Source: Marinobacterium halophilum (GTDB lineage Bacteria; Pseudomonadota; Gammaproteobacteria; Pseudomonadales; Balneatricaceae). Taken from it: a stretch of 64,000 nt of DNA. The position numbers were made by a program, and so were the translations under genes. The number at the start of each line of letters is the position of its first letter. Position 1 is the first letter of the stretch. The notes under the pieces are model-generated. The model had not been told where the DNA came from and made no database searches. It saw only the letters and a program-made list of their open reading frames with translations. Of this stretch, positions 1 through 64,000 are shown in pieces. The DNA is taken from the NCBI RefSeq assembly GCF_003014615.1, contig NZ_PYGI01000022.1:1-64000 (forward strand), in the 5' to 3' direction.

Positions 1-93
1 CGGATGCTGGAACGTTATTCTACTGGAATAACAGCTGAGCTATGTTTGTTAGAAGCTATTGAGCGATATCCACAACAACTAACTCAGACATAG
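1..93 (+). CDS. C-terminal end of an unidentified protein (cut by window start)
   Basis: Frame 1 is open from the first base to a TAG at 91-93 and encodes 30 residues, ending in an Ile-Glu-Arg-Tyr-Pro stretch rich in Leu and Glu. It looks like the tail of a real gene on the same strand as oadGAB, because the AT-rich regulatory region only begins after its stop. The fragment is too short to assign to a family. It could also be a chance open frame. Confidence 0.4.
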   Translation, partial: RMLERYSTGITAELCLLEAIERYPQQLTQT

Positions 94-436
94 CCTTTTT
101 TTGTCCCCGGCTTGTAAATTAGCCAAAAGGCTAACTGCATATTGTTGTTTAAATCATCCTTCCCTGTGTCAATGTCGACACTATTGTCGCAAACGGCAGT
201 CTCTGTCCGGCTAAATGTAAAAAAATTACAGATTGTCGACAATCTTGCAATTGCCCCCTGAGTTTGCGTTAGAATAGATCCGCTGATTGTGTGGATCTGG
301 TCAATAGCTTTTGTAATCCAGACAACATAGTCTGAACATCAGCCTGTCGTCCCGGCTCTGTTACCAGGAGAGTTGAGTGCGGCCAAAAGTCGCCGACAGG
401 TTCAAGGGTTTCGAACAACAACAGGAGCACCCATAG
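94..436 (+). promoter_or_regulatory. oadGAB upstream region with candidate promoter
   Basis: This 343-base stretch has no gene. It is noticeably AT-richer than its flanks. It holds a small hairpin at 119-134 (TTAGCC, AAAA loop, GGCTAA), two palindromes (listed separately) and a candidate sigma-70 promoter, TTGCAA at 245-250 and TAGAAT at 270-275 with a 19-base spacer. That would give a leader of about 150 bases before oadG. The promoter is inferred from pattern only. Confidence 0.4.
173..245. promoter_or_regulatory. Pair of TGTCGACA-centred palindromes, candidate operators
   Basis: TGTCGACA occurs at 173-180, and a perfect 16-base palindrome AGATTGTCGACAATCT lies at 230-245. Their centres are 61 bases apart, close to six helical turns. 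The second ends just where the proposed -35 of the oad promoter begins. TTGTCNNACAA-type palindromes are typical of dimeric regulators such as the GntR/FadR class, so repression or looping at oadGAB is plausible. The regulator is not identified in this window. Confidence 0.4.
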
Positions 437-679
437 ATGGATAATCTGTTCTCGGAGGGCCTCACCCTCATGGCCTTCGGCATGGGGTTCGTTTTTGTCT
501 TTTTGACATTGCTGGTGCTTGTGACCGGCACCATGTCACGACTGGTGACCCGGTTTGTACCGGAACCGGTTGCTAAAGCGCCCAAGGCACGCCCCCGGCC
601 TGCTGCTGCCGGTTCTGCCGGTAACAACGACGAGCTGGTCGCCGTGATTACTGCTGCAGTACACAAGTACCGTAAGTGA
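437..679 (+). CDS. oadG: Oxaloacetate decarboxylase gamma subunit
   Basis: This 80-residue protein is the small membrane subunit of the Na+-pumping oxaloacetate decarboxylase. One long hydrophobic segment spans about residues 10-33, followed by a Pro/Ala/Lys-rich linker and a short soluble tail, the standard OadG plan. In the family it anchors the alpha subunit to beta and helps bind zinc. AGGAGC sits 9 bases before the ATG. It is the first gene of oadGAB, 43 bases ahead of oadA, and shares its promoter. Confidence 0.9.
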   Translation: MDNLFSEGLTLMAFGMGFVFVFLTLLVLVTGTMSRLVTRFVPEPVAKAPKARPRPAAAGSAGNNDELVAVITAAVHKYRK

Positions 680-722
680 AGCGGGTAGATAACAAGAACC
701 TCTGATAGAGAAAGGCTAACTC

Positions 723-2504
723 ATGTCCGACGTAAAAAAACCGCTAGGCATTACCGACGTCGTCCTGCGTGATGCGCATCAGTCCCTGTTTGCGACCCGC
801 CTGCGACTCGATGATATGCTTCCGATCGCCGAAAAACTGGATAAGATCGGCTACTGGTCCCTGGAAAGCTGGGGCGGCGCCACTTTTGACTCCTGCATCC
901 GTTACCTGGGTGAAGACCCTTGGACCCGTATTCGTGAATTGAAGGCGGTGATGCCAAACACCAAGCAGCAGATGCTGCTGCGTGGCCAGAATCTTCTGGG
1001 TTATCGTCATTACGCCGATGATGTGGTCAGCAAGTTTGTCGAGCGTGCCGCTGTTAATGGCGTGGACGTATTCCGTATCTTTGATGCGATGAACGATCCG
1101 CGTAACCTCGAAATGGCAATCAAGGCCGTGAAAGAGTGCGGCAAGCATGCACAGGGCACCATCTCCTTTACGACCAGCCCGGTACACACCACCGAAATGT
1201 GGGTGGACTATGCCAAGACGCTGGAAGACATGGGCGCCGACTCTATCGCCATCAAGGACATGGCCGGTATCCTGACGCCGTACAGTGCGTTTGATCTGGT
1301 CTCCCGTCTGAAGGCCCAGACCGGTCTTGAAGTGCAGCTGCATGCACACGCAACGGCAGGCCTGTCCGACATGACTATCCTCAAAGCTGTCGAAGCCGGT
1401 ATTGACCGTGTCGACACGGCAATCTCGTCCATGTCCATGACCTACGGCCATACAGCCACCGAGTCGGTTGTGGCCGCACTGGCGGGCACTGACCGCGATA
1501 CAGGGCTGGATCTGCTGGCGCTGGAAGAAGTTGCCGCCTACTTCCGTGAAGTACGGAAGAAGTACGCCAAATTTGAAGGCTCGCTGCGCGGTACCGATTC
1601 GCGCATCCTGGTGGCTCAGGTGCCGGGTGGCATGCTGACCAACATGGAAAGCCAGCTCAAGGAGCAGGGCGCTGCTGACAAGTTTGATGACGTACTGGCC
1701 GAGATTCCGCGCGTGCGCGAAGATCTGGGCTACATCCCGCTGGTAACGCCGACGTCTCAGATTGTTGGTACCCAGGCAGTGATCAACGTACTGATGGGCG
1801 AGCGTTACAAGACCATCTCCAAAGAGGTGCAGGGCATCCTCAAGGGCGAGTACGGTGCTGCGCCGGCCCCTTACAATGCCGAATTGCAGGCCCGGGTACT
1901 GGATGGCAAGGAGCCGCTGACCTGCCGCCCCGCTGACCAGCTGCAGTCTGAAATGGACAAGCTTACCGCTGAGCTGAAGCAGACGGCGGTCGACAAGGAC
2001 ATCGCACTGGCGAAAGGTGAGAACGAGATTGATGATGTTCTGACCTACGCACTGTTCCCGCAGATTGGCCTTAAATTCCTGGAAAACCGCGGTAACCCCG
2101 ACGCTTTTGAACCTGTACCGACTCTTGAGGACGCGAAAATCATGGCAGCCCCGAAAAACACCGGACCGGAAGTCTACACCATCAATGTTAATGGCCAGAA
2201 CTATGTGGTTCAGGTCAGCGAAGGCGGTGATGTTTCCTCTATTGCAGCGGCCCCTGCTGCTGCCCCGGCCACCGCTCCGGCTGCAGGCGCTGGTGAGCCG
2301 GTACCGGCACCGCTGGCGGGTAACATCTGGAAGGTTGAGGTTGCACCGGGTGAGTCCGTACAGGAAGGTGATGTGCTGGTGATTCTGGAAGCGATGAAGA
2401 TGGAAACTGAAGTCCGTGCCGCTCGTGCCGGTACCGTTGTCTCTATCGATGTCAAAGAGGGTGATGCCGTACAGGTCGGTGACTCCCTGCTGACGCTAGC
2501 CTAA
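723..2504 (+). CDS. oadA: Oxaloacetate decarboxylase alpha subunit (biotin carboxyltransferase)
   Basis: This 593-residue protein transfers the carboxyl group of oxaloacetate to biotin. The N-terminal HMGL-like carboxyltransferase domain starts with the metal-site motif LRDAHQS (Asp17) and has the [11 protein letters not shown] histidines. A conserved carboxylase domain follows to about residue 460, then an Ala/Pro-rich linker near 505-525 and a biotinyl domain with EAMKM, the biotinylated lysine being Lys559. Full length for OadA. It lies between oadG and oadB with an 11-base gap to oadB. The paralogous pyruvate carboxylase B subunit is excluded by the oadG/oadB neighbours. Confidence 0.96.
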
Positions 2505-2515
2505 GGTACAGATGC

Positions 2516-3817
2516 ATGGATAAGCTACTCGATCTGTGGCTGGCGTCGGGGATATCCAATATCTCCGTCGGTCAGTTCAGCATGATGATTATCGGTCTGG
2601 GGCTGCTCTACCTTGCGATCCGCAAGAACTTCGAGCCGCTTCTGCTGGTTCCGATTGGCTTCGGCGGTATTCTGGCGAATATCCCTGAAGCGGGTCTGGC
2701 GTTCTCGGCGGTGGAAAATGCGATCCATTTTGCCAAGCCTGAAGTATTGCAGCAATTGGCAGTCACTCTGGGTGTCAGTGGCGCAGATGTGCATGAACTG
2801 ACTCATGCCTATCACGTCTCCAATGTCAGCACACATGCGGCTGCCAGCATGGTTGCGCAGGATGCCGGTTACAGCAACGGCATGCTGTATAACTTCTATC
2901 TGATTGCGATCGCTTCAGGTGCCGCGCCACTGATCATCTTCATGGGTGTGGGCGCGATGACGGACTTCGGTCCGCTGTTGGCCAATCCGCGTACGCTGTT
3001 CCTTGGCGCTGCAGCCCAGTTCGGTATCTTTGCGACAGTGCTGGGGGCGGTTGCCCTGAGCAGTTTCGGGATTCTGGACTTCAGTATTCAGGATGCTGCC
3101 GCTATCGGCATTATCGGCGGTGCTGACGGCCCGACGGCCATCTATGTGGCCAGTCTGCTGGCACCTCAGCTGTTGGGTGCGATTGCAGTCGCGGCATACT
3201 CCTACATGGCTTTGGTACCGTTGATTCAGCCGCCGATCATGCGCGCACTGACCACCGCTGCCGAGCGCAAGATCAGCATGAGCCAGCTGCGTCATGTGTC
3301 GAAGACCGAGAAGATCCTCTTCCCGCTGTTGCTGTTGATTCTGGTAGCCATGCTGCTGCCGGATGCGGCACCGCTGCTGGGTATGTTCTGCTTCGGTAAC
3401 CTGATGCGCGAGTGTGGTGTGGTTGACCGTCTGAGCGATACTGCCCAGAACGCGCTGATCAACATCGTTACCATCTTCCTGGGTCTGTCGGTCGGTTCCA
3501 AACTGTCCGCTGACAAGTTCCTGGATGTGCAGACGCTGGGTATTCTGGTGCTGGGTATTGTTGCCTTTGGTATCGGTACTGCCTGCGGCGTGATCATGGC
3601 CAAGTTCATGAACAAGCTGCAGGGCGGCAACGCCATCAACCCGCTGATCGGTTCTGCCGGTGTATCAGCGGTACCGATGGCGGCGCGTGTATCCAACAAG
3701 CTGGGTCTGGAAGCCAACCCGCAGAACTTCCTGCTGATGCACGCAATGGGCCCGAATGTGGCCGGCGTTATCGGCTCGGCAGTTGCGGCGGGTGTGATGA
3801 TCAAGTTTGTGGGCTGA
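2516..3817 (+). CDS. oadB: Oxaloacetate decarboxylase beta subunit (Na+ pump)
   Basis: This 433-residue integral membrane protein decarboxylates carboxybiotin and couples this to export of Na+. It is hydrophobic almost throughout, with about nine to eleven membrane segments. The family's ion-binding signature [13 protein letters not shown] is intact, its aspartate being residue 204, equivalent to the essential aspartate of characterised OadB. A second conserved motif, [14 protein letters not shown], lies near the C terminus. It is the last gene of the operon and is followed by a strong intrinsic terminator. The cell therefore probably has a sodium cycle, as expected for a marine bacterium. 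Confidence 0.96.
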
Positions 3818-3839
3818 TATAGCCTGGCATAACCAAGAA

Positions 3840-3864
3840 CGGAGCCTTCGGGCTCCGTTTTTTT
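3840..3864 (+). terminator. Intrinsic terminator of oadGAB
   Basis: A perfect 7-bp stem, CGGAGCC and GGCTCCG with a TTCG tetraloop, is followed by seven T. It begins 22 bases after the oadB stop. Its T-run overlaps the last codon of the convergent tetR gene. Confidence 0.93.
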
Positions 3865-4411
3865 ATGTCTGCAGTAACGCTCTGATAGCGGTCAGGCTTT
3901 GTTTAATGGCAGGCTCGCTATCCTGAACACGCGCCACGGTTAGCACTCCTTCGTACAATGGCAGCAGCAGCCATGCCTGCTGTGGATCGAAGCCTTCCTC
4001 TTCCAGCAGCTGGTGCAAAAACTGTCGCATCCAGTCCATGTGTTCTCTGGCCAATGCATGAATGGGCGGGTTTGAATACATGAATTCGGCGGCGGCATTG
4101 TTGAACAGGCAACCGTTGAAATCGTCTTCTCCACAGACTCCCTGCAAGTCTTCGAATGGTGCCAATATGCGTTCCAGCCCTTTCCCGCGCAGCCGTTGAG
4201 CCTGCTGCTGCAGACTGGACCGTACGCGCATGCTCGCACGCTCCAGCACGGCCAGAATCAGAGCATCTTTGGAGGCGAAATGCTTATACAGGGTGGTTTT
4301 GGCTACGCCTGATTCAGCCTGGATACGGTCGATGCCGGTGGCATGAAAGCCGTCGCGATAGAACAGTTGCTCCGCGGTATCCATAAGTAACTCGCGTCTG
4401 GGCGCTGGCAT
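3863..4411 (-). CDS. TetR-family transcriptional repressor
   Basis: This 182-residue protein has a TetR N-terminal helix-turn-helix at about residues 5-50, with the recognition-helix motif SGVAKTTLYKHFASKDAL. The C-terminal ligand domain is of the type that follows such regulators near detoxification genes. It is transcribed divergently from the AhpD-like gene at 4546, and the shared gap has a strong inverted repeat inside a consensus promoter, so it probably represses that gene and perhaps itself. The inducer is unknown, and two cysteines (CGEDDFNGC) in the ligand domain might be redox-sensing (speculation). Confidence 0.9.
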   Translation of the reverse strand: MPAPRRELLMDTAEQLFYRDGFHATGIDRIQAESGVAKTTLYKHFASKDALILAVLERASMRVRSSLQQQAQRLRGKGLERILAPFEDLQGVCGEDDFNGCLFNNAAAEFMYSNPPIHALAREHMDWMRQFLHQLLEEEGFDPQQAWLLLPLYEGVLTVARVQDSEPAIKQSLTAIRALLQT

Positions 4412-4471
4412 GTTGCGGGTTCTCTCTGTGCAAGAATGGTGTGGGCATCATACCAGCTTGTATAAAACCCG

Positions 4472-4521
4472 TTGACACTACAGATCTGTACACCTAGTAT
4501 CGGATGGGTGTACAGATCTGT
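4472..4521 (+). promoter_or_regulatory. Sigma-70 promoter with TetR operator
   Basis: TTGACA at 4472-4477 and TAGTAT at 4495-4500 are separated by exactly 17 bases. A 15-base inverted repeat, ACAGATCTGTACACC at 4480-4494 and its complement at 4507-4521, flanks and fills the promoter. Each arm contains the palindrome ACAGATCTGT, the two copies being 32 bases apart (three helical turns). This is the expected layout for repression by the divergent TetR protein. Confidence 0.85.
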
Positions 4522-4545
4522 TTCTTTTTATTTTGGAGGTTAATC

Positions 4546-5088
4546 ATGTCCCGTATGCCGATGCTAGGTCCTGAAACTGCATGTGAACAAGGTGCCCCGA
4601 CACTTGAACACATTCGCAAGCAATTGGGGATGCTGCCGAATTTTTTTGCCGGGTTGGCCAATCATGGCGCTTCGTTGAATGCCTATCTGGCGTTTGAGGA
4701 TCAGTTATCCACCGGCAGCCGACTGACAGCGGCCCAGCGAGAAATGATTTCGCTGGCCGTGGCGAATGCCAATGGCTGTCATTACTGTGTCAGTGGCCAT
4801 ACCTTATCGGCCAGGCATGCCGGTGTGGATGCCGCAGCGGCGAAACGGGCTCAGCAGGGACAGGCGCAGGAAGCAAAAGATCAGGCAATGCTGGATTTTG
4901 CCCTGGATGTGCTGGAACAGCGTGGGCATCTGCCGGACGATAGCCTGAACGCCGCACGCCAGATGGGGTTGGATGATGCCACCCTGGTGGAGATCACCAG
5001 TTGGGTGGGCATCAACAGCTACAGTAACTGGATCAATAATCTGATTCGTCCGAAGATCGATTTCCCCGAAGTGCCGCTGATCGACTAA
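4546..5088 (+). CDS. AhpD-like carboxymuconolactone decarboxylase family protein
   Basis: This 180-residue protein carries the AhpD-type redox motif GCHYCVSGHT (Cys78, Cys81, His85), so it is likely a thiol-dependent peroxidase or disulfide reductase rather than a true decarboxylase. The start at 4546 is chosen because a TGGAGGT ribosome-binding site lies 5 bases upstream; an in-frame ATG at 4504 lies inside the operator and has none. It is controlled by the TetR-type promoter and stands alone, ending 15 bases before the convergent HDAC-like gene. The substrate is unknown. Confidence 0.88.
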   Translation: MSRMPMLGPETACEQGAPTLEHIRKQLGMLPNFFAGLANHGASLNAYLAFEDQLSTGSRLTAAQREMISLAVANANGCHYCVSGHTLSARHAGVDAAAAKRAQQGQAQEAKDQAMLDFALDVLEQRGHLPDDSLNAARQMGLDDATLVEITSWVGINSYSNWINNLIRPKIDFPEVPLID

Positions 5089-5103
5089 AGCGTACTGGCG
5101 GGC

Positions 5104-6027
5104 TTAGAAGCCGGCCAGCACTTCGAGGTGGGCCTGTACGCTGAATGCCAGCGGAACCGGGTTGTAACCGCCTTCCAGCACGGAGACGATGCGGCCCTGA
5201 CAATGTTCATCGGCATACTGCTTGATCACCTGAGTGACCTTGCGGAAGTCTTCCTCTTCCAGGTTCAGGTCGCCCATCGGATCATCCTTGTGGGCATCGA
5301 AGCCGGCCGAAATGAAGATCATATCCGGCTTGTGCGCAGCCAGCGCCGGTAACCATTTATCGGCAATGGCTTGATGGAAAACACTGGGTTCAGTGTGGGC
5401 GGCAATCGGGCAGTTGATGATGTGCGGCCGTTCGATTTCGTGGAAGCGTTCGGGGTAATAGGGGTGCTGGAAGGTGGAACAGACCAGCACTTCAGCGCGG
5501 TCCTTGAAGATATCCACCGTGCCGTTGCAGTGGTGGACATCAAAGTCGAGGATTGCCACGCGCTCAATGCCTGGCTGCTCCAGCGCATGGGCGGCACCGA
5601 TAGCGACATTGTTATACAGGCAGAAACCCATTGCCAGGTTGTACTCGGCGTGATGGCCGGGTGGGCGCACGGCACAGAAGGCGTTATCGGCTTTGCCGCT
5701 GAGCACGCGGTTGACTGCCAGAATCACGCTGCCGGCAGCAAGGCTGGCTGCGTGCAGCGATTCGGGACACATGGCCGTATCATCGTCGGTATAGGCAATG
5801 CCTGATGTGGGCTGCTTGGCTTCCAGGCGTTTGTGGTGCAGCTTGTGGTGTACCATCGCGATCTGTTCATCGGTGACGTCAACCGAGGTCAGCTGGTCAA
5901 GATGATCGATAAGGCCGGTACGTTCCAGCACCTTGTGAATGGCTGCCAAACGGAGAGGGCTTTCCGGATGTTCGGGGCCCAGATTGTGCAGCATGCAGTC
6001 CTTGTGAGTAATAAATGCCGTAGTCAT
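5104..6027 (-). CDS. Histone deacetylase-like amidohydrolase
   Basis: This 307-residue protein belongs to the class II HDAC/acetylpolyamine amidohydrolase superfamily. Visible catalytic features are RPPGHHAE (His125, His126), the zinc ligands in DFDVHH (Asp163, His165) and GFDAH (Asp244). Bacterial members deacetylate small amides such as acetylpolyamines or acetoin-pathway proteins; the substrate here cannot be told. An in-frame ATG at 6057 would add ten residues, but homologues start at MTTAF with HPE close behind, so 6027 is preferred. The gene appears monocistronic. Confidence 0.9.
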   Translation of the reverse strand: MTTAFITHKDCMLHNLGPEHPESPLRLAAIHKVLERTGLIDHLDQLTSVDVTDEQIAMVHHKLHHKRLEAKQPTSGIAYTDDDTAMCPESLHAASLAAGSVILAVNRVLSGKADNAFCAVRPPGHHAEYNLAMGFCLYNNVAIGAAHALEQPGIERVAILDFDVHHCNGTVDIFKDRAEVLVCSTFQHPYYPERFHEIERPHIINCPIAAHTEPSVFHQAIADKWLPALAAHKPDMIFISAGFDAHKDDPMGDLNLEEEDFRKVTQVIKQYADEHCQGRIVSVLEGGYNPVPLAFSVQAHLEVLAGF

Positions 6028-6249
6028 AACGCTAGCCTGCTCCTCTATTGTCAACATTCTAGAGGAAAACAGCAGGGCAGAGGCTTAGGCGATGGTCTTA
6101 GTTCATTAAAACCTTGTCAAAGTCGGGGAAGTTTGACCCTTGTCATGACTGCGGTGCCTGTAGTGTCGGCACCGTGTCGTATTTTCTCGGTATCAGGCGT
6201 TCATATCGAACAGCGGGTGCTTTTTATGTCTTTCATCCGCTTCCCGTTC

Positions 6250-6278
6250 TTCTGGCAACATACATCCCTCTGTATACT
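6250..6278 (+). promoter_or_regulatory. Candidate promoter of the receiver-TPR gene
   Basis: TATACT at 6273-6278 is preceded at 17 bases by TTCTGG at 6250-6255. It lies about 50 bases before the GTG start at 6330. The -35 matches consensus at only three positions. Confidence 0.4.
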
Positions 6279-6329
6279 GATGCCACCCCCCTGAATACTG
6301 GCATCAAACTCAAAGGTGGATACACCGCT

Positions 6330-7931
6330 GTGGGCTCTCGCAACATTGACTACACCAACAAGAGCGTTCTGCTGATCGACAGCAGCGGCAACCTGCGCTC
6401 AACAATTTATTACATGTTGCGCGAGCTGGGTGTACGGAACCTCAAGGCGACCACGGTCAATGAGAAGGTGCTGACCCTGATTCAGGAGGAGCCCTTCGAT
6501 ATTATCCTGCTGGGACATAACAGCAGTGATGCTGTTACCGGCATGCAAATACTGGAAGAGGCCCGCTTTCGCGGTTTCATCCGGCCGACGGCAGGCTGGA
6601 TCTTCATGACCAGCGATGCGTCCCAGGAAGTGGTGTTGCATGCCATCGACAGCCGTCCCGATGACCTGTTGACCCGCCCGTTTTCGATCGATGAGCTGAA
6701 GAGTCGCCTTGACCATCTGGTGTTGCGCAAGGAAGTGATGCGCCCGGTAGAGCAGGCGATCGAAGTGGGTGATCTGGAAGGGGCCGTGCTGGCGTGTGAC
6801 GATATTCCGCGTCAGGACAGCAACAGCGAATATGCGCGACGTTTGAAGGCAAGTTTGTTATTGCAACTTAATCGGCCTGATGAAGCCTATGCAGTATTGG
6901 AGCGTGTGTTCTGGGAGGTGCCGGACAAGGAAGTAGGCTTGTGCATGGCGCAGGCGCTGGTAGCGATGCAGCGCCTGGCAGAAGCGCAGGACTTGCTGGA
7001 AAGTCTGATTGAACACTACCCTCTGCTGATTGCCGCGTATGATCTGCTGGCTCAGGTACATGAACAGAGCGGTGATCTGGACGGCGCCCGCGAAATTCTG
7101 AAAACGGCAACGTCCAAGGCCCCGCTGGGCATTCCCCGGCAGATGGAGCTGGGGCGGGTGGCAACACAGACGCGGGTTCTGGATTTGGCAGAAGGGGCCT
7201 ATCGCAAATCCATCGTGCTGGGGCGGCGCAGCTGTTACCGTTCAGCAGAGCCTTACCTGCGTTTGGCCAACATCCGTCGCCTTGAGCTGCATAATGCGGA
7301 TGTGCGACGTCAGATCGAATTGCGTAATGATCTGGATGCACTGCTGAATAATGCCGAATACAGCTTTCCCAAGGACCAGACACTGAAAGTGCGTACGGCG
7401 CTGTTACGTGCGCAGGCCTGTCAGGACTTGGGAGACGGGCAGGAAGCCCGCAAATACCGTGAAGAGGCTAAACAGCGCAATGCCGAGCTGGCACAACCGC
7501 TACAGTTGGAGCGGGAAGCCCTGATATTGTCGGGTGATCCGGTACCGGTACTGGAGCCGGAAACAGAGCTCGCGCAGGTGAAGAGCGGGCGTCGTGACCA
7601 GGGCATGAGCGAAAAGGTCAACCGCCTGGGCGTGAAGCATTACCTGGCTGGCAAGTTGACTCAAGCGATCCGCTACTTTGGTTTGGCGCTCGAATATGAT
7701 CCTGGTAATGCGGCCGCCCTGTTGAACCTGGCACAGCTGTTTCTGGAAGCGGCGCGTGACAGCAGTAACAAGCGTGAAGAACGACTGAAGATGGTGGATC
7801 GCTACCTGCGCCTGACTGAACGTTTACCGCTGGAAACCGCCGAACAACTCCGTCAGCACCAGTTGAAAAGCTACCGTAAGGTGCCGATCACCGAGTTGCC
7901 GGTCGGTACCTTGGGCGTTCTGCTGCGCTAG
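6330..7931 (+). CDS. Pseudo-receiver domain protein with TPR repeats
   Basis: This 533-residue protein has an N-terminal CheY-like receiver fold (about residues 10-130) and a long helical TPR region (about 150-530). The phosphoacceptor position is Gly62 (DIILLGHN instead of ...LLD), the beta5 lysine is replaced by Arg (LTRPFS), and the acidic pair is reduced to one Asp, so it is probably not phosphorylated in the normal way. TPR-linked receivers usually work as scaffolds. The GTG start at 6330 has AAGGTGGA 9 bases upstream; an open frame back to 6114 lacks a start signal and crosses the promoter. Confidence 0.82.
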   Translation: MGSRNIDYTNKSVLLIDSSGNLRSTIYYMLRELGVRNLKATTVNEKVLTLIQEEPFDIILLGHNSSDAVTGMQILEEARFRGFIRPTAGWIFMTSDASQEVVLHAIDSRPDDLLTRPFSIDELKSRLDHLVLRKEVMRPVEQAIEVGDLEGAVLACDDIPRQDSNSEYARRLKASLLLQLNRPDEAYAVLERVFWEVPDKEVGLCMAQALVAMQRLAEAQDLLESLIEHYPLLIAAYDLLAQVHEQSGDLDGAREILKTATSKAPLGIPRQMELGRVATQTRVLDLAEGAYRKSIVLGRRSCYRSAEPYLRLANIRRLELHNADVRRQIELRNDLDALLNNAEYSFPKDQTLKVRTALLRAQACQDLGDGQEARKYREEAKQRNAELAQPLQLEREALILSGDPVPVLEPETELAQVKSGRRDQGMSEKVNRLGVKHYLAGKLTQAIRYFGLALEYDPGNAAALLNLAQLFLEAARDSSNKREERLKMVDRYLRLTERLPLETAEQLRQHQLKSYRKVPITELPVGTLGVLLR

Positions 7932-7935
7932 ACGT

Positions 7936-9471
7936 TTACGTCAGTTGTTCAAGGAAAATGCGTGCACTGTCATCGACCTGCTGGCGCTGCTCCGCAGACA
8001 TGCGCTCCAAGTGGCGATAGGCCAGTGCCATCCGCGGATTCTGCTGCAACTGCTCGGCATGCTCGGCCATGAAATTCCAGTACAGGTAATTGAACGGGCA
8101 GGCGTCGGGGCCGCTTTTGAGTTTTACGTCATAGCGGCAGTGCTTGCAGTAATCCGACATGCGGTTGATATAGGCACCCCCGGCAGCGTAGGGCTTGCTG
8201 GCCATTATGCCGCCATCAGCAAACAGCACCATACCGTGCACGTTGGGCAATTCCACCCATTCGTAGGCATCGGCATACACCAGCAGATACCATTCATTGA
8301 CCTGTTCCGGGTCGAGCCCCGCCAGTAAGGCGAAGTTTCCCAACACCATCAGCCGCTGAATGTGATGTGCGTAAGCATGAGCCTTGGTGTCCTGTACACA
8401 CTGGCGCAGGCAGTTGAGGTCGGTTTCGGCATCCCAGTAAAAGCGGGGCAATGGACGGGTTGCCTGCAGCTGGTTAAGGTTGCGATAGTCCGGCATTTTC
8501 AACCAGTACAGACCGCGAACATACTCACGCCAGCCCAGCACCTGCCGGATGAAGCCCTCGACCGCATTCAGCGGGGCCAGCCCCTGATGGTATGCCTGTT
8601 CTGCGGCTTTGATGGCTTCCATCGGGTGCAGTAACCCAAGATTGATATAAGCGCCCAAGTGCGAGTGATACAGCCAGGGATCATCCTGGCGCATGGCATC
8701 CTGATAATCACCGAACAGCGGCAGACGTTCGCTGATAAACGCCGCCAGTACCTGCTGTGCCTGTTCAGCGGTAACGGCAAAGTGGAAATCATCCAGGTCA
8801 CCAAAATGATCATCGAAGGTTTTAGCCACCTGAGTGATAACGCTGCGAGTGATGGTATCTGGCTCAAACCGTGTGGGTGCAGGTGGCTGTACCGAGGCGG
8901 GCATCGGTTTGCGGTTGTTGCGGTCCAGGTTCCACTGGTCCCCGAGTGGCTTGGAGCCTGCCATCAGAATGTCATAACGGCGGCGCATCTCACGGTAGAA
9001 ATACTCCATGCGCAATTGCTTGCGCCCCTTTGCCCAGCGAGCAAATTCAGCGTGGCTGCATAGGAAACGGTCATCTTCCCTGATCTCGAAGTTGTACTCC
9101 GGATGCGCAGCCTGCCAGTGCTCAAACTGCTGGCGCAGTCGATACTCCCCCGGTTCGGTCAGCACACAATTGCGGCAGCCTGAATGGGTAAGTATGCGCT
9201 CCATTTCGGTAGTAAAGCAGCCCGAGTTGTCCGCGTCGTCCAGACGCACGTACTTTACCTTGAAGCCCCGTGCCTGCAATTGCTTGGCAAAATGGCGCAT
9301 GGCCGAGAATACCAGCACCAGCTTTTTCTTGTGGTGGGGTACATAGCAGGCTTCTGCGCGCAGTTCGCACATCAGAATCAGATCGGTGGCAGGGTTGGCG
9401 TCCCGCAAACTGGAGATTGCGGCGCTGAGCTGGTCGCCAAGGATCAGGCGGAGGCTGGGGGAAGAGGGCAC
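7936..9471 (-). CDS. phrB: Fe-S bacterial cryptochrome/(6-4) photolyase (PhrB type)
   Basis: This 511-residue protein belongs to the deoxyribodipyrimidine photolyase-related family that repairs (6-4) photoproducts with FAD, a ribolumazine antenna and a 4Fe-4S cluster. The four cluster cysteines are present at 354, 442, 445 and 458, the same spacing as in the characterised Agrobacterium PhrB. The N-terminal LRLILGDQLS and the flavin region near YIN.MSDYCKHC match the family. The start is GTG at 9471, since a stop codon lies two codons upstream. It converges on the receiver-TPR gene with a 4-base gap. Confidence 0.93.
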   Translation of the reverse strand: MPSSPSLRLILGDQLSAAISSLRDANPATDLILMCELRAEACYVPHHKKKLVLVFSAMRHFAKQLQARGFKVKYVRLDDADNSGCFTTEMERILTHSGCRNCVLTEPGEYRLRQQFEHWQAAHPEYNFEIREDDRFLCSHAEFARWAKGRKQLRMEYFYREMRRRYDILMAGSKPLGDQWNLDRNNRKPMPASVQPPAPTRFEPDTITRSVITQVAKTFDDHFGDLDDFHFAVTAEQAQQVLAAFISERLPLFGDYQDAMRQDDPWLYHSHLGAYINLGLLHPMEAIKAAEQAYHQGLAPLNAVEGFIRQVLGWREYVRGLYWLKMPDYRNLNQLQATRPLPRFYWDAETDLNCLRQCVQDTKAHAYAHHIQRLMVLGNFALLAGLDPEQVNEWYLLVYADAYEWVELPNVHGMVLFADGGIMASKPYAAGGAYINRMSDYCKHCRYDVKLKSGPDACPFNYLYWNFMAEHAEQLQQNPRMALAYRHLERMSAEQRQQVDDSARIFLEQLT

Positions 9472-9550
9472 GGGTCAGTACTCGATCAAGAGGTTGACCA
9501 TGCTACGTGGCTTGGCCGCGTTTGGATTGCTCCGGTGATTGGCCATAAAA

Positions 9551-9575
9551 AAACCCGCAAGGAAAACCTTGCGGG
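9551..9575 (-). terminator. Intrinsic terminator of the 9621-9857 gene
   Basis: On the minus strand a 9-bp perfect stem, CCCGCAAGG with a four-base loop, is followed by seven T. It lies 45 bases downstream of the small orphan gene and separates it from phrB. Confidence 0.9.
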
Positions 9576-9620
9576 CCTAAAACAACAAACAACAGATCAA
9601 GAATCTACATCCTGAAGGCA

Positions 9621-9857
9621 TCAGGCAGTCTGGACCGACTCCATGTGACGGGTCACATGGGCACCAATACGGTGACCGCTGACAGCAATCTCGCCTTTCC
9701 AACGCATCCAGGTCAGCAATTCGCCTACCTGTTTGAGCAGTCGGGCACAAGCACTGGGACCATGCTCCTCGGAGCATTCGGTATAGCCCATTGCGACCAG
9801 CTCCAAGTGGATACGACGATCCTCATGTGGAATTCCGGTGTAGTGCTTCTCGTTCAT
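9621..9857 (-). CDS. Conserved-looking small protein of unknown function
   Basis: This 78-residue soluble protein has no membrane segment and no recognised domain. It has a Cys-x8-Cys pair (TECSEEHGPSAC), several histidines and a helical pattern. I chose ATG 9857 because GGGGAG lies 7 bases upstream; a TTG five codons earlier has none. The perfect terminator downstream and a TATACT-like -10 near 9893-9898 on the same strand argue that it is a real single-gene unit. I do not recognise the family. Confidence 0.7.
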   Translation of the reverse strand: MNEKHYTGIPHEDRRIHLELVAMGYTECSEEHGPSACARLLKQVGELLTWMRWKGEIAVSGHRIGAHVTRHMESVQTA

Positions 9858-9956
9858 AACAACACTCCCCAATATGTGTGTTAGACCTTAGTAGTATATA
9901 GCAGTGCATGTAGAGACACAATAACCGACAGTCCACATGGGGCATTGAAATGGTGT

Positions 9957-11063
9957 CTACATCTCGTCGTAGGGCCTGCTGGGGATACCGATGCGCAGTG
10001 CTTCGTCGCCCAGCCCCTCGTTCACTTCATCAATCAGGTGGCCCACCTGTTCAACGACGTGTTCATCCTCTTCTTCGAAGTACGCCAGATTGAAGACGGC
10101 ATCACCTTCGTTCACCAGCGGCAAGGTAAGCTGACCGATGACGACCCCACTCTTGGGCGCTTCTATGGTGCCTTCATTCAGGCCAAGGGGAGCGCTGACA
10201 TAGGCCAGAATCTGACCTTTGGTAACACTATCTCCCAGTTGTACCTGGCTGCGTACAATGCCGTTTTCATTGGCGCGAACCCAGCTGGTAGAGCGAGCAA
10301 TCACCGGATTGATCAGCCCCTTCCTGCGGGTTTTACGGATCATGCCCAGCTCACGCATCACACCGAGAATACCGTTAACAGCCGCACCGATAGCAAGCGA
10401 ATCAAAGCGCAGGGCTTCACCGCCTTCATAGGTAATGGTCGGGATATCCAGTGACTCGGCAACGGCCCGCAGTGAACCGTCGCGCAGCTCGGCATCAATA
10501 ATGATGGGCGCGGCGAAGGCACGAACCATCTCATCCGTTGCCGGATTGGCGAGGTTGGCGCGGATCTGCGGCAGGTTGGAGCGGTGCAGGGCACCGGTAT
10601 GCAGGTCGATGATATGGGTGCAGTGCTTCACCACCTGGTTCAGGAACTGATAGGCCAGGCGGGATGCAATGGAACCGCGCTCGGAGCCGGGGAAGCAGCG
10701 GTTCAAATCACGTCGATCAGGCAGATAACGTGACTTGTGGACAAAACCGAACACGTTGACCACCGGCACGGCGATCAACACACCTTTCAAGCGTTCCGGT
10801 TTGATCTGGTTCAGCAACTGGCGGACAGCTTCCACGCCGTTCAGTTCATCGCCATGAATAGCAGCACTGACCAGCAGGACCGGGCCCGCATATTTGCCGT
10901 TTACAACTTCAATTGGCGTACCCAGCGGGGAGTGTGTATACAGCTGAGCAACTTCCAGATCGATGATAGTACGCTCGCCGGGCGGTACAGTGACCCCGGC
11001 CAGCGTGATTGGCTGGTTGAGCTTAGCCTTTGCCACGGGTGCGCGTCCTTTGCGGTTTGGCAT
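9957..11063 (-). CDS. Succinylglutamate desuccinylase/aspartoacylase family zinc hydrolase
   Basis: This roughly 368-residue protein has the M14-like zinc site of the AstE/aspartoacylase family: HGDELNG (His70, Glu73 from the chosen start) and a downstream IDLHTG histidine. The C-terminal part resembles a small beta-barrel lipoyl-like domain. It overlaps the 3' end of rimK by 41 bases, so the two are co-translated in one operon after rimB. Family members clustered with RimK are thought to act on N-acyl or glutamyl amino acid chains; the substrate here is inferred only. A GTG at 11038 is an alternative start. Confidence 0.85.
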
Positions 11064-11928
11064 TTTTCTCGATGTGCTCAATGATCATGCCGGCAATATC
11101 CTTGCCCGTCGCTTTCTCAATGCCCTCAAGGCCAGGAGAGGAGTTTACTTCCATCACCAGCGGCCCTCGTGACGAGCGCAGCAGGTCAACACCGGCAACG
11201 CCGAGTCCCATGGATTTGGCGGCATCGATTGCCGTTTTACGTTCTTCCGGCGTGATACGAATCAGTGATGCGTGGCCGCCGCGGTGCAGGTTGGAGCGGA
11301 ACTCGCCTTCAGCGCCCTGACGCTTCATGGCGGCGATAACACGGTCGCCAATGACAAAGCAGCGAATGTCAGCACCACCGGCTTCCTTGATATATTCCTG
11401 CACCATGATGTTGGCCTTGAGGCCCATGAAGGCCTCGATCACGCTCTCGGCGGCCTTGCGGGTTTCAGCCAGTACCACACCGATCCCCTGAGTGCCTTCC
11501 AGCAGCTTGATCACGACGGGAGCGCCGCCAACCATATCCAGCAAGTCTTTAACATCGTCCGGTTTGCTGGCGAAGCCGGTCACCGGCATGCCGATGCCTT
11601 TGCGGGACAGCAACTGCAACGAGCGCAGCTTGTCGCGGGAGCGGGTGATGGCAACGGACTCGTTCACCGGAAACACGCCCATCATCTCAAACTGGCGCAA
11701 CACGGCGCAGCCATAGAAGGTAACCGAGGCACCAATACGCGGGATGATGGCATCAAAATCCACCAGGTCTTCACCCTTGAAATGGATTGATGGCAGTTCG
11801 GAGTTGATATTCATATAGCAGCGCAGTGCATCGATCACTTTGACTTCGTGGCCGCGTTCTTTGCTGGCTTCAATGAGACGGCGTGTTGAGTAAAGTGAAG
11901 AGTTACGCGATAGGATGCCGATTTTCAT
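11023..11928 (-). CDS. rimK: RimK-type ATP-grasp glutamate ligase
   Basis: This 301-residue ATP-grasp ligase matches RimK (E. coli 300 residues), which adds glutamates to the C terminus of ribosomal protein S6 and can make poly-glutamate. The N-terminal domain [18 protein letters not shown], the ATP-grasp motifs [11 protein letters not shown] and [19 protein letters not shown], and the metal motif [14 protein letters not shown] are all present. ATG 11928 overlaps the rimB stop as ATGA, indicating translational coupling; an ATG four codons earlier lies inside rimB. Confidence 0.94.
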
Positions 11929-12407
11929 AGTGCCTCGCATTCAACCGAAAGCTGATAAGAAAGAGAAGGGTTAACGACCAGTCGTCCGTTCATGGTGGTT
12001 CTACCCACCAACATGCGGAATTTCATGGTGTCGCGGTTAGTCAGCGTAAACTCTGCCGGCCAGCGCATATTGTTGAACTCGATCATGGTCTTGATGACAT
12101 AGCGCATCTCTGTGTGGCCGCCTGAATCCGTGACAGCACGGAAATCGGCCACTTCAGCTTCGCAGGTGATGACACGTTCAGTACTGCCCTGGTCCGGGTG
12201 AACCCGGAAGCGGACCCACTTTGCACCGTCGCGCTCAAAGGGTTCGACTTCGAATGCATGGATGCAGGAGGTACGGGCACCGGTATCCATTTTTGCCTTG
12301 ATATGGGAAATGCCCAGCTCGGGCAAAGAGATCCATTCCCGCCATCCGGCGATGCTTAAAGCGGGCTCTACAGCCGCTGCTGCGGCGTTATCATTCGTAC
12401 AGTCCAT
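11925..12407 (-). CDS. rimB: RimB-like retropepsin-fold protease
   Basis: This roughly 160-residue protein belongs to the family annotated as ATP-dependent zinc protease, but its key motif is [15 protein letters not shown], an aspartic-protease-like DTGA. In Pseudomonas a gene of this family (rimB) is linked to rimK and modulates ribosome modification. It is the first gene of the rimB-rimK-hydrolase operon and overlaps rimK by four bases. ATG 12407 has a GAGGT ribosome-binding site; an in-frame GTG at 12437 has none. Confidence 0.83.
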
Positions 12408-12555
12408 GCAGACCTCAGGGGTTGTCAAAAGAGGCACTTTATATCTTTAATGCTGGCACATGTCTGCTGGAAATACACTTGATTTTCGCGGATGTTCAGG
12501 GGGGATATATATGTAGGGAGTAGAGGATACAGTTGAGCATCTATAGCGATCAGCT

Positions 12556-12597
12556 AAAAACTCCCCACCGAAAGCCAAGGCTTCCGTGCGGGGAGTC
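12556..12597 (-). terminator. Intrinsic terminator of the peroxiredoxin gene
   Basis: Read on the minus strand, a long stem starts with ACTCCCC, closes with GGGGAGT, contains an inner CGGAAGCC/GGCTTTCG helix with one G-U pair, and is followed by TTTTT. It begins about 26 bases after the peroxiredoxin stop. Confidence 0.88.
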
Positions 12598-12622
12598 GTG
12601 TTACGGCAGCGGCCAATTCGTT

Positions 12623-13273
12623 TTACGGCTGTTTGGTTGTCCGCAGGTAAGGCAGCTTGATATCAACAGCGCCAAATTTTGCTTTCGCTTCATCATCATT
12701 CAACGACAAAGCCACAATCACGTCTTCACCGGCCACCCAGTTTGCAGGCGTGGCGATCGGGGTCTGATAAGTCGCTTGTAGCGCATCCAGTGCACGAAGT
12801 ACTTCAGCAAAGTTACGACCTACAGACATCGGGTAGGTCATCGACAGCTGCAGCTTTTTGTCCGGGCTAAAAATAAAGACGACGCGCACGCTGGCAGAAT
12901 CGGCAGCGGTTCTGCCGTCTGGCAGGTAGGCATCGGCGGGCAGCATGTCGAGAGCTTTGGCAACGGCCAGATCATCGTCAGCAATGATCGGGAAAGTGGC
13001 CGGTGCGCCCGAAAACGTCTCGATATCTGCTTTCCATGCAACGTGTTCATCAACGCCATCAACAGACAGGCCGATAACTTTAGTACCGCGCTTTTCCCAC
13101 TCGGCTGCAAGTTGAGCAACCGCACCAAACTCGGTTGTACAAACGGGCGTGAAATCTTTCGGGTGGCTGAACAGAATCGTCCAGCTGTCGCCGATGAAGT
13201 CGTGTAGTTTGAAATCACCCAGATCGGTTTTCAAATCCAGGTTCGGTACGGTGTCATTGATGCGAAGTGCCAT
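12623..13273 (-). CDS. 1-Cys peroxiredoxin (Prx6/LsfA type)
   Basis: This 216-residue thiol peroxidase reduces H2O2 and organic peroxides. The peroxidatic site DFTPVCTTE gives Cys45; the AhpC/TSA domain covers about residues 5-150, and the long C-terminal dimerisation extension is typical of the Prx6 subgroup. LsfA of Pseudomonas is the closest named relative I can recall. GGAG lies 9 bases before the ATG. It is monocistronic with its own terminator and a candidate promoter. Confidence 0.94.
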   Translation of the reverse strand: MALRINDTVPNLDLKTDLGDFKLHDFIGDSWTILFSHPKDFTPVCTTEFGAVAQLAAEWEKRGTKVIGLSVDGVDEHVAWKADIETFSGAPATFPIIADDDLAVAKALDMLPADAYLPDGRTAADSASVRVVFIFSPDKKLQLSMTYPMSVGRNFAEVLRALDALQATYQTPIATPANWVAGEDVIVALSLNDDEAKAKFGAVDIKLPYLRTTKQP

Positions 13274-13341
13274 CTGTTAGATCTCCAATTGTCGTCCGTT
13301 TACACGCATTAGCGCCTGCATAGAGAACATAATCATCTAAG

Positions 13342-13371
13342 TTTATAACATTATGAAATTGAACATTCCAA
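13342..13371 (-). promoter_or_regulatory. Candidate promoter of the peroxiredoxin gene
   Basis: On the minus strand TTGGAA (13366-13371) and TATAAA (13342-13347) are separated by 18 bases, about 70 bases before the ATG, in an AT-rich stretch. No OxyR site could be recognised with confidence. Confidence 0.45.
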
Positions 13372-13859
13372 TGATGATGATAGTAAAGACTCATTACCTT
13401 GTCGTTGATGCCGATGTGGTTCTTTGACTGGAATATCAGTAAGGCAGCAGAAAATCTGCTTAGCGCACGAAGCGGACATTCGCAGGAATCAGCCGATCGA
13501 TCCATGCACCACTTGGCCTGTGGACAAGCGGGTCTGAGTTTGTGGTTACTGACAGTGTATTGAAGGTCATATGCCGTGAGAGCTTGTTTTTCCACTTAAC
13601 TTTGCTCAAATACGACTGGTAACAGACGGAAAAATCGTTCAGTATCAGGGATACTATAGACTGGCCGTTGCAAGATAATGCGCACGGCAAAGCAGCAAAA
13701 CTCGCATGCTCGTTTTCACCGGAAGAAAATGGCAGTGATATCTTGACCTATCCTTGCTTTTCAGGTGCTTACGACAGCTCCTCCAGCCTTCGGCTGAGAG
13801 CAAATATATGCATGCACAGTATTAAATGTTATAGCACATGGAAAAGTTCGGAGAGCTTA
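13372..13859. other. Gene-free transition into AT-rich island
   Basis: I see no convincing gene in these 488 bases. The frame of the downstream gene is open back to 13668 but without any ribosome-binding site and with atypical composition. A small CAGCC-TTC-GGCTG hairpin lies at 13786-13798. GTTATAG at 13828-13834, 32 bases before the next gene's start, is a possible left edge of an integron cassette, but no attC arm precedes it. Confidence 0.5.
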
Positions 13860-14390
13860 GTGAAAGACATTCCAGTTTTATCAGATAGTAAGGCAAGAAA
13901 GAAAAGTATCATTGATGACACACCTGCGCTTTTCAATATTGAGGAAAATTCATCAGCCATTGGGTCCGAGCCTTTAATTGAGTTGGAAGTAGCGAGTCAA
14001 GTATCAAAATGGTGCGGTTTAATTCAAAGCCTTGCCATTAAGCACAAAGTTGATCCAAATCTCGCAAAAGCGATCATGTATATGGAAACAACTCATGGTT
14101 GGTATGATAAATTTTATCCTTTTCGAAAAACAATTCTCCCAATGAATGTACACTATCAGTATTGGCGCGATTTAGGTGCTACTGAGGAAAACTTGAATTG
14201 CCCATTTAATAACATTGAGATTGGCGTCATTCTTTTAGCTCGCATTTCCGCCCGAATTAAAAACCCAACACCAAGAAAAGTGGCAACAGTATATAATTTT
14301 CTTGGGGCTGAAAAAGTAAATAAATACGGCGCGCGAGTAGGAAAATTAATGAAAGAAAAACCATGGGTTAAACAAGGTTGTGTGCGATGA
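13860..14390 (+). CDS. Lytic-transglycosylase-like protein, putative toxin
   Basis: This 176-residue protein has a lysozyme-like/SLT-type core: KHKVDPNLAKAIMYMETTHGW, where Glu76 sits where the catalytic Glu of lytic transglycosylases is expected, followed by an aromatic-rich region and a helical tail with ARISARI. There is no signal peptide. The start is GTG 13860 with GGAGAG just upstream. Its base composition is clearly AT-richer than the neighbours, indicating transfer. The next gene overlaps by four bases and encodes a two-helix membrane protein, so a murein-degrading effector with its immunity protein is my inference. A phage or housekeeping murein hydrolase is the alternative. Confidence 0.65.
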   Translation: MKDIPVLSDSKARKKSIIDDTPALFNIEENSSAIGSEPLIELEVASQVSKWCGLIQSLAIKHKVDPNLAKAIMYMETTHGWYDKFYPFRKTILPMNVHYQYWRDLGATEENLNCPFNNIEIGVILLARISARIKNPTPRKVATVYNFLGAEKVNKYGARVGKLMKEKPWVKQGCVR

Positions 14391-14629
14391 AAAAAGCATT
14401 AATATCATGCGTAATTTTCTCAGCACTAATTGCCACTTATATATTGTATGTTGGACTTCAGCACAATGCGATGGGAGAGTTCTGTCTTAATCCTGGTATC
14501 GCCAAATGCGAATTAGATTATGGATATACATTCGGAGTATGGGCCTCTTGGTTCTTAGTCCTTGTGCTTCCCAGTACTTTACTAGTAGTTTTAGTAAGAT
14601 TTCTACTGGATAGAGGGGGCCGGTCTTAA
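14387..14629 (+). CDS. Two-helix membrane protein, putative immunity protein
   Basis: This 80-residue protein has two membrane helices at about residues 5-24 and 50-74 and a roughly 25-residue polar loop with two cysteines (FCLNPGIAKC) predicted to face the periplasm. ATG 14387 overlaps the stop of the upstream gene as ATGA, so the two are translated together. Its stop codon lies within the first arm of the attC-like site, as is common in integron cassettes. No family recognised; the immunity role is inferred from size, topology and coupling. Confidence 0.65.
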   Translation: MKKALISCVIFSALIATYILYVGLQHNAMGEFCLNPGIAKCELDYGYTFGVWASWFLVLVLPSTLLVVLVRFLLDRGGRS

Positions 14630-14696
14630 CCAACGCATAAACTGGACCGTTTTTTTTGCTGATGCTTCATAAACCGGCCCGTTATGTAGGCGTTAA
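14626..14696 (+). other. attC-like integron recombination site
   Basis: This 71-base imperfect inverted repeat has the attC architecture. R'' TTAAC (14626-14630) pairs with R' GTTAA (14692-14696). Next come 5-base unpaired spacers CAACG (14631-14635) and TAGGC (14687-14691). L'' CATAAAC (14636-14642) pairs with L' GTTATG (14681-14686) leaving one extra A in L'', the extrahelical base typical of attC. A partly paired stem and T-rich loop fill the centre. The left TAACCAACG resembles the start of Vibrio repeats. No integrase gene is in the window. Confidence 0.7.
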
Positions 14697-14922
14697 TGTC
14701 CGCTATGGGCCAAAGAGTGACTTGCCGCGTTACCGTTCTCGACCGGGAATTGAAGCGCAGATGTAGCGTGGCCTGAAGGGTGAGCTGTCTCGCATCGTGA
14801 CATGCAACTCAATCCCCGATGTTGGATAGCCTTGCCTTTTGATGGATACCGTTGGATGTCACGGCGTACAGAAACCGCACAGGCGGTGGACATAATGTGG
14901 ACAAGGTGTGAAATTCAGGCAC
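14697..14922. other. Gene-free stretch after the attC-like site
   Basis: GC content returns to the window's norm. A minus-strand open frame of 66 codons here has no start signal and an unnatural composition. The segment starting GTCCGCTATGGGCC looks like a dispersed non-coding remnant, but I cannot identify it. Confidence 0.4.
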
Positions 14923-14952
14923 AAAAAAAGCGGCTACCTTTCGGTTCCGCTT
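14923..14952 (-). terminator. Terminator of tRNA-Leu
   Basis: On the minus strand, AAGCGG pairs with CCGCTT around an inner ACC/GGT helix with a GAAA loop, followed by seven T. A second hairpin, AAGCCT/AGGCTT at 14959-14979, lies between it and the tRNA. Confidence 0.85.
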
Positions 14953-15009
14953 AATCTTAAGCCTCTGATTTACAGGCTTTTTCTGTACTTATTCAGTGGC
15001 TTGAATAAG

Positions 15010-15096
15010 TGGTACCAGCGGCCGGACTCGAACCGGCACACCCGTTAAGGCGGGGGATTTTGAATCCCCTGTGTCTACCAATTTCACCACGCTGGC
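15010..15096 (-). tRNA. tRNA-Leu (CAA)
   Basis: This 87-base cloverleaf has a long variable arm and encoded CCA. The anticodon stem GGGGA/TCCCC encloses loop TTCAAAA, giving anticodon CAA. The T arm contains GGTTCGAGTCC. Its own promoter and terminator flank it. Confidence 0.97.
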
Positions 15097-15146
15097 ACTT
15101 CATTTGGCAGGATCTGCGAGTGCATTCCCTGCTGAAGTTGGCGCAT

Positions 15147-15174
15147 ATTATATGCGACTTGTAGCTGGCGTCAA
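15147..15174 (-). promoter_or_regulatory. Promoter of tRNA-Leu
   Basis: On the minus strand, TTGACG (15169-15174) and TATAAT (15147-15152) are 16 bases apart, about 50 bases upstream of the mature tRNA. Confidence 0.85.
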
Positions 15175-15242
15175 TCAAGACTGAAAAAAACCTTCATTTC
15201 GGGTAAACTTCACGCTTTCCCAAACCGGTTTGATAGAGTCCC

Positions 15243-17428
<2,186 letters not shown>

Positions 17429-17466
17429 AAACGAACACCTTTACTGTAATCGGGAGTACAACCTGA

Positions 17467-17799
17467 ATGAGTTTTCTGATTTCTCCGGCACTGGCCGCTG
17501 ATGCACCTGCTGCTGGCCCTGATGCGGGCATGTTCAACATCATCTTCCTGGTCGGCTTCGGTCTGATTTTCTACTTCTTCATGTGGCGTCCCCAGGCCAA
17601 GCGCGCGAAAGAGCACAAGAACCTGATCGCCAACCTGGCCAAGGGTGATGAAGTGATCACCGCGGGTGGCATCATCGGCAAGGTGACCCGCCTGACCGAC
17701 GACTACATCGTGCTGGAAGTGTCTGAAGGCACCGAGCTCAAGTTCCAGAAGGCTCATGTAGCGGCCGAACTGCCCAAGGGCACGATCAAAGGTATCTGA
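17467..17799 (+). CDS. yajC: Sec translocon accessory subunit YajC
   Basis: This 110-residue inner-membrane protein has one N-terminal membrane helix (about residues 20-42, ending in FYFFMWRPQ) and a basic cytoplasmic domain with the KGDEVITAGGIIGKV signature. It associates with SecDF-YidC. GGGAG lies 10 bases before the ATG. A hairpin with T-rich tail separates it from secD, so the secDF:yajC ratio may be set by partial termination. Confidence 0.95.
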   Translation: MSFLISPALAADAPAAGPDAGMFNIIFLVGFGLIFYFFMWRPQAKRAKEHKNLIANLAKGDEVITAGGIIGKVTRLTDDYIVLEVSEGTELKFQKAHVAAELPKGTIKGI

Positions 17800-17818
17800 T
17801 CGCCCCGTCGAGTGACCC

Positions 17819-17850
17819 AGCGCCACTGTTCAGGTGGCGCTTTTGTTTTT
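17819..17850 (+). terminator. Terminator-like attenuator between yajC and secD
   Basis: An 8-bp perfect stem, AGCGCCAC and GTGGCGCT with a 7-base loop, is followed by TTTGTTTTT. It ends only 17 bases before the secD start, inside an otherwise continuous operon, so partial termination is more likely than a full stop. Confidence 0.75.
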
Positions 17851-17867
17851 GGTGAGGATGGAGCACG

Positions 17868-19724
17868 ATGCTCAACCGCTACCCCCTGTGGAAAAATCTG
17901 ATGATCCTGCTGGTGCTGGCTATTGCCGGTCTCTATGCAGTGCCTAACCTGTACCCCGATGACTTTGCCATTCAGGTATCCGGCAGCCGTAATACGGCCG
18001 CCATGGATACTGCCACCCTTGAGCGTCTCGAAGCGGCGCTGACGGCTTCCGGCGTCGAGGCGAAAGCGACCGAAATGCAACAGGATGGCGTCGGGCTCAT
18101 CCGTCTGGCCAGTTCCGATGCGCAGTTGGCCGCCAAAGAGGTGATCACGGAGCAACTGGGTAGCGGCTATGTGGTGGCGCTGAACCTGGCTCCGACCACG
18201 CCCGATTGGCTGAGCAGCCTGGGTGCGGGGCCGATGAAGCTGGGCCTTGACCTGCGCGGCGGTGTTCATTTCCTGTTGGAAGTGGATATGGCGCAGGCTG
18301 TAGGCCAGCGTCTCGATGTCTATGTCAGTGAGATCAAGAGCAAGCTGCGTGACGAAAAGCTGCGCTACCGTGCGGTTGATCACCTGGATGACGGCCGTTT
18401 GGCGATCCGTTTCGTCGATGCCGAGACCCGCGATACGGCGTCCAGCCTGCTGTTGCGGACCTACCAGGAGTTTCTGGTCGACAGTCAGGATATAGACGGC
18501 GAGGCCTGGTTGTATGTCAATCTGACCGAGCAGACGATCCGCGAGATCGAAGACTATGCGATCAAGCAGAACCTGACCACGTTGCGTAACCGTGTCAACG
18601 AACTGGGTGTGGCTGAACCGCTGGTACAGCGTCAGGGCCGTAACCGGATCGTGGTGCAGTTGCCGGGTGTGCAGGATGCTGCTGCAGCCAAGCGCATCAT
18701 CGGCAAGACCGCCAATCTGGAATTCCGCCTTGAAGCGGCACCGGATGCCAGTCGTGCCCTCACCGAAACCTATGATTTCCGTAACCAGCCGGGCCGTACC
18801 GCCGTGCTGGAGAAAGACGTGATCATCACCGGTGCCAGCGTATCCAACGCGCAGGCCGCCTTTGATGAAAACGGCATGCCGCAGGTATCCATCACCCTTG
18901 ATGCCAAGGGCGGCCAGTTGATGAACCGGGTCACCCGTAACGCGATTCAGCGTCGCATGGCGGTGCTGTTCGTTGAATACAAGCAGCGTACTCTGGTGCA
19001 GACCATTGATGGCGAACGGGTCGAAAAACGCATCCCGTACACCGAGAAGGGCATCATCTCGCTGGCAACGATCCAGAGCACGCTGGGCAACTCCTTCCGT
19101 ATTACCGGTCTGGACAGCGCTCAGGAATCGTCCGAGCTGGCGCTGCTGTTGCGCGCCGGTGCGCTGGCTGCACCGATCTACTTCGTTGAAGAACGTACGG
19201 TCGGACCGAGCCTGGGGGCAGAAAACATCGAGCTGGGCACGCTGTCGGTACAGATCGGCTTTGCTTTGGTGCTGCTGTTCATGTTCATCTACTACAAGGT
19301 GTTTGGTCTATTGGCCAACATTGCGTTGACGCTGAACCTGGTGTTGCTGGTGGCGGTGATGTCGCTATTGTCGGCCACGCTCACGCTGCCGGGTATCGCT
19401 GGTATCGTGTTGACGGTCGGCATGGCGGTGGATGCCAACGTGCTGATATTCGAGCGGATCAAGGAAGAGCTGCGTAATGGCCTGCCGGTACAGTCGGCGA
19501 TCCATTCCGGTTTTGCGCGTGCCTTTACCACCATTCTGGATGCGAACATCACCACGTTGATTGCCGCCGTGATCCTGTTTGCGATGGGCACGGGGCCGGT
19601 CAAGGGCTTCGCCGTGACCCTGTCGGTTGGTATCCTGACCTCCATGTTCACTGCGCTGCTGGTTACCCGAGCACTGGTTAATCTGGTGTACGGTGGCCGC
19701 ACGCTGAAAAAAGTGATGATCTGA
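17868..19724 (+). CDS. secD: Protein translocase subunit SecD
   Basis: This 618-residue RND-type protein drives the late, proton-motive-force-dependent stage of protein export. It has an N-terminal membrane helix (LMILLVLAIAGLYAVPN), a large periplasmic region with the LGLDLRGGVHFLLEVD motif, and a C-terminal block of five helices beginning about residue 450 with IGFALVLLFMFIYYKVFG and AVDANVLIFERIKEEL. Full length. GGATGGAG lies just upstream of the ATG. It is followed by secF after 10 bases. Confidence 0.97.
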   Translation: MLNRYPLWKNLMILLVLAIAGLYAVPNLYPDDFAIQVSGSRNTAAMDTATLERLEAALTASGVEAKATEMQQDGVGLIRLASSDAQLAAKEVITEQLGSGYVVALNLAPTTPDWLSSLGAGPMKLGLDLRGGVHFLLEVDMAQAVGQRLDVYVSEIKSKLRDEKLRYRAVDHLDDGRLAIRFVDAETRDTASSLLLRTYQEFLVDSQDIDGEAWLYVNLTEQTIREIEDYAIKQNLTTLRNRVNELGVAEPLVQRQGRNRIVVQLPGVQDAAAAKRIIGKTANLEFRLEAAPDASRALTETYDFRNQPGRTAVLEKDVIITGASVSNAQAAFDENGMPQVSITLDAKGGQLMNRVTRNAIQRRMAVLFVEYKQRTLVQTIDGERVEKRIPYTEKGIISLATIQSTLGNSFRITGLDSAQESSELALLLRAGALAAPIYFVEERTVGPSLGAENIELGTLSVQIGFALVLLFMFIYYKVFGLLANIALTLNLVLLVAVMSLLSATLTLPGIAGIVLTVGMAVDANVLIFERIKEELRNGLPVQSAIHSGFARAFTTILDANITTLIAAVILFAMGTGPVKGFAVTLSVGILTSMFTALLVTRALVNLVYGGRTLKKVMI

Positions 19725-19734
19725 GGAGACCCCC

Positions 19735-20661
19735 ATGGCTACCCCGAGCAAACTGTATAATTTCATGGGCGTGCGCAAGTTGGCGCTGGCGTTCTCCCTG
19801 ATCCTGATGCTGGTCTCGATCGGCGCCATCGCCGTGAACGGCCTCAAGTTCGGTCTCGATTTCACCGGCGGCAGCCTGGTTGAAATCGGGTATGAAACGC
19901 AGGCAGACCTGGAAGTGGTGCGAGACCAGCTGGAAGGCGCCGGTTTCGAAAACGTGGTGGTGCAGACCTTTGGTTCACCGCGTGATGTACTGATTCGACT
20001 GCAGGCAGACCACGACCCCGCCTTGGGTGACAAGGTGCTGAACACTCTGCAGGCCGAGTCAGAGCAGACGCTGGAGCTGCGCCGCAATGAGTTCGTCGGC
20101 TCTCAGGTCGGTGAAGAACTGCGCGAGCAGGGCGGTCTGGGCATGCTGCTGGCACTGTTCATGATCATGGTGTACCTGGCGTTCCGCTTCCAGCTCAAGT
20201 TCTCGCTTGGCGCGGTGTTGGCGCTGGTGCATGATGTTATCGTCGTGCTTGGCTTCTTCGCGCTGCTGCAGGTCGAGTTCGACCTGACGGTGTTGGCGGC
20301 GGTGCTGGCGGTAATCGGCTACTCGCTCAACGATACCATTGTCGTGTATGACCGAATTCGCGAGAATTTCCGCCTCATGCGCAAGAGCGATGCGATCGAG
20401 GTGCTGAATGCCTCACTGAGCCAGACTCTGAGCCGTACGTTGATGACCTCCATCACAACGCTGCTGGTGTTGATTGCACTGTTCTATTTCGGTGGCGAGA
20501 TGATTCACGGCTTTGCCATGGCATTGCTGGTGGGCGTCGTGATCGGCACCTACTCATCGATCTATGTAGCCGCCAATGCGTTGCTGGTGCTCAAGGTCAC
20601 CCGGGAAGATCTGTTACCGCCGCAAAAAGAAGACGGTGAAGAGGCAGAGGAACTTCCCTGA
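19735..20661 (+). CDS. secF: Protein translocase subunit SecF
   Basis: This 308-residue partner of SecD has six membrane helices, the N-terminal GLKFGLDFTGGSLVEIGYE motif and the conserved GYSLNDTIVVYDRIRENFR signature in the fourth-fifth helix region. GAGGAG precedes the ATG. It ends the queA-secF operon and is followed at 7 bases by a strong terminator. Confidence 0.97.
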   Translation: MATPSKLYNFMGVRKLALAFSLILMLVSIGAIAVNGLKFGLDFTGGSLVEIGYETQADLEVVRDQLEGAGFENVVVQTFGSPRDVLIRLQADHDPALGDKVLNTLQAESEQTLELRRNEFVGSQVGEELREQGGLGMLLALFMIMVYLAFRFQLKFSLGAVLALVHDVIVVLGFFALLQVEFDLTVLAAVLAVIGYSLNDTIVVYDRIRENFRLMRKSDAIEVLNASLSQTLSRTLMTSITTLLVLIALFYFGGEMIHGFAMALLVGVVIGTYSSIYVAANALLVLKVTREDLLPPQKEDGEEAEELP

Positions 20662-20667
20662 TACTGT

Positions 20668-20695
20668 AAAGCCGGCACTGCCGGCTTTATTTTTT
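20668..20695 (+). terminator. Intrinsic terminator of the sec operon
   Basis: A 9-bp stem, AAAGCCGGC and GCCGGCTTT with a 3-base loop, is followed by ATTTTTT. Confidence 0.93.
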
Positions 20696-20771
20696 ATGGA
20701 TTGACCGACTATTCTAAATGAAAGTCGACTCTGGCAGTCTAGAGACTGTTACAGACAATATTGGATTCTGA

Positions 20772-23240
20772 ATGACTAAGAATTGGCAAGATAAAGATCC
20801 CAACCTGCAGCAGGAAGCTGAGAAGTATGACCAGCCGGTCCCCAGCCGTGATTTTTTACTGAATTTCCTTGAAAAATGGGGCGCTCCCATCAGCCATCCG
20901 CTGGTGTGTCGTGAGCTCGGCATCACCGATGACGATGGTATTGAGGGCGTGCGTCGCCGTCTGATCGCCATGTGCCGTGATGGTCAGCTGATCTCCAACC
21001 GCAAGGGCGAGTATGGCCTGATCAGCAAAATGGACCTGATTGCCGGTCGCGTGATTGGCCATCGTGACGGTTTCGGCTTCCTCAAGCCGGATGCCGGTGG
21101 TGACGACCTGTTCCTCAGTCCGCGTAACATGCGTGAAGTGTTTGATGGCGACCGTGTGCTGGTGCAGGCGGTGGGTGTTGATCAGCGTGGCCGCCGTGAA
21201 GGCAAGATTGTAGAAGTACTGGAACACAACACCACCAAACTGGTGGGCCGGTTTGACGGCAGCACCGGCTTCGGCACCCTGATTTGTGAAAATCAGCGCA
21301 TCACCAACCAGGTGATGGTGATCCCTGACCCGACCACCGGTCTCGACTATGAAGATGGCCAGCTGGTCGTTGCTGAACTGATCCAGCAGCCGAACCGCAA
21401 GCAGCCTGCGCGTGCGCGCGTGATCGAAGTGCTGGGTGACCGTATGGCACCGGGCATGGAAATCAAGGTTGCGATCAACAACTACGAAATTCCGGACGAG
21501 TTCCCGGCCGACGTAGATCAGGAGATCAGCGAGCTGGCACCGGAAGTGCATGAGCATGACAAGCAAAATCGCTTTGACCTGCGCGACATGCCGTTCGTCA
21601 CCATCGACGGTGAAGATGCCAAAGACTTCGATGACGCTGTCTACTGCGAGAAGAAGACTTTCGGTGGCTGGCGTCTCTGGGTTGCCATTGCCGATGTTTC
21701 CTACTACGTACAGCCGGATTCAGCGCTGGACAAGGAAGCGGTCAAGCGTGGCAACTCGGTGTATTTCCCCGAGTTTGTAGTACCGATGCTGCCGGAACTG
21801 CTGTCCAACGGTCTGTGTTCATTGAACCCGAATGTGGACCGTCTGGCGATGGTCTGCGAAATGACGGTGAGCCGTGCCGGTAAGCTGTCCGGCTACAAGT
21901 TCTACGAAGGGGTAATCAACTCCAAGGCGCGTCTGACCTACACCAAGGTCGGTGCCATGGTGGACGCCGAGCATGCGGAGCATGGCCGGTGGCGTCAGGA
22001 GTACGCGCATGTATTGCCGCATATCGAGCAGCTGCATGGCTTGTACAAGGCACTGCGCAAGTCGCGTGATGAGCGTGGCGCCATCGATTTCGATACTGTG
22101 GAAACGCGTATCGTATTTGATGAAGAGTCGCGCAAGATCGATGAGATTGTGCCGGTACATCGTAACGATGCGCACAAGATGATCGAAGAGTGCATGCTGA
22201 TTGCCAACGTGGCAACCGCTCGCTTCCTCGACAAGTATGGCAAGCCGGCGCTGTACCGTATCCATGAAGGACCGAAGGCACAGAAGCTGGAAAACCTGCG
22301 GGCATTCCTGGGCGAACTGGGCCTTAACCTGCCTGGTGGCGACAGCCCTGAGCCCAAGGATTATCTGAAGCTGGCCGCCGCGATCGAAGGGCGTGCGGAC
22401 AAGCACGTCATTCAAACGATGATGCTGCGTTCCATGCAGCAGGCTGTGTATAGCCCGGATAATCAGGGTCACTTTGGCCTCGCATACTCGGCCTATACCC
22501 ACTTCACCTCACCGATTCGTCGCTATCCTGACCTGTTGGTACACCGTGCCATCCGTGGTGCAATTCACGGTGAAGGCCGGGCGAAGGGGGTTGAGCGACC
22601 GAAGAAGTTCGTCGCCGACAGTGCCTTCAAGTACAACTACAGCCTCGAACAGATGCTGATGCTGGGCGAGCATTGCTCCATGACCGAGCGCCGTGCAGAC
22701 GAAGCGACGCGTGATGTGGTGTCCTGGCTGAAGTGCGAGTACATGGAAAGTCAGGTGGGTGTCGACTTCATTGGCGTCGTCGCGGCTGTGACCGGTTTTG
22801 GTGTGTTCGTTGAGCTGGAAGACCTGTATGTCGAAGGTCTGGTACATATCACGGCATTGCCCAGTGATTATTACCACTTTGAAGCCGCCAAGCAGCGTTT
22901 GGTGGGTGATCGGACCCGGCGTGTATTCAAACTGGGCGACCGGCTTGAAGTCACCGTGGTACGGGTAGACCTGGAAGACCGCAAGATCGATTTCGAAATT
23001 GCCGGTGAGAAGGCCGATCCTAAACCGAAGAAACCCAGCCAGCGTGAAAAGCTGTCCAAGGGTCAGTTTGACGGCGAGCGCCCGGCGAAAAAGCGGGGAC
23101 GCAGTCGCGCAAAAAAGACTGAAGGGCACGCCAGTAGTGGTGCCCGTCAGCCCAAGCGTGAAGATGGGGATAAACCCAAGGCCCCACGGCAGAAGCGCAA
23201 AGGGACGAACAAGCCCAAGCGTCAGCCGCGCAAGGACTGA
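20772..23240 (+). CDS. rnr: Ribonuclease R
   Basis: This 822-residue 3'-5' exoribonuclease degrades structured RNA. In order: a winged-helix N-terminal domain (to about residue 90), two cold-shock domains (about 85-240), the RNB catalytic domain with DGEDAKDFDDAVYCE providing the metal-binding aspartates, an S1 domain (about 650-735), and a Lys/Arg-rich tail to the end. Full length for RNase R rather than the shorter RNase II. rlmB, its frequent downstream neighbour, is absent here; instead a convergent gene follows. Confidence 0.97.
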   Translation: MTKNWQDKDPNLQQEAEKYDQPVPSRDFLLNFLEKWGAPISHPLVCRELGITDDDGIEGVRRRLIAMCRDGQLISNRKGEYGLISKMDLIAGRVIGHRDGFGFLKPDAGGDDLFLSPRNMREVFDGDRVLVQAVGVDQRGRREGKIVEVLEHNTTKLVGRFDGSTGFGTLICENQRITNQVMVIPDPTTGLDYEDGQLVVAELIQQPNRKQPARARVIEVLGDRMAPGMEIKVAINNYEIPDEFPADVDQEISELAPEVHEHDKQNRFDLRDMPFVTIDGEDAKDFDDAVYCEKKTFGGWRLWVAIADVSYYVQPDSALDKEAVKRGNSVYFPEFVVPMLPELLSNGLCSLNPNVDRLAMVCEMTVSRAGKLSGYKFYEGVINSKARLTYTKVGAMVDAEHAEHGRWRQEYAHVLPHIEQLHGLYKALRKSRDERGAIDFDTVETRIVFDEESRKIDEIVPVHRNDAHKMIEECMLIANVATARFLDKYGKPALYRIHEGPKAQKLENLRAFLGELGLNLPGGDSPEPKDYLKLAAAIEGRADKHVIQTMMLRSMQQAVYSPDNQGHFGLAYSAYTHFTSPIRRYPDLLVHRAIRGAIHGEGRAKGVERPKKFVADSAFKYNYSLEQMLMLGEHCSMTERRADEATRDVVSWLKCEYMESQVGVDFIGVVAAVTGFGVFVELEDLYVEGLVHITALPSDYYHFEAAKQRLVGDRTRRVFKLGDRLEVTVVRVDLEDRKIDFEIAGEKADPKPKKPSQREKLSKGQFDGERPAKKRGRSRAKKTEGHASSGARQPKREDGDKPKAPRQKRKGTNKPKRQPRKD

Positions 23241-23252
23241 GTGGATGGTCTG

Positions 23253-23280
23253 CCGGACTCAGCTTAAATAGAGTCCGGCG
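23253..23280. terminator. Hairpin between convergent rnr and DedA-PAP2 genes
   Basis: A perfect 9-bp stem, GCCGGACTC and GAGTCCGGC with a 10-base loop, overlaps the stop of the minus-strand gene at 23259. No T-run follows on either strand, so it may act as a bidirectional transcript end or stabiliser. Confidence 0.5.
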
Positions 23281-24596
23281 GCAATACTCAGGCGGGCACC
23301 GCTGTATAGCATGGCGGTGCCCAGCAATAGCAATAACCAGGCGATCGGTACTTGGTGCTCAGCCGGATGGCGGTAAAGCCATAATCGGTACACCGCTGCA
23401 ATCGCCAACCCCTCCGCACATCCTGCAACAATATCCAGCGGCCAGTGTACGCCCAGCATGGGGCGTGACAGCGCTACCAACAAAATCACCGGTGCAACCA
23501 GCAAATAGGTCAGATGACGGACGCTATGGTGTCGGTTGTGTACTACCCAGACTACACTCAGACCCACCAGAGCGGTGATCGCGGCTGCGTGACCACTGGG
23601 GAAGCTGAACGTCGTCAAGGCGGCCCCGTCCGGGCGTGGCAGTGCGAACAGCAGCTTCAGCAGGTAGTTCAACAGCAGACTTGTCCCTACACCGATCAAC
23701 ACCCCCCAAGCCTGTTTCTGCCGGTGTCGCCAGTGGCCGTATAACGCCGTGATCAGTGCCAGCGCGGCACAAATGGCCGGATCGCCCAGCAAGGTGGTTG
23801 CCAGTGTCCACAATGGCAGCTGTGCGCCCAACTGCTGCAGGGGAGGCAGTAATTGCCGGTTCAGATACTGGCCCGGTTCCGATAGGCTGAGGAGCGTCAT
23901 GCTGGTAAACAGGATGGCGGTAAAGATCAGCATCAGCGTCGGTGCCGGTTGCCAACCGGCAGGCAGATGCTGGCGGCAGTATTGATAAAGGCCACTCTGT
24001 GGATGCAGATAGCGGTGTGTCTGTTGCAGGGCAAGCAGCATAAAAATGATGACGGCCAGGCTCCAGAGCAAGGGGATCAGTGGTTTTGGCAGTGTCTGAA
24101 TACCCATGCCGGTCAGGTAACCCGGCAGCAGGTAGAGGGGTGCCCAGCCGAGCGCTGAAAACAGGTTATAGCCCATGAATCGCAGGGGGGGCATCCGACA
24201 GCTGCCGGCAATGAATGGAATAATGGGACGTATCGGGCCGACAAAGCGGCCGGTGACAATGCTCAGTCCGCCCCAACGCTGAAAAAAGGCTTCACTTCTG
24301 TTCAGCCACTCGGGATGTCGCCGGATCCAGCGTAACTGTCGTACCCAGGGCGCAGCATGGCGGCCCAGCTGAAAACTGATGCCGTCTCCCAGAATGGCTC
24401 CGACCAGCCCTGCCAGCAGGCAGTCGACCAGATCGACGCCGGCGGAACCGGCCGCGAAGGCCAGGCCGAACAGCAGGGCAACGCCCGGCAGCAGGAGGCC
24501 GACAAACGCCAGAGATTCCAGCAGAGCGGCCAGCGCGATCAGCAGCAGCAGTGTTGCTGGGGTCAGGCTCAGAGTCGTGAACAGATCTTCCGGCAC
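23259..24596 (-). CDS. DedA-PAP2 fusion membrane phosphatase
   Basis: This 445-residue membrane protein fuses two lipid-related domains. The N-terminal part (about residues 1-200) is a DedA/SNARE-associated domain with the typical GAILGDGISFQLGR and FVGPIRPIIPFIAGSCRM motifs. The C-terminal part (about 240-400) is a PAP2 phosphatase with the three motifs LLKLLFALPRP, FSFPSGHAA and SRPMLGVHWPLD. DedA proteins flip undecaprenyl or phospholipids, and PAP2 enzymes dephosphorylate lipid pyrophosphates, so undecaprenyl-phosphate recycling is a natural inference. GTG start with GGGA upstream. Confidence 0.88.
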   Translation of the reverse strand: MPEDLFTTLSLTPATLLLLIALAALLESLAFVGLLLPGVALLFGLAFAAGSAGVDLVDCLLAGLVGAILGDGISFQLGRHAAPWVRQLRWIRRHPEWLNRSEAFFQRWGGLSIVTGRFVGPIRPIIPFIAGSCRMPPLRFMGYNLFSALGWAPLYLLPGYLTGMGIQTLPKPLIPLLWSLAVIIFMLLALQQTHRYLHPQSGLYQYCRQHLPAGWQPAPTLMLIFTAILFTSMTLLSLSEPGQYLNRQLLPPLQQLGAQLPLWTLATTLLGDPAICAALALITALYGHWRHRQKQAWGVLIGVGTSLLLNYLLKLLFALPRPDGAALTTFSFPSGHAAAITALVGLSVVWVVHNRHHSVRHLTYLLVAPVILLVALSRPMLGVHWPLDIVAGCAEGLAIAAVYRLWLYRHPAEHQVPIAWLLLLLGTAMLYSGARLSIAAGLYLS

Positions 24597-24714
24597 AGTA
24601 CGGATTCCCGGTTCTGGTTTGATTGCGAGGCAATGCGGTGGTTGTGTTCCCTCTGATATAATCGCAGTCTAGTGCTGGTCTTGCCAGCGATGCCTCATTT
24701 AACGGAAGGGTGCG

Positions 24715-25932
24715 ATGAAAGAAATCATCCTGCTGACACTATCCGGTGACGACCGTCCGGGTGTAACCTCGGCAATCACCGGTATTCTCGCCCGCTATCA
24801 TATCAACATCCTTGATATCGGCCAGGCAGTTATCCACAACACCTTATCACTCGGTGTGCTGATTGAAGTACCTGCCGAGCTGGAATCTTCACCTCTGCTC
24901 CGTGATGTCCTGTTCAAGGCCCATGAGATGAACATGCAGGTGCGTTTTGAGCCTGTGGATAACAGCGCCTATGAAGGCTGGGTGGAAGGTCAGGGCAAGT
25001 CACGTCACATTATCACCTTGCTGGCGCGGCGGATCAGTGCCGACCACATTGCCCGAGTGACGGCGATTGCGGCGGATCATGGCCTTAACATCGACAACAT
25101 CAGCCGGTTGTCAGGACGCATCTCGCTGCAGGAAGACAATTGCCCACGCACCCGTGCCTGTGTCGAATTCTCCGTGCGCGGCATGCCTGCAGATGCCTCA
25201 GCTCTGCGGGAAGAATTCCTCAAGGCGGCCAGTGACCTGGATGTGGATATTGCCTTCCAGAAGGATGATATCTTCCGCCGCAACCGCCGTCTGGTGGTAT
25301 TCGACATGGATTCGACCCTGATCGAGGCGGAAGTGATCGACGAGCTGGCCAAGGAAGCCGGTGTGGGCGATCAGGTGGTGGCAATCACGGAAGCGGCCAT
25401 GCGTGGCGAGATCGATTTCGATGAGAGCTTCCGCCGTCGTGTGGCGCTGTTGGCCGGGCTGGATGCAGCGGTGCTGGCACAGGTCGCCGAGCGTCTGCCG
25501 CTGACTGAAGGCGCTGCCGAGCTGGTTGGTCATCTCAAGGCGCTGGGCTTCAAGACGGCGATTCTGTCGGGCGGCTTTACTTATTTCGGCCGTTACCTGC
25601 AGGACAAGCTGGGCTTTGATTATGTCTATGCCAATGAGCTGGACATCCGTGATGGTCAGGTTACCGGTGAAGTCACCGGCCAGATCGTCAACGGCGAGCG
25701 CAAGGCACAGTTGCTGCGTGAAATCGCCGAGCGTGAAGGGGTGCGTCTGGAGCAGACCATTGCTGTTGGTGATGGTGCCAATGATCTGCCGATGCTGTCC
25801 ATTGCGGGTCTGGGCATCGCTTTCCGTGCCAAGCCGCTGGTACGCCAGAGCGCCAAGCAGGCGATCTCGACGCTGGGACTGGACGGTATTCTCTACCTGA
25901 TCGGCTTCCGTGACCGCGACAGCCTGCTTTAG
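24715..25932 (+). CDS. serB: Phosphoserine phosphatase
   Basis: This 405-residue HAD phosphatase makes the last step of serine synthesis. Two N-terminal ACT-type domains (about residues 1-180) precede the catalytic domain with VFDMDSTLIEAEV, the nucleophile being Asp197, then LSGGFTYFG and GDGANDLPML. This long form is typical of Pseudomonadales. GGAAGGG lies before the ATG. It is divergent from the DedA-PAP2 gene. Confidence 0.96.
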   Translation: MKEIILLTLSGDDRPGVTSAITGILARYHINILDIGQAVIHNTLSLGVLIEVPAELESSPLLRDVLFKAHEMNMQVRFEPVDNSAYEGWVEGQGKSRHIITLLARRISADHIARVTAIAADHGLNIDNISRLSGRISLQEDNCPRTRACVEFSVRGMPADASALREEFLKAASDLDVDIAFQKDDIFRRNRRLVVFDMDSTLIEAEVIDELAKEAGVGDQVVAITEAAMRGEIDFDESFRRRVALLAGLDAAVLAQVAERLPLTEGAAELVGHLKALGFKTAILSGGFTYFGRYLQDKLGFDYVYANELDIRDGQVTGEVTGQIVNGERKAQLLREIAEREGVRLEQTIAVGDGANDLPMLSIAGLGIAFRAKPLVRQSAKQAISTLGLDGILYLIGFRDRDSLL

Positions 25933-25958
25933 GCTGCACACGTTTCCGGCCGGTTGTC

Positions 25959-28091
25959 CTACTGGCCGTCGTTGAAGAAATCGTAATCCATCTTTTCCCG
26001 GGGCTGCTGCAGGTAGTAGCCCTGGATCAGATGGATGCCTGCCGTATACAGATCACCAATGACACGGCTCTTCTCCACCAGTGGCGCAATGATCAGCTTA
26101 TGCTGCTGATGCAGTGGCTGCAGCATGTCCTGCAGTGTATCCACACTGATATTGCGGTTCTCCAGATCCTGAATGTAGGAACCATCCAGCTTGATGAACT
26201 CGGTATCCAGCTCATGGCGAACATGCCCGGAGTTGGGTGAACTGCCGAAATGCTTCAGGCAAACCTTGCAGTTCATCTGTTGCAGCGTGTGGGTGAAGGT
26301 ACGGGCTTGCATCAGGTTCACGGCGGCATCGCTTTCGCTGATCTGGAAGATCAGATACTCCGCCGGGATCTGGGATTGACGCAAGGTATCGGCCAGCCAC
26401 TGCAGCAGGTCCGTATTGCGCAGTGACGCGCCGGAAAGATTAAGGAGTAGATGAACGCGCCGACCTGCCGCAAACACCTCAGAGAGCCGTTCCAGCGCTG
26501 TCTCGATTACCCAGCGGTCCAGTTCGATCAAAACATCAGGTTCGATGGTCTGGGCGATGAACGCGTTGGGCGACAGCGCACGTTCACTGTCACTGATCAG
26601 GCGTAGCAGTACTTCATAGTATTGGGTCTGGGTATCCAGGCGCAGCGGTACGACTGGCTGAAACAGCAGGCGAAAACGATTCAGCTTGAGCGCGTTAAGC
26701 AGGCGGCGGCTCATTTTGGTATCGATGCTGGAGAGCAGGGTCTTTTCGGCCTGGTACAGACTGACGCCATTGCCGGGTCGGTTGCCGCTGTGCAGGCTGT
26801 TGGCCGTCATCAGGGCACGCTGCAGCACCTCCTGGTTGGATGGCGTGCTGTCATTGATCATGACCACCCCGATGGACACGGTGGTGTGGATGGATGTGCT
26901 CCGCACCTGGCACGAGTGGCGGCTGATGGCATGACAGAGCCGGTCCCCGGCCTCGACCGCCGTGTCGGGGTTGGCATTATGCATCAGTACCGCGAAGCAG
27001 TTGTTGTCCAGATGGCCGAGCAGGTGAGCCTGGCTGATCTGTTCCTTCAACGTGGCCGCCAGCGTGCGCAGAATCAGCTCGACGCCGTCGGCCCCCACTT
27101 CACTGCGGATGACGTCCAGATGGTCCAAAGAGAGCAGCAGCAGGCTACGGTCCTGGCCACCCCGGTGGGCGTTCTGGCAGGCGGTTTCGAGTGCGTGCAT
27201 GAAAGCATGCTCATTACTCAGACCGCTGATCGGATTAATGTCACGGAAGACCTGTTCGGCACAATCGGCATCAGGGACGACTTCGATACTGAGACAGTGC
27301 TGGTGCCGGTACTCGGTTGGATGCATGCTGAACAGGCTGTCGAAGCGGGTGGTGTCGGGGCGCTGGGCACCCAGGGTGCGCTGTATCGTGGTGCCGTTGC
27401 GCAGGCTCTCGTGCAGCATCAGATCCAGGTCATCATGGTGCTGGGGCTGGATCAGCTGCCGCAAAGAATGGTCTTGCAGGCGTGTGCCCTGTTCATAGCC
27501 AAACAGGTGCGCAAAGCTGTCATTGGCGTACAGGATCAGGCCGTTGTGGACAAAGCAGATCGCCAGTGACGAATGCTGGACAAGGTGCTGGTTGTGCTCG
27601 GTCAGCTGGTGCAGGTGCATTTGCGCCTTGAGCAGTTCCCGACGGGTATTCAGTGCCTCGAACTCGCGCCCCAGCAGCAACAGCAGCAGCTCGGTATTGG
27701 CCGCCGGAATAACGGCACGGATGCCGCTGCCAAGCCAATGGGTCGGGTCAGGCAGCTCTGCGCCGGGCAGCAGAAGTAGAACGGGAAGGTCGCGATCCAG
27801 ATGGTGCAGGCGTTCCACTGCGCTCTCTGGTGTCAGGCCCTGTTGATAGTCGGGTTTCCAGGCAATGACGAGAAGATCCCAGGAGCGTGTGCTCAGTGCG
27901 TTCTGCAGATCATCCAGTTGGCTGACATTGAGTCCACGGGGGGCATAACGTGCAGCGCGCAAATGGCTGAGAATCTGATCGGTCTGCAGGTCATCACAAT
28001 GCGCAAACAGCAGATTGATGGTATGTCGGGGGGAATCTGTCTGGCTGTGTTGAGCCAGTGCATGGATGATCTGATCGCTCGAGCCGCTCAT
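25959..28091 (-). CDS. fimX: FimX-like degenerate GGDEF-EAL c-di-GMP receptor
   Basis: This 710-residue protein has the FimX layout: receiver-like N-terminal domain (about residues 20-150), PAS domain (about 165-290), degenerate GGDEF domain (signature HLDNNCF) and degenerate EAL domain (YYEVLLRL with EVL in place of EAL, and KHFG where an active enzyme has DDFG). Loss of catalytic residues implies a c-di-GMP sensor, not a cyclase or phosphodiesterase. FimX controls type IV pilus assembly and twitching. AGGT lies 7 bases before the ATG. The paralogous LapD/other dual-domain proteins are less likely because there is no membrane segment. Confidence 0.8.
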   Translation of the reverse strand: MSGSSDQIIHALAQHSQTDSPRHTINLLFAHCDDLQTDQILSHLRAARYAPRGLNVSQLDDLQNALSTRSWDLLVIAWKPDYQQGLTPESAVERLHHLDRDLPVLLLLPGAELPDPTHWLGSGIRAVIPAANTELLLLLLGREFEALNTRRELLKAQMHLHQLTEHNQHLVQHSSLAICFVHNGLILYANDSFAHLFGYEQGTRLQDHSLRQLIQPQHHDDLDLMLHESLRNGTTIQRTLGAQRPDTTRFDSLFSMHPTEYRHQHCLSIEVVPDADCAEQVFRDINPISGLSNEHAFMHALETACQNAHRGGQDRSLLLLSLDHLDVIRSEVGADGVELILRTLAATLKEQISQAHLLGHLDNNCFAVLMHNANPDTAVEAGDRLCHAISRHSCQVRSTSIHTTVSIGVVMINDSTPSNQEVLQRALMTANSLHSGNRPGNGVSLYQAEKTLLSSIDTKMSRRLLNALKLNRFRLLFQPVVPLRLDTQTQYYEVLLRLISDSERALSPNAFIAQTIEPDVLIELDRWVIETALERLSEVFAAGRRVHLLLNLSGASLRNTDLLQWLADTLRQSQIPAEYLIFQISESDAAVNLMQARTFTHTLQQMNCKVCLKHFGSSPNSGHVRHELDTEFIKLDGSYIQDLENRNISVDTLQDMLQPLHQQHKLIIAPLVEKSRVIGDLYTAGIHLIQGYYLQQPREKMDYDFFNDGQ

Positions 28092-28186
28092 GTCGAATAC
28101 CTGCAGAACATATGTCTGAAATAGTATCGGTAAGCTTATCGTTTTTGCAGAAGAATTGTCAGGGGATGGAACAGATTGGACACGAA

Positions 28187-28261
28187 TGGCAGGGGTAGCA
28201 GGATTCGAACCTGCGCATGCTGGAATCAGAATCCAGTGCCTTACCGCTTGGCGATACCCCT
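28187..28261 (-). tRNA. tRNA-Gln (CTG)
   Basis: This 75-base tRNA with encoded CCA has anticodon stem CTGGA/TCCAG and loop TTCTGAT. The body is identical to the second copy at 39859 except that the first acceptor pair is A1-U72 here and U1-A72 there. Last tRNA of the Met-Gln-Met-Gln array. Confidence 0.97.
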
Positions 28262-28270
28262 GTCGTGAAA

Positions 28271-28347
28271 TGGTGGCAATAGCGGGATTTGAACCTGCGA
28301 CCCTCGCATTATGAATGCGATGCTCTAACCAGCTGAGCTATATTGCC
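28271..28347 (-). tRNA. tRNA-Met (CAT), elongator
   Basis: This 77-base tRNA begins with GGCAATA, has anticodon loop TTCATAA and encoded CCA. The 5' end pairs fully in the acceptor stem, unlike initiator tRNA, so this is the elongator. Confidence 0.96.
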
Positions 28348-28356
28348 ACACAAAAA

Positions 28357-28431
28357 TGGCTGGGGTAGCAGGATTCGAACCTGCGCATGACGGGATCAAA
28401 ACCCGTTGCCTTACCGCTTGGCTATACCCCA
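28357..28431 (-). tRNA. tRNA-Gln (TTG)
   Basis: This 75-base tRNA has anticodon stem ACGGG/CCCGT, loop TTTTGAT and encoded CCA. Its first pair is the usual U1-A72. Confidence 0.97.
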
Positions 28432-28443
28432 ACACGTTGAAAG

Positions 28444-28520
28444 TGGTGGCAATGGCGGGATTCGAACCTGCGACCCTCGCATTATGAATGCGATGCTCTA
28501 ACCAACTGAGCTACATTGCC
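28444..28520 (-). tRNA. tRNA-Met (CAT), elongator
   Basis: This 77-base second elongator tRNA-Met is nearly identical to the copy at 28271, with an acceptor-stem change (GGCAATG). It is promoter-proximal in the array. Confidence 0.96.
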
Positions 28521-28540
28521 AACTGCTTTCAAGGCCGCGA

Positions 28541-28569
28541 ATTATTCCCTGTTTTTGAAGTGCTGTCAA
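28541..28569 (-). promoter_or_regulatory. Promoter of the Met-Gln-Met-Gln tRNA array
   Basis: On the minus strand, consensus TTGACA (28564-28569) and AATAAT (28541-28546) are 17 bases apart. A GC-rich discriminator (TCGCGGCC) follows, the mark of stringently controlled stable-RNA promoters. Confidence 0.9.
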
Positions 28570-28684
28570 CACCCTGAAAGCAAAGAAGTTTAAAAAAATG
28601 AGGGGTGGTCATAATTGGGCGCAAACAGGGGGCAGGTTACCCTATCTATACGACAAAACGGGGGGCGTTAGTGGCGTCAAACAC

Positions 28685-29683
28685 CTATTCATCAGAGCTT
28701 GTGTTGATCGCGCTCATCCTTAGCGTATGACCTGGCGTTTCGCCAAAGTAATCACGATAGGCTTTGGAAAAATTGCTGACATGGCTGTAGCCCACCGCAG
28801 CCGCAACCAGCTTTACCGGAACGCTTTCCTGCTCGATCAGTTCCCGTGCGCGCTCAAGCCGCTCACGGCGCAGAAACTCCCGGGGCGTACACTGTGCCGA
28901 TACCAAAAACAATTGGCTAAGCTGGCGCCGGGTAATGCCGAAGCGTTGGCATATATCATCTGCCTTGAGGGGCGCGTCCAGGTTGCTGCGGATGTAGGTC
29001 GTCAGGTTACTGAAAATCTGCTCCCCCCAAAGTGAGGCTCTGTCTTCGCACTCCGTATCGCCGGCCAGTATGGTTCGAGCCAGCTCCGCCAGAATAGACA
29101 TGGACACCCCTTCCAGCGCAATTTCCTGCAGCGGGTCGGATGCGCAGGTGCCGGGTGCAAACACATTGGCTAACAGACTGCGCAAGCGGGTGTTGACCGG
29201 CACTTCACGGCTGACAACTCCAGACTCGGGAAATGAGGAAAAGCAGGCGAGGGCGCCGGGCAGTGTCTCACCAAGCTGTTTGTGAAGGCCTGATATTTTA
29301 CCGGCCACCCCGATATGTCGAAGCGTCTGGCCGCCTTTCATAAGAAAACGGGTGCCGTTATCACGCACGCGGTAGACGATGCCGGACTGAGGCGTGATCT
29401 CGTATTGTTTGCCATCCGGGGTTTCCAGCAGCATTTCGCCGCTTAACAGGAGCACGCTGCAGAGCAGGTTAGGCAGTTCGGATTCGCCTGCGCTGGTATC
29501 GATCACACAGTCGCGCTGGACCCGGAATTCGGACCGATAAAGCCGCAGCACATCATTGAAATCAAAGCGTTGTATGCGTCCCATGCCGCCGCCATCCGGC
29601 AGGGGAAAGTCCTGGGCTTCAAAATCCCACAGGGCACGCTGATCGCTGTTCAGGTGTTCAAAGTTATCTTTGTTTTTATTCAT
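28685..29683 (-). CDS. AraC-family transcriptional regulator
   Basis: This 332-residue regulator has an N-terminal cupin-like sensing domain (about residues 40-200) and a C-terminal pair of AraC helix-turn-helix motifs at about 225-320, with KADDICQRFGITRRQLSQLF and the PREFLRRERLERAREL and VGYSHVSNFSKAYRDYFGETPG blocks. It is divergent from a second AraC-type gene, across a 151-base gap holding a CGCAT-AAAA-ATGCG hairpin at 29765-29778. No close target is evident on its own strand. Ligand unknown. Confidence 0.92.
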   Translation of the reverse strand: MNKNKDNFEHLNSDQRALWDFEAQDFPLPDGGGMGRIQRFDFNDVLRLYRSEFRVQRDCVIDTSAGESELPNLLCSVLLLSGEMLLETPDGKQYEITPQSGIVYRVRDNGTRFLMKGGQTLRHIGVAGKISGLHKQLGETLPGALACFSSFPESGVVSREVPVNTRLRSLLANVFAPGTCASDPLQEIALEGVSMSILAELARTILAGDTECEDRASLWGEQIFSNLTTYIRSNLDAPLKADDICQRFGITRRQLSQLFLVSAQCTPREFLRRERLERARELIEQESVPVKLVAAAVGYSHVSNFSKAYRDYFGETPGHTLRMSAINTSSDE

Positions 29684-29834
29684 TTCTGGCCAAGGGCTGA
29701 ATCAGTTGGGGGCAAAACCACAGAGTCCTTTTTACGCTACCAGAACTGATCGAGTGTTCAAAACGCATAAAAATGCGCGAAAATCATAAAACAGAATGCT
29801 TGCAGTGAAAATCAGTCACATGCATCGTTGATCG

Positions 29835-30797
29835 ATGAATGTTGAACGCAAGCAGACACATCATCAACTGGACGATGCCTCTCGGCAGGCGGCTGCTCAG
29901 CCCTGGCTTGATCTGGAAATGCATCAGTTAAGCCCGGGGCATTACCAGGGGGCGTGTGCAACGCTGACACTGGATGGCATGCATCTGGTACATGAGCACC
30001 AGAACCAGGCGGTCCACAAAAGGGGTGTCACCCAAGGCAACCTCTGCGCGCTGTCTATTGCGAAAACAGTCAGCCCCGGAATGCGCTTCTCCCAGTTTTT
30101 AAGCCCGATGGATTCCTGGCTATATTTTTTGCCCAAAGACGCGGAGCTGGATATCCGAGTGATGCCGGCAAGCGAAACCTTCTACCTCTGTCTCGATCAA
30201 GACAGTCTGCTGGACGGGGCGCGTATTCTTGGTCAGGGCGATGAGGCGCTGCGTCCTGAAGCGCCGCAAGCGTTCAACAGCAAGCTCACGGCCGGTCTGA
30301 TGGCTGATTTCAGCGCCTTGCTTCATCACCGCAACCCGGAAGGCCTGCTGCCCTTGGCCAACTGCGCCCGGCTGCTGCGTGATAGCGTTGTTGTTGCGCT
30401 CAGCCAGGCAACCGCGATCGATACCGGTGTCTGCCGCAGCGTCCGTGCCGGCTGGCGAGCCCAGCGGCTCGTTTCGACCGCCCGAGACTACATGGATGCC
30501 TGCCTCCAAGTGGGGCAGGTGCCCTCCATTACCGATATTTGCGCCACCACCGGCGTGTCGGAACGTACGCTGCAGTATGCCTTTCGCAGCACCATGCAGC
30601 TCACGCCCATTGCCTATCTGCGTACGCTCAGGCTCAACCGGGTACGTGCAGAGCTGTTAATCGCACTGCCGGCCCACACAACCGTCACCCGAGTCGCCAT
30701 GCGCTGGGGATTTGTCCATCTGGGCGAATTTTCCCAAGAGTACAAGCGCCTGTTCGGAGAACGGCCGTCAGAAACCCTCGTGCAACGCCCAGATTAA
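29835..30797 (+). CDS. AraC-family transcriptional regulator upstream of autotransporter
   Basis: This 320-residue regulator has an EutR-like N-terminal domain and a C-terminal AraC DNA-binding domain: SITDICATTGVSERTLQYAF, PIAYLRTLRLNRVRAELL and MRWGFVHLGEFSQEYKRLFGERPS. It ends 120 bases before the autotransporter start and on the same strand, so control of the autotransporter is plausible. The start has no clear ribosome-binding site, so initiation could be a few codons downstream. Confidence 0.9.
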   Translation: MNVERKQTHHQLDDASRQAAAQPWLDLEMHQLSPGHYQGACATLTLDGMHLVHEHQNQAVHKRGVTQGNLCALSIAKTVSPGMRFSQFLSPMDSWLYFLPKDAELDIRVMPASETFYLCLDQDSLLDGARILGQGDEALRPEAPQAFNSKLTAGLMADFSALLHHRNPEGLLPLANCARLLRDSVVVALSQATAIDTGVCRSVRAGWRAQRLVSTARDYMDACLQVGQVPSITDICATTGVSERTLQYAFRSTMQLTPIAYLRTLRLNRVRAELLIALPAHTTVTRVAMRWGFVHLGEFSQEYKRLFGERPSETLVQRPD

Positions 30798-30917
30798 GCC
30801 TAAGGGACAACCTCACTTTGCGGATTTCCGATAGTGGGCCAACACCTGTTTGACGATAATCCAGTATTAAAACTCGAGCCAGCCATCGGGCCATCAAGCG
30901 TTTACAGGGAGGTACTC

Positions 30918-33900
30918 ATGAATCACGCCTATCGTGTTGTCTGGAATCAGGCGCTTCAGGTCTGGATGGCGGTTGCCGAGATCAGCCGCAGTAAGGGTAA
31001 AACCAAAGCCTCGGTCCTGCTCAGCGGCCTGCTGCTGGGGGCATCGTCCGCCGGGGCGGTGGAGGAAACCTTTACCGCGGCGTCCGGGAATTGGTGGGTT
31101 GGTAGCAACTGGGAGGACGGCACGGCTCCGGTTTCCGATGATAATTTGCAGCTGAATTTCGAATATGTCGATTTTGAAAACGGAGATAAGTCGACCCACG
31201 ATCTTGGTAATTTGAAAGTAAACAGGCTCAATTTCTCCACCTCGAACCCGGTTTTCCCATTCATTGACATCGATGCGGCTAGTGTGGACGACAAACTCAC
31301 TTTTGCCGGGGGAAACGCAACGATTGATATGTCATCACCTTCGGATGCCAGCTTTGAAGTATATATTAACCCTAAGGTAGTGCTCGATAGCACCCTTACG
31401 GTAGCTACCAGTGATTCAACATCGAACAATACTGTCCTTGTTACTGGCGGCATATCGGGAGTCGGTGGGCTCAGGGTTTCAGAGGGCGTGGCCGTTCATC
31501 TGGCCGCCAATGATGGCGGGCTTTATACCGGCGACACCACCATAGAAGCAGGCGGGATTCTAGTGAATGCTTGGCGCACGCCCAACGCTCTTAGTGCTGC
31601 ATCCCGACATATCGTCAATGGCGAGCTCAGATTGCTCGAGTCTGGCGCCATCGGTGGTCTTGAAGGCAGTGGTCAGGTGACAATAGATGACGGGAAAAGC
31701 CTGGAAGTTCGCGTCCTGAATACCGACTCTGTTTTCTCTGGCGTTATAAGTGACTACTCAGGCTCCGGTAGTCTCAATAAAACCGGCAGCGGCACTCTGA
31801 CGCTCACCGGTGCCAACACCTACACCGGCGGCACCACCATTTCCAATGGCACCCTGGCCGTGCGCAATGGCGGCAGTATAAGTCATGGGGCGACAGGGCT
31901 AACGGTGGGAGACGTCGCTGGTCAGGCCGGGGTTCTGGAGATCGGGGCGGATAGCTCCGTGACGAGTCACCGGTCCTATATTGGCAATACTGGGGTGGTT
32001 CGTGTTGGTGGCAGTGGTGCGCGATGGGAGGTGATGGATGGGCTCTATATAGGACAAGACAGCGAAGGAACCCTGGAGCTCCACGATGGCGGTGAGGTTG
32101 ATATCACTGGAGAGCTGTATGTGGGGAGTAATGCTCCAGGCGTAGCTAGCCAAATCATCGTGGATGGCTCCGGGTCGGTTCTCAGAGGGGAGGAGTTGAG
32201 ACTGGGAAACAGTGACACCCTGACCCTGGCAAACGGTGGCTCAGCATCCCTTAATGATGGCAGTGGTGAGGTTCGTTTTGAGGGTAATTGGTCGACCAGT
32301 GGCACTCTGAATTTCGGCACCTACAACCTGGGGGAAGCCACCACGGCTGGCGTCCTACAAGCCGGCAGCATCAAAGCGGTGTACGGACTCAGCACCCTCA
32401 ATTTTAACCAGACCGATACCCTGAATTTGGAGGCCGATATTCTTGAGCATACGGGAACGGCCAGCGTTAACCAGCGTGGTATCGGCACCACCATCCTCAC
32501 CGGCACCAACACCTACACCGGCGAGACCCGCATCTCCAACGGCACCCTGTCAGTCCAGGATGGCGGCAGCATCAGCCATGGCGCTGCGCAGATGAGTGTG
32601 GGCGATACCGCCAGCCAGACCGGCACCCTTGAGATCGGGGCGGGCAGCTCTGTGACGAGTCACCGGTCCTCTGTCGGCTTAGGCGGTACCGGGGTGGCTC
32701 GCGTCGGTGGCAGCGGCGCGCTGTGGCAATTGACAGAACAACTTTACGTTGGAGTCCGTAGCGAGGGCACCCTGGAACTCCACGATGGTGGTGAGGTAGA
32801 GGTTGCCAGCGTGCTTTACGTGGGCACTAACCAGGGTGTAACTGGTCGGGTAACCGTGGATGGCGCCGGGGCGGAGCTCAGGGCGTGGCGACTGGTCGTG
32901 GGGGACCCTGGAAACGGCACCCTGACCCTGGCGAATGGAGGCACGGTTTCAGTTGACGAGGGCACTGGAACGGTTTATGTAGGCGCCCAAGTCAATGGGC
33001 ATGGCACCCTGAATTTCGGCGCCTACGACCTTGCTGATCCGACCACTGCGGGCGTGCTCGACGCTGACCGTCTCGAAATCGACCCTATTTATAGTGGAGG
33101 TACGGGCACCATCAATTTCAACCAGACCGACGACCTGAACCTGGCGGCCGATATCGTACAGGGCGGTGGAACGTCCAGCGTCAACCAGCGCGGCACCGGC
33201 ACCACCATCCTCACGGGTAACAATGCCTATACGGGTGGCACCACGGTCTCTGGGGGCACCCTACTGGTCAATGGCTCTATCGCCAACTCACAGACTATTG
33301 TCAGTGGCGGCGTGTTGGGTGGCAGCGGGTCGGTTGCGGGTGTGACGCTCAATGGCGGCACCCTGGCCCCCGGCAACTCCATCGGCACGCTCAGCACCGG
33401 TGATGTGACGGCTAACACCGGTTCTATCTTGCAATTCGAGGTGGACAGTAGTGGGGCCTCGGACACTTTGGCGGTGGCCGGTGGGGTGACCCTGAACGAT
33501 GGTGTGATCATCGACATCATTGCCCTGGATGCTCTAGACAGCCTGCCAATCCATAGCCAGCACACCCTGATCGATAATGATGGGGCAGATCCCATCGCTG
33601 GCAGCTTTACTCCGGGTACAGGCAGCCTCGGCAGTGACGGTGAACTGTTTTCTGTGCTTTCTACCACGGGCGGGGATGGCAACGACCTGGCGGCTGACAG
33701 TTACCGTACCGGCATTACCCTTGCCGATGGCGCTACCTTCAGTGATGACCTGGCCTTTCCGGATCACTTCCCCGGTTTTACGTTTACCGTGGAGAGCGCA
33801 GACAGTGCAGCCTTTAGCGGCATTTTGGGAGAAAGCACCACGCCGGTATCCCTGAGCAAAAATGGCTCCGGTACCCTGGTTGTTACTGGAGCCAACACCT

Positions 33901-36332
33901 ACACCGGCGGCACCACCATCTCCAACGGCACCCTGGCCGTGCGCGATGGCGGCAGCATCAGCCATGGCGCTGCAGTGATGACCGTGGGTGATACTGCAGG
34001 ACAGACGGGCACTCTGGAAATTGGGCCGGGAAGTCTTGTCGCTAGTGCGCAAGCCACCATTGGGCAAGCAGGCGCGGGTGAGGTCGATATTGGCGGTACC
34101 GGTGCCCATTGGCAGGTTGATGGTCGCATCGATATGAATAGCGGCGGTTCTGGCATCCTGAGAATTCATGACGAAGGTGTTGTGGACGTCGCCCACGAGT
34201 TACGTGTTAGTTCTGACTCTGCGGTAAGGGTCAGTGGTCCTGGGTCTTCGCTGAATGCCGATAGTCTGTGGGTTGGGCTACGTGGCAGTGGTTCGTTGAC
34301 ACTGGAAAATGGCGGCAATGTATCGGTTGGAGAAGGGGGTCTATACCTGTCGGGGGACGACGGTACAGGGGTGCTCAATTTTGGCGGGTACGATTTGTCT
34401 GTCGCAAGTACTGCTGGGTCACTTGGAGCCGATACTATTGTAGTCGGTTCGGATGATGGGGGTGGTATGGGTATTATCAATTTCAACCAGACCAATACCC
34501 TGACTCTGGCGGCTGATACGAGAGAGAGTCGCGGTTCGGGTAGCGTTCATCAGCGTGGTAGCGGCACAACCATCCTGACCGGCACACACTATTACACCGG
34601 CGATACCACCATTTCAGATGGCACTCTGCTGGTTAATGGCTCTATCGAACGTTCATCGATCAACGTCAACGGCGGTACCCTCGGTGGCAGCGGGTCGGTG
34701 GGTAACGTCACCGTCAACAGCGGTACTATCACTCCGGGTAACTCCATCGGCACGCTCACGGTGGGCGGCGACTGGACCCTGGGGGCTGGGGCTACCTACG
34801 AGGTGGAACTGATCGGTGGCGGCACCACCGCCGGCACCCATAATGACCTGGTGGATGTGGCCGGTACTGCCACCATTGCTGATGGAGCCCTGTTCCATGT
34901 GACACCAGAGAATGGAACGGATACAGGGCGCACAGGCTATTCCGATGGTGCCATCTATACCGTGGTTCAGACAGGTAGCGGTTTGACCGTCAACGGCCAG
35001 CAGACCGTGACCGATGACTACGCCTACCTGGATTTCCGTACCGACGATGACGGCAATGCCTATTACCTGATCAGTGATCTGCGGGTCATCACGCCGCCAC
35101 CAGAGCCGGAGCCGGAACCGGAACCCGAGCCGGAACCGGAGCCAGAACCTGAGCCTGAGCCGGAACCTGAGCCTGAACCCGAGCCAGAGCCTGAACCGGA
35201 ACCTGAGCCTGAGCCAGAACCGGAACCTGAGCCAGAACCAGAACCTGAGCCTGAGCCTGAGCCGGAACCCATTCAGAGCTTCTGTCTCGATGGCATGTCC
35301 GGCAACCAGTGTCGTACTGGTGATAGCGCCTTCAGACTGGCAGCGGGGCATCCTATATATGATCAGGTTCTGAATATGAGTGAAGCTCAGGCAAGGGCGG
35401 CGTTGAATGCGTTGTCGGGTGAGCTGCATGCCAGTGCCCGCGCCCAGCTGGCGACCCAGAGCGACGGTATTCGCCTGGCGGCACTGGAACGGCTGCAGTA
35501 TGCCCCCAGGGATGAGAGCAGTGGTCTATGGTTCGACATGTTGTACGGCGACGCTGAACTGAATGGCAAGAGTGGCATCGCGACATTGGATAGCCAAAGC
35601 CGGGGCCTGTTACTGGGCGCTGATGGCCAACTGCAAAACGGCTGGCGCCTTGGGGTACTGGGTGGCTATCAGGACAGTAATATGGACCTTGCTGCGCGCT
35701 CATCCTCTGCGGAAGTGGATAGTCTGTATCTGGGTGTTTATGCCTCTCGTCACTGGGACAACAACTGGCACCTGGGCTTAGGGGCTACGTTCGGGCAGCA
35801 CCAGTTGCAAACGCAACGCCATGCGCTGGGCCAGACACTGAAAGCCGATTACGACGCCAGTAGCTGGCAAGCCTTTGCCGAAAGCGGCTATCGCTTCGAG
35901 TCTGATCATGGCTGGGTACAGCCGTTTGTGGGCCTGTCCTGGCTGAACCAGCGTAATGATAGGTTCACGGAATCTGGTGGCTCGGCGGCTCTGGCGGTGG
36001 AACGCACGGAGTCGAGTACCGGTTTTGCCAGTGTCGGTGTGCGCGGTGGCGCGGAGCTGGGCGCGGACCCTTTACCGGTTCGCGTGCAGGGCTCTGTCAG
36101 CTGGCGCCATGCTGTTGAGGATATTGATACGGTCAGTGAGCACCGCTTCCTGGGCGGTGACAGCCGCTTTACGATCAAGGGCGCGCCGATTGCCGAAAGT
36201 ACGGTTGTGCTGGATGCGGGGCTGGTTGTGCCGGTTTCAGAGAATACCGATATCAGCTTTGGCTACAGAGGCGAACACTCGGACGAGAGTGATGTGCAGG
36301 AAGGGTATATTCAGATGAGTGTGCGCTTCTAG
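30918..36332 (+). CDS. Type V autotransporter adhesin-like protein
   Basis: This 1804-residue outer-membrane autotransporter begins with an extended signal peptide ([25 protein letters not shown]) and a cleavage site near SSAGAVEE. The passenger is a beta-helix made of repeated PATR blocks with [27 protein letters not shown] and GGSISHGA motifs. A (Pro-Glu)28 linker precedes a C-terminal 12-strand barrel of about 290 residues ending in the usual Val-Arg-Phe. ATG 30918 has GGGAGG upstream; an open frame from 30834 has none. No protease or lipase catalytic motif is seen, so an adhesin or biofilm role is inferred. Confidence 0.93.
35100..35270 (+). repeat. (Pro-Glu)28 hexanucleotide repeat linker
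   Basis: These 171 bases encode 28 Pro-Glu pairs and a final Pro (residues 1395-1451 of the autotransporter). The DNA is a degenerate CCN-GAR hexamer tandem with mixed third positions. It sits exactly between the passenger and barrel, as a rigid, negatively charged periplasmic/surface spacer. Changes in repeat number would keep the frame. Confidence 0.95.
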
Positions 36333-36345
36333 TCCAGAAGCATGG

Positions 36346-36410
36346 TCATGGCAGGCGCAAAGCGATATTGCCTGCCATGACGGAGCCTGGCACCGGAGTC
36401 GGTGTCAGGC
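36346..36410. terminator. Two hairpins between convergent autotransporter and ychF genes
   Basis: TCATGGCAGGC (36346-36356) pairs perfectly with GCCTGCCATGA (36370-36380), and GCCTGGCACCG pairs with CGGTGTCAGGC at 36385-36410. Neither has a T-run; they lie where transcripts of both directions should end. Confidence 0.55.
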
Positions 36411-36417
36411 GATGGGC

Positions 36418-37509
36418 TTATACGTTGAAACGGAAATGCACGACATCGCCATCCTTGACGATGTATTCCTTGCCTTCCAGACGCCAGCGACCGGCATCTT
36501 TTGCACCCTGTTCGCCGTTATGGGCGATGAAATCATCGTAGCTGATCACTTCGGCACGGATGAAGCCTTTCTCGAAGTCGGTGTGGATCACACCAGCCGC
36601 CTGAGGGGCGGTTGCGCCGATTTTGACGGTCCAGGCGCGGACTTCCTTCACCCCGGCGGTGAAATAGGTCTGCAGGCCCAGCAGGCGGTAGCCAGCGCGG
36701 ATGACACGGTCCAGGCCCGGCTCTTCCATGCCCATCTCCTGCAGGAATTCGACTTTCTCGTCATCTTCCAGCTCAGCGATTTCGGATTCCAGCTTGTTAC
36801 AGATGGCAACCACTTCGGCACCTTCGGAAGCCGCCAGTTCCTTCACCTGATCCAGGTGCGGGTTGTTCTCGAAGCCGTCCTCAGCCACGTTGGCGATGTA
36901 CATCGTCGGCTTGGTGGTCAGCAGGTGGAAGGTTTGCACCAGCTTCTGCTCGTCTTCGTTAAGGCCCAGGCCGCGTACCGGCAGACCTTCGGCCAGGTGC
37001 GGGATCATTTTTTCCAGCAGGGCCTTGGCTGCAATCGCTTCCTTGTCGCCGCCCTTGGCATTGCGCTGTACGCGCTGCAACTGCTTCTCGCAGGAATCAA
37101 GATCCGCCAGTGCCAGTTCCATGTTGATGGTTTCGATGTCGTCCAGCGGGTGGATACGGTTGGCGACGTGGATGACATTGTCGTCCTCGAAGCAACGCAC
37201 GACATGTGCAATCGCATCAGTCTCGCGAATGTTGGCGAGGAACTTGTTACCCAGGCCTTCACCCTTGGATGCGCCCGCCACCAGACCGGCGATGTCGACG
37301 AACTCCATGGTGGTCGGCAGTACGCGCTCGGGCTTGACGATCTCGGCCAGTGCGTTCAGCCGCGGGTCCGGCATCGGTACCACACCGGCGTTCGGCTCGA
37401 TGGTACAGAAGGGGAAGTTCTCGGCGTCGATGCCCGCTTTGGTCAGGGCATTGAAGAGCGTAGACTTGCCGACGTTAGGCAGGCCGACAATACCGCATTT
37501 GAAACCCAT
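36418..37509 (-). CDS. ychF: Ribosome-binding ATPase YchF
   Basis: This 363-residue Obg-family P-loop protein binds ATP rather than GTP. Motifs are the Walker [18 protein letters not shown], the [20 protein letters not shown] switch block and a C-terminal TGS domain. The NKLE element takes the place of NKxD, consistent with ATP preference. It is co-directional with pth, 21 bases downstream of it, an arrangement seen across many bacteria. AGGA precedes the ATG. Confidence 0.97.
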
Positions 37510-37530
37510 GGTCAGATCCTGTGATTGAGG

Positions 37531-38118
37531 TTAGCCGTTAAAGCTGTGAAGCTGGTTCATTGCCCGTGCCCAGTCGCCGCCAACAGCAAGTGGCAGGGCG
37601 TGCAGAGCTTCATCAATTGCCGCCTGTGTTTTGTCGCGCTCGGATACGGGGGCCTTGCTCAGGACGAAATCGGAGACCTGAGCCGCACTTCCGGGGTGGC
37701 CGATGCCAACACGCAGGCGATAGAAATTCTTGTCATTCCCCAGTTGACTGATGATGTCGCGCAAGCCGTTGTGACCGCCATGGCCGCCGCCCAATTTCAG
37801 GCGTGCAGTGCCGGGCTGAATATCCAGCTCATCGTGAACAACCAGTATGTCACTGGTAGGAATCTTGTAGAAGTTGGCAAGTGCCGCCACGGCTTGTCCG
37901 CTGCGATTCATGTAGGTGGTAGGAATCAACAGGTGAACGGGGCGGTGGTCGATAATGACCTTGCCATATAGGCCGAAGAATTTCTTCTCCGCTTTCAGAG
38001 GGGTGTGCTGGTGGGCAGCAAGCTGCTCCACCAGCGCAGCACCAGCATTATGGCGGGTTTGGCTGTACTCTGCCCCAGGGTTACCGAGGCCGACGATCAG
38101 TTGAATCCGGTCTTTCAT
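37531..38118 (-). CDS. pth: Peptidyl-tRNA hydrolase
   Basis: This 195-residue enzyme recycles tRNA from dropped-off peptidyl-tRNA. [27 protein letters not shown] contains the catalytic histidine, and the [27 protein letters not shown] block is intact. Full length. It lies between rplY and ychF in the standard order, with 21-base gaps on each side. Confidence 0.97.
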
Positions 38119-38139
38119 GCCAGTGCCTGTCGCCTACGC

Positions 38140-38730
38140 TTACTTGGCTGCGCGGGCGCCACGCGGAGCGTAGCAGTAACCGATACTCTGGTCGTGGTCT
38201 TCACCGCGACGCAGGGCAACGATTTCAACACCTTCCGGCACGGTGATGTCAGAAGTGTGAGCAATCTGACCCAGTGCGATGTTGCTCAGATCAACTTCCA
38301 GAGCTTCCGGCAGATCTTTCGGCAGACACAGGATTTCGACAGTAGACGCTTCCTGAGCGAACTTGGCAGCGGCCTTGGCAGCAGCGGATTTTTCGAAGTT
38401 AACGAAAGCAACCGGTACCTGCAGCTTGATCTTCTGGTTGTCGTCGATGCGCTGGAAGTCAGCGTGCAGAACGACCGGCTTGGACGGGTGGCGCTGCAGG
38501 TCCTTGATGATGACCTTTTCAGTCTGACCTTCCAGGTTGATGTCCAGAATGGAAGAGTAGAAACCGTCTTCCAGCAGCATGCGGTACAGGTCTTTACCGA
38601 TTACGGAAACAGCTTTCGGTTCAGCAGAACCGTAGATGATGCCCGGTACCAGACCTTCACGACGCAGGCGGCGGCTCGCACCTTTCCCCTGATCGTTACG
38701 CGCAACTGCGTCAACAGTAAATTTAGCCAT
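38140..38730 (-). CDS. rplY: 50S ribosomal protein L25 / general stress protein Ctc
   Basis: This 196-residue protein is the long (CTC) form: an N-terminal L25 domain binding 5S rRNA (to about residue 92) and a C-terminal TL5-like beta domain. The N-terminal AVARNDQGKGASRRLRREGLVPGIIYG motif is characteristic. It is followed at 21 bases by pth. AAGG lies about 11 bases before the ATG. Confidence 0.95.
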   Translation of the reverse strand: MAKFTVDAVARNDQGKGASRRLRREGLVPGIIYGSAEPKAVSVIGKDLYRMLLEDGFYSSILDINLEGQTEKVIIKDLQRHPSKPVVLHADFQRIDDNQKIKLQVPVAFVNFEKSAAAKAAAKFAQEASTVEILCLPKDLPEALEVDLSNIALGQIAHTSDITVPEGVEIVALRRGEDHDQSIGYCYAPRGARAAK

Positions 38731-38795
38731 GTGATTGTTTACCTTATATATTAAAGCTGCATACCCCCGCGACCAGAAGCATGCAGCATGTGGGC

Positions 38796-38835
38796 GGCCC
38801 GTTATGGGCCTGTTAAGTCACGGGGCAAGCCCGTG
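38796..38835 (-). other. Paired hairpins after prs
   Basis: GGCCC/GGGCC (38796-38810) and CACGGG/CCCGTG (38819-38835) lie between the prs stop and rplY. They have no T-run, so are better seen as transcript-stabilising or weak termination structures inside the prs-rplY unit. Confidence 0.45.
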
Positions 38836-38853
38836 GTTCAGTGCCGGTTCCGG

Positions 38854-39795
38854 TTAGCGGAACATGGCGCTGATGGATTCTTCGTTGCAGACGCGACGCA
38901 GCGCTTCTGCCAACAGCGGCGACAGTGACAACTGACGAATCTTGTCACATTTCTGCGCCTGTTCGGACAGCGGGATGGTGTCGGAAACAACCATCTCATC
39001 CAGTTCCGAAGCGATAATGTTATTGATCGCAGGACCAGACAGTACCGGGTGCGTCACATAGGACACCACGCGGGCTGCGCCTTTTTCTTTCAATGCCTTG
39101 GCGGCTTTGCACAGTGTACCTGCTGTATCGCACATGTCGTCGACCAGGATACAGGTGCGGCCGGCAACATCACCGATGATGTTCATGACCTGAGCTTCAT
39201 TGGCGCGCTCACGGCGCTTGTCAATGATCGCCAGATCGCAATCCAGCTGCTTGGCCACGGCGCGGGCACGGACAACGCCGCCCACATCCGGTGATACCAC
39301 GATGACATCTTCGTACTGCTGGTCGATGATGTCGTCGAGCAGGATCGGCGAACCATAGACGTTATCGACAGGAATGTCGAAGAAGCCCTGGATCTGGTCA
39401 GCGTGCAGGTCGACGGTGAGAACACGGTCGATGCCAACGCTGGAGATCATGCTGGCCACGACTTTGGCGCTGATCGGCACACGTGCGGAACGCGGACGGC
39501 GATCCTGACGGGCGTAGCCAAAGTAGGGGATAACAGCGGTGATACGGGTGGCTGATGCGCGACGCATGGCGTCAGCGAAAACGATCAGCTCCATCAGATT
39601 GTCATTGGTCGGTGCACAGGTGGACTGGATGATGAACACATCCTTGCCGCGCACGTTTTCCTGAACTTCAACACTGACTTCGCCGTCACTGAAGCGGCCT
39701 ACGTGTGCTTTGCCCATGGGAATATCGAGGCGTTCGACAACTTTCTGAGCCAGCTCCGGGTTTGCATTGCCGGTGAAGACCATCATTTTAGACAC
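38854..39795 (-). CDS. prs: Ribose-phosphate pyrophosphokinase
   Basis: This 313-residue enzyme makes PRPP from ribose 5-phosphate and [18 protein letters not shown] at the N terminus, the [20 protein letters not shown] catalytic loop and the PRPP-binding [18 protein letters not shown] are intact. GTG 39795 with AAGG 8 bases upstream is the family start; the frame is open to ATG 39852, but that lies 7 bases from the mature 3' end of tRNA-Gln and would add 19 atypical residues. tRNA-Gln and prs form one transcript. Confidence 0.96.
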
Positions 39796-39858
39796 GGCGA
39801 TTACCTTCTCGATTGCGTCGGAGTTTGATGTAGTAGAGAGGAAGTCAGTCATGGTAAT

Positions 39859-39933
39859 TGGCTGGGGTAGCAGGATTCGAACCTGCGCATGCTGGAATCA
39901 GAATCCAGTGCCTTACCGCTTGGCGATACCCCA
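39859..39933 (-). tRNA. tRNA-Gln (CTG), second copy
   Basis: This 75-base tRNA with encoded CCA has loop TTCTGAT. It differs from the copy at 28187 only by the first acceptor base pair. Linked to prs, as in related gammaproteobacteria. Confidence 0.97.
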
Positions 39934-39975
39934 GTCGTTCTCCTGTGGTGAGAACCACGCTCCAAGAAGGCGCAT

Positions 39976-40004
39976 ATTTTCTACAAGGTGCTGACCAAAA
40001 TCAA
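39976..40004 (-). promoter_or_regulatory. Promoter of tRNA-Gln-prs
   Basis: On the minus strand, TTGATT (39999-40004) and GAAAAT (39976-39981) are 17 bases apart, about 45 bases before the tRNA. Confidence 0.5.
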
Positions 40005-40038
40005 CCCCTGCAGCAAATTTGTTCCTGTTTTTCGACCA

Positions 40039-40626
40039 TTAAGGGTCGGTGCCGGGTTCCCATTCATTGATAATGACGGTGATTTTCATGTCTTCACGGC
40101 TCAGGCGCAGTTTTTCCGGCAATACCCGGCCGACCGCTTGGGTCAGACGCGGGTATTCAATACGCCACCCGGATTGAGTGAAGCCCGATCCCGTTGTTGC
40201 GTAGCGATGAGGCGCACCAGAGGGGGCCGGAATGCCGCGAATCCAGAATTGTGCCTGGGTCAGGGGCAAGTGCCAGCCCAGCAGCTGCTGCATCAGGGCT
40301 TCCGGCGTACGGGCACGATGGATTTCGGGTTCACCGGCGCGTTGCAGGCTGACTTCCTGTGCATTGCCATCGATGCTCATGCCGCCCTGGCCGAGCGGGC
40401 CGCTGATGCGAATGCGGTAGCGATCCTGGTCCTGCTGCCAGTTCAGATTGGCGCTTTGGCTGTCGTCGGCCCAGCGGATACCGATACGGCCTTGTGCCGA
40501 CCACTGTTGCAGGTTCATGGCCTGCTCCGGGTCGATCACCAGCGGGGCAGTCGGTGGCTGCTTCAGGGTGCTGCAGCCACTGAGCAGGGTCAGCAGCAGG
40601 ATGCCGAATAATACAGGCATGCGCAT
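40039..40626 (-). CDS. lolB: Outer-membrane lipoprotein receptor LolB
   Basis: This 195-residue lipoprotein accepts lipoproteins from LolA and inserts them in the outer membrane. The signal peptide ends in the lipobox LLSGC (Cys18); the LQQWSAQGRIGIRW start of the barrel and the QLLGWHLPLTQAQFWIRG block are typical. ATG 40626 shares its A with the TGA of the upstream TPR gene (TGATG), so translation is coupled. ispE, which usually follows lolB, is not here. Confidence 0.92.
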   Translation of the reverse strand: MRMPVLFGILLLTLLSGCSTLKQPPTAPLVIDPEQAMNLQQWSAQGRIGIRWADDSQSANLNWQQDQDRYRIRISGPLGQGGMSIDGNAQEVSLQRAGEPEIHRARTPEALMQQLLGWHLPLTQAQFWIRGIPAPSGAPHRYATTGSGFTQSGWRIEYPRLTQAVGRVLPEKLRLSREDMKITVIINEWEPGTDP

Positions 40627-42344
40627 CAGGGATTTACTCCAATCACGGTCGCTGCGTTGAGCAGATGCGGGTTGTCAGGATGCTGCTGCAGGCCAGTGTC
40701 GAGGCGCTCGCGTGCAGCCTGCTGCTCGCCCAATGCCCAGAGCACCTGGATCAGATGGCCGTTGACTTCAGGGTCGGGGTAGGCGGCGTAGGCGCGCTGC
40801 AGGAAGTGGCGGGCTTCGGCATTACGGCCGAGTTTGTGCAGTATCCAGCCCATGGAGTCGAGCGTGGCGGCATCTTCGGGCTGCTGTGCCAGCGCACGGC
40901 TGATCAGGCTATGAGCCTCGTCGAACTGGTCGGTATATTCCGTCAGTGTGTAGCCCAGCGCGTTCTGCAGCATGGGGTTGTCCGGCGCCAGTGCCAATGC
41001 CCGGCGCAGATCGCTGATGGTCTGCTCGGCGGTGTCGGCATTGCCGAGCATGGCGCGGGTATACAGCAGGTTGACGCTGTCCGGTGCGGTGGCCAGCGCC
41101 TGATCCAATGTTTCCAGTGCAGCATCGCGTAGCGCCTGACGTTGTAGCCATTCGACATAGAGAATGGTCAGTGGCTCACGCTGTTCAGGGTGTTTACGGG
41201 TGGCAAAATCGATCAGCGCTTCCACTTCGGCGGCCTGCTGGGGCTGTTCATGCAGAGCCAGCGCACGGGCGTACGCCTGCACCAGATTGGGGCCGTCCTC
41301 GACCAGCAGGAAGTGGCGCAGGGCCTGCTCGTTCTGTCCCTGTGATTGGGCGATGACCCCGAGATAGAAGTGCGGGGCGGTGATATCGGTATTGTGTTCC
41401 AGCAGCTGTTGCAGCAGGACACTGCTTTCCTGCCAGCGGTCGTTTTCCAGCAGCAACAGAGCGAAATAGTAGCCCAGTTGCGGGTTTTCCTGACCGTCCA
41501 GCAGTGTGCGAATGATGCGCCAGGCGCGGGCAGGTTGGCCGCTGAGCAGCAACAGTTGCGCCTGTGCTGCGGCCAGACGACCATTGTCGGGATCCTGTTT
41601 CAGTGCACGTTCGACCAGTCGCAGACCCTGCTCGGGTTCGCCCTGCTGGCGATAAAGTTCGGCGCGTTGCAGCGCCAGATCGGCCTGTGCCGGGTTCTTG
41701 TGCAGACCCTGGTCAAGCAGGCGAGCAGCGGCGGCAGGCTGTTGCTGCTGTTTGAGCAGGAGGGCGCGGATCAGTAGCAGGTCCTGGCGTTCGGGGGCAC
41801 TGGCCTGCAGCTCGGTAAGGGCATTGAAATACTGCCCGGCAACAGTCGGTTTCATGTCATCGATACGGCCGCTGATCAGCGTCAAGGCCTGATCGCCGCC
41901 CTGCTTCAGCAGGCGTTGCAGCAGCGGCAACGCCTCCTCGAAGCGACCTTCATGCAGCAGAATGTTGGCCTGGATGTGCAGGGGTTCCAGAGCGTCAGGT
42001 GCCTGCCGGCTCCACAGTGTACTGGCCTGGAGTACGGCGTCGGAGTTGCGCAGGAACTGGGCGATACGGGTCGCCCGTTCGGATACGGCTGCATCCCCGG
42101 TTTTTTCCGCTTCGCTCAGATAGTTGTCCAGGGCGATATCAAAACGGCCCTGTTTGCCGGCCAATTCTGCACTAAGCAGTGCGTACAGGCTGTTGGCGTT
42201 GAATTCACCAGGGGTGTAGGCGGACGGCACATAGGTATCGGCCGACACCGGGGCTGGAGGTTGAATCGTCTGCTGGCTGCAGCCGCCAAGAGCGAGTCCG
42301 GCCAGCAGGCTGATCATGAAAGGCTTTTTGCTGAATCGATACAC
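40626..42344 (-). CDS. TPR-repeat lipoprotein
   Basis: This roughly 572-residue protein has a lipoprotein signal ending LALGGC (Cys22 from the chosen start) and a long series of TPR units to the C terminus. GTG 42344, with AGGA 8 bases upstream and a basic n-region, is chosen over the ATG at 42377. Its conserved place directly before lolB and divergent from hemA is known in Pseudomonas. A scaffold role in the cell envelope is likely; the exact partner is not known. Confidence 0.85.
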   Translation of the reverse strand: MYRFSKKPFMISLLAGLALGGCSQQTIQPPAPVSADTYVPSAYTPGEFNANSLYALLSAELAGKQGRFDIALDNYLSEAEKTGDAAVSERATRIAQFLRNSDAVLQASTLWSRQAPDALEPLHIQANILLHEGRFEEALPLLQRLLKQGGDQALTLISGRIDDMKPTVAGQYFNALTELQASAPERQDLLLIRALLLKQQQQPAAAARLLDQGLHKNPAQADLALQRAELYRQQGEPEQGLRLVERALKQDPDNGRLAAAQAQLLLLSGQPARAWRIIRTLLDGQENPQLGYYFALLLLENDRWQESSVLLQQLLEHNTDITAPHFYLGVIAQSQGQNEQALRHFLLVEDGPNLVQAYARALALHEQPQQAAEVEALIDFATRKHPEQREPLTILYVEWLQRQALRDAALETLDQALATAPDSVNLLYTRAMLGNADTAEQTISDLRRALALAPDNPMLQNALGYTLTEYTDQFDEAHSLISRALAQQPEDAATLDSMGWILHKLGRNAEARHFLQRAYAAYPDPEVNGHLIQVLWALGEQQAARERLDTGLQQHPDNPHLLNAATVIGVNP

Positions 42345-42538
42345 GTGTCCGGTCCTGCTGGAGGGGTGAAATGTCACTATAGAGCACGGGGCTCCCGGCT
42401 GTCATGCCGTACCTTGTTTGGTACGCAATCGACCCCCAGGGTTCCTTCGTACGTCAACAAAGAGTAAGTGGGTTAATCCGGCGGCGTCAAAGGTGTATGA
42501 TGACGCGCTTGTTTGTAAGGGGGCGATGCGAACCTTTT

Positions 42539-43807
42539 ATGGCTTTGCTGGCGTTAGGAATCAATCATAAAACGGCACCGGTAGAGGTGCGTGAGCGCGT
42601 TGCGTTCGCGCCCGAAAAACTGGCCGAGGCGCTGCACGAAGCGCAGCTCAAGGCCGGCCTCTCCGAAGTGGCGATTTTGTCCACCTGTAATCGGACCGAA
42701 CTGTACTGTTCGACCGAGCTGGAAGGTACGCGTGCCCTGCTGGAATGGTTAGGGCAGTATCACGGGCTCGATGTCGAAGAGTTGCAGCGCTGCGCCTATG
42801 CCCATTGGGATGCGGACGCGGTACGGCACATGATGCGGGTGGCCTGTGGACTGGACTCGCTGGTACTGGGCGAGCCGCAGATTCTCGGCCAGCTCAAGTC
42901 TGCCTATTCGGTCTCCCAGGCGGAAGGCTTGGCCAGTGTCGAACTGGGACGTTTGTTCCGCAGAACCTTTTCGGTGGCGAAAGAGGTCCGCACCCAAACC
43001 GCGATTGGTCAGAACCCGGTTTCCGTGGCCTATGCCGCGGTCAGTCTGGCGCAGCATATTTTTGCCGATATGGCGTCCAGCCGCGCGTTGCTCATCGGTG
43101 CCGGCGAGACCATCGAGCTGGTTGCCCGGCATCTGGCCCGTGCCGGTGTGCAGCAGATCACGGTAGCCAACCGGACGCTGGCGCGGGCCCTGGCAGTGGC
43201 TGAAGAGTTCGATGGCCGTGCGATCGAACTGAGTCAGATCCCCGACGAACTGCCCAATACCGATATTCTGATCGCCTCCACCGCCAGCCAGTTGCCGATT
43301 CTGGGCAAGGGGGCGGTGGAAGCGGCATTGAAAAAACGCAAGCATCGGCCGATCTTCATGGTTGATATCGCGGTGCCAAGGGACATCGAACCCCAGGTCG
43401 GTGATCTGGATGACGTCTATCTGTACACCGTGGATGATCTGCGTGAAGTCATCGAAGAGAACCAGCGTGAGCGCCAGAGTGCCGCTGCGCAGGCCGAAAT
43501 CATTATTGAATCCGGTACCCAGGGCTACATGCGCCAGCTGCGTGAACTGGATGCCGTCGATACCCTTATTCAGCTGCGTGCCCAGGCCAAGCAGACGGCC
43601 GCCCAGGAGCTGAACAAGGCGCTGCGTCAGCTGCGCAACGGCAGGACGGCCGAGGATGTGCTGCAGCAACTGGCGCACGGTCTCACCAATAAACTGTTAC
43701 ACCAGCCGACGGTACAGCTGCGCCGCGCCTCTTCCGAGGGCCGCACCGATCTGCTGCAGCTGGTGCAGGAACTTTACCAGCTGGACGACTCCAACCCGAC
43801 CGGGTGA
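42539..43807 (+). CDS. hemA: Glutamyl-tRNA reductase
   Basis: This 422-residue NADPH-dependent enzyme starts tetrapyrrole synthesis by reducing glutamyl-tRNA to glutamate-1-semialdehyde. Cys50 in [12 protein letters not shown] is the nucleophile; the NADPH domain [13 protein letters not shown] and the dimerisation tail follow. ATG 42539 gives the standard [14 protein letters not shown] start; upstream codons in the same frame belong to the leader. A candidate TATGAT -10 lies at 42496-42501. It heads hemA-prfA-prmC, linking haem synthesis to termination-factor genes as in E. coli. Confidence 0.97.
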
Positions 43808-43835
43808 GCGCATCAGCACAGGAATCAAGGCTGTC

Positions 43836-44918
43836 ATGAAAACATCCATCAAGCACAAGCTGGAGAAGCTGTGCGACCGTCATGAAGAGTTGTCGGCGCT
43901 GCTCAGTGAACCGGACGTCATCGCTGACCAGAATCGTTTCCGTGACTACTCACGCGAGTATTCTGATCTGGAAGCGGTGACGACGGCGTTTGCGCACTGG
44001 CAACAGGCGCAGGAAGATCTTGCCTCCGCCGAGGAGATGCTCGGCGAAGAGGATGCCGAGATGCGCGAGATGGCACGGGACGAAATGGCGGCTGCCAAGC
44101 TGCGGACCTCGGACCTTGAGGCCGAGCTGCAGGTGCTGCTGTTGCCGCGTGATCCCAATGATCACCGCAACGTCTTTCTGGAAGTACGCGCCGGTACCGG
44201 TGGCGATGAAGCCGCGATCTTCTCTGGTGATCTGTTTCGCATGTATTCACGCTATGCCGAGCAGAACGGCTGGCGGGTCGAAGTGGTCAGTGCCAACGAA
44301 GGCGAACATGGCGGGTACAAGGAGATCATCAGCCGCGTGGTCGGCGAAGATGTCTATGCCCGGCTCAAGTTCGAATCCGGCGCGCACCGAGTCCAGCGTG
44401 TCCCCGAAACCGAATCCCAGGGCCGCATTCACACCTCGGCCTGTACTGTAGCGGTCATGCCGGAGATGGATGCGTCGGCGGAGATCGAGATCAACAAGGC
44501 GGATCTGCGTGTCGATACCTATCGGGCTTCCGGTGCCGGTGGTCAGCATATCAACAAGACAGATTCGGCCGTGCGCATCACCCACGTACCCACAGGGCTG
44601 GTGGTGGAGTGTCAGGAAGAGCGCTCGCAGCACAAGAACCGCGCCAAGGCGATGGCGCTGTTGGCTTCGCGTCTGCAGCAGGCCGAACAGGATCGCCAGC
44701 ATGCGGCGCAGGCCAGTACCCGTAAGAGTCTGGTTGGTTCAGGGGATCGTTCAGAACGTATCCGCACCTATAATTATCCACAGGGTCGATTGACCGATCA
44801 CCGCATCAACCTGACCATCTACCGCCTGAACGAAGTGATGGCCGGTGATCTGGACCAGGTGATCCAGCCGCTGCGCAACGAGTTCCAGGCCGAGCAGCTC
44901 AGCGCGCTGTCGGAATGA
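43836..44918 (+). CDS. prfA: Peptide chain release factor 1
   Basis: This 360-residue factor reads UAA and UAG and triggers peptide release. The RF1-defining PAT-type anticodon region lies in [11 protein letters not shown].../[16 protein letters not shown], the GGQ motif being at about residues 235-237. ATG 43836 has AAGG 5 bases upstream. The stop overlaps prmC (ATGA), fitting since PrmC methylates the GGQ glutamine. Confidence 0.97.
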
Positions 44919-45757
44919 ACATGTTGACGGTTGCCGAAGCCCTGGCGCGCGCACCCGAACTGGCCGACGTGAGCGACAGTTCACGACTGGACCTGGAGCT
45001 GCTGCTGTGCGATCTGCTCGACAAACCGCGCAGCTGGCTGTTCACGTGGCCTGACGCGCAGCTGACCGAGGCGCAAGTCGCCCGTTTTGAGCAGCTGCTG
45101 GCGCGCCGTCTGCAGGGTGAACCGGTAGCGCATCTGCTGGGCTATCGTGACTTCTGGACCCTGAGGCTCAAGGTCAGCCCCGACACCCTGATTCCCCGCC
45201 CCGATACTGAAACCCTGGTGGAGCAGGCGCTGGCGCATCTGCCTGCGGCTCCGGCGCGGGTGGCTGATCTGGGTACCGGCACCGGTGCCATCGCCCTGGC
45301 GCTGGCCAGCGAACGGCCGCAGTGGCAGTTGGTCGCCACCGATCTGCACCTCGGTGCCGTGGCACTGGCACGGGAGAATGCCACGGCCAATGGACTCGAT
45401 AACGTCGAGATTGTGCCGGGCAGCTGGTGCGAGCCGCTGCAAGGCCATTTCGACATGATTGTCAGCAATCCGCCCTACATTGACCCTGAAGACCCGCATC
45501 TGCAGCAGGGTGATGTCCGCTTTGAACCTTTGTCGGCCCTGACGGCCGAAGACAAGGGCATGGCCGATATTCGCACCATCGCCGAACAGGCGCGGACCTG
45601 TCTGCGTACGGGCGGCTGGTTACTGTTCGAACACGGCTATGATCAGGGTATGTCCGTGCGCGCCTGCCTGCAGGCGTTGGGGTATACGCAGGTCGCGACG
45701 GTGCGGGATCTGGGCGACAACGACCGGGTCACACTGGGATGCTGGCAAGGGGAATGA
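44915..45757 (+). CDS. prmC: Release factor glutamine methyltransferase
   Basis: This 280-residue SAM-dependent enzyme N5-methylates the glutamine of the GGQ motif in RF1 and RF2. Motifs are [16 protein letters not shown] for SAM binding and the substrate loop NPPYI. It overlaps prfA by four bases, so the enzyme and its substrate are produced together. Followed at 3 bases by moeB. Confidence 0.96.
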
Positions 45758-45760
45758 ACA

Positions 45761-46525
45761 ATGCTTGATGACCTACAACTGTTACGTTACAGCCGCAGCA
45801 TCATGCTGCCCGAAGTGGATATTGCCGGTCAGGCCGCCTGGTGTAATGCACGGGTATTGATTCTTGGCCTGGGCGGACTCGGAGGGCCGGCCGCCGCGTA
45901 TCTGGCCGCTGCCGGCGTCGGCGAATTGATACTGGTCGATGACGACCGGGTCGAGCTGAGCAACCTGCAACGTCAGGTTATCCACCGTCAGGACGCCTGT
46001 GACGAGACCAAAGTGACCTCGGCGGCGGCCACACTGGCGGCAATCAACAGCGACATCCGCATTACCCCGGTGGCCGAGCGCCTGCAGGGCGAACGCCTGC
46101 GATATTGGGTTGATCAGGCCGATCTGGTGCTCGACTGCTGTGACAACTTCGCTACCCGCTTTGCCCTGAACCAGGCCTGTGTCGAGACCGGTACGCCGCT
46201 GGTATCAGGCGCCGCGATCCGGTTTGATGGCCAAATCAGTGTTTATGATCCGCGCCAGCCCGATTCACCCTGTTACCAGTGTTTGTATCGCAGCGGCGAT
46301 GACGAGGCGATGACCTGCAGTGAATCCGGGGTGTTTCCGCCATTGGTGGGCATCATCGGCAGCATGCAGGCGATGGAAGCATTGAAGCTGCTGGCCGGCG
46401 TGGGTGAGCCGCTGACCGGTCGCCTGCTGCTGCTGGATGGCAAACGTATGCAATGGCGCAGCCTCAAGCTGCGCCCCGATCCCGAATGTCCGATCTGTAA
46501 AGGAAATGCGCAACATGCAGGATAA
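45761..46525 (+). CDS. moeB: MoeB/ThiF-family adenylyltransferase
   Basis: This 254-residue E1-like enzyme adenylates the C terminus of a small sulfur carrier such as MoaD or ThiS. It has the Rossmann motif [15 protein letters not shown], the catalytic [13 protein letters not shown] block, and zinc cysteines in CYQC and CPIC. Next to prmC it is usually moeB in gammaproteobacteria; ThiF cannot be excluded because the two are very alike and neither MoaD nor ThiS is in the window. AGGGGA precedes the ATG. Confidence 0.9.
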
Positions 46526-46934
46526 CAAGATAAAAGCACTGCTCGAGCGTAGCCGCCGTATCGCGCTGGTGGGTGCCAGCGCCAAGTCGCACCGTGCCAG
46601 TTACCAGGTAATGTCCTACCTGCTCAACAGCGGATATGAAGTGGTCCCGGTAAACCCGTCACTGGCAGGCGAGATCCTGCAGGGACAGCCGGTGGTAGCT
46701 TCGCTGGCCGATATCGAGGGGCCTGTGGATATGGTGGATATCTTCCGCAATTCGGTGGATGCCGGCTATGTGGTTGATGAAGCGATTGAGAAAGGGGTCA
46801 AGGCGGTGTGGATGCAGTTGGGCGTAATCAATGAAGAGGCCGCCGAGCGGGCCGAAGCGGCCGGGCTGGAAGTGGTCATGGACCGTTGCCCGGCGATTGA
46901 AATTCCACGTTTGGGTATTGCCGCCGTCGGCTGA
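46515..46934 (+). CDS. CoA-binding domain protein (YccU family)
   Basis: This 139-residue Rossmann-fold protein belongs to the CoA_binding_2 family: [31 protein letters not shown], and VWMQLGV. Function is not established for the family, which binds CoA in a deep cleft. It overlaps moeB by 11 bases and ends flush against the convergent ankyrin gene with no spacing. ATG 46515 gives the family start; an in-frame ATG at 46437 lies inside moeB. Confidence 0.88.
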
Positions 46935-47555
46935 TCAGCCGCCCAGCATCATCTGGCGTATGCGCAGGTCATCCAGAACCCGTTTCAACCGGGTGGCCAG
47001 CGCCACATCTTCCAGCGCCGTCAACCACTCCTCCTCACAGCGCGCACCTGACTGCAACAGAAACTGCAGCAGCGGCAGATCGCCGTTGGCCAGCAGGCCC
47101 TGCAGCAGCGTACAACCATCCGCATCGGACTGGTCGATATCGGCTCCGTGTTGCAATAAACGACTCAGATGCAGCATCAGAGTGGCGGTTTCACAGTGTT
47201 CAACACATTGATGCAGCAACGGGCGTTGGCTGTGAATCAGGTTGGGGTCTTCTCCGGCCTGCAGCAGCAGGGTCAGCCGTGGCAGGCTGTCGCTGTGCTG
47301 CAGTGCCAGGCATACCAGCGGTGTGCCGCAGCGTGCCGGCGGCAGGGGGCGGGCCGCCTTGTTCAGCAGCAGTTCCAGCGTACGCGGGGTCGAGTCGGTC
47401 AGTGCCAGTTCCAGCGCATGACGGCCGTCGCTGCCGGGCACACTCAATTGCTCGGCATCCAGTTTGGACAGGTGGTGGGCAACCTTGTCGGGATCGTTGG
47501 CGATGATCGCCTTGAGCAGCCGTTCATGACGGCTGTTGAACAGTGATGTCAGCAT
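46935..47555 (-). CDS. Ankyrin-repeat protein
   Basis: This 206-residue protein has four to five degenerate ankyrin repeats, such as DGRHALELALTDSTPRTLELLLNKAARP and LLHQCVEHCETATLMLHLSRLLQHGADI. No signal peptide, so likely a cytoplasmic binding partner. It directly abuts the convergent CoA-binding gene. No cognate partner is evident. Confidence 0.8.
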   Translation of the reverse strand: MLTSLFNSRHERLLKAIIANDPDKVAHHLSKLDAEQLSVPGSDGRHALELALTDSTPRTLELLLNKAARPLPPARCGTPLVCLALQHSDSLPRLTLLLQAGEDPNLIHSQRPLLHQCVEHCETATLMLHLSRLLQHGADIDQSDADGCTLLQGLLANGDLPLLQFLLQSGARCEEEWLTALEDVALATRLKRVLDDLRIRQMMLGG

Positions 47556-47582
47556 ACAGTGTCCTACCTCTTACAGGCGTGT

Positions 47583-48539
47583 TCAGATCATGCCGGTCAA
47601 GCGCAGTAGATAGATACCGGCACTGAGCGTGAGTACCGATCCCAGCGTGGTCGTCAGTACGATATTGGCGGCCAGCTGGGCATTGCCGCCCATGGCGCGC
47701 GCCATTACAAAACTGGCCGCAGCCGTAGGACAGCCGAACAGCACCATCAGAATCGCCAGCTCTTCACCGTCAAACCCGTATAGCCAGGCACCGCAGGTGA
47801 GCACCACCGGCAAAATTACCAACTTCAGCGCGGTGGCCCAGAAGGCCTGTGCCGAGGTGTCATGCAGACTCTTCAGGTTCAGTGAAGCACCGATGGTCAG
47901 CAGCGCCAGCGGCAGCGTCAGGTTGGCGAAGTAAGTGCCGGTCTTGGCGACCACTTCAGGCAGCGGAACGCTGAACCAGGACATGGGCAATGCGGCCAGT
48001 ACCGCTAGAATCAACGGGTTTTTCAGGATCTCCAGCAGTGTGCTGCTGAGCTTCATGCTTTCACTGCGCTGCATCGGGATGCTCAGGCAGAGGATCGACA
48101 GCACGTTGAACAGCGGGATGACCAGTGCCAACAGCAACGAGGCCTGAGCCAGTCCGGCATCACCGAACAGGTTGAAGCTGACCGCCAGCCCGATAATGCC
48201 GTAGTTGCTGCGGAACGCCCCTTGAATGAACACGCCGAGATCTTCTGGAGCCTTTATCCAGCGTGCCGCCGACCACCAGATCAGGCCAAAACTGAGCAGG
48301 ATGCCGACCAGTACATAGCCCAGCTGGTGCGGATTGAACACGGCCTGAAAATCCATCCGTGCAATCGACATGAATACCAGTGCCGGCAGGGTGATGACAA
48401 ACACCAGCTTGGAGCCGGTGGCGACAAATGCCTCGTCGATCAACCGGCAGCGGCGCAGCAGATAACCGAGAAACAGGATGAAAAAGATCGGTGCAACGAT
48501 ATTGGCGGTGTAGCCCAGGGTTTGCAGGTAGAGGTTCAA
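47583..48539 (-). CDS. AEC-family permease (auxin efflux carrier type)
   Basis: This 318-residue membrane protein has about ten helices in the inverted-repeat AEC/bile-acid transporter fold, with the central NPLILAVLAALP motif. AEC permeases move malate, malonate or other carboxylates. The start is TTG 48539 with GGAG 7 bases upstream. It is separated from the EamA gene by 67 bases on the same strand. A second AEC gene lies at 49837. Confidence 0.88.
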   Translation of the reverse strand: MNLYLQTLGYTANIVAPIFFILFLGYLLRRCRLIDEAFVATGSKLVFVITLPALVFMSIARMDFQAVFNPHQLGYVLVGILLSFGLIWWSAARWIKAPEDLGVFIQGAFRSNYGIIGLAVSFNLFGDAGLAQASLLLALVIPLFNVLSILCLSIPMQRSESMKLSSTLLEILKNPLILAVLAALPMSWFSVPLPEVVAKTGTYFANLTLPLALLTIGASLNLKSLHDTSAQAFWATALKLVILPVVLTCGAWLYGFDGEELAILMVLFGCPTAAASFVMARAMGGNAQLAANIVLTTTLGSVLTLSAGIYLLRLTGMI

Positions 48540-48606
48540 GACCGGTCTCCGGCTGCGATGAGGGGAAGGGGTATTCTACCCCATTGCGGGTACGTCTGGC
48601 GGTGCA

Positions 48607-49488
48607 TCAACGGCGCTCAGGCTGCAGCCGGTGACCGAAGAAGAACAGCGCCAGACCGGTCACGACCAGCAGGCAGCCCTGCCACAACCCCGGTGTCAGT
48701 GGCTCTTCATTGAGCCAGTGTCCCAGCATCAACGCAAAAATCGGCGTGATCAGCGTTACCAGTGCCACCGTGCTGGGTGGCAGGTGGCGCAGCACATGAA
48801 AGTAGCAGACGAAGCCGAGCAGCGAGCCGAACAGGGCAAGATAGATGATCGCCCAGAACGAGCGGCTGCCGGGGTCGATCTCCAGCGGTGCTGCGCCGAG
48901 TAGCCACCAGGTAATGGCAAAACCGGGCAGTGACCAGAGCAGGGCGCCGACGGTATGCGCCAGCGGATTGATCTGGGCACTGCTGCGCTTGACCATGACG
49001 CCACTGAGGCTGAACAGGCTGACGGCCAGCAGAAGCAGCAACAGGCCGGGCAGGCTTTGCGGTCCCAGTGCCACATCATCGGTAAAAATGACCCCCAGGC
49101 CGCTGAAAGCCAGCAGGCATGCAATCCAGCGATAGGCGCGAAAACGGGGTTCGTCGAGCAGCCACTGCCCCATCACGGCGGACAGGATCGGGGCCAGTCC
49201 GAACATGATCGAAATCAGCCCCGAGGGCACATAGCGTGAGGCGATATAGGTGCAGCACATGGCCCCGAATACACCGATTGAGGCATAGGCATAGGTGGTC
49301 TGGGCGCGGCGGTGCAGCGGCAGCTTGATACGTAACAGGCGCAGCAGCAATACGCCGAGCACGGCGGCAATGGCCATGCGCAGGCCACCGGCGAGGACCG
49401 GGTCAACCGATTCGCTGCTCCAGGCAATGGTCAGTGGGGTGGTCGACCAGACCAGCACCACGGCAAGATAGGACAGGGGGACCGACAT
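48607..49488 (-). CDS. EamA/DMT-family exporter
   Basis: This 293-residue protein has ten membrane helices and two EamA repeats, the second with PPSTVALVTLITPIFALMLGHWL. The family exports amino acids and other metabolites. ATG 49488 with GGAG 6 bases upstream is preferred to an ATG 27 bases earlier. An SD-preceded 32-codon leader peptide and a long hairpin lie upstream, so expression is probably attenuated by translation of the leader. The substrate may therefore be an amino acid (inference). Confidence 0.88.
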   Translation of the reverse strand: MSVPLSYLAVVLVWSTTPLTIAWSSESVDPVLAGGLRMAIAAVLGVLLLRLLRIKLPLHRRAQTTYAYASIGVFGAMCCTYIASRYVPSGLISIMFGLAPILSAVMGQWLLDEPRFRAYRWIACLLAFSGLGVIFTDDVALGPQSLPGLLLLLLAVSLFSLSGVMVKRSSAQINPLAHTVGALLWSLPGFAITWWLLGAAPLEIDPGSRSFWAIIYLALFGSLLGFVCYFHVLRHLPPSTVALVTLITPIFALMLGHWLNEEPLTPGLWQGCLLVVTGLALFFFGHRLQPERR

Positions 49489-49530
49489 ACATAACTCCGT
49501 GTCAGCGGCGGGCATTGCTACAACGACAAA

Positions 49531-49558
49531 GGCCGCAGAAGCAATGCTGCGGCCTTGA
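49531..49558 (-). terminator. Attenuator-like hairpin upstream of the EamA gene
   Basis: On the minus strand a perfect 10-bp stem, AAGGCCGCAG and CTGCGGCCTT with an 8-base loop, is followed by TGTCGTT, a poor T-run. Its loop GCATTGC (49543-49549) is complementary to GCAATGC (49514-49520) further downstream, so an alternative fold or pseudoknot can form near the ribosome-binding site. Confidence 0.65.
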
Positions 49559-49575
49559 ACAATAACAGAAACGAA

Positions 49576-49674
49576 TCAGTGGCAGGGCAGCATCAGCGCA
49601 CGACGCATCTTCGGCGGTGCACATCGGGTGTCCGCTCGTCGGATGGCAATCGGGGCGTTGAATCGTGGCTGCAT
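49576..49674 (-). CDS. Leader peptide upstream of the EamA exporter
   Basis: This 32-codon frame begins at ATG 49674 with AAGGA 6 bases upstream, a better ribosome-binding site than many full genes here. It contains six Arg (MQPRFNAPIAIRRADTR at the start) and five Pro, and ends in Pro-Cys-His. It stops 18 bases before the attenuator-like hairpin. A promoter TTGACG (49723-49728) 17 bases before GATGAT (49700-49705) precedes it, with a CCGGT/ACCGG inverted repeat inside the spacer. Leader function is inferred from position. Confidence 0.6.
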   Translation of the reverse strand: MQPRFNAPIAIRRADTRCAPPKMRRALMLPCH

Positions 49675-49699
49675 GATGAATCCTTGCTGGTGAGTCCTG

Positions 49700-49728
49700 A
49701 TCATCCGGTATCACACCGGTCACGTCAA
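49700..49728 (-). promoter_or_regulatory. Promoter and candidate operator of the EamA leader
   Basis: Minus strand TTGACG (49723-49728), 17-base spacer, GATGAT (49700-49705). The spacer contains an inverted repeat, CCGGT at 49705-49709 and ACCGG at 49715-49719, well placed for a repressor. Confidence 0.55.
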
Positions 49729-49836
49729 CCGTGAATAAAATGAAACGGACGGCTGAGTAAATGTCGCCCCACAGCGTTCCGGGAATGTCACAATGGGGGG
49801 CCTTGCTGCCCCTTTTACGTTACTGGATGATTGCCG

Positions 49837-50790
49837 ATGTTGCAGACCCTGTTACTGACCACCCCCGTTTTCATTCTCATGGCCATCGGTTATCTGGCGG
49901 TGCGGGCGGACTGGGTCAATGCCTCGGCGCTGCCATCGCTGGGCAGTTATGTGGTCAAGCTGGCGCTGCCGGCACTGCTGTTCCAGTCGATGGCGTCGCG
50001 TCCGGTGAGCGAATCACTGGACCTGGATTATCTGCGTGTCTACGCACTGGGTTCGCTGGTGTTGCTGGTGAGCACCTTTGTATTCAGTTGGCGCGGGCGA
50101 GGGCTGGATCTTTGGCCATCCGCCTTTCAAGGGCTAGGGTCGACGCTGGCCAACAGCGCGTTCATCGGTTTGGCGGTCGCGGGCAAGATTTTCGGCAGTG
50201 CGGCCGCTGTTGCGGTGGCGCTGACCATGTTGGTGGACCTGTTGCTGTTGATACCGCTGGGCCTGCTGTTGGCCGATCTGTTCAGCGGCCGCGGTGGCGC
50301 GTTGAAGAATACACTGAGTATGCTCGGTCGTACGCTGACCAATCCGCTGGTGCTGGCGATTGCCGCTGGCCTGCTGATGTCGTTGGCCGAGCTGCGGTTG
50401 CCGGAAGCACTGGATCAGGTGGTCGGGATGATGGGGCGTTCGGCACCAGCAGTTGCCCTGTTTGTTATCGGCGGAAGCCTGGTCAACACCTCACTCAAGG
50501 GGCAGATGACCGATATAGGTCAGATGACCCTGTTCAAGCTGTTACTGCATCCGGCGGCGGTGGCGCTGGCCGTGTGGCTGTTGCCGCCGTTTGATCCGGT
50601 GATGCAGGCGATCGCCATTCTGATGGCAGCGATGCCGATGGCCAGCGTGTTGTCCCTGATCAGTCAGCGTTATGGCCAATCGGCGTTGTGTTCACCGGCG
50701 CTGGTGGTGGCCACGGCGTTGTCGTTCCTCAGTATCAACCTGGTGCTATGGCTGCTGGGGCTGGCGGGCATGCTGCCGTTATCCGTCTGA
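49837..50790 (+). CDS. AEC-family permease, second copy
   Basis: This 317-residue membrane protein has about ten helices of the AEC fold, with NPLVLAIAAGLLMSL as the counterpart of the central motif in the first copy. The two are divergent in sequence, so not a recent duplication. ATG 49837 is preferred to a TTG six bases earlier. It converges on the DoxX gene with a 12-base 3' overlap. Confidence 0.88.
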   Translation: MLQTLLLTTPVFILMAIGYLAVRADWVNASALPSLGSYVVKLALPALLFQSMASRPVSESLDLDYLRVYALGSLVLLVSTFVFSWRGRGLDLWPSAFQGLGSTLANSAFIGLAVAGKIFGSAAAVAVALTMLVDLLLLIPLGLLLADLFSGRGGALKNTLSMLGRTLTNPLVLAIAAGLLMSLAELRLPEALDQVVGMMGRSAPAVALFVIGGSLVNTSLKGQMTDIGQMTLFKLLLHPAAVALAVWLLPPFDPVMQAIAILMAAMPMASVLSLISQRYGQSALCSPALVVATALSFLSINLVLWLLGLAGMLPLSV

Positions 50791-51408
50791 CGGCGGTTGC
50801 ACCCCCAGACCGGTACGACGGGCCAGCCAGTAGTCCAGGCTGGTGAAACGGCCGCCTCCGGTGAAGAACAGGCTCAGCAGCATGACGAAATAGGTAGCGG
50901 CAAATTCGATACCGTTGTTGAGGATGACAACGGAGCCACGCCCGGTCAGCCAGTCGTAGTTGCCGTGTTCTTGCAGAATGGCGCGAGCGCGCTGCAAGCG
51001 TTCGGCAGACTCCATTACCCGTTCATTGGCCAGCCAGCTTGATGGGTCGGCGATGGCCAGCCAGCCGTTGTCCCAGTGGACAGTAACGGCCGCCACGATC
51101 ATGGTGACCATCAGCGGCAGGCTGATCCAGCGCACGGCCAGCCCGATCAACAGCAACAGACCGCCGAAGAATTCGGTGCCGGCCGCAAGTGCCGCCAGCA
51201 GTTCAGGAAAGGGCAGCCCCAGTCCCCAGTCCGGATTGCCGAACCAGGCAGCGGTATCCTCGAAATGACTCAGCTTGTTCCAGCCCGCCTGCAGCATGAT
51301 CGGTGCCAGATAGAGCCGCAGCAGCAGCGGTGCCAGGCCATCCCCCCATTGCACATGTTGCAGGCTGCCTTGCAGGGGGCGGTATAGGGTCGTCAGTCGG
51401 CTGTTCAT
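50779..51408 (-). CDS. DoxX-family membrane protein of the RiPP operon
   Basis: This 209-residue protein has four membrane helices and the DoxX features LRLYLAPIMLQAGWNKLSHF and GTEFFGGLLLLIGLAVRW. A long soluble loop between helices three and four is unusual for the smallest DoxX proteins. ATG 51408 overlaps the stop of the DUF2063 gene as ATGA. DoxX genes often accompany MNIO/bufferin clusters, where a membrane role in metal or redox handling has been supposed. The name bufD is sometimes used; I leave the symbol empty. Confidence 0.87.
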   Translation of the reverse strand: MNSRLTTLYRPLQGSLQHVQWGDGLAPLLLRLYLAPIMLQAGWNKLSHFEDTAAWFGNPDWGLGLPFPELLAALAAGTEFFGGLLLLIGLAVRWISLPLMVTMIVAAVTVHWDNGWLAIADPSSWLANERVMESAERLQRARAILQEHGNYDWLTGRGSVVILNNGIEFAATYFVMLLSLFFTGGGRFTSLDYWLARRTGLGVQPPSDG

Positions 51409-52202
51409 GGCTGCCTCTCTTCGCACGGCTGGGTGCCCAGCACAACGCCGTCACGCTGAAATTGTTGTAACAGATCCACGCCTCCCTGGCAGAGGGTGTC
51501 ACGGGGGATATGGGGCAGTTCATCGGCCATCTGTTCCAGTGCCTGCAGACCGCTCAGCGCTGGCGCTTCGTGGAGCCGCCAGAGCAGGCGGGCACTGATC
51601 GCATTCAACTCGATGAATTTCACTGCATCTTCTCGGTTGCGGTACACCAGCAACCAGGTGGGCTGCTCGGGCGGGCAGTCAGGACGACATTCAGTGCTGA
51701 TCCGGTGTACCGGCCATTGGTAGCCCAGCGACCAGGCCAGCGGTGAGACGATCGGGTGTTCCTGCAGCAGCTGTTCCGTGGAGATATTCACAGGGGGCCA
51801 GTCGGCAAAGGGATCATCCTCGGCAATATCCAGTGCCAGCTCGATCCACTCGTAGTGCAGCAGTTCCTGCAGGAATGGCAGATCATCCGGTTGTGGTGTC
51901 CGATGCTGTTCGACATAGTCGCGATAGGCCTGGGCCAGATCACGGAACAGCGGGCTTTGGGCACCGTACTGCTGGATGAAACGGCGCACCTCGGCCTGCC
52001 AGAAACTGTCCGAACACAGGCTGCGGTAGACCGGAAACGCCCCTTGCAGGAAACCGGCGATATTGTTGAAAAACAGATCGACGTACACCTGCATGCGTCG
52101 GGCGTCGATACCCTCGGGCAGTGGCTGATCGGGGTTGCGGATCTGATCCGCGAACCGGCGCTGACGGCGGATGAAGTCGGGCTCAGGCGTGCAGACGGTC
52201 AT
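51405..52202 (-). CDS. bufC: DUF2063 partner protein (BufC/HvfC type)
   Basis: This 265-residue protein begins with the family motif [35 protein letters not shown], the N-terminal DUF2063 domain, followed by a C-terminal winged-helix-like part. In MNIO systems this protein binds the enzyme and delivers the leader region of the precursor. ATG 52202 with GGGAG 5 bases upstream overlaps the end of the DUF692 gene by 20 bases. Upstream codons in the same frame show out-of-frame DUF692 coding. Confidence 0.9.
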
Positions 52203-53028
52203 GTTCGCTCCCGTGCTGGTAGTGTCTGATCTGCGCCACTTCCTGCAGCAGTTCGGCCAGTGGCGGCAGGTTGAAATCACGCTCCAGCAGGGTCGCGACG
52301 GGGCCGGTGTGGGTATAGGTTTGCTGCAATAATGCCCACACGGGATCGATGATCGAAGCGCCATGCGTGTCGATCAGCAGATCTTCGGCTTCTCTGTAGT
52401 GGCCCGCCATATGCATGCATACCACCCGCTCGGCAGGCAGGCTGCGCATGAAGGCTGCGGCATCGTAGCGGTGGTTGACGCTGTTGACATAGATGTTATT
52501 GACGTCGAGCAGCAGGTCGCAATCGGCTTCCTGCAGCACGGCGTTGATGAATTGGGCTTCGCTCAGCGCGGTGGCCAGCGGAGTGTAGTAGCTCACATTT
52601 TCGATGGCGATACGGCGTTGCAATCGATCCTGTACCTGACGGATACGGGCCGCGACGTACTGTACCGCTTCTTCGGTAAAGGGGATCGGCATCAGATCAT
52701 AGAGGTGGGCATGATCGCTACAGCTGCTCAGATGCTCGCTGTACAGGTGAATGTCGTGCTGATCCAGAAAGTGCCCCACCTGATCAATGAAATCAAGGTC
52801 CAGCGGTTCCGGTCCCCCCAGCGACAGCGACAGGCCGTGGGCGCTGAAGGCATGGCGTTCGGTCAGGGCGCGAAACTGCTTGCCCAGGCGTCCGCCCAGT
52901 TGCATCCAGTTTTCCGGTGCGACTTCAAAGAAGTCTATGCGGCTCAGGTCGGTAGCGGCCAGCTCCTTGAGCATCGGCCGCCTGAGGCCGAGGCCGGTAC
53001 CGTGCAGGGGCAGGGTCTTGGGATACAT
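52183..53028 (-). CDS. bufB: DUF692 multinuclear iron oxidative enzyme (MNIO, BufB/HvfB type)
   Basis: This 281-residue TIM-barrel enzyme belongs to the MNIO family that modifies cysteine residues of RiPP precursors. The metal ligands are in place: AHGLSLS (His64), SEHLS (His99), [31 protein letters not shown] and LLERDFN. In characterised bufferin and Hvf systems, cysteines in EGKCG motifs are converted to oxidised heterocycles that bind copper. ATG 53028 has AAGGAG 6 bases upstream. It follows the precursor gene after 77 bases. Confidence 0.93.
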
Positions 53029-53105
53029 GGTGCGCTCCTTGTCAGCGGGCCGTGAGTGAGCGGTGGTGTGGAAGGACAGCCTGGAGCGCAGGCTGCCCAG
53101 TGGAA

Positions 53106-53396
53106 TTACTGGTTGCCACCACACTTGGCTTCACCGCATTTACCTTCGGTATCGGCCTTGGGGGTCGCTTCAGCGCCGCACTTGGCTTCACCGCACTTGC
53201 CTTCGGTATCGGCTTTGGGCTTGGTATCACCGCCGCACTTGGCCTCACCGCACTTGGCTTCAGCCAGTTCGGCATAGCCGCTGCTCAGGGGCTGGGCAGC
53301 GAAGGGGTTATCGGCCGCTACGGCGGAGGTGGCACCGAGGCCAAGCAGAAATGCGGTGCCTACAGCGGCGATGGTCGGTTTGGTGTGATTGGACAT
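53106..53396 (-). CDS. bufA: Bufferin-like RiPP precursor with six KCG cysteines
   Basis: This 96-residue precursor has a Sec signal peptide ending SAVAAD (about residue 28), a short spacer, and a C-terminal region with six cysteines (49, 54, 68, 73, 87, 92), all in EAKCG or EGKCG motifs arranged as three pairs. Residues 60-74 and 79-93 are identical ([15 protein letters not shown]), a 19-residue tandem duplication. In bufferins the motif cysteines are modified by the DUF692 enzyme and the product is exported to the periplasm to chelate copper. AGGA precedes the ATG; an ECF-like promoter lies upstream. Confidence 0.92.
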
Positions 53397-53479
53397 GATT
53401 ATTCCTCGTGTGATGTGTGGGGCGGATAACCCCGTGTCGGCCGCGTTGTAAACGTGTGCCGCTTAGTGTGTTCTGATCG

Positions 53480-53508
53480 TTAGTCGGCGTTGACGTGCAA
53501 TCCTTACA
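53480..53508 (-). promoter_or_regulatory. ECF-sigma-like promoter of the bufferin-type operon
   Basis: On the minus strand TGTAAGGA (53501-53508) is followed after 14 bases by CGACTAA (53480-53486). This TGTAA / CGACTAA pattern resembles ECF sigma-factor promoters rather than sigma-70, and such factors control some bufferin operons. It lies about 85 bases before the precursor start. No sigma gene is in the window, so the match is by pattern only. Confidence 0.55.
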
Positions 53509-53533
53509 CGTGGGAAACACTTTTTTTTCAGGT

Positions 53534-53558
53534 AAAAAAACGCCCTCGGTCGAGGGCG
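53534..53558 (-). terminator. Intrinsic terminator of the YbaY-META gene
   Basis: On the minus strand, CGCCCTCG pairs with CGAGGGCG around a two-base loop and is followed by seven T. It isolates the RiPP operon from the upstream lipoprotein gene. Confidence 0.9.
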
Positions 53559-53617
53559 CAGGACAGGTATCAGGCTGCCCGGAGCTGTTGGTTCACAACG
53601 CGGGCTCAATGCTAGGT

Positions 53618-54397
53618 TTATTGCAGATAGACGGCTTTGAACCGGGCGCTGATATTGTTATCAGGGTTGTGCAGCTTGAGGGTTTCGCCCTCAACCGACC
53701 AGTCGACCTGGCCCTGCATCAGCTGCAGGAAGGGACGCTCGTAATCCAGGCTGGGCATGCAGGCGCGCATGGTACCGGCGATGGGGCCGAAACTCAGTTG
53801 GGTGGCGGTCTGTGAAAACTGCCCCATGAACTGGTTACAGCCGGAATAGCCCTGTACCCGGTCACCCTGTTTCAGGATCAGGTGAGGTTCACGTTCGCCC
53901 TCGGCGACCTGTACCGGTGTGCCGTTTACATGAGTCAGTTTCCAGTAGGTATTCTGCAGCGACGCCCGTGCCTGTTCGCTGGCGACCCGTTTCATCACCA
54001 GCATCAGGTTGGTGTCGTCCCCCGAGGCCAGTACCGGATAATGCTGGTCGGTTGTGAACAGAAGTTGGTCCTGGTGAGAAATCGTGGCTCTGACACTGTA
54101 ACGATGACCGGGTTGCAATTGATCAGCCGGAATTTTGAAGCTGAATGCATACGGCGGAGCGGCAAGGTCGCCGCGTATCAGGGTGGCCAGTACTTCGGCC
54201 GGGGCGTCAGCACGGGACACGTCCTGCACTTTCACTTCCAGACTGCTGGCCGGTGGCAGGGTGATACGCTCGCGGTACAGGGCCTGCCCGGATACGGTGT
54301 GGGTTTGCTGTTCGGTTAACGTACTGCACCCTGACAACAGCACCGTGGCTGCAAGGATTGAGGTCAGGTAACCTGAGCGGGAACGGGCAAAAAACAT
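53618..54397 (-). CDS. YbaY-META domain lipoprotein
   Basis: This 259-residue lipoprotein has lipobox LLSGC (Cys24), a YbaY-type beta domain (about residues 35-135; SGQALYRERITLPPASSLEVKVQDVS) and a META/HslJ-like domain (about 145-255; LQNTYWKLTHVNG and YSGCNQFMGQFS). YbaY and HslJ are separate envelope proteins in E. coli; fused forms occur in Pseudomonas relatives. The role is unknown, probably in the outer membrane or heat/detergent stress. GGAG lies 9 bases before the ATG. Confidence 0.85.
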   Translation of the reverse strand: MFFARSRSGYLTSILAATVLLSGCSTLTEQQTHTVSGQALYRERITLPPASSLEVKVQDVSRADAPAEVLATLIRGDLAAPPYAFSFKIPADQLQPGHRYSVRATISHQDQLLFTTDQHYPVLASGDDTNLMLVMKRVASEQARASLQNTYWKLTHVNGTPVQVAEGEREPHLILKQGDRVQGYSGCNQFMGQFSQTATQLSFGPIAGTMRACMPSLDYERPFLQLMQGQVDWSVEGETLKLHNPDNNISARFKAVYLQ

Positions 54398-54493
54398 TTA
54401 TCGACTCTCCATGAAGATGAACTCAAGCTCTGACCGCCATTCACGTTGCGGGTTCCGTGATAACCGGTGTTGAGCCTATGCAGGAGTATAGTC

Positions 54494-55420
54494 ATGAAGT
54501 CGCAGGCAATGCGCACATTTTTGGTCTGCATCAATACTGCGGCCGGTGATCAGGCTGATGCCGAGCTGGAAGCGTTGATCCGCATGCACATACCGGCCGC
54601 GCAGCTGGTGGCGCTCATCCGCCTGCAGCCTGATCAGTTGCAACCACAGTTGGCGCGGCTGGTCCGCCGCTGTGAGCGGGAGGAGCTGGTGCTGGTAGTT
54701 GCCGGGGGCGACGGTACCCTGAATGCGGCGGTGACAGCCTTGGCGGGTACCGGTGTGACTCTGGGGGTCATTCCGCGCGGCACTTTCAATTTTTTCGCCC
54801 GCGACCGATGTATCCCGGTGGCCATCAAGGCCGCTATCGACGTGCTGCTGCACGGCCATGAACAGGCCAATGTGCTGGCGCGGGTCAATGGTATTCCTTT
54901 CTGTGTCAGTGCCAGTCTCGGCGTATATCCCAAGATCATTGCCGCCCGTGAGCAAGTCAGCGCGATCACCGGCCGTAACCGTTGGGTGTCGCTGCTCAGC
55001 GGGATCTGGGTGTTTCTGACCCGGGCGCGCGGGCGTCGATTGTGGCTGGAGCATGATGGCCAACGCCGAATTGAAACCGCCCCCATGCTATTGGCCAGTG
55101 TCAGCCCAACCCAGCTGGAAAATTTCGATCTGTCGGAAATAGCGGGAATCAGGCAGGGGGGAATGCTGGTATTCGTGATGCAGTCGGACTCCCTGCTGGC
55201 GTTGTGCCGCTATCTGTGGGCCAGCCTCAAGGGCGAGTTGAAGCGTCTGGATGCGCTGGACTATTTCCTGACGCGCCAGCTGCAGGTCTCGACCCGACGA
55301 CGACGCCTGCTGGTTGCGGTCGATGGTGAACTGCACCGCTGCCGTTCGCCCTTGCGCCTGGAAGTACAGCCGGATGCCTATCGTTGCCTGGTGCCGGCGG
55401 AGGCTGTGCAATGCGATTGA
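54494..55420 (+). CDS. Diacylglycerol kinase-like lipid kinase
   Basis: This 308-residue protein has the DAGKc/LCB5 fold with the ATP loop GGDGTLNAAV (Gly71-Thr75). It likely phosphorylates diacylglycerol or a similar lipid alcohol. AGGAG lies 7 bases before ATG 54494; an in-frame ATG at 54467 has none. The next gene, a metallophosphoesterase, starts within its last codons, so the two probably work together on a lipid phosphate. Confidence 0.85.
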   Translation: MKSQAMRTFLVCINTAAGDQADAELEALIRMHIPAAQLVALIRLQPDQLQPQLARLVRRCEREELVLVVAGGDGTLNAAVTALAGTGVTLGVIPRGTFNFFARDRCIPVAIKAAIDVLLHGHEQANVLARVNGIPFCVSASLGVYPKIIAAREQVSAITGRNRWVSLLSGIWVFLTRARGRRLWLEHDGQRRIETAPMLLASVSPTQLENFDLSEIAGIRQGGMLVFVMQSDSLLALCRYLWASLKGELKRLDALDYFLTRQLQVSTRRRRLLVAVDGELHRCRSPLRLEVQPDAYRCLVPAEAVQCD

Positions 55421-56226
55421 TCCAGTTGTCCGACCTGCATTTCGGTACGGAGCAGCCGGCTGTGGTGGCTGCACTGGTGGCACGTGTACAGCAGCTGCAG
55501 CCGGATGTGATCTTGCTCAGTGGTGATATTACCCAGCGGGCCCGGCGAGCACAGTTTGCGGCTTGCCGCCGGTTTCTGAACCAGCTGCCGGCGGTACCGG
55601 TGCTGGCCGTGCCGGGCAACCATGACTTGCCCTTGTTCAATCTATGGCAGCGTTTCAGCCAGCCGTATGCCCATTATCGGCGCATATTCGGCCACCGTTT
55701 GGCTCCGGTCTATGATAACGGCGATGTGCTGGTGGTGGGGGTGAATACCACGCGTCCGGGCAAGCATGTTGATGGTGGCTTCAGTGCGGCGACCATCGCG
55801 TCCGTGAGTCAATACCTGCGGGCCAGTACGGCGACGGTGAAAATCGTGATGGGACATCATCCGGTGGATGCGGTGTTGGCGACCGATGAACAGAATGTGG
55901 CGGCGGGTGCCGAAGCGGCGGTGCGGGCGTGGACGGCTGCCGGCATGCAACTCTATCTGGCTGGCCACATTCATTACCCGTTCTTTGCCGATCTTGAGCA
56001 TCGCTATCCGGGCATACCGCCTCAATGCTGGACGGCACAGGCGGGGACCGCAATCTCCCGTCGCGTACGTGCCGATATCGCCAATTCGTTCAATGTGATC
56101 GAGTGGCTACCGCAGCAGCAGATGCTGTGTCTGCAACGCTGGGACGACACGCAGGTCGGCGGCGGCTTCACGCGTGTCGCACAGCAACTGATAGCCGTGC
56201 GTCAGCCACCCGCATTGCGGGGCTGA
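55411..56226 (+). CDS. Calcineurin-like metallophosphoesterase
   Basis: This 271-residue protein has the complete dinuclear metal site: Asp8 and His10 (SDLHFG), Gly38-Asp39 (SGD), GNHD, GHHP and GHIHYP. Class III cyclic-nucleotide phosphodiesterase (CpdA) is a possible subfamily, but pairing with the lipid kinase suggests a phospholipid substrate. ATG 55411 has GGAGG 7 bases upstream and overlaps the kinase by 10 bases. It ends with a 25-base overlap with the convergent MFS gene. Confidence 0.87.
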   Translation: MRLIQLSDLHFGTEQPAVVAALVARVQQLQPDVILLSGDITQRARRAQFAACRRFLNQLPAVPVLAVPGNHDLPLFNLWQRFSQPYAHYRRIFGHRLAPVYDNGDVLVVGVNTTRPGKHVDGGFSAATIASVSQYLRASTATVKIVMGHHPVDAVLATDEQNVAAGAEAAVRAWTAAGMQLYLAGHIHYPFFADLEHRYPGIPPQCWTAQAGTAISRRVRADIANSFNVIEWLPQQQMLCLQRWDDTQVGGGFTRVAQQLIAVRQPPALRG

Positions 56227-57602
56227 TCGGCGTGGCCTTCAGACTCAGTGGGGGCGTCGGTTTGTGTTGACGCTGCGGCGATGTTGTTATCGGTTGGCAT
56301 CAACTCACCTTCGTTCCCGGTTTCCACTTCGACGGGTTCATCCTTGAACAGCTCCTCGATTGGCGTGTCCACGAACTCTTCGTTACGCGGGTCCATCTCG
56401 GGCATGCCGTGGACGTCGGGAATGGCGGTGATGAAATGCTCCTGGGCGGCAACCGGTAGCGGCGGTACACGGTACTGGCGGTACAGGGTAAAGACAGCCA
56501 TCGCGGTCAGCGCGGCGGCCAGTGTCTGGAACAGGGCGACCGGGGTGCTATATTCCATCAGGGTCGAGCTGAGCAGGGGCCCCAAGACACTGCCGAGGCC
56601 ATAACTGAGCATCAACCCCGAGCTGGCAGCAATGATCTGTGAGCTGTCCATCATGTCATTGGTGATGGCCACTGCGATCGAGTAGATCGTGGAAGCCAGT
56701 CCCATGCAGGCGCAGAGTGCGACCAGACGCCAAGTGAAAGCCATATCGATCACCAGAATATTGGCGGTACAGGCGACAGCGGCGAGCGTGGAAATGGCGA
56801 GCAGAACGTGGCTGCGCTTGGCTCGGTCGCAGATCCAGCCGATCGGCCAGGCGAAGAGCATGGCCGTCAGGATAGAGGCGAACATGTAGATCGAGACCTG
56901 ATCGCTGGCAAGTCCGGTTAAACTGGCGAACAGAGGCACCAGAGCATAAAAGGAGCCCAGGAAAATGCCGCTGGTGAACGCGGCCACAACGCCGAGGGGG
57001 GCCAGCCGGATCAGTTGCAGCAGCGACATGCGTTCGGTGTTTTCGTGGATTTCCGGGGACTGCATCCGTGACAGCGACAGCGGAATGATCCCCGCCACGA
57101 TAAACAGGGCTGCCAGCGAGAACAGGGTGTAGTTGATCGGGTTGCCGTTGCCGATCAGCAGCTGTCCGCCAGCGGCCGCGGAATAGGCGGCAATCTGGTA
57201 CAGCGAAAATATCGTCGAGCGGTTGCTGTTGGTGGCAACGGCACTGAACCAGCTCTCGATAATGATGAACAGGGCGGCAATGGACAAGCCGCCGAGTGCG
57301 CGCAACAGCCCCCAGAACCAGACGTTATACGTCATCGGGTAGATCAGAGCAGCCATACCGGCGAGTGCGGCAAAAACTGCAAACGCGCGGATATGACCCA
57401 CACGGCGTACCACCCGGTCGGCATAGAGCGAACCGATCACAAAGCCCGCCGAATAGCAGACCATGACGATACCGATGGTGGAAGGGTCAATCCCGAGCAG
57501 ACTGAAGCGCAGCCCGAGTAGGGTAATTAGAAAGGAGTTGCCGATAATCAGCAGGGATAGGCTGGCAAAGAGTGCCAGCAGGGAGATGACCAACAAGCGC
57601 AT
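56202..57602 (-). CDS. MFS transporter (YcaD-like)
   Basis: This 466-residue protein has twelve membrane helices (to about residue 385) and a long acidic cytoplasmic tail rich in Glu, Asp and Thr. IGIVMVCYSAGFVIGSLYADRVVRRVGHIRAFA holds the loop 2-3 MFS signature. It resembles the YcaD subfamily of unknown substrate. It lies 12 bases after livF on the same strand, yet its own start has GGACGGAT, so it may be the last gene of the liv operon. Confidence 0.88.
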   Translation of the reverse strand: MRLLVISLLALFASLSLLIIGNSFLITLLGLRFSLLGIDPSTIGIVMVCYSAGFVIGSLYADRVVRRVGHIRAFAVFAALAGMAALIYPMTYNVWFWGLLRALGGLSIAALFIIIESWFSAVATNSNRSTIFSLYQIAAYSAAAGGQLLIGNGNPINYTLFSLAALFIVAGIIPLSLSRMQSPEIHENTERMSLLQLIRLAPLGVVAAFTSGIFLGSFYALVPLFASLTGLASDQVSIYMFASILTAMLFAWPIGWICDRAKRSHVLLAISTLAAVACTANILVIDMAFTWRLVALCACMGLASTIYSIAVAITNDMMDSSQIIAASSGLMLSYGLGSVLGPLLSSTLMEYSTPVALFQTLAAALTAMAVFTLYRQYRVPPLPVAAQEHFITAIPDVHGMPEMDPRNEEFVDTPIEELFKDEPVEVETGNEGELMPTDNNIAAASTQTDAPTESEGHADQPRNAGG

Positions 57603-57614
57603 ACGATCCGTCCA

Positions 57615-58316
57615 TTAACCGCCGAGGTAAGCTTTACGCACACTGTCATCGTTGAGCAGAGCGTTGCCGGTGCCACTCATCACGATGCGGCCATTCTCCA
57701 GTACATATCCGCGGTCTGCAATCTTTAATGCCTGATGTGCGTTCTGTTCCACCAGAAAAATGGTGACCCCCTCCCGGCGCAGCGTTTCGATGATGTCGAA
57801 AATCTGCTGGATGATCAGCGGAGCCAGTCCCAGCGAGGGTTCATCAAGCAGCAACAGACGGGGCCGACTCATCAGCGCACGGCCGATGGCGAGCATCTGT
57901 TGCTCGCCGCCGGACATGGTGCCGCCGCGCTGATTAAAGCGCTCTTGCAGACGCGGGAACAGGGTCAGGACATGCTCCAGCTGGGTCGCGGCTTCCGCCT
58001 TGCTGTGGAAAAAACTGCCCATGAACAGGTTCTCTTCCACCGTCATGGCGGAAAAAATGCGGCGGCCTTCGGGCACTACCGCCATGCCCTTGCGCATGAT
58101 CTCGGCGGTGGGCAGCTGCTGGATCGGCTGGTCATCGAAGAAGATGCGGCCGCTGTGTGCTCGAGGGTCGCCACAGAGGGTCATCATCAGTGTGGTCTTG
58201 CCCGCGCCATTGGCCCCGATCAGGGTCAGAATCTCGCCCTGTTTAACCTCCAGCGAGACGTCATGCAGCGCCTGGATCTTGCCGTAGAAGGTGGACACAT
58301 GCTCCAGTCGCAGCAT
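57615..58316 (-). CDS. livF: Branched-chain amino acid ABC transporter ATPase LivF
   Basis: This 233-residue ATPase has Walker A GANGAGKTT, signature MSGGEQQMLAIGRALM and Walker B LLLLDEPSLGL. With LivG it powers Leu/Ile/Val uptake. Its ATG overlaps the livG stop as TGATG. Last of the five-gene liv set in the order livJ-H-M-G-F. Confidence 0.95.
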   Translation of the reverse strand: MLRLEHVSTFYGKIQALHDVSLEVKQGEILTLIGANGAGKTTLMMTLCGDPRAHSGRIFFDDQPIQQLPTAEIMRKGMAVVPEGRRIFSAMTVEENLFMGSFFHSKAEAATQLEHVLTLFPRLQERFNQRGGTMSGGEQQMLAIGRALMSRPRLLLLDEPSLGLAPLIIQQIFDIIETLRREGVTIFLVEQNAHQALKIADRGYVLENGRIVMSGTGNALLNDDSVRKAYLGG

Positions 58317-59083
58317 CAGCTCTCTCCCAGGTAGGCTTTGATGACGTCGGGATTGGCCAGGATCTGTTCTGGCGTACCATCAGCCAATGGTGCGCCCTGG
58401 TTGATCACGGTGATATGGTCGGAAATGCCCATCACCAGCCCCATGTCGTGTTCAATCAGCAATACGGCAATGTCCTGCTCGTCACGCAGGCGCAGGATCA
58501 ACTGGTCCAGCTCCGATGTTTCCCTTGGATTGAGGCCTGCCGCCGGCTCATCCAGCATCAGCAGGCCCGGCTCAGTGACCATGCAGCGGGCAATCTCCAG
58601 GCGGCGCTGCTGGCCGTAGGAGAGATTGCCGGCTTCGCGATTGGCCTGTTCCAGCAAGCCAACCTGACGTAGCCAGGAAGTGGCGCGCTCCATCGCTTCC
58701 TGCTCGCGACGGCGGTAGGACGGCGTTTTCAACAGACCGGCAAAGTAGTTGGTATTCAAGTGGCGGTGCTGTGCCACCAGCAGGTTTTCAATCACCGTCA
58801 TGCTGCTGAACAGGCGCACGTGCTGGAAGGTGCGCACCAGCCCCAGCCGGGAGATACGGTGGCCGGTCAGGCCCTGAATTGCCTTGCCCGCGTAGCGTAT
58901 GGCACCACCGGAGGGGCTATAAAACCCGCTGATGCAGTTGAACACCGTCGTTTTGCCCGCGCCGTTGGGGCCGATCACGGAGTGAATCTGGCGCGGCTTG
59001 ACCTGCAGGCTGACATTGTCCACCGCCAGCAGACCGCCGAAACGCATCATTAGACCCGAGACTTCCAGCAGATTGTCGCTCAT
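58316..59083 (-). CDS. livG: Branched-chain amino acid ABC transporter ATPase LivG
   Basis: This 255-residue ATPase has Walker [12 protein letters not shown], signature [14 protein letters not shown] and Walker [12 protein letters not shown], plus the LivG-specific RTFQHVRLF loop. ATG 59083 overlaps the livM stop by ATGA; upstream in-frame codons belong to livM's reverse frame. Confidence 0.95.
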
Positions 59084-60339
59084 GGATTTTTCAGCTCCAG
59101 ATGGGGGCGTTTCATCGGCAGCAGTCCCTGTGGACGCCACAGCATCATCAGCACCATGACGCCGCCGAACATGAGCATGCGGTATTCCTGAAACTCACGC
59201 GCCAGCTCCGGCAATATGGTCATGGCAATGGCTGCCATGATGATGCCCAGCTGTGAGCCCATGCCACCGAGTACCACAATGGCGAGGATGATCGCCGATT
59301 CAATAAAGGTGAAGGATTCGGGGCTGATGAACCCCTGGCGAGCGGCAAAGAAACACCCGGCAAAACCGGCGAATGCAGCGCCCATGGTAAACGCCGACAG
59401 CTTGATGACGGTCGGATTCAGCCCAAGTGAGCGGCAGGCGATCTCGTCTTCACGCAGAGCTTCCCAGGCGCGGCCGATCGGCATGCGCTGGACCCGGTTG
59501 ATGACATACAGGGTCAACAGCACCAACAGCACGGCGACCAGATAGAGGAAAATGACCTTGTGACTGCTGACATATTCGATACCGAAGTATTGGTGGAAGG
59601 TTTCTCCGCCATCGCTGGCGCGGCGGCTGAACTCAAGCCCGAACAGGGTGGGTTTGTCGATGCCACCAATACCGTTGGGGCCGCCAGTGACGTTGGTCCA
59701 GTTGTTGAGCAGGATGCGGATGATTTCACCAAACCCCAGAGTGACGATGGCCAGATAGTCGCCGCGCAGGCGCAGCACCGGAAAGCCGAGGATGCAGCCG
59801 AAGGTGGCGGCCAGCAACCCGGCCAGCGGCAGACACACCCAGAAAGAAAGGCCGAAGTACTCCGATAACAGTGCGTAGGTGTAGGCCCCCACCGCATAAA
59901 AAGCCACGTAGCCCAGGTCGAGCAGTCCGGCAAAGCCGACCACGATGTTGAGGCCAAGGCCGAGCATCACGTAGATCAGGGTCAGCGTGGCCAGATCGAC
60001 TGCGCCCCGTGACACCATGAATGGCCAGACACACAAACCGACAATCACCAGTGCGATCAGCCAGGGGCGCAGCTGTTCACGCAGCCGATGACCGGGCAGC
60101 AGACCGTGAGCTTCAATGGCGGGCAGACGGCGCCTGAGTGTGCCCAGAGGCGACTGGAACAGCTGCACCAGAAAGACGATGACGACGGCGGTCGCAATCC
60201 AGCCCCAGGTTGCAGGATCGGCACCGGTGACGGTTAATTCGGAACCGACCTGTTCCAGCTTGACCCCGATCACCAGACAGGTGAGCAGGAAGGTGACGCC
60301 TGCTGCGAACAGGGCCGGGAACAGTGCGCGTTGCATCAT
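59080..60339 (-). CDS. livM: Branched-chain amino acid ABC permease LivM
   Basis: This 419-residue permease has about ten helices and the LivM EAA loop [27 protein letters not shown]. The N-terminal extension with two extra helices (to about residue 100) is as in Pseudomonas BraE. ATG 60339 with GGAG 5 bases upstream is chosen over TTG 60342. The gap to livH is 10 bases. Confidence 0.95.
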
Positions 60340-60349
60340 CAACTCTCCC

Positions 60350-61276
60350 TTATACCTTTTCCACTTCCGGTTTGCCGAGCAGGCCGGTGGGACGGAACAG
60401 CAGGATCAGTACCAGCAGGCCGAAGGCGACCACATCCTTGTATTCAGATGGGAAAAACGCGGCCGTCAGCGCCTCGGTCACGCCCAGGATCAGTCCACCC
60501 AGCATGGCACCGGGGATGGAGCCGATACCGCCCAGCACTGCGGCGGTGAAGGCCTTGAGGCCGGCCATAAAGCCGATGTAGGGGTTGATGGTGCCGTAAT
60601 AGAGGCTGAGCAGCACCCCGGCCACGGCGGCCAGTGCCGCGCCGATAATAAAGGTCAGGGCGATGATGCGGTTGGTATCGATGCCAAGCAGGTTGGTCAT
60701 CTTCAGGTCCTGGGCACAGGCGCGACAGGCACGGCCGAGGCGGGAACGGGAGATGAACAGGGCCAGAGCGGTCATCGACACCAGCGTGACGCACCAGATG
60801 ATCATCTGCATCCAGGAGATACTGACTTCGAACACCGCCGGGTCGCCGAACTGAATGCCGCCGGTCACCAGCGCCGGCATGGCCATGTCCCGTGAGCCTT
60901 GTGCCAAACGTATGTAGTTTTGCAGAAAGATCGACATGCCGATGGCGGTGATCAGCGGGATCAGTCGCGGTCCGCCGCGCAGTGGCCGATAGGCGACCCG
61001 TTCGATGGCATAGCCGTAGGTCGACGCAATGACGATCGCCGTGATCAGTGCCAGCAGCAGCACAATCGGCAGCGAACTCACCCCCAGGGTCAGCAGGCCG
61101 ATAATGGCGATGAACGTAGTGTAACTGCCGATCATGTAGACCTCGCCGTGGGCGAAGTTAATCATGCCGATGATGCCGTACACCATGGTGTAACCAATGG
61201 CGATCAGCGCATAGGTGGAACCAATGGTCAGGCCATTGATCAGTTGCTGAAGTACATACAGGCTGGTTTCGCTCAT
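60350..61276 (-). CDS. livH: Branched-chain amino acid ABC permease LivH
   Basis: This 308-residue permease has about eight helices and the N-terminal [39 protein letters not shown] signature, with [20 protein letters not shown] as EAA loop. GGGGGA precedes the ATG. A hairpin separates it from livJ. Confidence 0.95.
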
Positions 61277-61295
61277 CTGTAATCCCCCGGACGAG

Positions 61296-61318
61296 GCCCT
61301 CCTCGAAAGCTGGAGGGC
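61296..61318 (-). other. Hairpin between livJ and livH
   Basis: GCCCTCC and GGAGGGC form a 7-bp stem with a 9-base loop and no T-run. Such elements after a binding-protein gene protect its transcript end or reduce read-through, giving more binding protein than permease. Confidence 0.5.
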
Positions 61319-61333
61319 GCGGTCGTGGTCGTA

Positions 61334-62455
61334 CTATTCGCTGATCGGTGTTTTGCTGCCGTCGGCGTGCAGTTGGTAGACGATGAAAGTGGATTCGGTC
61401 AGGTCGCCTCTGTCATCAAAGCCGATCTCGCCGATGGTGGTGTCGAACCGGTTGGCACGCAGCTGGTCGGCCAGTGTATAAGGGTCGGTTTCGCCGGTGG
61501 CCTTGATGGCGTCGGTGAGAACTTGCACGGCAGCATAGGCCGTAAACACGAATGGGCCGGACGGGTCTTCATCGCGGGCCTTGAAGGCGGCGACCAGTGC
61601 CGCATTTTCGGGATTCTGTTCAAAGCTCTTCGGAGCCGTGGCGAGTACGCCTTCCATCGCCTTGCCAGCAATGGCCGCCAGGTCGGCATTGACCACGCCC
61701 TCGGGTCCCATAAAGGGTACGTCGAAGCCTTTTTCACGGGACTGGCGCAGAATCAGGCCGAGTTCCGGGTGATAGCCGCCGTAATAAACAAAGTCGACGT
61801 TGTTGCGTTTGAGTTTGGCGATCAGCGCCGAAAAGTCCTTATCCCCCGGTGTGACTCCCTCGAACATGACGGTTTCGATACCGGCCTTGGCGAGCAAATC
61901 TCTGACTGTTGTCGCCAGGCCTTCACCATACTGCTGCTTGTCATGGATCACGGCCAGATTCCGGGGCTTGACCCGGTTGATGATATGGTCGGCCGCCAGT
62001 TTGCCCTGCAGGCTGTCCAGACCGATGGTGCGGAAGATCAGTTCGTAGCCTTTTTCGGTGATGCTGGGGGAGGTGGAGGCGGCAGTGATCATCATCACCC
62101 CTTCCTCTTCATAGATATCCGAAGCCGGTTCAGTGGAACTGGAACAGAGATGGCCGATAACGTGGCGGATCTCATCGTTGACGATGCGGTTGGCGACCGC
62201 GACGGCCTGTTTGGGGTCGCAGGCATCGTCATAAATGATGCCCTCAAGTGAGATACCATTGACGCCGCCTGCGGCATTGATCCTGTCGATCGCCATCATG
62301 GCACCGATCTTTTGCATATCGCCATACTGGGCGACCGGACCGGTCACCGGACCGGCGATGCCGATCTTCAGTGTCTCGGCCTGGGCATGCAGAGCGGCCA
62401 GCAATGTACCGGCTGCGATCAGCGTTCTGGCGAAGATTCCATGGCTCGGTTTCAT
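61334..62455 (-). CDS. livJ: Branched-chain amino acid-binding protein LivJ
   Basis: This 373-residue periplasmic protein has a Sec signal cleaved after HAQA (about residue 26) and the type I binding fold: LKIGIAGPVTGPVAQYGDMQ at the mature N terminus and DDACDPKQAVAVANRIVNDE. GGGGA lies 5 bases before the ATG. It leads the liv operon. The exact ligand among Leu/Ile/Val or related amino acids is not visible. Confidence 0.94.
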   Translation of the reverse strand: MKPSHGIFARTLIAAGTLLAALHAQAETLKIGIAGPVTGPVAQYGDMQKIGAMMAIDRINAAGGVNGISLEGIIYDDACDPKQAVAVANRIVNDEIRHVIGHLCSSSTEPASDIYEEEGVMMITAASTSPSITEKGYELIFRTIGLDSLQGKLAADHIINRVKPRNLAVIHDKQQYGEGLATTVRDLLAKAGIETVMFEGVTPGDKDFSALIAKLKRNNVDFVYYGGYHPELGLILRQSREKGFDVPFMGPEGVVNADLAAIAGKAMEGVLATAPKSFEQNPENAALVAAFKARDEDPSGPFVFTAYAAVQVLTDAIKATGETDPYTLADQLRANRFDTTIGEIGFDDRGDLTESTFIVYQLHADGSKTPISE

Positions 62456-62639
62456 GTGCGTCCCCTTGTGGGCCAGTCAGTCGGCGCACACGCAGGCGGG
62501 CACCGATTATTATGATTGTTGTATGACTATCGGCTTGAGTATTACACAGGATTCCGCACCCTGCGTAGGCGCATAGGTACGCCGGAGCGCATCTGGTAGA
62601 CTCGCGGATCAATGATTGTCAGTAATCCGGGAGTCGCCC

Positions 62640-63209
62640 ATGCATCGTAATCCTCTGTTTCGTCTTTTCGCGCTGTGGCTGATGCTTTGCAGCCCGGCAG
62701 TGATGGCTGCCGGAGCCTTGCAGAGCACGCAGATCGAAGCCTATCTGGCCACGCTGGACGAGGTACAACGTTTTGGCGAACGCCTGCAGGCCGCAGGCAA
62801 GGGCCGCTTTCTGGAACGCGAGATCCTGCCGCGCAGCGGTGAGTCTTTCGATCCGCACCGCCGCGCCGTCATGGCGCTGCAGCGTGAGGCCGCGGCAGAC
62901 CATCGTGAGTTGGCCGGGATTGTGCAGCAGCAGGGCTTTACCAGCCCGGACAGCTGGGCGCTGGTCGGTGACCGCGTGGTGCTGGCCTACGGTGCCATCA
63001 AGGCTGAAGCGGAGAGCCCTGAAATATTACAGCTGGCGCAACAGCTGCAGGGGCTGGACCCGCAGTTGTTGCAGCTGATGCCTGCCGACCAGCGTGCGCA
63101 GATGCAGCAGGCGCTGGTTATTGCGCAGGCGCTGTCGCGGGTGCCGGATGCCGACAAGCACAACGTACGCCCCTATATTGCCCGGCTGGACCGGGTATTT
63201 TCGCAATAA
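62640..63209 (+). CDS. Secreted protein of unknown function
   Basis: This 189-residue protein has a Sec signal peptide ending AVMAAG (about residue 23) and an all-helical mature part with many Gln and Leu, for example LQQLQGLDPQLLQLMPADQRAQMQQAL. It has no cysteine after the signal and no recognised domain. ATG 62640 has GGGAG upstream. The next gene follows after 24 bases, suggesting co-transcription. Likely periplasmic; I do not recognise the family. Confidence 0.75.
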   Translation: MHRNPLFRLFALWLMLCSPAVMAAGALQSTQIEAYLATLDEVQRFGERLQAAGKGRFLEREILPRSGESFDPHRRAVMALQREAAADHRELAGIVQQQGFTSPDSWALVGDRVVLAYGAIKAEAESPEILQLAQQLQGLDPQLLQLMPADQRAQMQQALVIAQALSRVPDADKHNVRPYIARLDRVFSQ

Positions 63210-63233
63210 TCACCCATCCGCAAGGAGTTGAAG

Positions 63234-63584
63234 ATGTCATCACTGGTTTATTGTACGGCCCAGTTCAAACCCAAGCCCGGCAAGGAAAAAGAGCTGTTCA
63301 AGGTGCTGCAGTCACTGGAGCCCAATGCTCACCGTGAAGATGCCTGTGTGCAGTACACCGTTACGCGCCAGATCAGCAGCCCCTTCGCTGAAGGCACCAG
63401 CTTCCCGATCGTGTTCCACGAGATCTGGAGCGATATGGAAAGCTTTGAGGCACATTGCCAGCGCAAGGAGATTACCGATTTCTTCGAACGTTACTGCAAG
63501 GCGGACGATGGCCTGGCTGAAGATTGGAACGTGTGCATCTTCACCGATGAGCCGGAAGATTTCGACGCGCCCCAGATCGGATAA
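63234..63584 (+). CDS. Antibiotic biosynthesis monooxygenase (ABM) domain protein
   Basis: This 116-residue protein has the ferredoxin-like dimeric ABM fold: QFKPKPGKEKELFKVLQSLEPNAHREDACVQY and FHEIWSDMESFEAHCQRKEI. Members range from quinol monooxygenases to haem-degrading enzymes. AAGGAG lies 6 bases before ATG 63234. It ends a two-gene unit closed by terminators. Confidence 0.85.
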   Translation: MSSLVYCTAQFKPKPGKEKELFKVLQSLEPNAHREDACVQYTVTRQISSPFAEGTSFPIVFHEIWSDMESFEAHCQRKEITDFFERYCKADDGLAEDWNVCIFTDEPEDFDAPQIG

Positions 63585-63589
63585 CTGCC

Positions 63590-63611
63590 CGCACCTTTAA
63601 GGTGCATTTTG
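63590..63611 (+). terminator. Candidate terminator after the ABM gene (first)
   Basis: GCACCTT and AAGGTGC form a 7-bp stem with one base loop, followed by ATTTTG. The tight loop makes it weaker than the next hairpin. Confidence 0.5.
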
Positions 63612-63616
63612 TACCC

Positions 63617-63672
63617 AAAACGGATCATTCTTGGCCAGCAATACTACGCAGGCCGGGGCTGGTCCGTTTTTT
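63617..63672 (+). terminator. Intrinsic terminator after the ABM gene (second)
   Basis: AAAACGGA (63617-63624) pairs with TCCGTTTT (63663-63670) around an inner GCCAGC/GCTGGT helix and ends in six T. Confidence 0.75.
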
Positions 63673-63730
63673 GCTTGAATCTCTTCGTGATCCACGATGG
63701 ATACATTGCCATGGCAAAACGGAGGGTACC

Positions 63731-64000
63731 ATGAGCCACATCACTGCCAATTTCAATGGTCTGAAAAACACCCTGTTTGCCCTTGTGGATAAGGGTGCCT
63801 CGGGCACTCTGTTTGTGGCGACCGAGGATAATCATGCGGCTCAGATTGTCCTGTTCAAGGGGCGTTTGCAGGGGGCAGCCTGCAACGGTTGTTGCAATGT
63901 TGCAGCGTTCGACCGGCTGGCCACAATGGCCGAACTGCGTTTCGCCTTTACCCCGGAGTTGATCTATCCGGTTGCCGACACGCTGCTGCCTGAGCAGGGC
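63731..64000 (+). CDS. N-terminal part of a DUF4388-like protein (cut by window end)
   Basis: From ATG 63731, with GGAGGG 4 bases upstream, the frame stays open to the last base: 90 residues. The pattern LVDKGASGTLFVATEDNHAA followed by VLFKGRLQGAACNGCC and LRFAFTPEL resembles the DUF4388/PATAN effector domain, in which a small sensory fold reports presence of a ligand to signalling proteins. Three cysteines (CNGCC) are close together. The assignment is tentative and the rest of the gene is outside the window. Confidence 0.6.
   Translation, partial: MSHITANFNGLKNTLFALVDKGASGTLFVATEDNHAAQIVLFKGRLQGAACNGCCNVAAFDRLATMAELRFAFTPELIYPVADTLLPEQG

Follow-up and report, generated by a model that had tools for sequence, protein, structure and literature searches.

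In the trp- and his-type attenuators of amino-acid operons (PMC1183508), the end of a short translated frame pairs with the 5′ arm of the next GC-rich hairpin, and the control codon lies just 5′ of that pairing. The leader described here, which precedes an EamA-family transporter gene of Marinobacterium halophilum, appears to share this arrangement. Unlike the trp/his type, it stands before a transporter and not a biosynthetic operon, and leaders of its kind often hold a single Trp codon, with the adjacent Arg conserved; the leader in the window, by which we mean the whole 64,000-nt stretch analyzed (contig NZ_PYGI01000022.1), has no Trp codon. By layout, the closest characterized case is mdtU before mdtJI, the Escherichia coli spermidine exporter genes, where a 34-codon frame lies ~100 nt upstream of the exporter gene (PMC7815308). 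Both frames are short, upstream of a transporter and most conserved C-terminally, and premature termination regulates mdtJI (PMC7815308). In contrast to what we propose for the EamA leader, mdtU-mdtJI control is Rho-dependent with spermidine as inducer, and the end of mdtU is proposed to pair with the exporter ribosome-binding site, whereas the end of the EamA leader would pair with a terminator arm (PMC7815308).

Ligand-sensing and arrest peptides offer a second comparison. The conserved residues late in the EamA leader peptide recall TnaC and SpeFL (PMC8429421, PMC7815308), but the motifs differ, and the EamA leader is known from sequence, with arrest only proposed. Similarly, the basic residue and Pro-Pro of the window's RCAPPK recall RAPP-type arrest peptides, whereas the Arg-x-Pro-Pro spacing of those peptides (PMC10951233, PMC12992588) is absent and the EamA gene encodes no protein-localization component. 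By analogy, the putative mechanism resembles both trp-type attenuation and ligand-sensing leader peptides. In most of the features tested, the locus fits the leader-peptide attenuator class but lacks the run of codons by which amino-acid-specific members are defined, and we put the probability that positions 49495-49728 form an EamA mRNA leader working as a ribosome-mediated transcription attenuator at roughly two in three.

The first-pass annotation had placed a promoter, a Shine-Dalgarno-preceded 32-codon frame and a 10-bp hairpin upstream of the EamA gene, and all were located on the minus strand. The features, in window coordinates, are as follows.

49700..49728, minus strand: sigma-70-like promoter, TTGACG (49728-49723), 17-nt spacer, GATGAT (49705-49700)
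49576..49674, minus strand: leader frame of 32 codons, MQPRFNAPIAIRRADTRCAPPKMRRALMLPCH, from ATG at 49674 to stop TGA at 49578-49576, with Shine-Dalgarno AAGGA just 5′
49606..49617, minus strand: putative control position, Pro-Pro-Lys then Met (ATG 49608-49606), where other families have Trp; the CTGC core of region 1 follows 18 nt further 3′
49581..49594, minus strand: region 1, the putative antiterminator strand, formed by the last leader codons (GATGCTGC...GCC) and predicted to base-pair with arm A and the beginning of the loop
49547..49556, minus strand: hairpin arm A, AAGGCCGCAG, forming a 10-bp stem with arm B
49539..49546, minus strand: hairpin loop, CATTGCTT
49529..49538, minus strand: hairpin arm B, CTGCGGCCTT, with the short T-run TGTCGTTG next; like strong terminators elsewhere but weaker in the window
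49512..49519, minus strand: element C, AGCAATGC, complementary to the hairpin loop
49495..49498, minus strand: Shine-Dalgarno GGAG of the EamA gene, kept in Marinobacterium
48607..49488, minus strand: EamA-family (DMT) transporter of 293 aa, the putatively regulated gene (PF00892, E 4.5e-31)

Downstream of arm B the order is TGTCGTTGT, then element C (49519-49512), then GGAG. An alternative leader start 10 codons further 5′ (MIRTHQQGFIMQP..) is also open; aligned leaders point to the Shine-Dalgarno-preceded ATG at 49674 as the start kept in relatives. The EamA gene start is conserved in relatives as MSVP. Because the best NCBIfam models for the protein (2A78, YedA and YddG) score far below their cut-offs, we make no substrate call. 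Two Mem_trans-family transporters (PF03547) flank the gene, at 47583-48539 (minus) and 49831-50790 (plus), one of them divergent. Further along the window, 50779-53396 (minus) holds a probable bufferin-type RiPP cluster with a repeat-containing small protein (53106-53396), an MbnB/TglH/ChrH-family enzyme (PF05114, E 4e-104), a DUF2063 protein and DoxX.

The nearest genomes to the window are those of Marinobacterium. Codon-level conservation of the 32-codon frame, on which the first-pass annotation had staked its reading, was seen upstream of the ortholog in six of seven further species (M. weihaiense, M. sediminicola, M. alkalitolerans, M. stanieri, M. iners and genome G007). The leader peptides of M. 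weihaiense and M. sediminicola read MQLTFNAPIIIRRADTRCAPPVMRCALMLPCL and MLLSSAPVVMRRNDAIGVPPKACLCIELPSPDLF, respectively. Between the window and M. weihaiense the frame carries 17 differences, 8 at third codon positions, giving a pN/pS of 0.37 (8.5 synonymous changes over 25 sites versus 8.5 nonsynonymous over 68). Promoter, leader Shine-Dalgarno, leader start, hairpin and the SD-proximal TGACA-GGAG are all kept in the Marinobacterium alignment, with GGATGAT of the promoter invariant; an inverted repeat once noted in the promoter spacer is not conserved there.

Counterparts extend well beyond the genus (labels f, g, L and G denote family, genus, locus and genome). A leader frame followed by a GCCGCAG..CTGCGGC-T-run hairpin precedes the orthologous gene in at least 11 families of the order (f1, f8, f12, f14, f16, f18, f24, f29, f31, f32 and f44), so that the layout of translation-dependent attenuation before an EamA transporter, claimed earlier from one sequence, recurs in six relatives and across the order. 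In f29, f44 and genera g3, g8 and g13 of f1, the transporter is ~44-60% identical and the hairpin reads GGCCGCAG-loop-CTGCGGCC before its T-run; f8, f12, f14, f16, f18, f24, f31 and f32 were added by a search with a distant ortholog. By a uniform rule (an ATG-initiated frame, 20-62 codons long, whose end lies 3-48 nt 5′ of the hairpin), 72 of 81 loci have a frame, which is no prevalence estimate because the list omits loci where earlier inspection showed no hairpin and because in a few of the 81 the conserved frame is shorter than the longest one. A transporter-independent pattern search (TGGCG, gap, GCCGCAG, gap, CTGCGGCTTTT) gave 11 matches in 391 genomes of the order, five of them (L120-L123, L129) directly upstream of the orthologous EamA gene. 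A sixth, L130, sits at the end of a contig and has a plausible leader, and at L129, which belongs to f31, the leader lacks an in-frame Trp motif. Across the class, the same kind of search gave 4 matches in 369 genomes (matched strings only). In f29 (L076, L085, L089) and f44 (L084, L098-L115), a -10-like element was seen by eye, separated from the leader ATG by just 6-9 nt or so, close enough that these frames may be translated from leaderless mRNAs. Rfam covariance models returned only tRNAs above the gathering score in the window and no match above it at 14 related loci.

Conservation, and not stability, carries the structural evidence, since the single-sequence fold of the window leader is no better than shuffles (z 0.40). 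Comparison among relatives supports the frame, the predicted hairpin, their spacing and the complementarity between them. The end of the frame can pair with terminator arm A and part of the loop, a pairing common to the families whose loop-specific part shifts with the loop by clade: AGGGAC/GTCCC in f44, GGAACG/CGTTCC in f29 and GATGCTGC/GCAGCATT in the window. With stems located by an anchored rule, this pairing exceeded synonymous-codon nulls across 33 leaders (Fisher 1e-14 if the leaders were independent, which they are not) and over 13 clade medians (Fisher 0.0013). For the window alone, p was 0.045 against synonymous-codon nulls and 0.116 against dinucleotide shuffles, and g3, g13, f14 and f32 taken singly were not significant. 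In most families the hairpin is followed by 7-8 T in 9, like an ordinary intrinsic terminator. Marinobacterium has 4-6 T in 9, and a terminator scan of the window did not call the hairpin at 49556..49529. This weak T-run is the main weakness of the transcription-attenuation model for the window, where Rho or translational control could contribute.

From this arrangement we infer the direction of control, the stalling itself and termination by the hairpin. RNA polymerase would start near 49693 and a ribosome would translate the 32-codon frame. A ribosome running to the stop codon would cover region 1, leaving arm A to pair with arm B, and transcription would end before EamA. A ribosome held ~18 nt before region 1, at Pro-Pro-Lys/Met in the window or Arg-(x)-Trp in other families, would instead leave region 1 exposed for pairing with arm A and the loop, so that the hairpin would not form and EamA would be transcribed. 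The model leaves the no-translation case unexplained.

The N-terminal halves of the peptides vary freely between genera, and conservation falls in the part opposite the terminator. Outside Marinobacterium most peptides have Arg-(x)-Trp shortly before the stop: Arg-x-Trp-Arg in most f29 and f44 leaders (CARKWRAQG and CVRFWRMV, for example, or ..RCARKWRAQGRRLCD in f44), Arg-Trp-(Met/Leu)-(Arg/Trp)-Pro in g3 and Arg-Trp in most leaders of f24. In Marinobacterium the place of Trp is taken by Pro-Pro-Lys, then Met, Val or Ala, with Ser-Pro-Lys in M. iners and Pro-Pro-Val in M. weihaiense as exceptions. Six of seven Marinobacterium leaders, the window's among them, place the control codon 18 nt from the CTGC core (36 nt in M. 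alkalitolerans, where there is an insertion), and 18 nt is also the modal Trp-codon-to-core spacing among Trp leaders. Given its footprint, a ribosome held at a control codon 18 nt away just clears the core.

The residues themselves bear on the signal. Arginine had been suggested, but Arg is not position-conserved at the Marinobacterium control site (M-R-R in the window; A-C, V-R and M-R in relatives), whereas Pro-Pro-Lys there and Arg-(x)-Trp elsewhere are, and for this reason arginine-codon attenuation is rejected as the sole cause. The window also has no run of codons for one amino acid there. Two known motifs were tried and set aside. The RAPP-type motif (Arg-Ala/Gly-Pro-Pro near the C-terminus) has the wrong spacing, with R-C-A-P-P, G-V-P-P, G-M-P-P and G-I-S-P found; the macrolide/ketolide Arg/Lys-X-Arg/Lys motif (PMC8298421) fits some leaders (K-M-R, K-V-R) and not others (V-M-R, K-A-C).

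The rival that survives best, although we consider it rather improbable, is attenuation by tRNA shortage, in which low charged tRNA-Trp or tRNA-Arg would stall the ribosome at the control codons and switch the transporter on. Of 42 leaders from outside Marinobacterium, 38 have Trp among their final 18 codons, 36 of them with Arg adjacent or one residue off; several f24 leaders have two or three Trp, and a ribosome stalled at the Trp codon would just clear region 1. Yet the same DNA read out of frame yields Trp in 26/42 and 16/42, so base composition accounts for part of the signal. The Trp codon is often single and is missing from five of six tabulated Marinobacterium leaders and from f31, while the neighboring Arg, which tRNA supply does not require, is conserved too. 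For an exporter, induction by starvation would also be backwards; it would make sense only if the protein were an importer. We think that a nascent peptide which slows or arrests its own translation (through Pro-Pro in the window) is more probable than a shortage of Arg or Trp tRNA. Building on this, one old attenuator may have kept its 18-nt geometry and changed its cue, from Arg-Trp pausing in most of the order to Pro-Pro-Lys pausing in Marinobacterium, with an orphan EamA switched on by a small molecule or a stress that is detected within the ribosome; we offer this only as a speculative extension, with the odds against it.

The loss of Trp and the weak T-run would suit an attenuator that in the window's lineage is a decaying relic, once functional and now partly constrained. 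In M. marinum (L049/L033) the hairpin is retained and the leader frame has only 11 codons, a reduction that could reflect decay, sequencing error or an N-terminal extension of EamA, and upstream of the Nitrincola orthologs (protein ~76-79% identical) the whole leader is absent. A second, longer frame in M. marinum begins at an ATG close by and reads on in frame to EamA with no stop between. Against decay stand the purifying signal in the frame, the retention of Pro-Pro-Lys at its 18-nt spacing, and the preserved promoter and hairpin, which together make a relic unlikely.

Somewhat less probable still is translational control, in which the hairpin and a loop/arm:C pairing would switch access to the EamA ribosome-binding site. 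The first-pass annotation had proposed that the loop pairs close to that site, and an 8-bp complementarity does exist between GCATTGCT (arm A end and loop) and element C; however, C ends 13 nt 5′ of the Shine-Dalgarno in the window and leaves it uncovered, and the pairing common to families is instead that of frame end and arm A. A counterpart of the pairing can be drawn by eye on folds of the Marinobacterium leaders despite their differing sequences, involving arm A in M. sediminicola and M. stanieri, where UUC:GAA in one corresponds to UGC:GCA in the other. Over 33 leaders, loop-to-downstream complementarity exceeded mononucleotide shuffles (Fisher 3e-10 if independent), but with dinucleotide shuffles it was often not significant (window p 0.30). 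Some 50-250 nt separate the hairpin end from the gene in f29 and f44, and so C cannot cover the ribosome-binding site there. Nor can C decide intrinsic termination, because it lies 3′ of the T-run. In several families (L074, L077, L071, L073), as at 49512-49519 of the window, C is complementary to the terminator loop and part of an arm. We regard loop:C pairing as a secondary element. Finally, it is very improbable that the small frame does no more than serve translation reinitiation or encode a small protein that acts independently: a leader frame can increase translation of what follows it (PMC4833913), but here the N-terminal halves are free to vary, the conserved stretch faces the terminator and the distance to EamA varies widely.

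Our search of the open-access literature found no leader of this kind for an EamA/DMT exporter, which does not by itself prove absence. Read as a ribosome-mediated attenuator, the locus represents an apparently undescribed leader-peptide attenuator that accompanies a single orthologous EamA transporter through many families of an order. Among its members the control residue has gone from Trp to Pro-Pro-Lys with the geometry unchanged, which makes them a natural series, and identifying what stalls the leader would directly hint at the transporter's cargo.
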